Positions 1 through 36,588 of a DNA stretch of 36,588 nt are shown piece by piece. Each line of letters opens with the position of its first letter. Positions within the stretch are counted from its first letter, which is position 1. The DNA comes from a virus: IMG/VR virus record IMGVR_UViG_3300018080_000076, positions 1-36,588 of that record. One strand, 5' to 3'. A program made the translations under genes and the position numbers. The notes beneath the pieces were generated by a model. That model was given only the letters and a program-made list of their open reading frames with translations, made no database searches and was not told the origin of the DNA.

Positions 1-67
1 GAAACTATGCGGTACCGTAGAAAGACGACGGGAAACACCTTGCGCTGCGCTTTCCGTTAAAAATGAA
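1..67. repeat. Terminal direct repeat, left copy (assembly overlap or circular junction)
   Basis: These 67 bases are identical to 36522-36588. Removing one copy leaves a 36,521-bp circle. A minus-strand reading frame continues uninterrupted through the join, so the ends are one point on a circular map. The short odd length fits an assembler k-mer overlap from a circularly permuted genome better than a biological terminal repeat, but a real short repeat cannot be excluded from sequence alone. Confidence 0.95.
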
Positions 68-573
68 TGCGGGGAATAGAATTTTTCCCCAACCCAAAGT
101 AAACCGGCAATTTCTTTCGATGGGGTATAAAAGCAGCCGGGGCAACCCATACACGGGGACAATTCCGGAAAAAGCTTTTTTGGTTGAATCCAAGTAAAAC
201 CGCGGGAAAATTTAACACCAGCGCCGCAGCATGGACAAATATTTAATGGAATCGGCAGCCGGTTACACGTCGTCGCCATTCCATCCGAAACAAGATAAAC
301 CCCGGCCGGCTTCCGGTACCCGCACCCGCGTTTTTCATCATACCGGGTGAAAATTTCGACTTTTGTTTCTTCCTTGGGTTTTACTTTTCTTTTCTTTTTT
401 GGCTTACCTTCCGGCTCGTCTGGTGGCATCGGCCGCGATTTAACGTCGTTTTCATGCAAAAAATCATCTTTTAACCACGTTTCTTTACAGTTCGAACAAT
501 CGAAATCGTCCGGCTGCTGGCAATTGTCGCATAAATCACCCTTTTGGTACTGTTTTTTACTGTTTTTGTTCAC
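1..573 (-). CDS. Zinc-ribbon phage protein, 264 aa, N-terminal part (gene crosses the window ends)
   Basis: The frame opens at a GTG (571-573) six bases after AAAAGGGG, with an in-frame stop just upstream at 577-579. It runs to position 68, then through the terminal repeat to a TAA at 36300-36302, giving 264 residues. Seen: a Cys-rich N-terminus (CDNCQQ, then CSNC), a basic Pro/Lys-rich linker, a middle segment with the motif RKPAGVYLV, then CPCC and CMGCPGC, consistent with two zinc ribbons. A C-terminal globular part lies in the 36300-36588 entry. Phage proteins with this mix of CPxCG and GVYLV motifs are common, but no function is established that I can name. The TAA overlaps the next ATG (TAATG), so it is coupled to the YopX-like gene. 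GTG is the best start because no ATG lies before residue 50. Confidence 0.8.
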   Translation of the reverse strand, partial: MNKNSKKQYQKGDLCDNCQQPDDFDCSNCKETWLKDDFLHENDVKSRPMPPDEPEGKPKKKRKVKPKEETKVEIFTRYDEKRGCGYRKPAGVYLVSDGMATTCNRLPIPLNICPCCGAGVKFSRGFTWIQPKKLFPELSPCMGCPGCFYTPSKEIAGLLWVGEKFYSPHSFLTESAAQGVSRRLSTVPHSF

Positions 574-607
574 TTTTTACCCCTTTTCGTTAGGTTTTAG
601 ATGGTTT

Positions 608-835
608 TTAACTGTTTTGTAAACTTTTTGGAATTTCTACCCCGGACGCCGGGCAGCCGTTAAGCTGCCAATTACCCTTTTCGTGTTGCGGAAATTCGCT
701 TGTGCTTCTTTCAAATTTGAAACCGTGACGCGCTAACTTTTTTGATTTGGTAATTTTAACCGTTTTCCCGCAAAACGGGCAACGCGCCCGGCTGCCGTCC
801 ATAGTTATAAACTTGACTTTGAATCTATCCAACAT
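608..835 (-). CDS. Small zinc-finger-like protein, 75 aa
   Basis: The start ATG follows AAAGGGG by six bases, so the start is well supported. The sequence contains CPFCGK near residue 19, a typical half of a zinc ribbon, followed by a basic stretch (KSKKLARHG), then His and a later Cys (NGCPASG) that could complete a metal site. Nucleic-acid binding is a reasonable inference but not shown. It overlaps the end of the upstream gene by 11 bases and lies directly before the zinc-ribbon gene that crosses the window ends. I do not recognise a named family. Confidence 0.75.
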   Translation of the reverse strand: MLDRFKVKFITMDGSRARCPFCGKTVKITKSKKLARHGFKFERSTSEFPQHEKGNWQLNGCPASGVEIPKSLQNS

Positions 836-1064
836 TTTTTCCCCTTTCGTTTAATTCAAGATTTTCGATTGGTATCAAATCAAACCCGCCGTCGACCCAT
901 TGGACCCGGACGACAATTTGATTTCCAACCGGGAAAACGGAATGGACCGACCCGCCCCGGCCGGCATTGAAATATTCGGGTTTTACTTTTACGGACCGTC
1001 CTACCCGGAACGAACGAAGCCGGCGGATGTCCGCCGGGTCCGTGATATCATGCGCGTATTTCAT
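825..1064 (-). CDS. Hypothetical protein, 79 aa, SH3-like beta-barrel pattern
   Basis: The ATG shares its A with the stop of the preceding gene (TAATG), which indicates translational coupling; no strong ribosome-binding site of its own is visible. The alternating hydrophobic pattern with GRSVKV, NQIVVRVQWVDGG and DLIPIENLE resembles small SH3-like or KOW-like barrels, but this is only a pattern match. The function is unknown. It is part of the four-gene run that begins at 1240 and passes over the circular junction. Confidence 0.7.
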   Translation of the reverse strand: MKYAHDITDPADIRRLRSFRVGRSVKVKPEYFNAGRGGSVHSVFPVGNQIVVRVQWVDGGFDLIPIENLELNERGKNVG

Positions 1065-1240
1065 TAATTCAATTCTTGGATTAAATCTTCGAAATTATTG
1101 TATTCCGTTTCTGTTAAACGTTCTTCTAAGATTTCCCAAATGATTTGTACTTCCAAAAAAAGATTTTTACCGGTAGCATATTCGATTAACAAATCTTTTA
1201 ATTGACCCGTTGTCATAACCTGAAAATTATAATTATCCAT
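1064..1240 (-). CDS. Small acidic hypothetical protein, 58 aa
   Basis: The ATG at 1240 follows AAAAGGG with a short spacer (AACAGA), a good ribosome-binding site. The 58-residue product is helical and acidic (IIWEILEERLTETEYNNF in the middle), with no membrane segment and no Cys. The stop overlaps the start of the next gene by one base. It is the first gene after the late terminator and the AT-rich stretch at 1241-1390, so it probably opens a transcription unit. No family recognised. Confidence 0.7.
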   Translation of the reverse strand: MDNYNFQVMTTGQLKDLLIEYATGKNLFLEVQIIWEILEERLTETEYNNFEDLIQELN

Positions 1241-1390
1241 TCTGTTTCCCTTTTCGTTATTTATGAATTATTTATTAATAATTTAACACTTATTTATAAA
1301 CAAAACAACTATTATTTAGACCGCGCGTATTATTTACCACTGAAAAATACCGGTAAATTATTCGAAAATTATTCTAATCGCTGATTTTAA
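1241..1390 (-). promoter_or_regulatory. AT-rich leader, possible promoter for the 1240 unit
   Basis: This 150-base stretch has no supported gene and is much richer in A/T than its neighbours. On the minus strand, TTGTTT followed 17 bases later by TAAATT is the most promoter-like pair, just upstream of the 1240 gene. Its position immediately after a terminator supports a new promoter, but the hexamers match the consensus poorly. Confidence 0.3.
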
Positions 1391-1424
1391 ACGAAAAAGC
1401 CCGGCCGCCATTACAACGACCGGG
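1391..1424 (-). terminator. Rho-independent terminator of the late operon
   Basis: On the minus strand an 8-bp stem (CCCGGTCG paired with CGGCCGGG, one G-U pair) with a 9-base loop is followed at once by CTTTTTCG. It lies 50 bases past the last late gene (ending at 1474) and before the AT-rich leader, the place expected for the end of the structural transcript. Confidence 0.8.
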
Positions 1425-1473
1425 CACCCGGAAAGGAATTTTAAATCATTAATTTTGCAGTTTATTTACCTTT

Positions 1474-1884
1474 TTACGGCGTTTTAATTACCGGTACTTC
1501 AATTTCAGAATGAATATTGCTTGCGGCGCTTTCCATCCGATTTAATATATCTGATATGGAATTATCCTTTTTCCCGGCTTCGTGGTTTATCCTTAACGAT
1601 GTTGAATCGGTTTTATTTTCCGCGCCTTGATAGGATTCTAATTCAGATTCAAGTAATTCGATTTTTTCCCGCTGCTCGTTCATCGTATTTTTGAGCGCGT
1701 CCCTGATTCGGTCGGCGTCTTTGCAGCGCTGCCGCAACCTGATAATTTCCGCGTATGCGACATTATAGAGCGATTGCAGCCGTACCGCAATATCAGACGT
1801 TGCTTTTTGCGTTTCATTTAAAGCGGCGATTTCTGAATTCAGATTAGCCGGTAAAAATATTTGGTTTTGATTTTCTTCGTTCAT
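1474..1884 (-). CDS. Coiled-coil hypothetical protein, 136 aa, last gene of the late operon
   Basis: The start at 1884 follows the recurring leader AAAGGGTAATGGA. The middle of the protein (about residues 30-85) is a long charged helix rich in Arg, Glu and Gln, consistent with a coiled coil. There is no signal peptide or membrane segment. It lies downstream of the tail-tip and small fibre genes, so a minor tail or fibre-associated role is possible, but nothing in the sequence proves it. A terminator follows. Confidence 0.7.
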   Translation of the reverse strand: MNEENQNQIFLPANLNSEIAALNETQKATSDIAVRLQSLYNVAYAEIIRLRQRCKDADRIRDALKNTMNEQREKIELLESELESYQGAENKTDSTSLRINHEAGKKDNSISDILNRMESAASNIHSEIEVPVIKTP

Positions 1885-1902
1885 TCCATTACCCTTTCGA
1901 TT

Positions 1903-2274
1903 TTACGTTAATTGGACGCCGACTTCGTCCCCGGACGCGCGGCGATATCTCAAATATACCTTGTTAGAATCCGATGTGTTTATAAAAAACGCTGCGTTCC
2001 CATCGGCGGCAAGTGTTGGCGTTGTTGATTCCGAGAAAGTTTTAATATTCAATTCCCCTTGAATAGTTTGGTCCCCGGTTATTGGAGTTGAACCGTCGGT
2101 TTTTACAAACGATTGGTCGGTGTCATTTTCGAAATATTTTATTACCCCGTCGGAAAGACGGCGGAACGCGAACCGGTCGTTCGTGGTATCATAACCAATC
2201 ATTCCGTTTTTTAATTTTGTTGCCAGTTCGGCCGGCGTCCCGAAAACGTGTATTACGTCGTAATAAAGCGGCAT
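1903..2274 (-). CDS. Small tail-fibre-like protein, 123 aa
   Basis: An upstream in-frame start would overlap the tail-tip gene by 50 bases. The ATG at 2274 is preferred because it follows GGGGGAGGACTATAAA, a very strong ribosome-binding site embedded in the last codons of that gene. The sequence begins MPLYYDVIHVFGTPAELATKL, then has MIGYDTTNDRFAFR, a pattern seen at the start of phage fibre and neck-appendage proteins, and ends in a beta-rich stretch. Its position right after the tail-tip gene supports a distal tail appendage. The match is general rather than to a named family. Confidence 0.65.
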   Translation of the reverse strand: MPLYYDVIHVFGTPAELATKLKNGMIGYDTTNDRFAFRRLSDGVIKYFENDTDQSFVKTDGSTPITGDQTIQGELNIKTFSESTTPTLAADGNAAFFINTSDSNKVYLRYRRASGDEVGVQLT

Positions 2275-2275
2275 T

Positions 2276-5200
2276 TTATAGTCCTCCCCCTTCAATAATT
2301 TCATTGTCACCGGAACCGCTTTCAATTACCTCATAATCACCGGAACCAGTTTCGATAATATTTTGTATAAATTCAAGGTCGGTCGGAATTAAGGTTAATT
2401 CAATTCCGACCGCGCGTTCGCCAGGTAAAACTTTCTTTTTGGTTATCCAACCGACGCGCGTTTCGCTATCGGTATAAAATTTATCTGAAAAGCTTGCGGC
2501 CGCCATCAATTCTAATTCAATATTTTGTACCGTTATCGGAATTTTGAATTCGGTAATATCTTTTAAGCGTGTCGCCCATTCGATTAAACCTTCCAAATAT
2601 CGGAATGCTGTATTACCGACGCCGCCGGTTCCCGGTGAAAAATTATCGTTATCCTGAAACCATTTTAAATTTGCCTTGAATGGGTTAACTGTCAAAGTCT
2701 GTAAATAAGACGCGTTGCAAACCTCCCAATACCGCTTTGCTAAAACATAATCCGGTATTCCGGCGCAATACGTCGTCCATTTTGGAACGGCGGAACCGTG
2801 AGTATAAACAGTTCCGGACGTGTAAGTTCCCGGCGGCAGCCCTTCCGGATATTCGATATAAACGATATTTGAAGGAACGTTAACGGCGGTAATTTTTGCA
2901 AAATAGAATCCGCCATCGTTCCCCATATATGAAATAGCGTTCCCCGGCTGCGCCCAAAGACTAACCCCGGAAGGAAAAACGAAATAAGCTGTTACCCGGT
3001 CTTCAAGCAGCGCAACGCCATTAAAAAGCCGGGTCGGGTCACTTTCAGATGTAGAAACATAATAACCGGGGAATTCGTCCGCGTCCGTGTTGGTAATTCG
3101 AATCGTTTTATTGAATTTACCTAATCCGGGATTCCAATCATAATTTAACGTGAAATCGTTAAACATCTTTGAAAAAGAAGATTTTTCAAACCGGGTGATT
3201 GAATCTTTTATAATATTTTCATTTTCGTTAAACTCAATCACCGGGTCCGATTGCTCCCGGAAAGCTACCAAACCGCGTTTCCCTTTTCGGGTCGGGTACA
3301 ACGCAACAAAAGATTGTTGCGCTAATTCTTTTAAATAATCTGCGGATGATTTCCGTTCTAATATTTGCCGGCCGACTCTCCAATCTTCGCGGGTCGTGGA
3401 CAAATTCCCATAATTGATATTATCTGAAGTTATACCGTCATAACTTTCAAGCAAATGCCGAAAGCTATTATAAACAGAATTTGTATTTTCGGACCCGAAT
3501 TTTTCCCCCTGAATTTTTACGAAAATATCTTCTTTAATAACGTTGATTGTTTGTGTAGCAACGAAACCAAATTCAAAAACTTTAAACGTTGTAACGTCCA
3601 ATCCGTCCGCAACTTTTTTAATCTCCAATTGTACTTCGAAATTTCGAATTGATTTTGCGTCGTTGAATTCTGAAATAATCGACGAATCAATTTCGAATAA
3701 TTCCGCAATTGCGGACCCGGCAACGGCTTTTCCAAAAGAAGATGCGGGCGCGGACGCTGCGTTTTTTCCTAAACGGAAATAATCTTCTGAAAGCATATTT
3801 AATGTAACATCGCTAAAATCTACCGGATAAGAGCCGCCCGACGTGGTTTGATAACTCTTTGTTCCGTATGGACCAAAACTTTTTACGATAACCGATAATT
3901 CAACATTATCGGAACCGCTTGTATTTATATCGATATAAGGAACCACGAAAAGCCGGTCGAACCCTTCAAGCGGTGTCGGTGGCATCTTAACGTTAAATCT
4001 AACCCGTACGTAATCATTAGCTGAAGCGGGCAGCCATTTAATCACTGCCGTTCCCCCGGAAGTCGGGTCTAAATCGTTATATTCTCCCGGATGCAATGCG
4101 AAATCTTCCGTTGATTCCCCGGCGCTAATCATTCGACGGTCATTCCAATAAATATCTTTGAAGGTTACTTCGCGCGCGACAATTGGAATTAAACGGTTAA
4201 ATTCTCCGGATATATCCAAATCGGAATTTTGAATAACGACCGACGGGTGCGGGAAAAGTCCGACCGCGTCCGTAGTCGCCGAAATAAGTAATTCGGAAAT
4301 TTCGTCGTATTGCCGGGAATCTGAATTGTACCGGGTTAATTCAAGTTTATTTTGGCTATCAACTAAATATTCAGAAATTGGCTTATTTGAAGTCAAATAA
4401 TAAACGTCCATTTTCAAAACTTGGAAAATCCAAGTATCATTGGAAATGAACGCGCCGCCGGCGTCGTAATCGTAATTCGTGTTAAATTCTCCAACCGTAA
4501 CACCGGCCAAAGCATTAGATAAAAACATTCTGGTAATTTTATCGTCGCCAGCGCCGGAAGTAATCGTATTGTCGGTTATTTTTAAACTTTGCTTTTCTTT
4601 TCCTTTTATTACGCGCAAAAAGAATTCGCCGGAATCGCGAAAGTAATTAGCCGGGAAATCAATATTTGGTGTTTTAATATCCAAATAATATTGGTCCGAT
4701 GCTGTGTTATATTCGGTCGCTGCTGCAATATCGATTGAACTACCTTCGACAATGCCTAAAAAGATTACTTCGCTTTTACCGGTAACGTCCATTACTTTTG
4801 ATTTGAATACTTCCCCAATAGAAACCGGGACAACATCCCCGATAAATTCCGGGTCGATTTGCGGGTAACTTTCCGGGTTTAATTCTGCCGGCGGGATTGC
4901 TTTATGAATATTTTTATAATTATCTTCACAGTCAAATTGAAATGTTGTTTCACTGTATTTTGTTTTTGCTACAACGCCACCCCAAACCTGATAAAAAACA
5001 TCATTCAAAACAGTATAAACTTTTACGTTTCGATTAATTAAATAATTTGGGTCGATAGATATTTTATACCAAAACGGGTTACCGTCTGAATTAGTGTTGT
5101 GAATTACGAAAGAACAACCCGACAACGACCCATAATCGCCTTGTACTACGATATCGATTAAACGGACAATCGGCGAAAACTGTTTTAAACTGGTTAATAC

Positions 5201-5467
5201 ACCTTCCGCCCAACGTGTCGTTGATGCGACTTCCCCTTGCGGTAAATGGGAATCGTTATAACCCGGTTGCCCGGTAACCCAACGGAAAAAATATTTCCCT
5301 TGCGCATCGTCGTAATATAGACCGATTGTTTCGTCTGGATTTTCGGCGTTGGTTTCAATTTCAACGGCCATATAAAAAGTAATAGGTGAACCGGTTTTTC
5401 CATCGAACGCCCCGTATTGGCGCATTGGTACGGCGAAAGGTGATTGTTGTGTTTTTCTAATAGTCAT
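2276..5467 (-). CDS. Large tail-tip / baseplate hub-like protein, 1063 aa
   Basis: This is the longest gene. Its place after the tape measure and distal tail genes, its size and its beta-rich composition fit the central tail-tip protein of siphophages (functional counterpart of lambda gpJ or a baseplate hub). The N-terminal half contains repeated beta-sandwich-like stretches. Around residues 690-760 there is a motif-rich segment (ERKSSADYLKELAQQSF, then PTRKGKRGLVAF) like that in tail hub proteins that follow conserved TMP partners. The C-terminus ends in a short imperfect repeat (ETGSGDYEVIE, ESGSGDNEIIE). There is no obvious enzymatic motif. A 72-base gap with a large inverted repeat separates it from the upstream fibre gene. 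Confidence 0.7.
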   Translation of the reverse strand: MTIRKTQQSPFAVPMRQYGAFDGKTGSPITFYMAVEIETNAENPDETIGLYYDDAQGKYFFRWVTGQPGYNDSHLPQGEVASTTRWAEGVLTSLKQFSPIVRLIDIVVQGDYGSLSGCSFVIHNTNSDGNPFWYKISIDPNYLINRNVKVYTVLNDVFYQVWGGVVAKTKYSETTFQFDCEDNYKNIHKAIPPAELNPESYPQIDPEFIGDVVPVSIGEVFKSKVMDVTGKSEVIFLGIVEGSSIDIAAATEYNTASDQYYLDIKTPNIDFPANYFRDSGEFFLRVIKGKEKQSLKITDNTITSGAGDDKITRMFLSNALAGVTVGEFNTNYDYDAGGAFISNDTWIFQVLKMDVYYLTSNKPISEYLVDSQNKLELTRYNSDSRQYDEISELLISATTDAVGLFPHPSVVIQNSDLDISGEFNRLIPIVAREVTFKDIYWNDRRMISAGESTEDFALHPGEYNDLDPTSGGTAVIKWLPASANDYVRVRFNVKMPPTPLEGFDRLFVVPYIDINTSGSDNVELSVIVKSFGPYGTKSYQTTSGGSYPVDFSDVTLNMLSEDYFRLGKNAASAPASSFGKAVAGSAIAELFEIDSSIISEFNDAKSIRNFEVQLEIKKVADGLDVTTFKVFEFGFVATQTINVIKEDIFVKIQGEKFGSENTNSVYNSFRHLLESYDGITSDNINYGNLSTTREDWRVGRQILERKSSADYLKELAQQSFVALYPTRKGKRGLVAFREQSDPVIEFNENENIIKDSITRFEKSSFSKMFNDFTLNYDWNPGLGKFNKTIRITNTDADEFPGYYVSTSESDPTRLFNGVALLEDRVTAYFVFPSGVSLWAQPGNAISYMGNDGGFYFAKITAVNVPSNIVYIEYPEGLPPGTYTSGTVYTHGSAVPKWTTYCAGIPDYVLAKRYWEVCNASYLQTLTVNPFKANLKWFQDNDNFSPGTGGVGNTAFRYLEGLIEWATRLKDITEFKIPITVQNIELELMAAASFSDKFYTDSETRVGWITKKKVLPGERAVGIELTLIPTDLEFIQNIIETGSGDYEVIESGSGDNEIIEGGGL

Positions 5468-5475
5468 ATTTTAGG

Positions 5476-5537
5476 GGAACGAAACGCGCGGTCCGGCGGG
5501 TAATGGAATTTAAACAACCTTTCCGCGCGCCCGTTCC
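5476..5537. repeat. Intercistronic inverted repeat between fibre and tail-tip genes
   Basis: GGAACG (5476-5481) and CGCGCGG (5485-5491) are matched by CCGCGCG (5523-5529) and CGTTCC (5532-5537), giving a 13-bp interrupted stem around a 31-base loop. There is no T-run on the minus strand after it, so it is a poor terminator for the genes here. It could be an RNA processing, stability or attenuation element. Confidence 0.6.
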
Positions 5538-5539
5538 TT

Positions 5540-7615
5540 TTAAAGTATTACAAATTCGTCTCCGTCCGCGGGCGCTTCGGTTAAAGAATCTTCGAAAGAT
5601 ATTTTCTTCGTCGTTCCGTCGTAATCGGATATTATAGCGCCTTGCCGCCTTAAATTACCGGTAACAAATTTTACAACTAATCCGTTATAGTGGTCGTCGT
5701 CCAATTCGGTTAAATTGGTTGTCATATCGTTAACGGTTAAAACGCCTGATTTTGCGGTCGAATTTTCTATTGTATCGCTTGACTTCTGTAAACCGGTAAC
5801 CCCGGCGGTTACTCCATCAATACGAACAATATTAACATCAATTACGCCGGCCGTGTTTTGGTCCGTAACGGATTTAATATCGTCTATTTCTTTTGCTTTG
5901 ATATCTTGTCCGGAACCAACGGCCGTCAAATTTAAAGCGTCTTTCGTGCCGTAAGACAAAACGCGGATTCCGTATCCGTCCGCGCTGCCGGAAGTAATGG
6001 TAATTCCATTTGAATTCTCAGCAGCGCCGCCGTTGATATTTACCGCATCTTTGCCGCCCGCTCCAAATATGTTTAAGCCGATTCCATCCGTAGTTGAAAC
6101 GTTTATTCCGTTTCCGTCTGTTGTTCCGCCTTGAATCCTAACACCTATTCCGGCCGTTCCGCCGTGAACGTCGATTCCGTTTCCGGCGCCTTGACTTGCA
6201 ATATCTATTCCGTCGCCACCGCTTGCACCGCCAGTTATTTGAACGGCCGGGGCAAAACCATTACCGTTAATTACCAAACCTTCGGAAGCATTACCGCCGT
6301 CAATGCGTACGCCCGCGCCGGTCGTATCACCAACAACCCGGATTCCATATCCACCCGAACCGGACCCAATATAAACCGAATCACCGGCCGGGTTAAAAAT
6401 ATCAAGTTTCTTTAAATTTAACGTCGCATTATTCCCGGCGGTTAATTCTCCATCGATGGAAATTAAATTAGCATCGATAACAGTTCCGGAATAACTTTCC
6501 CATGAACCGGAACCGTGGGCAGCACTTAAAATAGTTGAAACATTGTTTGGTATTCCTTCAACGTCTTCGTTATCGTGAACGGTAGCGTCTCCCGGATTAG
6601 TTATTTTCCAATCACCATAAACCCAAATTTCAAGATTAGCGCCGGCAGTATTTAAATTTAATTTACCGCGCCCGGTTAAAATCATTTTGGTCGCGGAAAC
6701 ACCGCCGCCAAATTGATTTAGTTTTATATCACCTTCCCAACCCAAAACGGAAAAATTACCGCCGTTGTTGTCGTTATCCAAAACAGCTTCAACAGAAAAA
6801 TAATGCGGTCGACAGTTTATTAACTGGCAACCGTTTTGCATAGTTAACGAACCTTCAATAAACGAATTGAAAATTCGGTGGTCAAAATACAAACTAGCAT
6901 TATCAAAAACGCAATTATTGAAGACGGAACCGTTATTACCGGTTCCGGCTTCCGTCCCGGCAATCCGCGCATATTCAATATAGGACGAATCCATTTGTTT
7001 TGTATTTATATCTAATTCGTAATATGGTTTTCCGGTTATTCTTTTATTGTTGAAATTGTCAGATAGTGTTATTGTTGAATCCGCCCGCGCAACATTTACG
7101 GCATTTATTTTTGTCGATGAAATTAAACTGATAACATCAGACCACGTGTTACAAGGATTCGTATCAATGCCGTTTTTATCTTTAACACTTCCAGCCGCGC
7201 CGCTTGCATCATTAAACCATATATACCCGTGGTAACCGCCTTTTTTATTTTCGTCTTCAAAATCAATTAATTCAAAAAGTCGATGGGATTTTATATCGTC
7301 TTCGTCGTCATATATAGAAACGGCAACCCGGTCGTAAGTACCAGTAAAAGCGGCGTCGGGAATATCAACACGCATTAAAAGACTTGCGGGTGATATACTA
7401 GAACTAGACATGAAAATTCCTTTATTGTCCGTGTGTCCAGTTGAGATTGACGCAAGCGCAGACATTGCTGATTCAGAAACACTAAAAGCTGTTGGGTCTG
7501 AAGACAATTGTTTTGTATATGATAAACGGAAAGCGTCTATTGATACGCCGCCTTCACTTACAGCGAAAAGTTTTGAAACATCTTCAGAATTTTTTACAAT
7601 CTTTTCGATTTCCAT
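5540..7615 (-). CDS. Tail fibre / tailspike-like beta-solenoid protein, 691 aa
   Basis: The ATG at 7615 overlaps the stop of the LamG gene (TAATG) and follows GGGGG. Residues about 415-565 hold some 13 short repeats of the type GIRV.G, GVRIDGG, AVNINGG spaced about 11 residues apart, the pattern of a right-handed beta-solenoid shaft. The C-terminal about 60 residues (DDHYNGLVVKFVTG, then EAPADGDEFVIL) match a module common at the ends of phage adhesins. Known family logic makes this a receptor-binding or structural fibre at the tail tip. No hydrolase active site can be identified by eye, so enzymatic spike activity is open. Confidence 0.75.
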   Translation of the reverse strand: MEIEKIVKNSEDVSKLFAVSEGGVSIDAFRLSYTKQLSSDPTAFSVSESAMSALASISTGHTDNKGIFMSSSSISPASLLMRVDIPDAAFTGTYDRVAVSIYDDEDDIKSHRLFELIDFEDENKKGGYHGYIWFNDASGAAGSVKDKNGIDTNPCNTWSDVISLISSTKINAVNVARADSTITLSDNFNNKRITGKPYYELDINTKQMDSSYIEYARIAGTEAGTGNNGSVFNNCVFDNASLYFDHRIFNSFIEGSLTMQNGCQLINCRPHYFSVEAVLDNDNNGGNFSVLGWEGDIKLNQFGGGVSATKMILTGRGKLNLNTAGANLEIWVYGDWKITNPGDATVHDNEDVEGIPNNVSTILSAAHGSGSWESYSGTVIDANLISIDGELTAGNNATLNLKKLDIFNPAGDSVYIGSGSGGYGIRVVGDTTGAGVRIDGGNASEGLVINGNGFAPAVQITGGASGGDGIDIASQGAGNGIDVHGGTAGIGVRIQGGTTDGNGINVSTTDGIGLNIFGAGGKDAVNINGGAAENSNGITITSGSADGYGIRVLSYGTKDALNLTAVGSGQDIKAKEIDDIKSVTDQNTAGVIDVNIVRIDGVTAGVTGLQKSSDTIENSTAKSGVLTVNDMTTNLTELDDDHYNGLVVKFVTGNLRRQGAIISDYDGTTKKISFEDSLTEAPADGDEFVIL

Positions 7616-9840
7616 TATTGAAAACCCCCTAAGAAATTTTCGTTAAAATTTCCCTTTAAATTTGGTGTACCCTCTTGCGGAATCCATAAATCCGACGGGT
7701 CTTTAATCATTTTAGAATTAGTATAAACCCAATCCGCGGACCGGTAAACAGTATGCAAGCGGTATTCGTCTATAGCTTTGTTCATGTATGTAGAAAACAA
7801 TAAATTAGCCATAAAACGGCCGGTATTCCCAATATCAGTATTTAAAGTTTGATTTGAACCTGATAAATTACTTTCCGAAACGCGTAAACCATCGATATAA
7901 ACTTCAAAACTATCTGTTCGATTACCAACGCCGTCAAAAGTTGCTAAAACGTGCGTCCAACCGGTGCGAATTTGTGTATCGCCCCAAAAATGAAAAGAAA
8001 AAGCAATACCGATTCCATAACTTCTTTGAGCCAATGTAATTCTTTCCCCGGCGTCGTCTTTACCATATCCTACGAACGGGTCTTCGGACGCTCCATCTGA
8101 TAATTTTGCGAAAATTTCAATTGTTCGCGCGGAGCTTCCGACCGGATAATTAACGGCTTGCGTATTTTGTATAAAATCGTTTGTACCGTCGCCCTGTTGA
8201 CCACCGTCAACAATTCCGGAAACCCTAGACGGTACTTTCGCAGCGTCGCCGCCGCCGCCGGTCGCGTGGTTTTCGTTAGACGTACTGTCTTTATACTCTC
8301 CGGTTGTACCGTTTCCCGTTTCGTTAAAATGTTTTACGTCGGCAAAATTCGGCCATACGTTAAATTGTCCATAAGTAGAATCTTTTATTCTTGGGGTTTC
8401 GTCTTCATCGTCAACAACCCACAAAAAAGCAGTATCACCGCCGCCGGCAGATAAGTTAGTTTTAAACCAAATTGCGGCTTCGTCGTCACCTTCCCCGCTA
8501 GTTAATCGTTCAACTTCTATTGGAATTTCCGTCGTTCCGGCTTCATCGCTTGACATTCGAACCATACCGGGCGCACCACCGGAACCGGTAATATTAGCCC
8601 ATAAACCGCCATTACGAATAACCGATTTATGGTTTAATTGTTCGGTCTTTACTAAACAACTAAAATCAGATTGGGAAGATGGAAGTATTTTTTTTTGGCT
8701 TGTAAGTGCAGCAACTAATGTGTAATCATCGGGAAAAATATTCCCAACATTTACGGACGTTTGAGGAACGGAAAAAAGGGAAGCGTTGAAATACATATTA
8801 TATTCAGCTTTTACCCAAGCCGCCGATATTTCATTTTTAAATATCTTTACTTGCGCCATACGACCGTTTAAATCCCGGTCGCTTGCATTACCTTTCCGCG
8901 CACCTAAAGCAGCATCATTCGTGTTCGTAAGTGCTGTTAACCCGGTGTTGCCTTGTACGCTGGTATCGTCTACGGAATCGATATAAATTGAAATGCCGGT
9001 ACCATTAGTTGAACCGTCGTAAATAAAAGCGATATGGTGAGTATCATCATCTGTTAAATTTGTTGCCCCGTCCGCGTAAATATCATTAGTGCCATTATCC
9101 AGCATATAACGCAAATAATCCCCGGAATCTTGCATCATAGTTTCCCAACCTTCATAATCTGAACCGGTACCCCTTCGGGAAACTATAGATTGAGTTGAAC
9201 CGGTACCATTCATATTTAAAATTAAAGTGATACACCACGGTTCATTATAAACCGCTTGTAAACTGGAATCGTCGCCCAAATTAAACCGGTCGTCGCTCCC
9301 GTCTAAATATTGACCCAAAAATGGAATATTTGGGTTTGATTGCGCGGAAGTTTCAAAATCAAAACTTTGTGGTCCGGCAATTCGCGTTCCGTCGTTTTGA
9401 TTTGATGTTTGGTCTAATGCGTTCCCGCCGGTATCTTGATTTAACGGCCATGCACCGACAACGTCAGAATGATAAACGCCATCGCTTCCATAAGTCGCAT
9501 CTGTCCGGGCCGGTTGCGATTCTTCACTTTTCGAATACCATAAATAAACGGTTGTATTTGAAGCAGAATTAACCGTCGGTACTCTAATTTCCAATAATGC
9601 TTTTTGGTTTGTTTGGTCCCAACGAATAACATTTAAATTCAATGGGACCGAACCGGCAGAATCAGACGACGCGCGAAGGTCGCCGCCATCATTTAACGCT
9701 TTATGAACACCCGACCAAATTTCCGAAGGTAAACTATCGTGCGTAACCGATAAAATATAATCCGTTAAATTACTATCAACGTAAGTCAACGACTTAATTT
9801 CTATCGGTGTTTTTCGATGCCAACCAGAAGGAAATGTCAT
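7615..9840 (-). CDS. Tandem DUF2341-LamG (concanavalin A-like) adhesin, 741 aa
   Basis: The start ATG at 9840 follows AAAGGTG. The protein is two copies of the same layout. The first (about residues 1-350) begins with a DUF2341-like segment (WHRKTPIEI, then TVYLWYSKSEES), then a LamG/jellyroll stretch with FNLGDDSSLQ, ITLILNMNG and GRMAQVKIFKN. The second (about 365-741) has TAFLWVVDDEDE and AINDYR-like repeats such as IDEYRLHTVYRSADWV. LamG folds bind carbohydrate or protein ligands, so a host-recognition role at the tail tip is a fair inference. It sits between small tail genes and the beta-solenoid fibre. Confidence 0.75.
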   Translation of the reverse strand: MTFPSGWHRKTPIEIKSLTYVDSNLTDYILSVTHDSLPSEIWSGVHKALNDGGDLRASSDSAGSVPLNLNVIRWDQTNQKALLEIRVPTVNSASNTTVYLWYSKSEESQPARTDATYGSDGVYHSDVVGAWPLNQDTGGNALDQTSNQNDGTRIAGPQSFDFETSAQSNPNIPFLGQYLDGSDDRFNLGDDSSLQAVYNEPWCITLILNMNGTGSTQSIVSRRGTGSDYEGWETMMQDSGDYLRYMLDNGTNDIYADGATNLTDDDTHHIAFIYDGSTNGTGISIYIDSVDDTSVQGNTGLTALTNTNDAALGARKGNASDRDLNGRMAQVKIFKNEISAAWVKAEYNMYFNASLFSVPQTSVNVGNIFPDDYTLVAALTSQKKILPSSQSDFSCLVKTEQLNHKSVIRNGGLWANITGSGGAPGMVRMSSDEAGTTEIPIEVERLTSGEGDDEAAIWFKTNLSAGGGDTAFLWVVDDEDETPRIKDSTYGQFNVWPNFADVKHFNETGNGTTGEYKDSTSNENHATGGGGDAAKVPSRVSGIVDGGQQGDGTNDFIQNTQAVNYPVGSSARTIEIFAKLSDGASEDPFVGYGKDDAGERITLAQRSYGIGIAFSFHFWGDTQIRTGWTHVLATFDGVGNRTDSFEVYIDGLRVSESNLSGSNQTLNTDIGNTGRFMANLLFSTYMNKAIDEYRLHTVYRSADWVYTNSKMIKDPSDLWIPQEGTPNLKGNFNENFLGGFQ

Positions 9841-9850
9841 TCAATCACCT

Positions 9851-10129
9851 TTAAGCGTCGGCAGCGTTTGCCCCGGCAATTGCTTTATCAATTACGGAAA
9901 TTGCCGCGTTTGCTTCGTCAATCATTGATTGGTTAAAATCAGGATTTCCGGCATCGATTGCGTTTTGAATTGTGGTTATATTCGCTTGTATTTCCGCCTT
10001 GATTGCTGGAAGTTTTGTTGAGAAAACATCCCGCACCTGATTAATATATGCAGCATTTGAAGATGAAACCTTCACGCGTTTTGTAACGTCGTCGTTTGCA
10101 TCCGTGGTAAGCTCGTTTAATGTTGACAT
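9851..10129 (-). CDS. Small helical hypothetical protein, 92 aa
   Basis: The ATG follows AAAGGGTAATAAA. The product is alanine- and asparagine-rich and predicted helical (IKAEIQANITTIQNAIDA), with no Cys, signal or membrane segment. It lies between the holin-like gene and the LamG adhesin, so it is in the tail-distal part of the late operon. It could be a small fibre-associated or chaperone protein, but no family is recognised. Confidence 0.65.
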   Translation of the reverse strand: MSTLNELTTDANDDVTKRVKVSSSNAAYINQVRDVFSTKLPAIKAEIQANITTIQNAIDAGNPDFNQSMIDEANAAISVIDKAIAGANAADA

Positions 10130-10184
10130 TTTATTACCCTTTCTTTGTTTTTGTTGACATTTTTAAATAAAAATCGGTTTTTGT

Positions 10185-10442
10185 TTATTTCAAAACAATT
10201 TCTTTAACTACCAATGAAAGCCCCAAAAGAACCGCGCCTATAATAACAGACCGTGAAATTTTATTCGCTTGTTTTGTAAATTCTTCCGTTGATTCTTTTA
10301 CAGTAATTTTTAATTCTGAAATATCTTCTTTGTTGTTTTGGATGTTTACTTGCATAGCTGCGCAGTCCGTTTCATTTTTACCTAATCTTTTACCAAATCC
10401 GTTTGTAACTTGTAAAAATTCATCCCTTAAAACTTCACCCAT
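10185..10442 (-). CDS. XhlA/holin-like protein, 85 aa: coiled coil plus C-terminal membrane helix
   Basis: Residues about 30-62 form a charged coiled-coil-like helix (NNKEDISELKITVKES), followed by one hydrophobic C-terminal segment, about residues 64-83 (SVIIGAVLLGLSLVVKEIV). This layout matches the haemolysin XhlA-like family of phage lysis accessory proteins. If so, it sits in the inner membrane and helps endolysin release. The identification rests on topology, not on a diagnostic motif. It follows the distal tail gene closely; the nearest lysis enzyme candidate is far away, at 28935. Confidence 0.55.
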   Translation of the reverse strand: MGEVLRDEFLQVTNGFGKRLGKNETDCAAMQVNIQNNKEDISELKITVKESTEEFTKQANKISRSVIIGAVLLGLSLVVKEIVLK

Positions 10443-10451
10443 ACAAAACCC

Positions 10452-11195
10452 TTACTCAAATTCCCTTGCAAATTTTATTGATATGTTGCATTCATCCAAC
10501 GCCGGCCGCCCGGAATCCTTCCAATCGATAATACGACAATTAAAAGGTCCGGTCCCCATACGTTCCCCAAAAGGTTTATCAACTCCAATTGAAGCCGGAA
10601 ACGGTACCGCATCGGTCCGACCGGTCGTTAATAAATAACGCCTGATTGCTTTCATTTCTTCAAATGTTTGTTTGAAAGTTGCTGAAAAAATACCAGTATC
10701 AACCCAAGACCGAAGATAATTTGCCCGGCCTTCGTAGGTGAATAATTTTGTCATATCATAATTAGAATCCGCGGTATAATTGAAAGACGCAAGCCGTAAA
10801 TTATCCATTGAAGCAGAGCCGATAAATTCCGGACCCCGTAATCGTAGTTTAAGCGGAATAGACCAAAAAGCTTTCCCGGCTCTTTTCATTTGTCCGTATC
10901 GAACAACAGTAACGACAATTAAATCTGAATAATCAATATCGGCGCCGAATATTTCTTCACCTTTTCCGCATTGAACATTAAAAACTGTTCTTTTCGCGTC
11001 TAAAACTTCAGCCAATGTTACCATTTCGGATTCAGGACCACGAAAAACGATATCCGCTTCATAAATATCTTCGACAGGTCCGCGGTCCGTTGCGCGCCAA
11101 TTCCCGTTAGATATACGAATCCATTTAGTCGCCGGCGTGGTTAACGGTCGGTATCCCCAAAGCGTATAAACGATATCGGATTCGTCCCAAATCAT
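10452..11195 (-). CDS. Distal tail / minor tail protein, 247 aa
   Basis: It starts three bases after the tape-measure stop and lies upstream of the fibre genes, the usual place of a distal tail protein that caps the tube and joins it to the tip. The sequence is beta-rich with conserved-looking stretches (YTLWGYRPLTTP, then KAFWSIPLKLRLRGPEF), has no membrane segment, and ends FAREFE. The functional call is based on position and length; I cannot match it to a named Pfam family with certainty. Confidence 0.6.
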   Translation of the reverse strand: MIWDESDIVYTLWGYRPLTTPATKWIRISNGNWRATDRGPVEDIYEADIVFRGPESEMVTLAEVLDAKRTVFNVQCGKGEEIFGADIDYSDLIVVTVVRYGQMKRAGKAFWSIPLKLRLRGPEFIGSASMDNLRLASFNYTADSNYDMTKLFTYEGRANYLRSWVDTGIFSATFKQTFEEMKAIRRYLLTTGRTDAVPFPASIGVDKPFGERMGTGPFNCRIIDWKDSGRPALDECNISIKFAREFE

Positions 11196-11197
11196 CT

Positions 11198-13951
11198 TTA
11201 CGCATTACCAACGTTTAAGGTATCGACTTCGAGTTCCATTTCTGAAAAACGCTGTACTCTCTCTTGATACGTATCATTGATTGCATCAGATACAGCGTCG
11301 CGAATAACTGTCGGGTCGCCACCGGGCGCGGTGATATTGATATTAATATTTTCCGGCGCGCCGCGCTGTCCGGTCATACCGTTAGCCATTGCCATAAAAT
11401 TTCTTTGTTGTTGGCTATTTAAAACGACTTCATCCGGTGTAATACGGGCCGGGACCGTATCGCGCGAACCGGAAAACCCGCCGGATTGAAATTTTTGTTC
11501 TTTGATTTTAGCGACCCGGACCAATCCGGACGCCACGGCAGCAGCGGCGGCCGCTGCGCCCAATCCCGGACCGACGACGGGTATTCCAGCCAATGAATTA
11601 TACGCCTTTTGGGCGGCCATATAAGTATTAATTATGGTTTCCCCGATTGCAACGGCTTTAAATACTCCGGCAAATTGTTTGTTTTTTGTCGCTGCATATT
11701 CCAAAACCCCGGCAAATTCTCCCATAATACCGGAAATTGCCGAAAGTTTTTGTCTTTGAATTGCAATTTCGGCGGCGGATTGGTCTTTCGCCTGTTGGGT
11801 TATTTGGTCCATATATTTTTTATGGATTGCCGCCCGTTTTTTATCCCGGATTTCATCCAACGACGCCAAAGATTCGCCGCCTTCAAGCAATATTTGTGCT
11901 TGTTCCGCATACCACATTTGTAATTGAAGTTTTTCCCGTTCCAAACCTTCAAGTCTTTGTACTTCCAACCGGTTTTGAAGGTCGGCAGCCGCGGCCAACG
12001 CTTTTTCCGCCCTTTCTTGCGTTTTTGCGTCTTCGTCGGTAGTGCTTCCGCCGCCCGGCTGCGTTATATCTCCGCCGTCTATCTTGGTTTTTTTTACCCG
12101 TTCGGCGTTTGAAATGGCTTTGTCGGCTGCTTCTTTGTCGGCTGCTTGCCGTTCCTTAATTAATCGGATTTGTTCCTGTAAAACCCCGGAACTACGGGCG
12201 ATAGTTTCCGAAAAATTAAACCCGGTTCGCTCTTTGAATTGGTCGTTTAATTCGGCATTTTTAATAATTAATTCGTTTAGTCGTTTTTCTTCTTGGCTTC
12301 CGTAAACGATACCTTTTTGCCTTAATGCGGCAATTCTGATTTCGTTTTGTTCGTACGCTTGCCGTAATTCCAAAGCTTTTTCAAGGAATTGTATATCTTC
12401 CGTCCAATCGATATTGTTTCGCGCTTCGTTCACGGCTTCCATCGATTCGAGTATTTTGTCAAGCGCGATTTGTAAACCGACTAAAAACGCCATTATACCG
12501 ACTTGCTGAAGACCGATTAAAAGGTTTTTGAATGCAAGTCCACGCGTCGCGGCGCTGGTAAAAGCCATTCCAAGCGCTTTTATCCCGCCAACCATAGCGA
12601 AAAGTGCTTTTTGGGAAAGAACCGCAATAATTACTTTTGCAATTCCGACTAATTTATCGAAATTATTGATTACCCGGATTAATACTTTTGCTCCCAATTC
12701 CGCAAACGTTTTTAATACTTCGGAAACACGTTCCCCGAATTCCCGGAATTGTTGTTGGTTCGCTAATACAGCGTCTTTAAGCCACGTAATCAAACGGGTA
12801 TAAAATTCAATTCGCCTTTGCTTCGCTGCCCCGAAAGCTTCCCCGATTGCAAGTCCCAGTCCTTCTTGTGCTGATTCGAGAATCTTTGTCGCGCCGGCGA
12901 CATTATCTAACATAATATCAGCCATTTTCTGAAGTGACCCGGCGGCCTTTTCATTTTCCGCGGTGTAATTGATAATTGATTCGGTACCTTTAGAAAGAAT
13001 AGAAGCCGCGGTCGTTCCTAATAATCCGAAAGTCGCTTTAATCTGCGCCGGGGAAAGGTTTTTAGATTGCAACGCTTGCAGACGTTCGGTAAATGTCCGG
13101 GTATCGTTTGCGGTCAATCCAATAATTTTTCCGGCCGCGCTTGTTTCATCTGCAAGTAAAAGCATTACGCGCCGCAGCCCGGTACCCGCCATTGAACCGT
13201 GAATTCCGGCATTCGCCAGCGTTTCAAGCATTGCGGTTGTTTCTTCGATGGAAAGTCCCAAATCCCCGGCAACGGGTGCCGCAAATTTCATTGATTCTGA
13301 AAATTTGGTCATATCCAAAGCGGACCGGGAAAAGGATTTTCCCATAACGTCGGTGACCCGGCCGGCATCTTCGGCGTTTAAGCCGTACGAATTCAAGGTT
13401 TCCGCGGTAACGGACGCGGCCGTTGCCATATCAGTCTGTGCGACCGCAGCCAAATTCAATATTTCAGCGGAAGACGCTATAATTTGATTCGTTTCGAATC
13501 CCAATTTTCCAAGTTCGGTAAAAGCTTCGGCGGCTTCGGAAGCTGAAAACGCGGTTGTTTCTCCAAGCTGTTTTGCTTTAGCGGTCAATTGGTCAAATCC
13601 GGCCGCCGTCGGTTGAACAATCGCCCGAATCTTTGACATTGACGCTTGAAACGCTTCCGTTCGCGTTCGCACAAAATCGACGGCTTTTCCTAAACCCCGA
13701 ACCGCAAAAGACAAAGCCGCCACGGCCGCGGCTGCCGGTCCAAATTGGGCAGCAAAATTTTTTATTGACGTTGACATTTTCCCGGCTGCCGACGTTACTT
13801 GATTAAATGATTTATCCGCCGCGGGTCCGACGGATTGAATAGCTTGTTTAATTCTGGCAGATTGATTTTTAACCCGGCCGGCAATCCGCGAATATTGCTG
13901 TGCAAGACGGGTTTTTAAATCAACGCTAATTTGAATTTTTGGGTCTGCCAT
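11198..13951 (-). CDS. Tail tape measure protein, TP901-type, 917 aa
   Basis: The start follows AAAAGG by seven bases. Residues about 100-360 contain the conserved TP901 tape-measure core (TTAFSASEAAEAFTELGKLG, MTKFSESMKFAAPVAGDLG, AGIHGSMAGTGLRRVM). Flanks are long helices, with hydrophobic stretches near residue 450 and an Ala-rich one near residue 810. The C-terminus has the GGFSG..DTVPARITPDEVVLN module often found at TMP ends. TMPs set tail length and pass through the membrane during ejection. At about 0.15 nm per residue it predicts a tail of roughly 140 nm. It follows the frameshifted chaperone genes, the expected order. Confidence 0.95.
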   Translation of the reverse strand: MADPKIQISVDLKTRLAQQYSRIAGRVKNQSARIKQAIQSVGPAADKSFNQVTSAAGKMSTSIKNFAAQFGPAAAAVAALSFAVRGLGKAVDFVRTRTEAFQASMSKIRAIVQPTAAGFDQLTAKAKQLGETTAFSASEAAEAFTELGKLGFETNQIIASSAEILNLAAVAQTDMATAASVTAETLNSYGLNAEDAGRVTDVMGKSFSRSALDMTKFSESMKFAAPVAGDLGLSIEETTAMLETLANAGIHGSMAGTGLRRVMLLLADETSAAGKIIGLTANDTRTFTERLQALQSKNLSPAQIKATFGLLGTTAASILSKGTESIINYTAENEKAAGSLQKMADIMLDNVAGATKILESAQEGLGLAIGEAFGAAKQRRIEFYTRLITWLKDAVLANQQQFREFGERVSEVLKTFAELGAKVLIRVINNFDKLVGIAKVIIAVLSQKALFAMVGGIKALGMAFTSAATRGLAFKNLLIGLQQVGIMAFLVGLQIALDKILESMEAVNEARNNIDWTEDIQFLEKALELRQAYEQNEIRIAALRQKGIVYGSQEEKRLNELIIKNAELNDQFKERTGFNFSETIARSSGVLQEQIRLIKERQAADKEAADKAISNAERVKKTKIDGGDITQPGGGSTTDEDAKTQERAEKALAAAADLQNRLEVQRLEGLEREKLQLQMWYAEQAQILLEGGESLASLDEIRDKKRAAIHKKYMDQITQQAKDQSAAEIAIQRQKLSAISGIMGEFAGVLEYAATKNKQFAGVFKAVAIGETIINTYMAAQKAYNSLAGIPVVGPGLGAAAAAAAVASGLVRVAKIKEQKFQSGGFSGSRDTVPARITPDEVVLNSQQQRNFMAMANGMTGQRGAPENININITAPGGDPTVIRDAVSDAINDTYQERVQRFSEMELEVDTLNVGNA

Positions 13952-13962
13952 AATTAAACCTT

Positions 13963-14316
13963 TTAGCTACGATATAAACGCTGCAACGCTTTCGCCTTGT
14001 CTTCCATTTCCTGATTTTGCTTCGCGCGGTTTTCGTGCAAGCGGGAAATTACCATATTGCAAAATTCTATTCCCCGAATAATCTTCGCCGGCTGTTCCAT
14101 CCAACCGCCGGACCACGGAAAAACCTTGTAATTTTGCATCCATGCAAACGCCCGGAAAAGTTCGTCGCCGTCTTTGGTTATCGTCGGCGCTTTTTCGAAC
14201 CTTATTAATCCAATATTCCGGCATTTGCCGCAACCTTCACCTTTACACGCAAAACAAAGTGTTTCCCATCGACCCGGCTTTGCGAAACCGATAAATTGGG
14301 CCGACAGGATTATTAG
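13963..14316 (-). CDS. Tail assembly chaperone, -1 frameshift extension (GT-like), 117 codons
   Basis: This open frame has no good start of its own and begins at the slippery site of the upstream chaperone. Read after a -1 shift it encodes LIILSAQFIGFAKPG, then a four-Cys knuckle CFACKGEGCGKC, then KVFPWSGGWMEQP and a helical tail, ending at TAA (13963-13965). The fused product is 252 residues. Zn-knuckle and 'P..GG...Q' features match the C-terminal half of tail chaperones in other siphophages. It has coding-like codon use, unlike the overlapping open frame at 13967-14233, which is in another phase. By analogy with lambda G/GT, the extended form recruits the tape measure to the tube protein. 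Confidence 0.85.
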   Translation of the reverse strand, partial: LIILSAQFIGFAKPGRWETLCFACKGEGCGKCRNIGLIRFEKAPTITKDGDELFRAFAWMQNYKVFPWSGGWMEQPAKIIRGIEFCNMVISRLHENRAKQNQEMEDKAKALQRLYRS

Positions 14317-14720
14317 TTTTTTGCTTCGGTTTCCGTTAATTGGCCGCCGTTAATAATGAATTGCGCGACTTCGTTTCTTTCGGCGCGGGGAATTTGCGAT
14401 AATGATTCATCTTTCCACGGCCGGACGCCGCCTTTCAATAACGCCTTTCGTTCGTCCCGTTCCATTTTAACCGCTTTTCCTTTCGGGCCGGTTAAATTTT
14501 CGACGTTTTCCAATCCAAGGTTTAAAGCTAAAAGCGCTTGACTTCCAAGATTAACCGCAAAATCTCCGCCCTGTTTAACTTGTCCCAAAGCATCTTCCAA
14601 TACTGCTTCTTGTTCAACGGAAAGCGACCGGATTTTAAAAACGGTTTGTTCCTCTTTAGGCAACCCCCGGTCGCATTTACAAATGTAATCCGTTGTACTG
14701 TTAACTGATACTGCTTTCAT
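14313..14720 (-). CDS. Tail assembly chaperone, zero-frame product (G-like), 135 aa
   Basis: Position between the tail tube and tape-measure genes and the frameshift site at its end identify this as the short tail assembly chaperone. It starts MKAVSVNSTTDYICKCD, is mostly helical after residue 30, and ends ETEAKN immediately after the slippery sequence. The start is preceded by the recurring leader AAAGGGTAATGG. Most ribosomes should stop here and a minority should produce the 252-residue fusion. Confidence 0.85.
   Translation of the reverse strand: MKAVSVNSTTDYICKCDRGLPKEEQTVFKIRSLSVEQEAVLEDALGQVKQGGDFAVNLGSQALLALNLGLENVENLTGPKGKAVKMERDERKALLKGGVRPWKDESLSQIPRAERNEVAQFIINGGQLTETEAKN
14316..14322 (-). 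promoter_or_regulatory. Programmed -1 ribosomal frameshift site A AAA AAC
   Basis: In the zero frame the ribosome reads GCA AAA AAC TAA; the heptamer A AAA AAC fits the X XXY YYZ rule and is followed at once by the stop. After slipping, the -1 frame stays open for 117 codons. Eleven bases downstream, TCGGCCC can pair with GGGTCGA (one G-U pair) across an inner hairpin, a plausible stimulatory structure. Confidence 0.85.
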
Positions 14721-14751
14721 AATTTTACCATTACCCTTTCTTGTTTATTGA

Positions 14752-15921
14752 TTAAATGAAAACCATTTCGAATTCGTCGTCGCTGCTGCCGGCCGCGCCC
14801 GTCAACATCATTTCAACGTCTAACGTACGGATTCCGTCCGCGTCGCCGGGTGCGATGTTAACAACCTGTGCAAGGTCGGCGAAAAACATAAACGTTTTCC
14901 CGGCCGTTGTTCCTACCCGAAAATATACCGGTACTTTTGACGCTGAATCCAGTTTGGCGAACGTATCGAATACCGACGCGGGAACGTGTTCAAACGAAAC
15001 CGTTAATTTTGGTTCGCGGGAAGAAATCCAATAGGCGATAATTCCCGTATCACAAGCGTTCGCATCAATACGGTGTACAACGTTATTTCCCATATCAAAG
15101 GTAGCTGAATGAAAAACAAGCGTTGTTGAATCGATTGTCATTTCGGAACATTGCATAATCGGCGGTTCTTCTGAATCGCGAGTTATGCCGGTTGTTAACG
15201 CTTTGTCGCCGAAAGTGCTTTTCGGACCGGTGAAATTAAAGTCAAAATATCCCGGCCTTGAAGCTTCGAAAGTTCCGACGATGTTTGACATCGCGCCTTT
15301 AACGGACCACGCGTAACCGTCTTCTTGATATTCAACGGTTAAAGTATCCTGATTTACTGAAACAGGTTTAACCACATATCCAGAATGAACCGCGACCGCG
15401 TCAGTGTCCACGGTTGCACCGGAAGTTCCGCCGGTTAATGTTTCACCGCTTGAAAACGTCCCGGAAATCGGTTCGACGTACATTATATCGTCACCGTTTG
15501 CAAACGCTTTAAGAAGTCGACCGGTAGCGGAAGACGTTCCGCCCGTTACCGTTTCGCCACGGACAAAAGGACCACCCGCGACAACGCCGTCGGTATCAAC
15601 CCCGTTTGCATTTACAACGGTCAAGCTTGAACCCTGTAAAAACTGTTTGAATTCAAGGTCGGACCCGGTGATTGAATCGGGTGTATTTACTTCGGTACGA
15701 AAATTTACCGTTCCGGCTTTCATTCCGGGAAGGCTTCCGAGATTGGTTAAACTTGAACGGGCAATTCCCCGCGCTTCAACGGGCAAATCCGGTTCAAATC
15801 CGCCGCCTTCAAGAATACGGCATTTTCCATCGGCCGCGGTCAAAGCTTCGGCGGTCCCGGCAGTCGTTTCGACTTTTCCTAATACTTGCGCCTTTCTTAT
15901 CAGTTTTGGGTCTTCAGCCAT
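14752..15921 (-). CDS. Major tail tube protein, 389 aa
   Basis: The N-terminus (AQVLGKVETTAGTAEALT, then FEPDLPVEARGIARSS) and the pattern LGSLPGMKAGTVNFRTE are typical of siphophage major tail tube proteins, which polymerise as hexameric rings. The middle carries an inserted segment with two similar GETLTGGTSGAT-type repeats (about residues 120-185), a beta-rich insertion often exposed on the tube surface. Its place before the chaperones and tape measure agrees. No signal or membrane segment is present. Confidence 0.88.
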   Translation of the reverse strand: MAEDPKLIRKAQVLGKVETTAGTAEALTAADGKCRILEGGGFEPDLPVEARGIARSSLTNLGSLPGMKAGTVNFRTEVNTPDSITGSDLEFKQFLQGSSLTVVNANGVDTDGVVAGGPFVRGETVTGGTSSATGRLLKAFANGDDIMYVEPISGTFSSGETLTGGTSGATVDTDAVAVHSGYVVKPVSVNQDTLTVEYQEDGYAWSVKGAMSNIVGTFEASRPGYFDFNFTGPKSTFGDKALTTGITRDSEEPPIMQCSEMTIDSTTLVFHSATFDMGNNVVHRIDANACDTGIIAYWISSREPKLTVSFEHVPASVFDTFAKLDSASKVPVYFRVGTTAGKTFMFFADLAQVVNIAPGDADGIRTLDVEMMLTGAAGSSDDEFEMVFI

Positions 15922-15934
15922 TTTGATTTCCTCT

Positions 15935-16390
15935 TTAGGTTAAATATGGATTACTTCTTTGCCAACGATATTTCAATAAATATGATAACATTATTTCGCC
16001 GGGATATGATTTTACCAATCTATACTGTGTCGCTTCACCGCCGTAATCAGCGGATATCATCCCTTCCGAACGCAACGTATCGTGATTATCGCAAAACATT
16101 TTTGAAAAGTCCCCGTTTACGTCGCCTAATTCTTTGTCAAGGTCGGACGCTGTGCTTATAACCACGCGAAATATAACGGGTAAAATTACAGTATCCCGAT
16201 TTATTACGCGCAAATCTTCGTCGATTGGTTCGTCTTCCGGAAATATTAACCACGTAGCCGGAAAAACAATAGACGCGGGGTCGTCTTCGTCAACGGTTCC
16301 GTAGTCGCGAGAATAACCGCCGGAAATAGTCATTCCGGCGATTAATTCTTTAATCTTATTTATTATTCGTATTTTCGGGACATTCGCCAT
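15935..16390 (-). CDS. Tail terminator / tail completion candidate, 151 aa
   Basis: The ATG overlaps the stop of the Mu gp37-like gene (TAATG). The protein is of the usual size for a tail terminator and lies directly upstream of the tail tube gene, where that protein is normally encoded. Visible pieces: IKELIAGMTISGGYSRDYG at the N-terminus and a C-terminal beta/helix stretch with MLSYLLKYRW. The call depends on size and position; no diagnostic motif. Confidence 0.55.
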   Translation of the reverse strand: MANVPKIRIINKIKELIAGMTISGGYSRDYGTVDEDDPASIVFPATWLIFPEDEPIDEDLRVINRDTVILPVIFRVVISTASDLDKELGDVNGDFSKMFCDNHDTLRSEGMISADYGGEATQYRLVKSYPGEIMLSYLLKYRWQRSNPYLT

Positions 16391-16845
16391 TATTGATAGT
16401 CTTCCACTTCATCGATAGCGTGTTGAAAAATCATTTGGTAAAACCAAACGCCTTTGTCTTTGTCTTGCGCGATTATCGAATCCCGGACGGGCCGCATAAC
16501 TTCCGATTGACTTAAACTGTTGACAGTATAACCGGTTAATGATTGCCGGATTGCTTCTAAATATGAATAAGCGGAAGACCGGACCGTCGTTTTGTTTGGA
16601 CCGGTAATTCCCCGGTACGCCAATATTACTGCCCATTGTGCGACGCGCTGTTGAACCACTTTTTTAGAACGCCGGCCGTCTGCGTTTTGATACGCGGACC
16701 CGTTATAATGAACCAACGCGGCGCCGTCTTTTTGTAAAATACGGTAAATTTCCGTTTGTGTATTAGGGTAACTTTGGACCGGAATTTCTGTTATATCGGT
16801 CGAAAGTTTTGCAATAATATCATTTTCAGCGCCTAATAAATCCAT
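16390..16845 (-). CDS. Mu gp37-like protein, 151 aa
   Basis: N-terminal sequence (MDLLGAENDIIAKLS), then the conserved-looking AALVHYNGSAYQ and QRVAQWAVILAYRGI, resemble the Mu-like gp37 family, encoded next to the gp36-like connector in Mu-type head modules. The family is thought to act at the head-tail interface, but its biochemical role is not settled. The order gp36 then gp37 is preserved here. The gene begins right after the stop of its upstream neighbour. Confidence 0.75.
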   Translation of the reverse strand: MDLLGAENDIIAKLSTDITEIPVQSYPNTQTEIYRILQKDGAALVHYNGSAYQNADGRRSKKVVQQRVAQWAVILAYRGITGPNKTTVRSSAYSYLEAIRQSLTGYTVNSLSQSEVMRPVRDSIIAQDKDKGVWFYQMIFQHAIDEVEDYQ

Positions 16846-17271
16846 TTAAAATTTATCCATTTCGGACGACGTATAAACTTTAGACGTCGATGATTTATTA
16901 CTTTGAATCCTTCCGCCGGTATTACGGAAAGAATCCGGGTCATTAATAGTTATTGACCCGGTAGATATTTTATTCAGTAATTTTAAATTGTCGTCGTAAT
17001 AATTCCGGACCGCTTCTGAAATTGTGTCGCGACGTTTATTTAAATGGAAAATCGTTAATTCAATATCGATTTTCTTTATTAGGTCGCCAGGTGTGGTTAG
17101 GGGGACCGAATGTTGCGGCCGTAAATAAGCGTTTATTATGGCTTCGGAATCAGCGACGCATTGATTAAAGTTCGCCGAATCAACGGTTCCCGACCCGGAA
17201 TCGTCCGTTAATAGGACTAATTCCTGAATCGGTAAAACCTTCGATACGTCGGATTCCGTAATATAAGCCAT
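16846..17271 (-). CDS. Mu gp36-like head-tail connector (DUF1320), 141 aa
   Basis: MAYITESDVSKVLP, then ADSEAIINAYLRPQHSVPL and IDIELTIFHLNKRRD are the hallmark blocks of the DUF1320/Mu gp36 family of head-completion connectors, about 140 residues long. It lies directly after the major capsid gene, as in Mu-type modules. The C-terminal tail is Ser/Gly-rich and probably flexible. These proteins bind the portal ring during head completion. Confidence 0.85.
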   Translation of the reverse strand: MAYITESDVSKVLPIQELVLLTDDSGSGTVDSANFNQCVADSEAIINAYLRPQHSVPLTTPGDLIKKIDIELTIFHLNKRRDTISEAVRNYYDDNLKLLNKISTGSITINDPDSFRNTGGRIQSNKSSTSKVYTSSEMDKF

Positions 17272-17290
17272 ACATCACGAAGAAATAAAA

Positions 17291-18286
17291 TCAGGTTGTG
17301 TGAGTGTCTTTGAAAGCATAGCCGGCGTAAGCGCAAACCTGTTCCGGTCCCATTTCTTCCTGTGACTCAAACATCCAAGAATGTTTCGCGTTTTCATACC
17401 ATTTGTAAGTAACGCGGCGTTTATTATTCTCCATGTTTTCGTAACACTGAAGACCGGCGCACATTACTTTCCGACCCAAGCGGGGCGGGTAAAAATAAAG
17501 GAAAGCGCGTCCCTTCGTGCTACCCCAAATATTAACGCCGGTGAAATCGCTTCCGTCCTGTTTTTCGTTTGCGCTATTGTAAATAGCGGAACCGATAACG
17601 ACTTTGTCCAGCGTCAAAAGGGATGCGAGCATATCGGCGGTAATTACCAATCCGGGCGCTTTGGGCAGCACTGCGTTATAACTCAGCGCTGCGGTTACGG
17701 CGGAAACGCGGATAACTCCCTGAAAAGTTGTGTCATCCATCATTAGGCGAATTTTGTCGCGCGGAACGCCGGCGTTTTTGATTGCAAGAATGGCCTTGTC
17801 AACGTCCGCAAGAAAAGTATTACCAGTTGAAGCGGTCCACTTCGCGTCGGCATCTTCACCGCCCAAATTTCCGTCAACCCAAGTTGAACCGAAAACCTTA
17901 TTAGCGGTCAAAAGTTCTGCTTTCAAATCGAGTTTGTCGGCGTTTCTTTCGACTGATTCCATCTGAAGGTCAACGGGTACCGTTTCAACCCCGACCCCGG
18001 CAGCGCGCAAATCCTCTTTTGTAACCTTTTCAAGGTGGGAATACTGTTCGGAATCAACGTTTACAGTGTCAAGCTTCCAATTTCCGGCTTTTGTTTCAGT
18101 ACCGGGAGCGCGCTTCTGCGCTTCATCCCTGAAAGCGTCGCCGCGATTGTAAACGGTTACTTTCGCTTTTCCGTGCTTGATTTCCTTGTGCGGGAAAACT
18201 TCGGGCGCAATGTACCCTGTGTTACGGTACGCTATTGATAAGTCCTGAACATGGCCGCGGACTATTTGTCTTTGTACGTCTGGCAT
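17291..18286 (-). CDS. Major capsid protein, 331 aa
   Basis: Sequence and context identify the main shell protein: it lies after the protease, scaffold and decoration genes and before the connectors. Blocks such as YIAPEVFPHKEIKHGKAKV, ATVPVDLQ-like helix text, NAGVPRDKIRLMMDD and GSTKGRAFLYFYPPRLG resemble HK97-fold capsid proteins. The start follows AAAAGGGG. Base composition here is slightly more G/C-rich and codon use more uniform, as expected for a highly expressed gene. It is not obviously of the classic Mu gpT sequence type. Confidence 0.88.
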   Translation of the reverse strand: MPDVQRQIVRGHVQDLSIAYRNTGYIAPEVFPHKEIKHGKAKVTVYNRGDAFRDEAQKRAPGTETKAGNWKLDTVNVDSEQYSHLEKVTKEDLRAAGVGVETVPVDLQMESVERNADKLDLKAELLTANKVFGSTWVDGNLGGEDADAKWTASTGNTFLADVDKAILAIKNAGVPRDKIRLMMDDTTFQGVIRVSAVTAALSYNAVLPKAPGLVITADMLASLLTLDKVVIGSAIYNSANEKQDGSDFTGVNIWGSTKGRAFLYFYPPRLGRKVMCAGLQCYENMENNKRRVTYKWYENAKHSWMFESQEEMGPEQVCAYAGYAFKDTHTT

Positions 18287-18329
18287 TTTAAAACCCCTTT
18301 TTTAAATTAAATTTTGGTTAAACCTTCAA

Positions 18330-18692
18330 TTACGCGTCGACCGTCTGCGACCCCATAATTACTTCACCGATTTCACCGTCTGCCCCGCCTTTCTGCAAAA
18401 TGCCCATCGGATAACTTCCGGAAGCGGCGGCAACGGCTTTTCCTGTTGCTCCGGTACTTACACGGTCACCGGGGGAAAGTGTAGCCCCAAGCCAAACGCG
18501 GGAAGTTCCATTTATAGCAACTTCGGCGGCTTCGCCGGTAACGGGCGCGTTCTTCAAAATGCCAACGGGTAATTTTGTTACTGCATCGGGAAGAATAACG
18601 TTTCCACTGCTGTTAATTACCACGAATTTTTCGGTAGCGGACGAAAGGTCCGCCCCGGCGGGAATGGATATTACCTTACCTAAAGATTCCAT
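18330..18692 (-). CDS. Capsid decoration / cement protein (DUF2190-like), 120 aa
   Basis: The start follows AGAGG. The sequence is Gly/Ala/Val-rich with the pattern PVGILKNAPVTGEAAEVAI, then GDRVSTGATGKAVAAASG and PMGILQKGG, typical of DUF2190-type phage proteins that bind the capsid surface. It sits directly before the major capsid gene, the usual location. No Cys and no transmembrane segment. The functional role (shell stabilisation) is from family knowledge. Confidence 0.82.
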   Translation of the reverse strand: MESLGKVISIPAGADLSSATEKFVVINSSGNVILPDAVTKLPVGILKNAPVTGEAAEVAINGTSRVWLGATLSPGDRVSTGATGKAVAAASGSYPMGILQKGGADGEIGEVIMGSQTVDA

Positions 18693-18751
18693 TTTATTTA
18701 CCTCTTAAATTAAATGATTATTCAATAAATTTTATTTTTTCGCTTTTCCGT

Positions 18752-19462
18752 TTAGGAATTCAAATCAGGATTTTCCGAAAGAATTTCATCCGTTGCGGCT
18801 GCAAGGGAAATATTCTTTTCATTTGCCCGGTCCTTTGCCATTTTTGACAGTTTAGCATCTTTTGCACTTCTGTCATTGTCCGCGCCGTCGTTGTAGTTGT
18901 CCCCTTCCGGAACAACCTTTTCGGCTGCTGAAAGACGGTTCATGAATTCCTGTTTGGCGGTCTTCTTTTCCTTTTTCCCTTCGCTGTTGGTAAATTCGAT
19001 ATCGTCGGCGTCGCGGAGTTTTTCAAGGGCAATCAAATTGAAATCCCGGTCGGCGGGCTTCATTTTGTGTTCTGCAATGAGGTCGTCGACGAATTTTTCT
19101 TCGCTTTTTTTCAGCGCAGAAAGTTCGTTGGTTTCGATTTCCTTTTTAAAATCTTCGAATTCCTTTTCTTTGGCGGCAAATTTTTCGTTTGCGTCGTTGG
19201 CGGTTTTCTCTGTTTCTGTTACCTTCGCTTCAAGGTCCGAAATGGTGTTTTTGGCCGCGGAAAGTTCGGTTTCCAAGTCGGCGATTTTCTTTTCTAAATC
19301 CATTTTATTTACCCCATTGGTTAAATTGTTGTTTTTAAGTTTTCCGATAACCGCTTTTACACCGTCGGTTAAACGAATCATTCGGAACGAATTTTCGTTA
19401 AATTCTTTCGGGTCGCGCTGCCGGACCCTGAAGTTATTTTGTGTTTCGTCAATACCGGGCAT
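18752..19462 (-). CDS. Scaffold protein with an N-terminal 53-residue phage domain, 236 aa; probable second start
   Basis: Residues 54-160 form a long coiled coil (MDLEKKIADLETELSAAK, then heptads), and the acidic C-terminal half is low complexity, as in scaffold proteins that fill the procapsid. Residues 1-47 (FRVRQRDPKEF, SFRMIRLTDGVKAVIGKLK) are a conserved small phage domain that is often separate. The codon for M54 at 19303 follows GGGGTAAATAAA, as strong a site as those of other genes here, so a shorter 183-residue scaffold is likely made too. The gene starts three bases after the protease stop and precedes the decoration and capsid genes. Confidence 0.8.
   Translation of the reverse strand: MPGIDETQNNFRVRQRDPKEFNENSFRMIRLTDGVKAVIGKLKNNNLTNGVNKMDLEKKIADLETELSAAKNTISDLEAKVTETEKTANDANEKFAAKEKEFEDFKKEIETNELSALKKSEEKFVDDLIAEHKMKPADRDFNLIALEKLRDADDIEFTNSEGKKEKKTAKQEFMNRLSAAEKVVPEGDNYNDGADNDRSAKDAKLSKMAKDRANEKNISLAAATDEILSENPDLNS
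19303..19318 (-). promoter_or_regulatory. Internal ribosome-binding site for a short scaffold form
   Basis: GGGGTAAATAAA ends directly at the ATG of residue M54. Spacing and sequence resemble the ribosome-binding site of the next gene (18692), AGAGGTAAATAAA. It would give a 183-residue scaffold lacking the N-terminal domain. Confidence 0.65.
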
Positions 19463-19464
19463 AT

Positions 19465-20046
19465 TTAGATAAATTTAAATTGCGGGTTTTTAGTAATCCA
19501 CTGCCGGACGCTTTCTTCGGTCGGGAATTTGTCTTTTGAAAAAACAAGCGATTGTACGACCGTTCCGTCGGCGTGTTCTGCGGTATATTTAAAAAAATCG
19601 GTATTTTCCAAAAGGGGAAAATCCGGGTCCGCGGGTAATTCCGCGCCGTATTCGATAACCGAATCGTCCGGGTCCGCGGATAGTTGAATTTTTCCAAGTC
19701 CGGGGACCGCCGGTTGTGCGCCGCCTAAAAATCCGATATGGTTTATTTGAAAGGTTTTCGGGTTAACAGAAATAGAAGTGTTTTTAAACATCTTCTTATC
19801 AATTGCGGTTTTCATTTCCCCGACAACGTCTTTAAATTCTGCCCAAAGTCCCTTTCCTTCACGCCAAAGCCGGGAAACCCAACCGAAAGCCGGGGAATCC
19901 GTCCGGGGATGTCCAACAACCATTGGTATTTCCCGATTGGAAGGATTGAAAGCGGAAATCATTTTATCAACGTCGGATTCGGTCCATTTGCGGGTACGTC
20001 CCGCGGAATCGGTCCATTTGCCAGCTTTGAAAACTTCTTTTTTCAT
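19465..20046 (-). CDS. Mu gpI-like prohead protease, 193 aa
   Basis: IPMVVGHPRTDSPAFGWV (about residues 40-57) and the block FKNTSISVNPKTFQINHIGF followed by LGGAQPAVPGL match Mu gpI-type head maturation proteases. The C-terminal motif FSKDKFPTEESVRQWI is a short module seen at the ends of such proteases. Family members cleave scaffold and themselves during capsid maturation. At 193 residues it is shorter than Mu gpI (which includes scaffold Z), consistent with the scaffold being a separate gene here. The start overlaps the stop of the 52-aa gene (ATGA). Confidence 0.82.
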   Translation of the reverse strand: MKKEVFKAGKWTDSAGRTRKWTESDVDKMISAFNPSNREIPMVVGHPRTDSPAFGWVSRLWREGKGLWAEFKDVVGEMKTAIDKKMFKNTSISVNPKTFQINHIGFLGGAQPAVPGLGKIQLSADPDDSVIEYGAELPADPDFPLLENTDFFKYTAEHADGTVVQSLVFSKDKFPTEESVRQWITKNPQFKFI

Positions 20047-20201
20047 TTATTTACTGCTGCGCGCAATCCTACGGCCCCAATGGAAGCAATTATCCCGTCA
20101 ACTTGCACCGGGATATCGAAACCAATAACCCGCGCCAAATTTACGGATGCTTCCGCTACGGCCGCCCAAAATGTCAAAGATTTAAGTTTAAAATACTTCA
20201 T
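20043..20201 (-). CDS. Small membrane-like phage protein, 52 aa, first gene of the late operon
   Basis: The ATG at 20201 is preceded by AGGAAATCGGGTA. The sequence begins MKYFKLKSLTFWAAVAEAS and ends with IIASIGAVGLRAAVNK, a layout of many small phage proteins with a helix start 'K.KTFW.A' and a weakly hydrophobic C-terminal helix; some are annotated as holin-like. Whether it spans a membrane is uncertain. It overlaps the protease start by four bases and is the first product of the late transcript. Confidence 0.65.
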   Translation of the reverse strand: MKYFKLKSLTFWAAVAEASVNLARVIGFDIPVQVDGIIASIGAVGLRAAVNK

Positions 20202-20335
20202 TACCCGATTTCCTGTTGTGAAATGCTTTGACTTCTAAGGTAGTGCAATCATACGTAAAAAATCAAGCCTGATTTTTACAGTTTTTATAAACTTTTTAAT
20301 TTATAATAGAAATAGACACTTTGAGACGGTTTTTT
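20202..20335. promoter_or_regulatory. Divergent promoter/operator region between the late operon and the plus-strand cluster
   Basis: Minus strand: TTGATT (20261-20266) and TACCTT (20237-20242) with an 18-base spacer form a candidate late promoter. Plus strand: TATAAT at 20302-20307 is a perfect -10; its -35 is weak. Two inverted repeats lie between: AAAAATCA/TGATTTTT (20258-20277, 4-base centre), which overlaps the minus -35, and AGTTT/AAACT (20280-20293). They look like operator sites for a shared regulator. Confidence 0.5.
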
Positions 20336-20722
20336 ATGGCAAGAATGGACAAAGAATTTAACCATGCGATTGTTTGCGAAGCTTTCGCGAAACATATTAC
20401 CGCCCACGGCCGGCCACCAACAATTAAAAAGCTTTCGGAAGATTCAGGATTGGGAACGACCGCAGTAAAGAAACATTTAAAAAGAATCAAAGAAACGCCG
20501 TTATCCGAACGAATCGAAAAATATGAATTAATGTTTGATGATATAATGTCAAGCCTTGCCATAACAGCAAAAAGCGGAGATGTACCAGCCGCAAAACTGT
20601 TTTTTCAAATGTTGGATAAATTGGTCGACAGAAAAGAAATTGATTTAAAAGGGAATCCGTTTGCAAAATACACCGACGACGATTTACGGATGTTAATTAA
20701 CCGATTAGAAAAGGGAAAATAA
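20336..20722 (+). CDS. HTH DNA-binding protein, possible small terminase subunit, 128 aa
   Basis: The ATG at 20336 is preferred to an upstream TTG because GAGACGG precedes it. Residues about 25-55 (RPPTIKKLSEDSGLGTTAVKKHLKRI) read as a helix-turn-helix. The rest is helical with KSGDVPAAKLFFQMLDKL, a pattern seen in small terminase subunits, where HTH and oligomerisation helices combine. The large terminase has no clear small-subunit gene beside it, which favours this idea, but a transcription regulator fits as well. It is transcribed away from the late operon. Confidence 0.65.
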   Translation: MARMDKEFNHAIVCEAFAKHITAHGRPPTIKKLSEDSGLGTTAVKKHLKRIKETPLSERIEKYELMFDDIMSSLAITAKSGDVPAAKLFFQMLDKLVDRKEIDLKGNPFAKYTDDDLRMLINRLEKGK

Positions 20723-20723
20723 A

Positions 20724-20891
20724 ATGGTATTAGCTGAATTGGAATATAGACACGAAATCAACCGGCATTTAAAAAAAGCGTATAATTGTTCGATTGAAGA
20801 TTTTCCGCAAAATTTTATTCAGGAACAATTCCGGAAAAAAGTTCCGTATTACGTAACGGTAAAAGAATTGATAAAAAGGTTTTTTAAATAA
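20724..20891 (+). CDS. Small basic hypothetical protein, 55 aa
   Basis: The ATG lies one base after the stop of the HTH gene and follows AAAGGGAAAATAAA. The product is short, helical and basic toward its end (KKVPYYVTVKELIKRFF), without Cys clusters or a clear membrane segment. It is the middle gene of the three-gene plus-strand cluster. No family recognised. Confidence 0.6.
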   Translation: MVLAELEYRHEINRHLKKAYNCSIEDFPQNFIQEQFRKKVPYYVTVKELIKRFFK

Positions 20892-20902
20892 AAGGTAATG
20901 GT

Positions 20903-21085
20903 ATGAAAATATTTTATTTCTTCGCTGGAATGTTCACGGCTTTATTTCTTGCCGGTTGTCTTGTTTACGCCGACGGCGACGCCGGCCGGACCCGGTCCAT
21001 AATGTACGGTGGAAAAGAATTCGTCGTTTACGAAACCGCCGCCGGCGTTGCAATCGCACCGCTTGATTGCTGCTGTTCAAATTAA
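20903..21085 (+). CDS. Small phage lipoprotein, 60 aa
   Basis: The ATG follows AAAAGGTAATGGT. Residues 2-15 are hydrophobic (KIFYFFAGMFTALF) and end in a lipobox LAGC, so Cys19 would be lipidated after signal peptidase II cleavage, leaving about 42 residues. Leu at +2 would favour outer-membrane sorting in a diderm host. The mature part has GGKEFVVYE and ends DCCCSN, with three adjacent Cys. Small phage lipoproteins include superinfection-exclusion (Llp, Cor) and spanin (Rz1) proteins; the lack of proline argues against Rz1. The stop overlaps the stop of the convergent Mor-like gene. Confidence 0.75.
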   Translation: MKIFYFFAGMFTALFLAGCLVYADGDAGRTRSIMYGGKEFVVYETAAGVAIAPLDCCCSN

Positions 21086-21342
21086 GCCGTTTTTTTATTC
21101 AAGTAGTTACAAACCGTCGCGCGGGATACACCAAGTTCCGCGGCTATCTTTGAGCCGTTCCGTCCGTTATAATTTTGTAAGATATATCTTTTAATCATTT
21201 TCGGCGGCAATACCGAAGGAAAGCGAACAACGGAGCCGGCCATTACTTCCATTAATTTTCTTGTTTGATAAACGCCGATTGTTTCCGCAATCAATTTTAA
21301 CGATTCAGGTAATTCTTCTATATCAAAATCAATTAATTTCAA
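21082..21342 (-). CDS. Mor/C-like transcription activator, 86 aa
   Basis: The C-terminal half (PPKMIKRYILQNYNGRNGSK, then IAAELGVSRATVCNYLNKK) matches the C-terminal HTH of Mu Mor/C activators; the N-terminal half is helical like their dimerisation part. Mor and C switch on middle and late genes in Mu. Here the gene lies at the 3' end of the long minus transcript and 900 bases from the candidate late promoter at 20237-20266, so control of that promoter is a reasonable inference. Its ATG overlaps the stop of the gpG-like gene (ATGA). Confidence 0.72.
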   Translation of the reverse strand: MKLIDFDIEELPESLKLIAETIGVYQTRKLMEVMAGSVVRFPSVLPPKMIKRYILQNYNGRNGSKIAAELGVSRATVCNYLNKKTA

Positions 21343-21773
21343 AGAAACCCTTTGGTTAAAAAACTGATTACTTCGTCGCGCATTTCTTCAATTGTTTCGT
21401 CTGGAATTGAAAGAAACGGGCGCGCGGGAAGATTATTTTTTTCATATCCGAATTGATGCGCGGCGGCATATTCTTTGTTCGTAAATACGACGGCTTCATT
21501 TTCGGTCGCTTGGGATTGAATAGAATTAACCAATTGTCCGGAAACTTGAAGAATTTTTCCCGGCCATTTGTTTTTCCGGGCGCGGGCGTCTTTAGTCTTC
21601 TGCTTCAAATCTTGCCATGCCGGCCGCCCTTCTTGTTCGAAGTTCTCTTCAACTGCATCGTGCATTATTCCAGATAAACTTTCCATTAATGGCCGGCGGT
21701 TTTCCGCCCTGTTTTTAAGTTGATTAATCGCGGAAGTAAACGACCGGTCTTTTATTTTTACTCGAATCGGCAT
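21339..21773 (-). CDS. Mu gpG-like virion morphogenesis protein, 144 aa
   Basis: The sequence carries the hallmark order of the Mu virion morphogenesis (tail completion) family: a basic N-terminus, then RPAWQDLKQKTKDAR, ILQVSGQLVNSI, AVVFTNKEYAAAHQFGY and LPARPFLSIPDE. Family members act in head-tail completion. Position in the Mu-type head module agrees, but an unusual glycosyltransferase gene separates it from the MuF gene. It starts immediately after that gene's stop. Confidence 0.9.
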   Translation of the reverse strand: MPIRVKIKDRSFTSAINQLKNRAENRRPLMESLSGIMHDAVEENFEQEGRPAWQDLKQKTKDARARKNKWPGKILQVSGQLVNSIQSQATENEAVVFTNKEYAAAHQFGYEKNNLPARPFLSIPDETIEEMRDEVISFLTKGFL

Positions 21774-22937
21774 TTAATCCCCTTCCGAATCTAATTTATA
21801 ATCCGGGTATAAATCCCGCATTACGTTTAACAGTTCTAAACATTCCCGATTACGACCCATTTTCATTAATAAACGCGTCGCATAATGAAAAGCATATAAA
21901 CGGCATTGGTCAAACCTTAAAACGTGCGAATTGATTAATTTTGGAATCTTTAAAACCTGATTATAACATTCGACCGCTTTTTCAAAATTTTCTAAGGTTT
22001 CGTAAACCTTCCCCAATTGAAAAACGTTTTCGATGTTGTCGGGAAATCTTTTATAAGCTTCAATATACCATTTTCGGGCGTTTTCATAATCATTTAACAA
22101 ATGGTAACCATTCGCAATTCGATTTGGAATCGTTAAATAAGCGTCCCGGTTTATTTTATCTAAATTTTCAATTTTGTTTGCAGAATGAAAATAATTCAAA
22201 CCCTCTTTATAATTCCCTAATATATAGTGTGAATCACCTTGAGCCATTAACAAAGAATAATCAGATTTTGCGCCGTCTTCTTGCGCCATTAATCGAAGAT
22301 TTCGAATTTGTTTTAGTTTCCGTTTTTCCGGGTTATCATACCCGGTATGGGTTAAAAATATTTTAGTATAAACAACATACAATCCGAGTTTTGCAATACT
22401 GTAAACGCTTTGTTCGTGAATACGTCTTTCGAAATAAATTAACGGATGATTCGGAAACATTCGAATTTGCATAAATTCCGCTTCCGGTAATCCAAATTGA
22501 TTTGTGTTTTTAATTGTGAAAGAAAATGCGCGGTCCAACGGTGCGGATTTTAAAATTTTTATTTGTGCTGCCATTTCAGGCGAAACCACGTCGTCCGCGT
22601 CTAACCATAAATTCCAAGCGCAACAGGATTTTTCAAGTGTTGAATTTCGGGCGGCGGAAAAATCGTCTTTCCATTCTGTTTGATACCATTGTATTTTTGC
22701 GCCTTCGTTGGCATGGAATGTTTTTATAATATCCAATGTTGCATCTGTGGACCCTGTGTCGTTTATAACAATTTGGTCCGCAAACAATAAAGCAGATTTG
22801 ATAGCGGAATAAATTTTATCCGCTTCATCTTTTACAATCATACAAACGCAAACAGTCCCGGCCGGGTGTCCAGTTTGAAGCGGGCTTTTTATTGTTCCGA
22901 ACGCGTCGGCGATATTTTGCGGTAACCCGTCTTTCAT
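21774..22937 (-). CDS. GT2 family glycosyltransferase with TPR repeats, 387 aa
   Basis: Residues about 30-180 are a GT-A type glycosyltransferase: VCMIVKDEAD, then NDTGSTDATL at 59-68, DFSAARN, and the metal/nucleotide-binding WLDADD at 111-116. Residues about 230-370 hold TPR-like helical repeats (KEGLNYFHSANKI, ARKWYIEAYKRFPDN, AVECYNQVLKI). No signal peptide or membrane helix, so it acts in the cytoplasm. GT2-TPR proteins transfer sugar from a nucleotide-sugar to protein or glycan acceptors. It lies inside the head gene cluster and is co-translated with it, suggesting glycosylation of a virion protein; modification of host surface glycans is the alternative. Confidence 0.88.
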   Translation of the reverse strand: MKDGLPQNIADAFGTIKSPLQTGHPAGTVCVCMIVKDEADKIYSAIKSALLFADQIVINDTGSTDATLDIIKTFHANEGAKIQWYQTEWKDDFSAARNSTLEKSCCAWNLWLDADDVVSPEMAAQIKILKSAPLDRAFSFTIKNTNQFGLPEAEFMQIRMFPNHPLIYFERRIHEQSVYSIAKLGLYVVYTKIFLTHTGYDNPEKRKLKQIRNLRLMAQEDGAKSDYSLLMAQGDSHYILGNYKEGLNYFHSANKIENLDKINRDAYLTIPNRIANGYHLLNDYENARKWYIEAYKRFPDNIENVFQLGKVYETLENFEKAVECYNQVLKIPKLINSHVLRFDQCRLYAFHYATRLLMKMGRNRECLELLNVMRDLYPDYKLDSEGD

Positions 22938-23107
22938 TGTTCCGGCTCAAATTGTATTCCGTTATCGCCGGGATACGGTTTATCGTGTTTTACTTCGCTA
23001 TGATAAATCGGGTCAGGTATTCCCTTTGGAAAAGCGCGGCAAATCCTTTTTCCTTTTTCCCAAATTTTATTTTTACAAATACCGCATTGCGGTTCTGGAT
23101 AGTCCAT
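22934..23107 (-). CDS. Small Cys-containing conserved phage protein, 57 aa
   Basis: The ATG follows AAGGGGTAATA. It contains CGICKNK, then CRAFPKGIPDPI and HDKPYPGDNGIQFEP, a combination widespread in small phage and prophage proteins. Three Cys and one or two His could bind zinc or another metal. No function is established that I can name. The stop overlaps the glycosyltransferase start (ATGA), so both are co-translated. Confidence 0.75.
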   Translation of the reverse strand: MDYPEPQCGICKNKIWEKGKRICRAFPKGIPDPIYHSEVKHDKPYPGDNGIQFEPEQ

Positions 23108-23109
23108 TA

Positions 23110-24645
23110 TTACCCCTTCGTGTTTTTCAATTCCTTTTCCATTATCCGGCCGATTTTATCCGCAATTGACCGCGCTTTTTTGTTATTGATATATTCCGCC
23201 CAACCTTCCGCGATTGTTTCCGGCGCTCCGCCATCGACCCCGTATTTACTTAAACCATCTTTTATTTGTTTGGTAGTCAATCCGGAATAATACCCGGTAA
23301 AAGAAGGTAACTTCCGGAAGTTTAAACGATAATCTATAATATGCCCGAATTCGTGGTCGACAACCGCTTTTATTGAATCTGTTCCGGGCGGATGCCAACC
23401 GGATTTAGTGTCCCGCTGTAAAGATTCTAAAAATGTTTTAGAATTCTTTCCAAATTTACTATTAACAGAAATTCCCGCCGCGCCTTCATACCCGGACCGA
23501 CCGGCGGACGCCAACGCATATTCCCCGGAACTACGACCAATTATTCGACGCAAAAAACCTTTCGCGTCTTTCATCATTTGTGATTCTGATTTTTTAATCC
23601 CTAATCGTTCCAATTTTTCTTTCCAGCGCGCATATTCTTTATCCAAATTTGCTTTGATAAAATGCCGTTGTCGTTCCTGATTAGACCCTAAAAATTTCAT
23701 TTGTTTTCGAATTTGTGGGTACCGGGATAAATGGTTAAATGCAGATTCATTAATCGCGTTAGCGGTCCCAACGTCCAAACCTTTATAACGGACGGTATCC
23801 GCTAAATTATTGTCCGTCGCCCATTTTTCCGCAGCCTTTACCGTCTTTTGTGGTTGATACTTTTTCGCAACATCACCGGCTTGTGTCGGTTTTACGGGCG
23901 GCGGTGGTTTTAACATTTTACCCGCTTTCCATATATCCGCGTCGTAATCCTTCCGGTCCGGCTGCCAATTCTTTGTTCCGGGATTCCCGGAAAAGCCTTT
24001 ATCGGGTCGAATAATCTTCCCGTTCTTTCCCCTTGGTTTTCCTTTGCTTAATCCGCCGCGTCGGTCTGCTTGAATGTTTGTTAACGCCCGCAGCCGGCAG
24101 CGGCATCTATACCCATTAGGCGGCGCGTAGGCTGCCCAAAATGGGTCGTCAACCGGGCGGCGCTGCCCGTTTAATTCCAGATGCGACGCGCGGGTCGAAC
24201 CGTCAACGATTGCAACATATTCTAATATTTGCCGGCGGTTTTTATTTGCTTCAAAAGATTGCCAACGTCCGGCATTATACGCGGATTGCATATTGGTTTC
24301 ATAAATGATTTTAAGCCGGTACGGCGCGCCTAATTGCTTTATTCTGCCGTTTGGTAATCGTTCCATTTTTGGCGCCCAACCCTTAGCAGCCAAACGGGGT
24401 AATAATTCTTTTTTGAATTTATCGAACGTTATTCCGTCTTTTAAAGCGCGGGAAATTCCTTTCCGCATATCCTGTAAAATATCCATTTGCGCGACTTTTG
24501 CGACGGTAAAAGCTAAATGATTATTCATTTGCAATTGTTCGCGCCAATCCCAAGTGATTTTATTTCCCTTGGATTCGAAATATTTTATAGCCTTTTCGGG
24601 CGGAAGTCCGATTGCGTAATTTAAATTTATATCACTTTTTGGCAT
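23110..24645 (-). CDS. MuF/SPP1 gp7-type minor head protein fused to a metallopeptidase-like domain, 511 aa
   Basis: Residues about 1-190 are a MuF head-morphogenesis domain (YETNMQSAYNAGRWQSF, then TRASHLELNGQ and PNGYRCRCRL). A Lys/Pro-rich linker follows to about 260. The C-terminal domain has the zincin motif HEFGH (431-435, in KAVVDHEFGHIIDYRL) and a downstream acidic helix ETIAEGWAEY (476-485) that could supply the third zinc ligand. MuF proteins sit inside the head near the portal, and polymorphic-toxin MuF proteins with C-terminal enzyme domains are known. Delivery of a protease into the host with the DNA is an inference; a role in maturation is the alternative. It starts right after the portal stop. 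Confidence 0.88.
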   Translation of the reverse strand: MPKSDINLNYAIGLPPEKAIKYFESKGNKITWDWREQLQMNNHLAFTVAKVAQMDILQDMRKGISRALKDGITFDKFKKELLPRLAAKGWAPKMERLPNGRIKQLGAPYRLKIIYETNMQSAYNAGRWQSFEANKNRRQILEYVAIVDGSTRASHLELNGQRRPVDDPFWAAYAPPNGYRCRCRLRALTNIQADRRGGLSKGKPRGKNGKIIRPDKGFSGNPGTKNWQPDRKDYDADIWKAGKMLKPPPPVKPTQAGDVAKKYQPQKTVKAAEKWATDNNLADTVRYKGLDVGTANAINESAFNHLSRYPQIRKQMKFLGSNQERQRHFIKANLDKEYARWKEKLERLGIKKSESQMMKDAKGFLRRIIGRSSGEYALASAGRSGYEGAAGISVNSKFGKNSKTFLESLQRDTKSGWHPPGTDSIKAVVDHEFGHIIDYRLNFRKLPSFTGYYSGLTTKQIKDGLSKYGVDGGAPETIAEGWAEYINNKKARSIADKIGRIMEKELKNTKG

Positions 24646-26139
24646 TTATTCAGCGTTTCCGGCAATCCGTCCGTACGCGTTCGACGCGAAAATTGCGCGT
24701 TTTATCATTTCTTCCCCGGATTCGAAAGACATTTCCGGGAATGTTGTTAACAATTCGTCCAATACTTCCGAATATGAATTCGACTTATTTACAAGGTCAA
24801 TGATTGGTTTTAAAATCCCTTGCGCTTGCCGGGTTAATTCTTCCGCGGAAAGATTGTTAACCGCTTCGTCTATTTCTCTTTGGTCCGGATACGTTGAAAA
24901 CATGGATAATTTAAAACGGGAATTTTCGGACGGTTCGCCGCCAGTATTACCGGGATTGCCACCGGACGCCGGGTCGCCGATTTGAAAATCTTTTTCGTCG
25001 ATATTGTAAGTAGTTGAAATATACGACGGTTCAAATTTTACCCCGATATCAGATAACAATTTATCCCGTTCCGCTTGCGATTTGTTAATCGTCTTCGGTT
25101 CGTACATTTTGAAATACGGCGCGTTCGGTTCTGCAAAATTTATTTCGTTAATCCAAGAAATAAGCTGATTTGCTGTCCGTTCAACTTTGATAACGTCCGC
25201 GTCGCGGCGTTCGTCTTTTGTCCCCTGTTGGGTCTTTGCTGCCGCATAACTGCCGGTGTCCTGAATTTCGGTTGTTAACGTTTCGCCCAAATATATTTTG
25301 GAAATTTCGCTGTTGAAAAATTCCGCCAATCCTTGAAATATTTCCGAAGACCGCTTCCCGTCCGGTTCTTTGAATTCGACCGAATCGTCATCCGGAATAA
25401 GTAATACCCCGTCTTGAACCATTTCTGAAAGCTTTTCCAACAATTCATCCGCTTCCGTTTCGTCTATCGTGGACCGCACCTTCGCCACAATCCAAGGCAT
25501 AGCGTATTTTTCAATAAATACATTCCACCATTTAAAAGCGTTTCGCTTAAAGGTTACCGGCCAATAGCATTTCGATAAAAGCGCGTCCCCATACGGGTTA
25601 TCGTAAGTCGGACGATTCCGGGGAAGTAAAATTTTATAATCAGGGATTTTTTCCCCAATTGTCATATTTTTAGTTGATAAATACCGCAATCGGTTTTCTT
25701 CGTCGAATTGAAACCAGCGCGCCGGCTTTGCTACCAAATCGACCGGAACGATAAAATTATCTTTTGCTTTCCAAACAACCTCAATTGGGGACATTCCCCA
25801 ATCGTTCGCCATTAATACGGCATCAATAAACGCGTCCATATCCAAATTATCGAAAATCTGTTCTACGGCTTTAAACTGCCGGGAAGACCCCTTCCCGCGT
25901 TCAATTCCAAAATCCATATCTTTTACCGCAGCCGACCGGGATTCCCGCACCGCTGTTAAATGTCCGTCGGTTAAAAGGTCTTTGTACGCTTCATGCTGCG
26001 ATAAGCCGAGTTTTTCTAATACCCGGTCCGGGTTTAAAAGCGCCCCAATAGAAGTAAAAGCGTCGATTGCGGTTTCGCGGGACGCTATTATTTTAGTAGT
26101 AACATTTTTTCCGGTTTTTTTGTTTTTGTCTTCGGGCAT
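24646..26139 (-). CDS. Mu gp29-like portal protein (DUF935), 497 aa
   Basis: The start follows AAGGGGAAAGA. The N-terminal sequence and blocks such as LLTDGHLTAVRESRSAAV, NDWGMSPIEVVWK and KRNAFKWWNVFIEKYAMPW, with GETLTTEIQDTGSYAAAK, are characteristic of the DUF935 family, the Mu gp29-type portal. It should form the dodecameric ring through which DNA enters and leaves. Length is normal for the family. A Gly/Asn-rich flexible stretch lies near residue 390. The order terminase, portal, MuF is the usual one. Confidence 0.92.
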   Translation of the reverse strand: MPEDKNKKTGKNVTTKIIASRETAIDAFTSIGALLNPDRVLEKLGLSQHEAYKDLLTDGHLTAVRESRSAAVKDMDFGIERGKGSSRQFKAVEQIFDNLDMDAFIDAVLMANDWGMSPIEVVWKAKDNFIVPVDLVAKPARWFQFDEENRLRYLSTKNMTIGEKIPDYKILLPRNRPTYDNPYGDALLSKCYWPVTFKRNAFKWWNVFIEKYAMPWIVAKVRSTIDETEADELLEKLSEMVQDGVLLIPDDDSVEFKEPDGKRSSEIFQGLAEFFNSEISKIYLGETLTTEIQDTGSYAAAKTQQGTKDERRDADVIKVERTANQLISWINEINFAEPNAPYFKMYEPKTINKSQAERDKLLSDIGVKFEPSYISTTYNIDEKDFQIGDPASGGNPGNTGGEPSENSRFKLSMFSTYPDQREIDEAVNNLSAEELTRQAQGILKPIIDLVNKSNSYSEVLDELLTTFPEMSFESGEEMIKRAIFASNAYGRIAGNAE

Positions 26140-26166
26140 TCTTTCCCCTTGAGTTAATATCTACCC

Positions 26167-26418
26167 TTAAAATAAACTAAACGCAAACGGGAGAAATATT
26201 TTTTTAAAGAATTTTTTCAAACCGTATTTTATCAATATCAATTCATTACTTTTTAAACGTGGTTTAATTTTAATCTTTATCGTGTTTTTTGCCGGTCTGG
26301 CATTTATTAGGGCGATATCCATAGAAAGCTTTTTCGCTTGCTCTGCGTTTAATACGCGTTCCCCCGGATTTAATACCGCCGGTTCGCCTTTATGTTTAAC
26401 TATTCCGCCGTGTTCCAT
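26167..26418 (-). CDS. Small protein with a stand-alone TMP-end-like motif, 83 aa
   Basis: The ATG at 26418 is preferred to an upstream TTG because GGGAAAA precedes it. Residues 1-27 (MEHGGIVKHKGEPAVLNPGE, then RVLNAEQAK) resemble the GG..DTVPA.LTPGE.VLN module found at the C-terminus of many tape measures, including the one in this genome. The rest is basic, ending in a hydrophobic stretch (KKIFLPFAFSLF) that may be membrane-associated. Similar short proteins occur next to head genes in other phages; their role is unknown to me. Confidence 0.6.
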   Translation of the reverse strand: MEHGGIVKHKGEPAVLNPGERVLNAEQAKKLSMDIALINARPAKNTIKIKIKPRLKSNELILIKYGLKKFFKKIFLPFAFSLF

Positions 26419-26599
26419 TTTTCCCAAACCTTTCAATTATGGATTTTCTTTTCCGGTTCATAATTGATTGCATTTTTATTAAAACCCTCAAAGTTTCGAA
26501 CCCTTCCCGGTAATTGCATTTGTTTATCATCCTGTAAGCATCACAACCGTTTTTGTTTTTCGGTTCGTTTCGCTGGCACAAAAAGTTTTCACATTTCAT
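26396..26599 (-). CDS. Small Cys-rich protein, 67 aa (second of a tandem pair)
   Basis: Begins MKCENFLCQRNEPKNKNGCD and continues with AYRMINKCNYREGF: four Cys in the order C-x4-C-x10-C-x8-C. The same order of Cys, Tyr and Arg occurs in the gene directly upstream (26589-26762), so the two are probably diverged duplicates. The C-terminal half is basic (NRKRKSIIERFGK). A zinc-binding, nucleic-acid-related role is possible. Starts overlap with the upstream stop, suggesting coupling; a ribosome-binding site is weak (AAAGAAA). Confidence 0.6.
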   Translation of the reverse strand: MKCENFLCQRNEPKNKNGCDAYRMINKCNYREGFETLRVLIKMQSIMNRKRKSIIERFGKNGTRRNS

Positions 26600-26762
26600 T
26601 TTTTGTGTTTCTTTTTTGTAATTGTTTCCAGTTCTCCAACCATAACCGGCGAACGTATAATTTTCGTCTTTCGCAATTTGTGATATTTCGGTACCGTTCA
26701 CACCCGGAATTATATTTGTGGTCCCGGCAATCACAATATTTATTCGGACATTTTCCCAACAT
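26589..26762 (-). CDS. Small Cys-rich protein, 57 aa (first of a tandem pair)
   Basis: The ATG lies one base after the terminase stop. Sequence: MLGKCPNKYCDCRDHKYNSG, then CERYRNITNCERRK, followed by a basic, Trp-containing tail. Five Cys (C5, C10, C12, C21, C30) suggest a small zinc-binding fold. Similar to the next gene (26396-26599). The alternative longer frame over this region (to 26734) starts in the wrong phase for this Cys pattern and is not supported. Confidence 0.6.
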   Translation of the reverse strand: MLGKCPNKYCDCRDHKYNSGCERYRNITNCERRKLYVRRLWLENWKQLQKRNTKNEM

Positions 26763-26763
26763 T

Positions 26764-28236
26764 TTAAAACCTTGATTTTGATTTATGCTTCCTCGAGAAT
26801 ACCCGCGGTTTACTTGCCGGCTGCACTATTAGCCAGTTTATCAATTGGCTGAAAGCGTCCGGAATATCTTTGTTTTTAATATCGGGGAAACCGGCCATAA
26901 TTTCAACAAATTTCGAAACCCACGGCGCATTTAACGGTAAATAAACGTTTCCCGCTTCCGCGTACGGTGTCGCCGCGTGTGCGCGCGCTTCTTTGTCGCC
27001 TTCCGGCTTAATCGGAATAACTGGAATTGTGGTTTCTTTTCTCAATACTTGGCATAAGACAATTCCCGACGCTTTATCTTCTATTAAAACGGCGTGTGGA
27101 TTATCCCGGCCGGCTTCTATCCTGATTTGTGCGTCTAATTGTGGGAATTCCATTCCTTCGGAAAATATACCGGTTAAATACAATCCATTTTCATATTGAT
27201 TCGCGAAAATAGCGGCGTTGTCGGCCGCTTCTTTCCCTTTTTTAAATGCGGTATCCCACGAATGAATTTTTCGTAATATTCGGCCTTGCGGCAATTCTTT
27301 ATAATACCGCCAATATTCCCGCTTCCAAATTGTCCCTTCTATTGCGGCCGGGTGTTGTAATACTTGACCAGCGAATTGCTTTCCTCCCATTTGTACGCGC
27401 ATATCCTCCAAAACGTCGGAATCCATACGTTTAACATCCATTACACCGTTTTTGTAAAATTTTTTTAACTCCGGGGGGGACACATTATCAAGCGTTTTAC
27501 ATTCTCCCGGTATGCAAATATGCGTGATATTTTTTCTTCTCTCTAATAGATGGCCGGTCGGGTCGTCAGCAGCTAATCGCTGCATTATTAAAACTGTTAA
27601 GGTTAATTTCTTGGAAATTTTCCGGGTCGATAACGTCCCGTCGAACCAATCGTTTGCAACTTTCTTTTCCCCTTCGGAAGCCGCTTTCTTTGGGTTTATC
27701 GGGTCGTCAATCATAATAACGTGACCATGAAACCCGGTTATATTACCGCCGGCACTGCAAGTTTTACGGCCGCCGCCCTTCGTATTCCAATATTCGGTCT
27801 TTGTATCCATATCGATTTTAAATTCGATTAGGTCGGGCCAAAGCCGGTTGAACCGTTCCGATTTTAAAATATCTCGGGATTTAACAGACATTCCGTTTGC
27901 TAATGTTGATTCATATGACCCGGTAATAAAACGCAATCCGGGCGATTTAACCCAAGACCACGCTGGAAACATTATTGAACAAATTGTCGATTTTGTGGTA
28001 CCGGGGGGAATGTTTATAATTAAATCGTTTTGCGGTTTTTCTGATAAAAGATTTTCAAGCGCTAATTGTAATCGATTACATAAATACGGTAAATGCCAGT
28101 TTTCAACGTATTCGTCGGGAATTATTACGTCCCAAAAATATTTTACAAATTCATAAAAAGAGTTTTCACAATCCCGCCGTTTTAATTCCAGTCGGGCGCG
28201 GGCTAATGCTTCAAGGGATTTACGGTCTAACGCCAT
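26764..28236 (-). CDS. terL: Large terminase subunit, 490 aa
   Basis: Start chosen at 28236 (MALDRKSLEALAR); the upstream in-frame extension reads through the overlapping 45-aa membrane gene. N-terminal ATPase: Walker A-like PPGTTKST at 77-84, Walker B VIMIDD at 173-178. C-terminal RNase H-like nuclease: SWDTA with D328, IEDKASG with E386/D387, and DIPDAF with D460, the three acidic positions expected. Length is normal. It packages DNA into the head through the portal encoded next. No adjacent small subunit is obvious; see the HTH gene at 20336. Confidence 0.95.
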   Translation of the reverse strand: MALDRKSLEALARARLELKRRDCENSFYEFVKYFWDVIIPDEYVENWHLPYLCNRLQLALENLLSEKPQNDLIINIPPGTTKSTICSIMFPAWSWVKSPGLRFITGSYESTLANGMSVKSRDILKSERFNRLWPDLIEFKIDMDTKTEYWNTKGGGRKTCSAGGNITGFHGHVIMIDDPINPKKAASEGEKKVANDWFDGTLSTRKISKKLTLTVLIMQRLAADDPTGHLLERRKNITHICIPGECKTLDNVSPPELKKFYKNGVMDVKRMDSDVLEDMRVQMGGKQFAGQVLQHPAAIEGTIWKREYWRYYKELPQGRILRKIHSWDTAFKKGKEAADNAAIFANQYENGLYLTGIFSEGMEFPQLDAQIRIEAGRDNPHAVLIEDKASGIVLCQVLRKETTIPVIPIKPEGDKEARAHAATPYAEAGNVYLPLNAPWVSKFVEIMAGFPDIKNKDIPDAFSQLINWLIVQPASKPRVFSRKHKSKSRF

Positions 28237-28364
28237 AAACCGCCGATATAAAAACCAATTAAGGTGAAAAGTGTTCCGAGAATTAATCCGACAACATATC
28301 CAAACATTAAAGCCGGTTCGCAACGGTCAACCGCGGCGGGTTTGGGCCGAAAAGGGAATTTCAT
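28227..28364 (-). CDS. Small membrane protein, 45 aa, overlapping terL start
   Basis: The ATG shares ATGA with the preceding stop. The N-terminus is basic (MKFPFRPKPAAVDR) and residues about 19-42 are one hydrophobic segment (MFGYVVGLILGTLFTLIGFY). The last codons overlap the terminase start (10 bases), which would couple the two. A lysis role (holin-like) or a membrane anchor is possible; sequence does not decide. Confidence 0.6.
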   Translation of the reverse strand: MKFPFRPKPAAVDRCEPALMFGYVVGLILGTLFTLIGFYIGGLWR

Positions 28365-28549
28365 TTACCCTTACCCGGCCGCGGATGCCGTCTTCGAAAT
28401 GTACGTAAATATTGCGGCCATACACAATAATCTAAATCGAATGGAACGTTTTTAACTTTCTTTTGATTGCAGAAATCAAAATCGACACAATAGCCGCAGC
28501 GCGATTCGTGCTTTCGCGGCTGCCCGGCTATTAGTCGAAAAGGTATCAT
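28361..28549 (-). CDS. Small Cys-rich protein, 62 aa
   Basis: Overlaps its neighbours on both sides by ATGA. Contains CGYCVDFDFC and a later single Cys (DLDYCVWPQ), then a very basic end (YLRTFRRRHPRPGKGK). The Cys arrangement suggests a small metal-binding protein, one of many in this operon. Function not recognised. Confidence 0.6.
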   Translation of the reverse strand: MIPFRLIAGQPRKHESRCGYCVDFDFCNQKKVKNVPFDLDYCVWPQYLRTFRRRHPRPGKGK

Positions 28550-28824
28550 TTAGAAATGTTTTTAATTGCTTCATCCGCGGATAAAAGTTTTTGCGAATTA
28601 AACTTGGTTCGCAGTTCCAAACGTTGTTTTTTAATGACCGGGTTTTCCGCGCGCTTCTTTGCATCGTCGAAACATTTATCGTACAAATCACGCAATGTAA
28701 GGTCTATAATAATAAACGTTTCCCGATTACCGACTTTCCGGGCGTAAACAAAATTTCCGGTTTCATTCAACCCGACGAAATACATATTGCAGCCGGGTAA
28801 TTTATTTTTTTCATCAATTGGCAT
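28546..28824 (-). CDS. Hypothetical protein, 92 aa
   Basis: The ATG follows TTGGGGGAATA, a good ribosome-binding site. The N-terminal half is beta-like (NMYFVGLNETGNFVYARKVG, then FIIIDLTLRDLYDK); the C-terminal half is charged and helical. Its place two genes before the terminase would suit a small terminase subunit, but there is no HTH and no known pattern, so I leave it unassigned. Confidence 0.65.
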   Translation of the reverse strand: MPIDEKNKLPGCNMYFVGLNETGNFVYARKVGNRETFIIIDLTLRDLYDKCFDDAKKRAENPVIKKQRLELRTKFNSQKLLSADEAIKNISK

Positions 28825-28933
28825 TATTCCCCCAAAAAATTAAAAGTGAAATGATAACAGCTATTGCGGAATATACGATAAAAAGCCGCGCTTTTGCTTC
28901 CGCGTCTTCGGGCGGCTTTTCTTCGTAATACAT
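28814..28933 (-). CDS. Small single-span membrane protein, 39 aa, beside the DUF5675 gene
   Basis: MYYEEKPPEDAEAKARLF is followed by one hydrophobic segment of about 17 residues (IVYSAIAVIISLLIF) and ends WGNNAN. The ATG lies one base after the DUF5675 stop and the end overlaps the next gene by 11 bases. If DUF5675 is the lysis enzyme, this could be a pinholin or holin partner; that is inference from position only. Confidence 0.55.
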   Translation of the reverse strand: MYYEEKPPEDAEAKARLFIVYSAIAVIISLLIFWGNNAN

Positions 28934-28934
28934 T

Positions 28935-29348
28935 TTAAAAGGTCCACGAATTGAGTATAACCAATTCGAATTCGCCTTCACCTTCAAGTAATTTCATAAA
29001 TTCACCATACCCCTTTTTTGAAGATAATACGGCCATCTTTCCGGAAAGCGGTTCGAATTGTTCGCCGATTAAAATACAACCTTTTGAATCATCAATCGGG
29101 ACGTTTCCTTTATGGAAAAGTATATGCGTTCGATTGGGAACGTTTGTAACTTCGAACGTATTTCCGAACGTCGGTGAATTTATCCGCTTGCAAATATACA
29201 CATCCGACGGAATACAAGATTCAGACCGTTCGTTATTCTTCCAAGGTCTTTCAGCCGTTAACGCAAACGGGATTCCGTCCGGGTCGTGAATAACTCCGAA
29301 CGTACCTTCCGAACCCTGATAAACGCGGGTCATTTTAATTCTTAACAT
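28935..29348 (-). CDS. DUF5675 family protein, candidate lysis enzyme, 137 aa
   Basis: The start follows AAGGAAAAACAAA. Blocks such as TRVYQGSEGTFGVI, then PFALTAERPWKNNE, IPSDVYICKR and FEVTNVPNRTHILFHKGN match the DUF5675 family. HILFHKGN followed by DSKGCILIG (H79, S88, G90, C91) recalls the H...SxGC active site of YkuD L,D-transpeptidase-like enzymes, so cell-wall activity is plausible. No other muramidase, amidase or peptidase of endolysin type is visible in the genome, and a small membrane gene follows. Function is inferred, not proven. Confidence 0.7.
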   Translation of the reverse strand: MLRIKMTRVYQGSEGTFGVIHDPDGIPFALTAERPWKNNERSESCIPSDVYICKRINSPTFGNTFEVTNVPNRTHILFHKGNVPIDDSKGCILIGEQFEPLSGKMAVLSSKKGYGEFMKLLEGEGEFELVILNSWTF

Positions 29349-29374
29349 TTTGTTTTTCCTTTTTCTAAAATCGC

Positions 29375-29605
29375 TTAGTGATACAAATTAAAGTGTGAAT
29401 TAAAAACTTTTTCCAGTTTTGCGACCCGCTGCCGTAAATCAAACATTAAACCGATATAATAATATTCTTGTTTTGATTTACGTTCGTTCCTTTTTATAAC
29501 GTTAATTACAACATCGGCGGCGTTTTCAATATCCGCAAGGTCGGAAGACGGGGCGCGTTCTTTAAATTCTTCTATTACATCATTGCGTATTTTTTCAATT
29601 TCCAT
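29375..29605 (-). CDS. Helical hypothetical protein, 76 aa
   Basis: I choose the second ATG (29605), preceded by AAAGGTTGGATA, over one five codons earlier. Charged helices throughout (IRNDVIEEFKERAPSSD, then FDLRQRVAKLEKVFNS), with no Cys or membrane segment. It overlaps the end of the zinc-ribbon gene by 11 bases. Unknown function. Confidence 0.65.
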   Translation of the reverse strand: MEIEKIRNDVIEEFKERAPSSDLADIENAADVVINVIKRNERKSKQEYYYIGLMFDLRQRVAKLEKVFNSHFNLYH

Positions 29606-29798
29606 TATCCAACCTTTCATTACAATAATTGCATTCCGCTGTTACTGGTGAAAATATCCGAGAGCAACGCGGGCACTCCCAACCTTTAGAAAAAAACATA
29701 CTAACCGTGGCTGAATCTGTTATTGGTTCCCCGCGCAAAGGACAATCGATTGTATGATTTTCTTTTGATAAATCAGATTTACAGAAGTCACAAACCAT
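29595..29798 (-). CDS. Small double zinc-ribbon protein, 67 aa
   Basis: The start follows GGGGTAAAAA. Cys pattern: CDFC near the N-terminus, DCPL, then CPRCSRIF and CNYC, together enough for one or two zinc sites. A short acidic end follows. Such ribbons commonly bind nucleic acids or act as adaptors; there is no further clue. Overlaps both neighbours by about 11 bases, as in a compact operon. Confidence 0.7.
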   Translation of the reverse strand: MVCDFCKSDLSKENHTIDCPLRGEPITDSATVSMFFSKGWECPRCSRIFSPVTAECNYCNERLDNGN

Positions 29799-30159
29799 TT
29801 TTTACCCCGATTTCAACTTGCGGGTAAAATACCGATGATAGATTACCGGTAATTTTACATTCGCGCGTACATTCGGAATATATTAAACGTTTCTTTTTCA
29901 AAACGTGTAATTGTCGGGATACATCGACTGAATTAATAAATTTTCTTTCTTGCAAAAACCCGCCGCATTTATTCCAGTATTCCATAAATGTTAATCCGGG
30001 AAATTGGACAACTAATCGATACATTATCCAACATTTCCCGCGCTGCGATTTTTTTTGATATTTAGCGGCCGCCGCTTTTGAAGATTCCGGATTGTCCGGC
30101 CTTGATAATGGGACGTCCCGAAGGTCCGGAAGTCCCTTTTTAAATAAACTTGTTTGCAT
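29788..30159 (-). CDS. Winged-helix-like hypothetical protein, 123 aa
   Basis: The start follows AAAGGGG. After a Pro/Lys-rich N-terminus, residues about 40-100 read as a winged-helix domain (CWIMYRLVVQFPGLTFMEYW, then DVSRQLHVLKKKRLI), a pattern frequent in phage proteins of this size. Two Cys (SECTREC) follow. It could be a DNA-binding regulator or a replication accessory. Moderate support only. Confidence 0.65.
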   Translation of the reverse strand: MQTSLFKKGLPDLRDVPLSRPDNPESSKAAAAKYQKKSQRGKCWIMYRLVVQFPGLTFMEYWNKCGGFLQERKFINSVDVSRQLHVLKKKRLIYSECTRECKITGNLSSVFYPQVEIGVKNGL

Positions 30160-30184
30160 TTTTTCCCCTTTTCGTTTTTGAATT

Positions 30185-30376
30185 TTATCTAATATTTTTT
30201 AATACGCTTTTTACCTTTCGTGCTTTTGAATTTGCGAATACGTGTTTTTGGCTTTTAATCTGTTTTGAAATAGCGTCCAATTTCGATTTATATTCGGCAT
30301 TTAATAACTGTTTTTCGTCCCGCCATTCATCCAACAATTGCCGGCGTTCCCATTCCAACGCTTGTAATTTATCCAT
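30185..30376 (-). CDS. Small coiled-coil protein, 63 aa
   Basis: Almost the entire protein is one charged helix (LEWERRQLLDEWRDEKQLLN, then LDAISKQIKSQK) with a basic end. The ATG overlaps the end of the NinG-like gene by eight bases. It may assist NinG-like or other neighbours; no family recognised. Confidence 0.6.
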   Translation of the reverse strand: MDKLQALEWERRQLLDEWRDEKQLLNAEYKSKLDAISKQIKSQKHVFANSKARKVKSVLKNIR

Positions 30377-30746
30377 TTTTTAACCCGTTAAATTCCCTTA
30401 ATAATTCTTGTTTTATACTTTCCAAGTTTTCGATGCTGCGTTTAAAATAAGTACGGGCGATTTCGTTTAATTTATTAATATCATCGATTCCAATTTCTTT
30501 TACCATAAATGATTTAAACGCAAGCGGGTATTTGTGCGCCCATTTACGGCAATCGTTACAAAGTGATAACGCGTTAAACGTATTCCAACGAACCGCCCAA
30601 TTAGCGCGGCCGATAAAATGCGCCCATTGTACACCTTCCCCACGACAACGGCGGCAGCGGAAACGGTCCCGGAGAAATACCAATTCCCGCGCCAACGCGT
30701 CACATTGGGTTTCTAATTCTTTTTTCTGGCAAGGTTTACAAGACAT
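30369..30746 (-). CDS. NinG/Rap-like HNH-type protein, 125 aa
   Basis: Start placed at 30746 (MSCKPCQKKELETQCDALAR) because the longer frame overlaps the upstream zinc-ribbon gene. Residues about 30-75 show RCRRCRGEGVQWAHFIGR, then VRWNTFNALSLCNDCRKW: two CxxC pairs with AHF, N and a following H (KWAHKYP), the layout of lambda NinG (Rap), a Holliday-junction or D-loop nuclease. It lies next to the exonuclease and near SSB and the RecA-like ATPase, consistent with recombination-dependent replication. Confidence 0.75.
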   Translation of the reverse strand: MSCKPCQKKELETQCDALARELVFLRDRFRCRRCRGEGVQWAHFIGRANWAVRWNTFNALSLCNDCRKWAHKYPLAFKSFMVKEIGIDDINKLNEIARTYFKRSIENLESIKQELLREFNGLKNG

Positions 30747-30891
30747 TTGGCGTTTCGGGTTTTTCCTGTTTAGAAAGTAACCTTTTATAATTGCATTCGC
30801 CGCACAAATAATTAACATCTTTCCGCAGCCGGGACCCGGACGCAATTTCGCCCAATCCCGCGCCACATTTACCGTAAGAATTTTTTTTCAT
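30736..30891 (-). CDS. Small zinc-ribbon-like protein, 51 aa
   Basis: The ATG lies one base after the exonuclease stop. CGAGLGEIASGS and then LCGECNYKRL give one C plus a CxxC pair; a complete four-ligand zinc site is not evident, so partner interaction or dimerisation may complete it. Overlaps the NinG-like start by 11 bases. Function unknown. Confidence 0.6.
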   Translation of the reverse strand: MKKNSYGKCGAGLGEIASGSRLRKDVNYLCGECNYKRLLSKQEKPETPNVL

Positions 30892-30892
30892 A

Positions 30893-31534
30893 TCACGCCG
30901 CAAGCGTTTCAATTTTAAATTTCTTTTTCAGTTCTTTAATTCCCGGCAATTGGACCGTTTCCCCGGTTTGAATATTAGGTAACGATTCGTTAACCAAAAC
31001 GTATTTGAAAAGTTCCTTTTCCACTTTTACGTCTTGAATAACGTAAGTCGCAAGCTTCGCCAATTCGCCGCGCTGCCATAATTTCGGCGCTTCTGCTCCG
31101 TCCCCGTTCTTCTTAAATGTAAGGAACGACCCGGCGACATTATCCAACGTCCAACCCTTCGGATAATCGTTCCCGATAGCTTGTTTAATGTCCGCGAACG
31201 GGTCGTATATACGTTCGTAAATATCTTTGAAAATTTTTGATTGGTCCGTCCCGGTGACCCGTAAAACGGTTTGGAATAATAGCGGCATATCGAAAGAAAT
31301 AATATTGTACCCGGTTATAACTTCCGCGCCGCCCATATCGGAAACAAGTTCCATTATATTTTCTTCACCATATAAACGGAATTCGTCCAACCAATCCAAA
31401 TAAGCACAGCCGAACGAAATACCCATACCGGGTTTATCGTTCCAACCGCCGCAATACTCGAACCGTGGGTTTACTTTTTCACGTCGGCTCGGAATCAATT
31501 TCCGTATTTCTAAATCAAAAGTTAAAGTTTTCAT
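30893..31534 (-). CDS. DEDDy-type 3'-5' exonuclease, 213 aa
   Basis: Three exonuclease motifs are visible: FDLEIRK (D7, E9), ITGYNIISFDMPLL (D82) and YVIQDVKVEKELF (Y164, D168), the DEDDy arrangement of PolB/DnaQ-type proofreading exonucleases. No polymerase domain is attached, and none is found elsewhere in the genome. A role in recombination, end resection or proofreading with a host polymerase is likely. The start follows the recurring leader AAAGGGTAATGGAAA. Confidence 0.85.
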   Translation of the reverse strand: MKTLTFDLEIRKLIPSRREKVNPRFEYCGGWNDKPGMGISFGCAYLDWLDEFRLYGEENIMELVSDMGGAEVITGYNIISFDMPLLFQTVLRVTGTDQSKIFKDIYERIYDPFADIKQAIGNDYPKGWTLDNVAGSFLTFKKNGDGAEAPKLWQRGELAKLATYVIQDVKVEKELFKYVLVNESLPNIQTGETVQLPGIKELKKKFKIETLAA

Positions 31535-31540
31535 TTTCCA

Positions 31541-31726
31541 TTACCCTTTCTTTTTTTTGTTCAAATAATATTCAATATTTTTTAAATAACCCGATAAATA
31601 CAATAATCCATAATTGATTTTAGACATTAAAAAACAAATGAAAACCAAAATTTTATAAAGCAAATAAACTGGATAGATTTTTTTTAAATCCGATTCAATT
31701 TGTTTGATTTGATTATCAATGTTCAT
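31541..31726 (-). CDS. Small membrane protein, 61 aa
   Basis: MNIDNQIKQIESDLKKIYPV is followed by a hydrophobic stretch (about residues 20-45, YLLYKILVFICFLMSKINYG) and a Lys-rich end. It has coding-like spacing (three bases after the upstream stop) but weak ribosome-binding signals and very low GC, so its reality is less certain than its neighbours'. One or two membrane spans. Confidence 0.5.
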   Translation of the reverse strand: MNIDNQIKQIESDLKKIYPVYLLYKILVFICFLMSKINYGLLYLSGYLKNIEYYLNKKKKG

Positions 31727-31729
31727 TTT

Positions 31730-31903
31730 TTAAAGTTGATTTCCGTTTTCTTCGCTGAATTTTTGTAAAATTTTTTTTTCCCATTCTGTAAAATAAACGT
31801 CCGAATCCCCCCAATTAAAAATCCCTATAAAGTCTGAACCCTCACATTGAAAAACGTGTTTAATATATTTTTTAAGTGTGTTTTTGAATTCTTCATTTTC
31901 CAT
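31730..31903 (-). CDS. Small acidic hypothetical protein, 57 aa
   Basis: Two possible starts (31903 and 31896) begin MENEEFKNTLKKYIK. The sequence is soluble and Glu-rich with an aromatic core (GIFNWGDSDVYFTEW). Ribosome-binding signal is poor. It fits snugly between neighbours, which supports a real gene. Unknown function. Confidence 0.5.
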   Translation of the reverse strand: MENEEFKNTLKKYIKHVFQCEGSDFIGIFNWGDSDVYFTEWEKKILQKFSEENGNQL

Positions 31904-31918
31904 TCGATAACTTTTTTT

Positions 31919-32149
31919 TTAAAATGGCAAATCATCTAACAATTTGCCGTTATCTACAATTTCTTTTGCCATTTCCAATTGTTCAGACGTTGGAACCTCC
32001 CCAAGTTCACTTGCTACAAAAATTTTAGCTTTTTTTACAGCGTCTTCCGCAACGTCCCCGTCTTCTAATTCAATAGTTATTCCGACTTTCTTATTATGAA
32101 AACCGGGTAAAGATTTAGTCCGTTCTACGGTTATTGATTTTGCTTTCAT
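31919..32149 (-). CDS. Small protein with an SSB-like C-terminal tip, 76 aa
   Basis: The start follows AAAGGAAAATTAT. The N-terminal half (ITVERTKSLPGFHNKKVGIT, then IELEDGD) looks like a small beta sheet; the C-terminal half is helical. It ends LLDDLPF, nearly the same as the acidic DDIPF tip of SSB, which recruits repair and replication partners. It lies in the recombination cluster near the exonuclease. A partner-recruiting or competing role is an inference. Confidence 0.7.
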   Translation of the reverse strand: MKAKSITVERTKSLPGFHNKKVGITIELEDGDVAEDAVKKAKIFVASELGEVPTSEQLEMAKEIVDNGKLLDDLPF

Positions 32150-32161
32150 ATAATTTTCCTT

Positions 32162-32335
32162 TCAGTTTAAATTAAGGGAATCCAATTCACGTAAAATGAA
32201 TAATTGCCCTTCGATTAATTCTTCAATCCCACCCATAATCAAACGTTGATTATCAGGACCGGGTGAAGCAAATAACAACAACCAAAAAACCATGAAAGCG
32301 GTTATATACAGAATTACCCGGTCTAATATTTTCAA
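32162..32335 (-). CDS. Small membrane protein, 57 aa, TTG start
   Basis: No ATG is suitable; the TTG at 32335 is preceded by GAGGAGG inside the end of the replication gene. A hydrophobic segment covers about residues 6-24 (RVILYITAFMVFWLLLFA), followed by a soluble acidic helix (IMGGIEELIEGQLFIL). One membrane span. Role unknown. Confidence 0.55.
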   Translation of the reverse strand: MKILDRVILYITAFMVFWLLLFASPGPDNQRLIMGGIEELIEGQLFILRELDSLNLN

Positions 32336-32337
32336 TT

Positions 32338-33195
32338 TTAAATATCCTCCTCTGTGGGTTGCTGTTGAATTTTTTTAAAATCAGTCAATAAATTGAATTC
32401 TTCCGGTTTTAATAAATCTTCGGGCGGAATATTCATTGCTTTTTCAGCGTCCCGATTATTTCTTTTAATTCTTTCCCTTTCCGCCTGTTCACGTTCGGTC
32501 CCGGCGTTGACTTCGATTTCATCTTCCCAACATTTCCCGTTAAGGTAGGTCAACGGATTTTTACGGAATTTAATTTCCGGTGTCGATAGTACATATTGGG
32601 GTACGTGTTCTTTTATTTTTATCCGTTCTTTTTCTGGTATCCGGGAATATAATTTAGAAGATTTAAACTTTTCCTTTTTCTTCCCGTAGTCATTCCAAAA
32701 TTTTTCAAAAGAATAGATAGTATCCTTTTCTATACTATACTTTACTTTACTTTGGGGTTTATTGTACCCGGATTCGCTACATTTACCGGGTTTATGTTGG
32801 TATTTAATTGATAAATGTTCACATAAACCGGATAAAGTTATACAATTATTATTCCGTCTTTCGTAAGCATCTGAAATTGATTCGATAAACTTTTCAGAAA
32901 ATATGATTCTCCGGGATTCCCATAAAAACGGGTCAATTGCTTTCAGTTTCGCAAGGTCGGATATTATATCCAATAACCGGGTTTCGGTAGTTTTCAACTG
33001 TCCGGACAAATACATTAATTCTATTTGGTCTTTCAAATTCAAATAATGAAAGTCGGCTTTTCCTAATTCTTCAAGAATTAAAAACCAGATTGCGTAACCT
33101 TCATTCCCGTATTTTTCCCGGATATAGAACATTTTTTTCCCGTGGATTACTTCGTGGGGGAAGTAATCAACGTTGTTTCGTTCCGGTCGTGACAA
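32338..33195 (-). CDS. DUF4373-type replication protein, 285 aa, TTG start
   Basis: The frame starts at a TTG with GGAG five bases upstream. Residues about 1-120 (VDYFPHEVIHGKKMFYIRE, then GYAIWFLILEELG) match the DUF4373 (Lin1244/Lin1753-like) N-terminal domain of phage and plasmid replication initiators. A Lys/Glu-rich C-terminal region includes SFEKFWNDYGKKK and ends with an acidic tail. It probably initiates replication or loads the helicase; no DnaB-like helicase is encoded. The GC-rich leader just upstream is unusual. Confidence 0.72.
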   Translation of the reverse strand: MSRPERNNVDYFPHEVIHGKKMFYIREKYGNEGYAIWFLILEELGKADFHYLNLKDQIELMYLSGQLKTTETRLLDIISDLAKLKAIDPFLWESRRIIFSEKFIESISDAYERRNNNCITLSGLCEHLSIKYQHKPGKCSESGYNKPQSKVKYSIEKDTIYSFEKFWNDYGKKKEKFKSSKLYSRIPEKERIKIKEHVPQYVLSTPEIKFRKNPLTYLNGKCWEDEIEVNAGTEREQAERERIKRNNRDAEKAMNIPPEDLLKPEEFNLLTDFKKIQQQPTEEDI

Positions 33196-33395
33196 AATAT
33201 CTCCAAGATTTAACGGGGCCGCGGCGGCGACTTGGAGGACACCGCGCGCGCGAACCGGAAGCCGGACCCCTAACGATTGAAATTTCTGATAATCTCCAAG
33301 ATTTTAATACAAACTATATTCAAAAAAGTTAAAATCCAAAACAAATTTAAACGACAAATTGACAAGTCATTAAAATCATTACTTTTTAAATACAT
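33196..33395 (-). promoter_or_regulatory. Leader of the replication gene: repeats, GC-rich island, possible promoter
   Basis: No supported gene lies here. ATCTCCAAGATTT occurs at 33199-33211 and 33292-33304. Between them, TAACG repeats (33211-33215, 33271-33275) flank 55 GC-rich bases (33216-33270) that begin GGGCC and end GACCCC and include CCGGAAGCCGG. Farther upstream an AT-rich stretch has TATAGT near 33320 with a weak -35, and GACAAATTGACAAGTC, two similar half-sites. It may be promoter, operator, origin or translational control. Confidence 0.45.
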
Positions 33396-33620
33396 TTAAT
33401 TATTAATCAATTTACGTAAACATTCCCTTTCGAATCCTTCGGGCGGGTTTTCAAATTGAATTTTACCCAATGGAACGGCGCGGTTATCCGCGTTGCCCAA
33501 AGGTCCGGAAGTTCCGCAATTGCAGCAATAATAAATCAAAGCATGGTTCCCGGCGGTCCCAAGCGACAATAAATCAGTTTCGCCGCACTTGCATTTTAAA
33601 ACGTCTTTTATTCCAATCAT
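33396..33620 (-). CDS. Zinc-ribbon protein, Lar-like pattern, 74 aa
   Basis: The start follows AAAGGGGG. CKCGETDLL, then YYCCNCGTSGPLG give a two-CxxC zinc ribbon with the 'C..C....GP' arrangement seen in Lar-type restriction-alleviation proteins and related phage ribbons. The C-terminal half is soluble. The Lar resemblance is by pattern only; with GATC absent from the genome, an anti-restriction role would be interesting but is unproven. Confidence 0.65.
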   Translation of the reverse strand: MIGIKDVLKCKCGETDLLSLGTAGNHALIYYCCNCGTSGPLGNADNRAVPLGKIQFENPPEGFERECLRKLINN

Positions 33621-33638
33621 ACCAAACCCCCTTTACGG

Positions 33639-34121
33639 TTAAAATGGTATATCGTCTTCCGGTGCCGGCGGCATCCCGTTATTTGCGTTTTGCGCGCCCG
33701 AATATGGTGTATAATTTCCGCCGGGGTTTTGTGCGGAATACCCGGCGTTCTGCTGCTGCCCGTCGTAATTCCGCGGTTCGCTGCTGAATCCGTCGTTATC
33801 CTTTTTCGTGTCGAGAAATTGAATTGTATTAACGACAATTTCAGTTTTATAATTAAATCCGTTACCTTCCGGCTTTTCCCATTTTCGGGTACGCAAACCG
33901 CCTTCAACATAAACCCGCGAACCACGCCGGCAATACTTTTCGATTAATTCGGCTGTTACCCGGAAGGCAACGCAATTAATATATTCGACGCCTTCTTTTT
34001 CGCCGCGCTTCCAATTGCAAGCGATTGACCAATCGGCAACACGGTCACCGTTTGGAATTGACCGGCAATTTGGGTCTTGAGTAAAACGGCCGATTGCCAT
34101 AAATTTGTTTAAATCATTCAT
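33639..34121 (-). CDS. ssb: Single-stranded DNA-binding protein, 160 aa
   Basis: An OB-fold SSB: MAIGRFTQDPNCRSIPNG, then VADWSIACNWKRG, YINCVAFRVTAELIEKYC and GSRVYVEGGLRTRKW, followed by a Gln/Asn/Gly-rich linker and the acidic tip EDDIPF that recruits partner proteins. Length normal. The start follows AAAAGGTAATGGA. It lies with the RecA-like ATPase and DUF3850 gene and protects ssDNA in replication and recombination. Confidence 0.95.
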   Translation of the reverse strand: MNDLNKFMAIGRFTQDPNCRSIPNGDRVADWSIACNWKRGEKEGVEYINCVAFRVTAELIEKYCRRGSRVYVEGGLRTRKWEKPEGNGFNYKTEIVVNTIQFLDTKKDNDGFSSEPRNYDGQQQNAGYSAQNPGGNYTPYSGAQNANNGMPPAPEDDIPF

Positions 34122-34137
34122 TCCATTACCTTTTTTG

Positions 34138-34401
34138 TTAAACGTTTTTTAATGAAAGAATACAATAACCGGCTTTTAAATTCCGGGAATCGTAATCGTG
34201 CAAAATGTGTGTAATTTTCTTTACAATCATTTCATTTAAAACAAAATGTGAATTTTCCGGCTCTTTAGCATCTAACCATAATCTGAAAACGCAAACGTCA
34301 CCAACGGCGAAATTACGGTCATTTTTACGTAAAGAGTTGTTTTTTAAGCCTGATTTATAATCAGGCCAATATTGCTGATTAACTTTTAATTCATGCACCA
34401 T
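34138..34401 (-). CDS. DUF3850 (ASCH-like) protein, 87 aa
   Basis: VHELKVNQQYWPDYKSGLK, then NSLRKNDRNFAVGDVCVFR and a final YCILSL match the DUF3850 family, a small ASCH/PUA-like fold thought to bind RNA. Phages carry it widely, role unclear. The ATG follows directly after the ATPase stop, and AAGGTG in that gene's last codons is its ribosome-binding site. Confidence 0.85.
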   Translation of the reverse strand: MVHELKVNQQYWPDYKSGLKNNSLRKNDRNFAVGDVCVFRLWLDAKEPENSHFVLNEMIVKKITHILHDYDSRNLKAGYCILSLKNV

Positions 34402-35433
34402 TTAAACACCTTGCCCGGCCGGCGCATTTGCTCCATACGGAAAATCCAATTCATTAAACCTGATTTTACGCGCTTGTAAATCATTTTTCATTTCTTGCGG
34501 CGTCGCACCTTGTTTATTTAACCACATTTCCAACGAATCGAATTTTTCGGCAGTATCGCAGCGCTGCAACATTTCGTTGTATTTTGCTTCAATTTTTGGT
34601 ACGGTTAATTGCTTCGGCGGCCTTCCCGGTCCCGGTGCCGGCGGCTGGTTATTGGGCGGCGGCGGTTCATTGGGCGGTGGATTATACGGCGGCTGTTGCT
34701 GTCCTTGCGGTTGTTGCGGCGGATATGCGGGCGCCTGTTGCTTTTCCGGAGCGTCCACACCTTCCAATAACCAATCAGAAATTGCCTTTCCGAATGATTC
34801 GTCCGGTTTGTCAATTATTTTGTCCTGAAATTTTCCGGTACGGTCTTTAATAACAGTGCAAAAATGTTCCGGATTCATTTCTAATAAATAATCGAATTCG
34901 TATTCGATTTCTTTACCCTGATTAGGGGAAAGTCCAACCCGGACCGGTGCGACTTTTCCTTTACTGTTCTGCTCTAATGCCCATTCCGTTTTTGAACGCA
35001 TTGTTCCGATTAAATGACCATTAAAACCAATTACAGAATCAATAAACGCGTTTTGAAGCGGTGTCCCTTCCGCCCATGCCCGGAAAGAATTTCCGCGGTA
35101 TTTGGTTTTTGCCAACCGGTCCACCAATTCAAGAATTTTAGACCATGCGTGAGAAAGTGAATCGATTAATAATCCGTCGTAACCGGCTTTTTCAGCTTCA
35201 ATTATCCAATGGATATATTCTTCGACCTGTTTAGTTTCTAAATCTAATTGGTCAAATTCGAACCGGTCCGCATACCTTAAAGAACTGCCACGTTCTGAAT
35301 CAATAACGGCAATTTTTTTGCATCCCATACCGGTTAAAATTCTTAAACTTGTCATTGTTTTACCGGACCCGGAAGGACCGAAAATTGCACCGCGCAATTT
35401 TATTTTTGTTTTTGTTGCTTTCGTAAATCCCAT
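34402..35433 (-). CDS. RecA-like (Sak4-type) ATPase, 343 aa
   Basis: Walker A GPSGSGKT lies near residue 20 and Walker B GLLIDSLS near residue 90; the core to about residue 220 is a RecA-fold ATPase like the phage Sak4 family of recombination mediators. A Pro/Gln-rich low-complexity linker follows (about residues 230-275), then a helical C-terminal domain. I choose MGFTKATK at 35433, eight bases after AAAGGG, over an ATG two codons earlier that would leave only two bases. Neighbouring SSB supports a single-strand annealing role. Confidence 0.8.
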   Translation of the reverse strand: MGFTKATKTKIKLRGAIFGPSGSGKTMTSLRILTGMGCKKIAVIDSERGSSLRYADRFEFDQLDLETKQVEEYIHWIIEAEKAGYDGLLIDSLSHAWSKILELVDRLAKTKYRGNSFRAWAEGTPLQNAFIDSVIGFNGHLIGTMRSKTEWALEQNSKGKVAPVRVGLSPNQGKEIEYEFDYLLEMNPEHFCTVIKDRTGKFQDKIIDKPDESFGKAISDWLLEGVDAPEKQQAPAYPPQQPQGQQQPPYNPPPNEPPPPNNQPPAPGPGRPPKQLTVPKIEAKYNEMLQRCDTAEKFDSLEMWLNKQGATPQEMKNDLQARKIRFNELDFPYGANAPAGQGV

Positions 35434-35446
35434 TTCCATTACCCTT

Positions 35447-35674
35447 TCAATTTTCTTTTATCATATCTTCAATTTTATTAATTAGCCGGCATTGTCCCGG
35501 ATTGGGGAATTTTTCCCCGGCGATATCGTGAGACGTTTCAACGATATATCGTTTTAATTCTTTCAGCATTATTTTTAAACGCGCATTTCGCAATTGCAAT
35601 TCCAATATTTGTTCGTGGAAACGCAAATCCCGGTCAACGCGGGCAATAAAACGATTTATCAAACGCCCAAACAT
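35447..35674 (-). CDS. Helical hypothetical protein, 75 aa
   Basis: The ATG lies just after the stop of the regulator gene. The product is a basic helical protein (MFGRLINRFIARVDRDLRFH, then LRNARLKIMLKELKRY) ending IEDMIKEN. No Cys, no membrane segment. Unknown function. Confidence 0.65.
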   Translation of the reverse strand: MFGRLINRFIARVDRDLRFHEQILELQLRNARLKIMLKELKRYIVETSHDIAGEKFPNPGQCRLINKIEDMIKEN

Positions 35675-35675
35675 A

Positions 35676-35858
35676 TTACGCCGGCTTAAAATCTGTTACC
35701 AATTTTTCAAGCTGCCGGCGGACCCGCGGTTGAAACGAATTTTTACCGGCCATCGCTTTGTAAAGCGTCGGGACCGATACTTTGTATTCGTACGCAAGTT
35801 CGTTTAATGACCGGCCGGAATTTTCAACCGCTTTTTTTATATTTTCAATTTCTGCCAT
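35676..35858 (-). CDS. XRE-like HTH regulator, 60 aa
   Basis: The start follows AAAGGGTAATTT. Residues about 15-40 (SLNELAYEYKVSVPTLYKAM) form a helix-turn-helix of the XRE/Cro type, followed by a basic C-terminus. It is the first gene after an AT-rich promoter with a 12-bp repeat at 22-base spacing, so autoregulation at those sites is likely. It could be a Cro-like repressor; no divergent CI-like partner is present. Confidence 0.7.
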   Translation of the reverse strand: MAEIENIKKAVENSGRSLNELAYEYKVSVPTLYKAMAGKNSFQPRVRRQLEKLVTDFKPA

Positions 35859-35876
35859 AAATTACCCTTTCAGTTT

Positions 35877-35905
35877 TAATAAAGTGTTTATAATAAAATA
35901 GTCAA
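35877..35905 (-). promoter_or_regulatory. Candidate promoter of the early operon
   Basis: On the minus strand TTGACT (35900-35905) is followed after 17 bases by TTATTA (35877-35882) in front of the XRE-like gene. The -35 matches the consensus in five of six positions; the -10 is weaker. Location and AT-richness support it. Confidence 0.5.
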
Positions 35906-35937
35906 TATTTTATAAATAACAAACAAATATTTTATAA
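35904..35937. repeat. Two 12-bp direct repeats at 22-base spacing, operator candidates
   Basis: AATATTTTATAA occurs at 35904-35915 and 35926-35937. The 22-base period puts both copies on the same face of the helix, as expected for cooperative regulator binding. The first copy touches the -35 hexamer of the candidate promoter; the second runs into the end of the YopX-like gene. Confidence 0.5.
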
Positions 35938-36300
35938 TTCAAGTAATTCGGAATTTTCGAATTTGTTGCCAATAATTAGCGATGAATTCCATTCCTTCAA
36001 ATCGATTTCGTCTATTGCTTCGCTGCCGGGTGATTCGACCGCCCACATATAATTCCACCAGATAACAACAGCAATTCCGGTTTTGAATTTTAAAATATCC
36101 CCTTCGTAAATATCGCGGCCGGTGCGGTCTTTCAAGTTGATAAAATTCATTACTTTTGCATTACCCATAAATACAGACCCTTCGTCGGTGGCAAAAAACA
36201 ATCCCCAACGTTTACGGCTATCGACTGTAATTTCCGCTTTTGTAAAATACCGCATTTTATTTACACCGGGCCAAAACGCGCGAAATTTTATTGGTTTCAT
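35932..36300 (-). CDS. YopX family protein, 122 aa
   Basis: IKFRAFWPGVNKMRYFTK, then NFINLKDRTGRDIYEGDILK are the conserved parts of YopX proteins, common in phages and plasmids, with a beta-rich fold of unknown role. Length is typical. Its ATG shares a base with the stop of the zinc-ribbon gene (TAATG) and follows AAGGGG. Confidence 0.88.
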   Translation of the reverse strand: MKPIKFRAFWPGVNKMRYFTKAEITVDSRKRWGLFFATDEGSVFMGNAKVMNFINLKDRTGRDIYEGDILKFKTGIAVVIWWNYMWAVESPGSEAIDEIDLKEWNSSLIIGNKFENSELLEL

Positions 36301-36588
36301 TATTTATCCCCTTCTATTAAATCAACCTGTTTTGGTTTTACGTGAACCAAAGTAAAACCACGGCGAATTAACCTTTGCAATTTGTCTTCCGTTTCCTTCC
36401 CGGTAACGACGTATTCAATCCGGGTCGGGCAAAAAGCGGCGAAGATTCCCGGACCGGTTGTTCCGTCTTCAAGCGTTACGGCGTGTTTGTGGGCAAAATA
36501 GACCCAAGTTTTCCCGACTTCGAAACTATGCGGTACCGTAGAAAGACGACGGGAAACACCTTGCGCTGCGCTTTCCGTTAAAAATGAA
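36300..36588 (-). CDS. Zinc-ribbon phage protein, C-terminal part (continues at 1-573)
   Basis: This is the rest of the 264-aa gene described at 1-573. It reads SFLTESAAQGVSRRLSTV, then KTWVYFAHKHAVTLEDG and IEYVVTGKETEDKLQRLI, ending QVDLIEGDK at TAA (36300-36302). It has coding character and no other gene fits here. Bases 36522-36588 duplicate 1-67. Confidence 0.8.
   Translation of the reverse strand, partial: SFLTESAAQGVSRRLSTVPHSFEVGKTWVYFAHKHAVTLEDGTTGPGIFAAFCPTRIEYVVTGKETEDKLQRLIRRGFTLVHVKPKQVDLIEGDK
36522..36588. repeat. Terminal direct repeat, right copy
   Basis: Identical to 1-67; see that entry. The repeat lies inside the zinc-ribbon gene, so it is not a separate functional region. 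Confidence 0.95.

What the first reader, a model, noticed from the sequence alone, without database searches (positions are those of the whole stretch)
23110..24645. MuF head protein with a C-terminal HEFGH metallopeptidase-like domain
After a normal MuF domain the protein has a linker and a domain with HEFGH (431-435) and a downstream ETIAEGWAEY helix, the spacing of a zincin. MuF proteins lie in the virion near the portal and could be ejected with DNA. Known polymorphic MuF toxins carry other enzyme domains, so this could be an injected protease that acts on a host or defence protein, or an internal maturation enzyme. It is the strongest candidate for a less described system here.
Basis: partly seen in the sequence, partly recalled or inferred. 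Interest (0 to 1): 0.65.

Follow-up and report, generated by a model that had tools for sequence, protein, structure and literature searches.

The report
Phage head protein with built-in protease
A minor head protein of an uncultivated phage carries a well-preserved zinc-protease domain, swapped as a cassette among unrelated phages and followed by a tiny cysteine-rich protein gene; it is probably carried in the particle and delivered with the DNA, a known kind of arrangement, but the protease subtype and its recurrent small companion are little described.

Summary
AlphaFold2 gives pLDDT 96 for that domain. Its fold is that of the M34 family: anthrax lethal factor's catalytic domain (Z 13.1) and Pro-Pro endopeptidases (Z ~9), with the next unrelated fold at Z 2.2. 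The zinc ligands are most likely H431, H435 and E476, with E432 as base and Y468 as the catalytic tyrosine.

The domain is a mobile cassette. The nearest MuF relatives (51% identical) lack it, and 106 of 153 pairs of fusion proteins resemble each other only in the protease half. MuF-metallopeptidase fusions were already reported (Jamet 2017), so this is a new member of a known kind. The most likely role is a protease packaged in the head and ejected with the DNA to cut a host protein. Ejection, activity and target are inferred.

New here: a 57-aa CxxC...C...H protein gene starts 2 nt after the MuF stop. Its family follows MuF genes carrying zincin, JAMM-like, ADP-ribosyltransferase or zeta-kinase domains, so it is unlikely to be a simple cognate immunity protein.

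The parts
23110..24645 (-). MuF-zincin fusion gene, 511 aa plus stop
   Evidence: ORF and translation; L002, another contig, is 99.985% identical over 6489 bp
24091..24471 (-). MuF domain, residues 59-185
   Evidence: PF04233 E=1.2e-22; phrog_220 'minor head protein and DNA pilot' E=3.8e-76 over 4-320
23866..24087 (-). linker, residues 187-260, with KPPPPVKP at the point where the short relatives end (..EKLKP)
23113..23865 (-). M34-type (LF/PPEP-fold) zincin domain, residues 261-511
   Evidence: AF2 pLDDT 96.1, pTM 0.92; LF catalytic domain Z 13.1, PPEPs Z ~9; phrog_324 E=6.6e-22
23341..23355 (-). HEFGH: H431 and H435 (zinc), E432 (base)
23242..23244 (-). Y468, predicted catalytic tyrosine
   Evidence: invariant in 28; 33 residues after H435, as Tyr190 after His157 in PPEP-3
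23191..23220 (-). ETIAEGWAEY helix; E476 predicted third zinc ligand, E480 second shell
22934..23107 (-). 57-aa CxxC...C.AFP.GIP...H...GDNGI.FE companion protein; starts 2 nt after the MuF stop and overlaps the next gene by ATGA
   Evidence: phrog_33375 E=3.2e-7, no Pfam match
24646..26139 (-). Mu-type portal protein
   Evidence: PF06074 E=1.6e-90
26764..28323 (-). terminase large subunit
   Evidence: phrog_38 E=2e-91
21774..22937 (-). GT2 glycosyltransferase with TPR repeats, in the head operon (context, not claimed as part of the system)
   Evidence: PF00535 and TPR matches
21339..21773 (-). tail completion/Neck1 protein
   Evidence: phrog_26 E=6.5e-32
19465..20046 (-). separate head maturation protease (context)
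   Evidence: phrog_976 E=2e-38

Best explanation
The protein is a MuF effector. Its N-terminal MuF domain places a few copies inside the head at the portal, and its C-terminal domain is an active zinc endopeptidase of the M34 type (H431, H435, E476 bind zinc; E432 is the base; Y468 stabilises the transition state). It is packaged and most likely ejected with the DNA to cut a host protein early in infection, for counter-defence or host takeover. The 57-aa companion made directly after it is probably a general helper or silencer of MuF effectors in the producing cell. Shown: sequence, predicted fold, conserved active site, cassette exchange, gene order. Inferred: packaging, ejection, catalysis, target and the companion's role.
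For: MuF domain next to a Mu-type portal and terminase. High-confidence M34 fold with a large gap to unrelated folds. PPEP-3 active-site spacing is matched: His157-Tyr190 is 33 residues and H435-Y468 is 33; Tyr190-Glu197 is 7, in most relatives 7 and here 8. Active site kept in 41 of 41 proteins found without using the motif. Exchange between MuF lineages: 38 pairs similar in both halves, 106 only in the protease half, 0 only in the MuF half; nearest MuFs lack the domain. Same gene order in the cultured Flavobacterium phage lotta8-2, which is lytic (PMC7077304). Two other MuF toxins, Apk2 and Bxa, are enzymatically active (PMC11699363). A separate head maturation protease is present.
Against: I found no virion proteomics, ejection assay or activity data for any member examined here. 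The model carries no metal and I could not measure ligand distances. Sequence similarity to solved M34 enzymes is weak (Pfam ATLF best E 0.0026 in relatives, none for P0001), and Foldseek alone gave no match under 0.001 in the PDB. The host is unknown.
Confidence: 0.6

Rival explanations
1. The zincin works inside the particle: it trims itself, the portal complex or other head proteins during assembly, or cuts its own proline-rich linker to free the protease from MuF, as proposed for peptidase domains in polyvalent proteins.
For: Iyer et al. 2017 discuss autoprocessing by zincins in polyvalent proteins. This linker has PPPP at the fusion point, and PPEP enzymes of the same fold cut Pro-Pro bonds.
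Against: The window has its own head maturation protease and scaffold. Close MuF relatives work without the domain. A PP pair lies in the last 45 linker residues of only a minority of the fusions.
Confidence: 0.2
2. The domain is an antibacterial polymorphic toxin used in competition between lysogens and non-lysogens, with the 57-aa protein as its cognate immunity protein.
For: Jamet et al. [quoted passage not shown] Tandem companion copies in L035 and L074 resemble immunity arrays.
Against: The same companion family follows zincin, JAMM-like, ART and zeta-kinase effectors. It also accompanies the zincin in a lytic phage, and several MuF-zincin genes have none (L008, L016, L076).
Confidence: 0.15
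3. The zincin domain is a structural or DNA-pilot extension and its enzyme activity is irrelevant.
For: phrog_220 and phrog_324 are annotated only as head or pilot proteins.
Against: Catalytic residues are conserved across deep divergence, and the same domain occurs in short proteins without MuF (L057, L059, L079).
Confidence: 0.05

Closest known systems
MuF polymorphic toxins (Jamet et al. 2017, PMC5576092)
   Same: MuF head protein with a C-terminal enzyme domain, in the head operon next to the portal gene, followed by a small ORF; 20% of the 191 reported had metallopeptidase domains
   Different: Their MuF toxins were only in temperate phages; this family also occurs in a lytic cultured phage, and the small ORF here is shared across effector classes
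M34-fold zincins: anthrax lethal factor catalytic domain (named only, sequence not fetched) and Pro-Pro endopeptidases PPEP-1/2/3
   Same: Fold (Z 13.1 and ~9), HExxH, Tyr and Glu spacing
   Different: 12-21% identity in structural alignments; fused to a phage head protein, with no secretion signal or host-targeting domain seen; substrate unknown
Zincin-like MPTases of polyvalent proteins (Iyer et al. 2017, PMC5512222)
   Same: Zincins in phage virion effectors, with predicted autoprocessing or effector roles
   Different: No Pfam match for P0001 beyond Phage_Mu_F, so no tie to the Pfam MPTase-PolyVal model was seen
PHROG 324 head morphogenesis proteins; MuF-like minor capsid protein of Mycobacterium phage Rope (BFVD)
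   Same: Share the domain by profile (E=6.6e-22) or by predicted fold (Foldseek E=2.6e-5)
   Different: Annotated only as head or minor capsid proteins

Membership tests
MuF head proteins (PF04233) | significant match to the MuF profile | tested here: met
   E=1.2e-22, 81 bits against a cut-off of 29.6
MuF head proteins (PF04233) | gene directly after the portal gene | tested here: met
   portal 24646-26139 abuts it on the same strand
MuF polymorphic toxins | exchangeable C-terminal enzyme domain | tested here: met
   106 of 153 pairs similar only in the C-half; nearest MuFs lack it
MuF polymorphic toxins | small ORF directly downstream | tested here: met
   57-aa ORF 2 nt downstream
MuF polymorphic toxins | that ORF is a cognate immunity protein | tested here: inconclusive
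   family shared across effector classes argues against it; no binding test
MuF polymorphic toxins | carried by a temperate phage | tested here: inconclusive
   no integrase or repressor among the window ORFs scanned, but not all were scanned and the record may be a fragment
MuF polymorphic toxins | toxic or enzymatic activity delivered to cells | not testable with these tools
   needs experiments
M34 (LF/PPEP) zincins | fold | tested here: met
   Z 13.1 and ~9, next unrelated fold Z 2.2
M34 (LF/PPEP) zincins | HExxH plus downstream Glu ligand plus Tyr at the right spacing | tested here: met
M34 (LF/PPEP) zincins | sequence profile match above the curated cut-off (Pfam ATLF) | tested here: not met
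   no hit for P0001; 5 of 18 relatives hit weakly, best E 0.0026. So it is M34-like, not filed as a Pfam ATLF member
Pro-Pro endopeptidases | cleavage between two prolines | not testable with these tools
   needs a peptide assay

The most novel reading that the evidence does not exclude
The CxxC...C...H protein (phrog_33375-like) is a dedicated companion of head-packaged phage effectors that works across unrelated enzyme classes: a zinc-binding silencer, loading chaperone or ejection factor that lets phages swap effector domains freely, with orphan chromosomal copies possibly acting as host protection.
Probability: 0.35. Interest if true: 0.65.

Novelty: new member of a known kind. Interest (0 to 1): 0.45.

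Why it matters
Targets of virion-carried phage proteases are largely unknown. Assigning this clade to the LF/PPEP fold, with exact predicted catalytic residues and a related cultured phage (Flavobacterium phage lotta8 on strain LMO8), makes the question testable. The shared small companion could also serve as a marker for finding MuF effector genes whose C-terminal domains are unrecognised.

Tried and rejected
Sequence search of the PDB with P0001 alone gave only chance hits. tblastn of the domain against 50,697 phage records gave nothing at E<=0.1, or E<=0.01 with three relatives; only a consensus query reached weak hits, including lotta8. The portal query found only the near-identical contig. 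Proline-linker self-cleavage was considered, but the motif is not conserved. A simple cognate-immunity role for the small protein was considered and judged unlikely because of its cross-class association. Its AF2 model (pLDDT 81, pTM 0.54) matched no solved fold; this shows nothing about the fold being new. A related-loci scan with the small-protein alignment failed for lack of conserved stretches, so a DNA pattern was used. Lethal factor was named as a fold match only; its sequence was not fetched or aligned.

Full report
WHAT IS THERE. The window is an IMG/VR virus record of 36,588 bases. A second contig, L002, repeats 22354-28842 at 99.985% identity. The ORF is on the minus strand, 511 aa. 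It follows a Mu-type portal (PF06074, E=1.6e-90) and a terminase (phrog_38). Downstream lie a 57-aa ORF, a GT2-TPR glycosyltransferase, a Neck1/tail-completion protein, a late-activator-like protein, a head maturation protease, scaffold and major head protein. The MuF domain covers residues 59-185.

THE DOMAIN. Residues 261-511 match no Pfam family but do match PHROG 324 over nearly their whole length (E=6.6e-22). A pattern scan of viral contigs and an alignment-based scan of genome contigs gave a family of 28 aligned members. Genome-contig hits came from Alphaproteobacteria, Rhodocyclus, Lachnospiraceae, other Bacillota, Bacteroidales, Spirochaetales, Chloroflexi and the archaeon Methanolobus. 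It is uncommon: 12 of 391 genomes in the class of the Lachnospiraceae MAG and 4 of 398 in the phylum of Rhodocyclus, several of these weak. It sits on MuF proteins, on a portal-MuF fusion (L055), in three copies on one long protein (L061/L062), and in short proteins without MuF (L057, L059, L079).

FOLD AND ACTIVE SITE. AlphaFold2 with the 28-sequence alignment gave pLDDT 96.1 and pTM 0.92. Among solved structures, VIA-align gave Z 13.1 (rmsd 3.7, 177 aligned) for the lethal factor catalytic region and Z 8-9 for Pro-Pro endopeptidases. The next unrelated rows are at Z 2.2. The Foldseek E-values were weak (best 0.038), but the top rows were all these two families. A profile search of PDB sequences independently ranked lethal factor first (E=2.3e-4) and listed PPEPs, with some chance hits between. 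In PPEP-3 the zinc site is His153, His157 and Glu197, with Glu154 as base and Tyr190 as catalytic residue (PMC12828418). H435-Y468 is 33 residues, as His157-Tyr190. Tyr-to-Glu is 7 in PPEP-3 and in most relatives, and 8 here because of one extra residue. E476 is therefore the best candidate for the third ligand. E480, one turn on, is also conserved. E484 is not invariant. The first set was fetched with an HEFGH pattern, so its invariance is biased; the unbiased set gave 41 of 41 with HExxH.

EXCHANGE. The closest MuF proteins (L003, L004; 51% identical) end at ..EKLKP, exactly where this protein continues into KPPPPVKP and the protease. Among 18 fusions, 38 of 153 pairs are similar in both halves, 106 only in the protease half and none only in the MuF half (E<1e-5). 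The domain moves as a cassette.

THE SMALL COMPANION. A 57-aa gene (22934-23107) starts 2 nt after the MuF stop and overlaps the glycosyltransferase start by ATGA. It has invariant C8, C11, C23 and H41 in 38 aligned members. Homologues follow MuF-zincin genes in many loci, with about five copies in L035 and two in L074. Of 64 distinct upstream genes, motif classes were 46 zincin-type, 7 JAMM-like, 5 ADP-ribosyltransferase-like, 1 zeta kinase and 5 unassigned. Pfam on 66 upstream proteins, some truncated, found Phage_Mu_F in 32, ATLF in 6, ADP-ribosyltransferase families in several and Zeta_toxin in 1. MuF genes are common in Pseudomonadota (34 of 150 genomes) but the companion is rare there: 1 of 398, next to a MuF gene with a related extension. 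In Bacteroidota it occurs in 13 of 296 genomes, mostly away from MuF genes. It is thus neither a general MuF partner nor specific to one enzyme. The motif classes are rough and rest on regular expressions.

CULTURED RELATIVE. Flavobacterium phage lotta8-2 has portal, MuF-zincin (516 aa, HEFGH, Tyr-to-Glu 7), companion and gpG-like gene in the same order. Its genus, Pippivirus, is described among the lytic phages (PMC7077304). Brevibacillus phage Jenst has a HEIGH protein annotated as low-copy virion protein with a companion two genes on.

INTERPRETATION. Jamet et al. 2017 already reported MuF toxins with metallopeptidase domains (20% of 191), proposed delivery with DNA and suggested counter-defence or a lysogeny role. 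They reported small ORFs after 89.4% of MuF toxin genes and read these as immunity genes. The present protein fits that kind. Presence in a lytic phage favours counter-defence or host takeover over a lysogeny decision, by inference. The shared companion speaks against one-to-one immunity for this small ORF family. Whether the protease is ejected, what it cuts and what the companion does remain untested.

Noticed in passing
window 22934-23107 (-): 57-aa CxxC...C...H protein directly after the MuF-zincin gene; its family follows MuF genes with several different effector domains, sometimes in tandem copies (L035, L074).
   Followed up: yes
window 21774-22937 (-): A GT2 glycosyltransferase with TPR repeats lies inside the head-gene operon, overlapping the stop of the small gene; short-MuF relatives L003/L004 go straight to the gpG-like gene.
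   Followed up: partly
L061:836-5233 (+) and L062:836-6475 (+): Long phage proteins with three M34-like zincin copies.
   Followed up: no
L103, L113, L115, L142, L145, L152, L158: Proteins before the small companion gene (MuF-like motif seen in most) end in a JAMM-like HNHP...S..D domain, a possible deconjugase effector.
   Followed up: partly
L226, L227, L229 and other Bacteroidota loci: Orphan chromosomal copies of the small CxxC protein in GC-rich genomes, away from phage genes.
   Followed up: partly
window 2276-5467, 5540-7615, 7615-9840 (-): Three large proteins downstream of the tape measure gene with no PHROG match.
   Followed up: no
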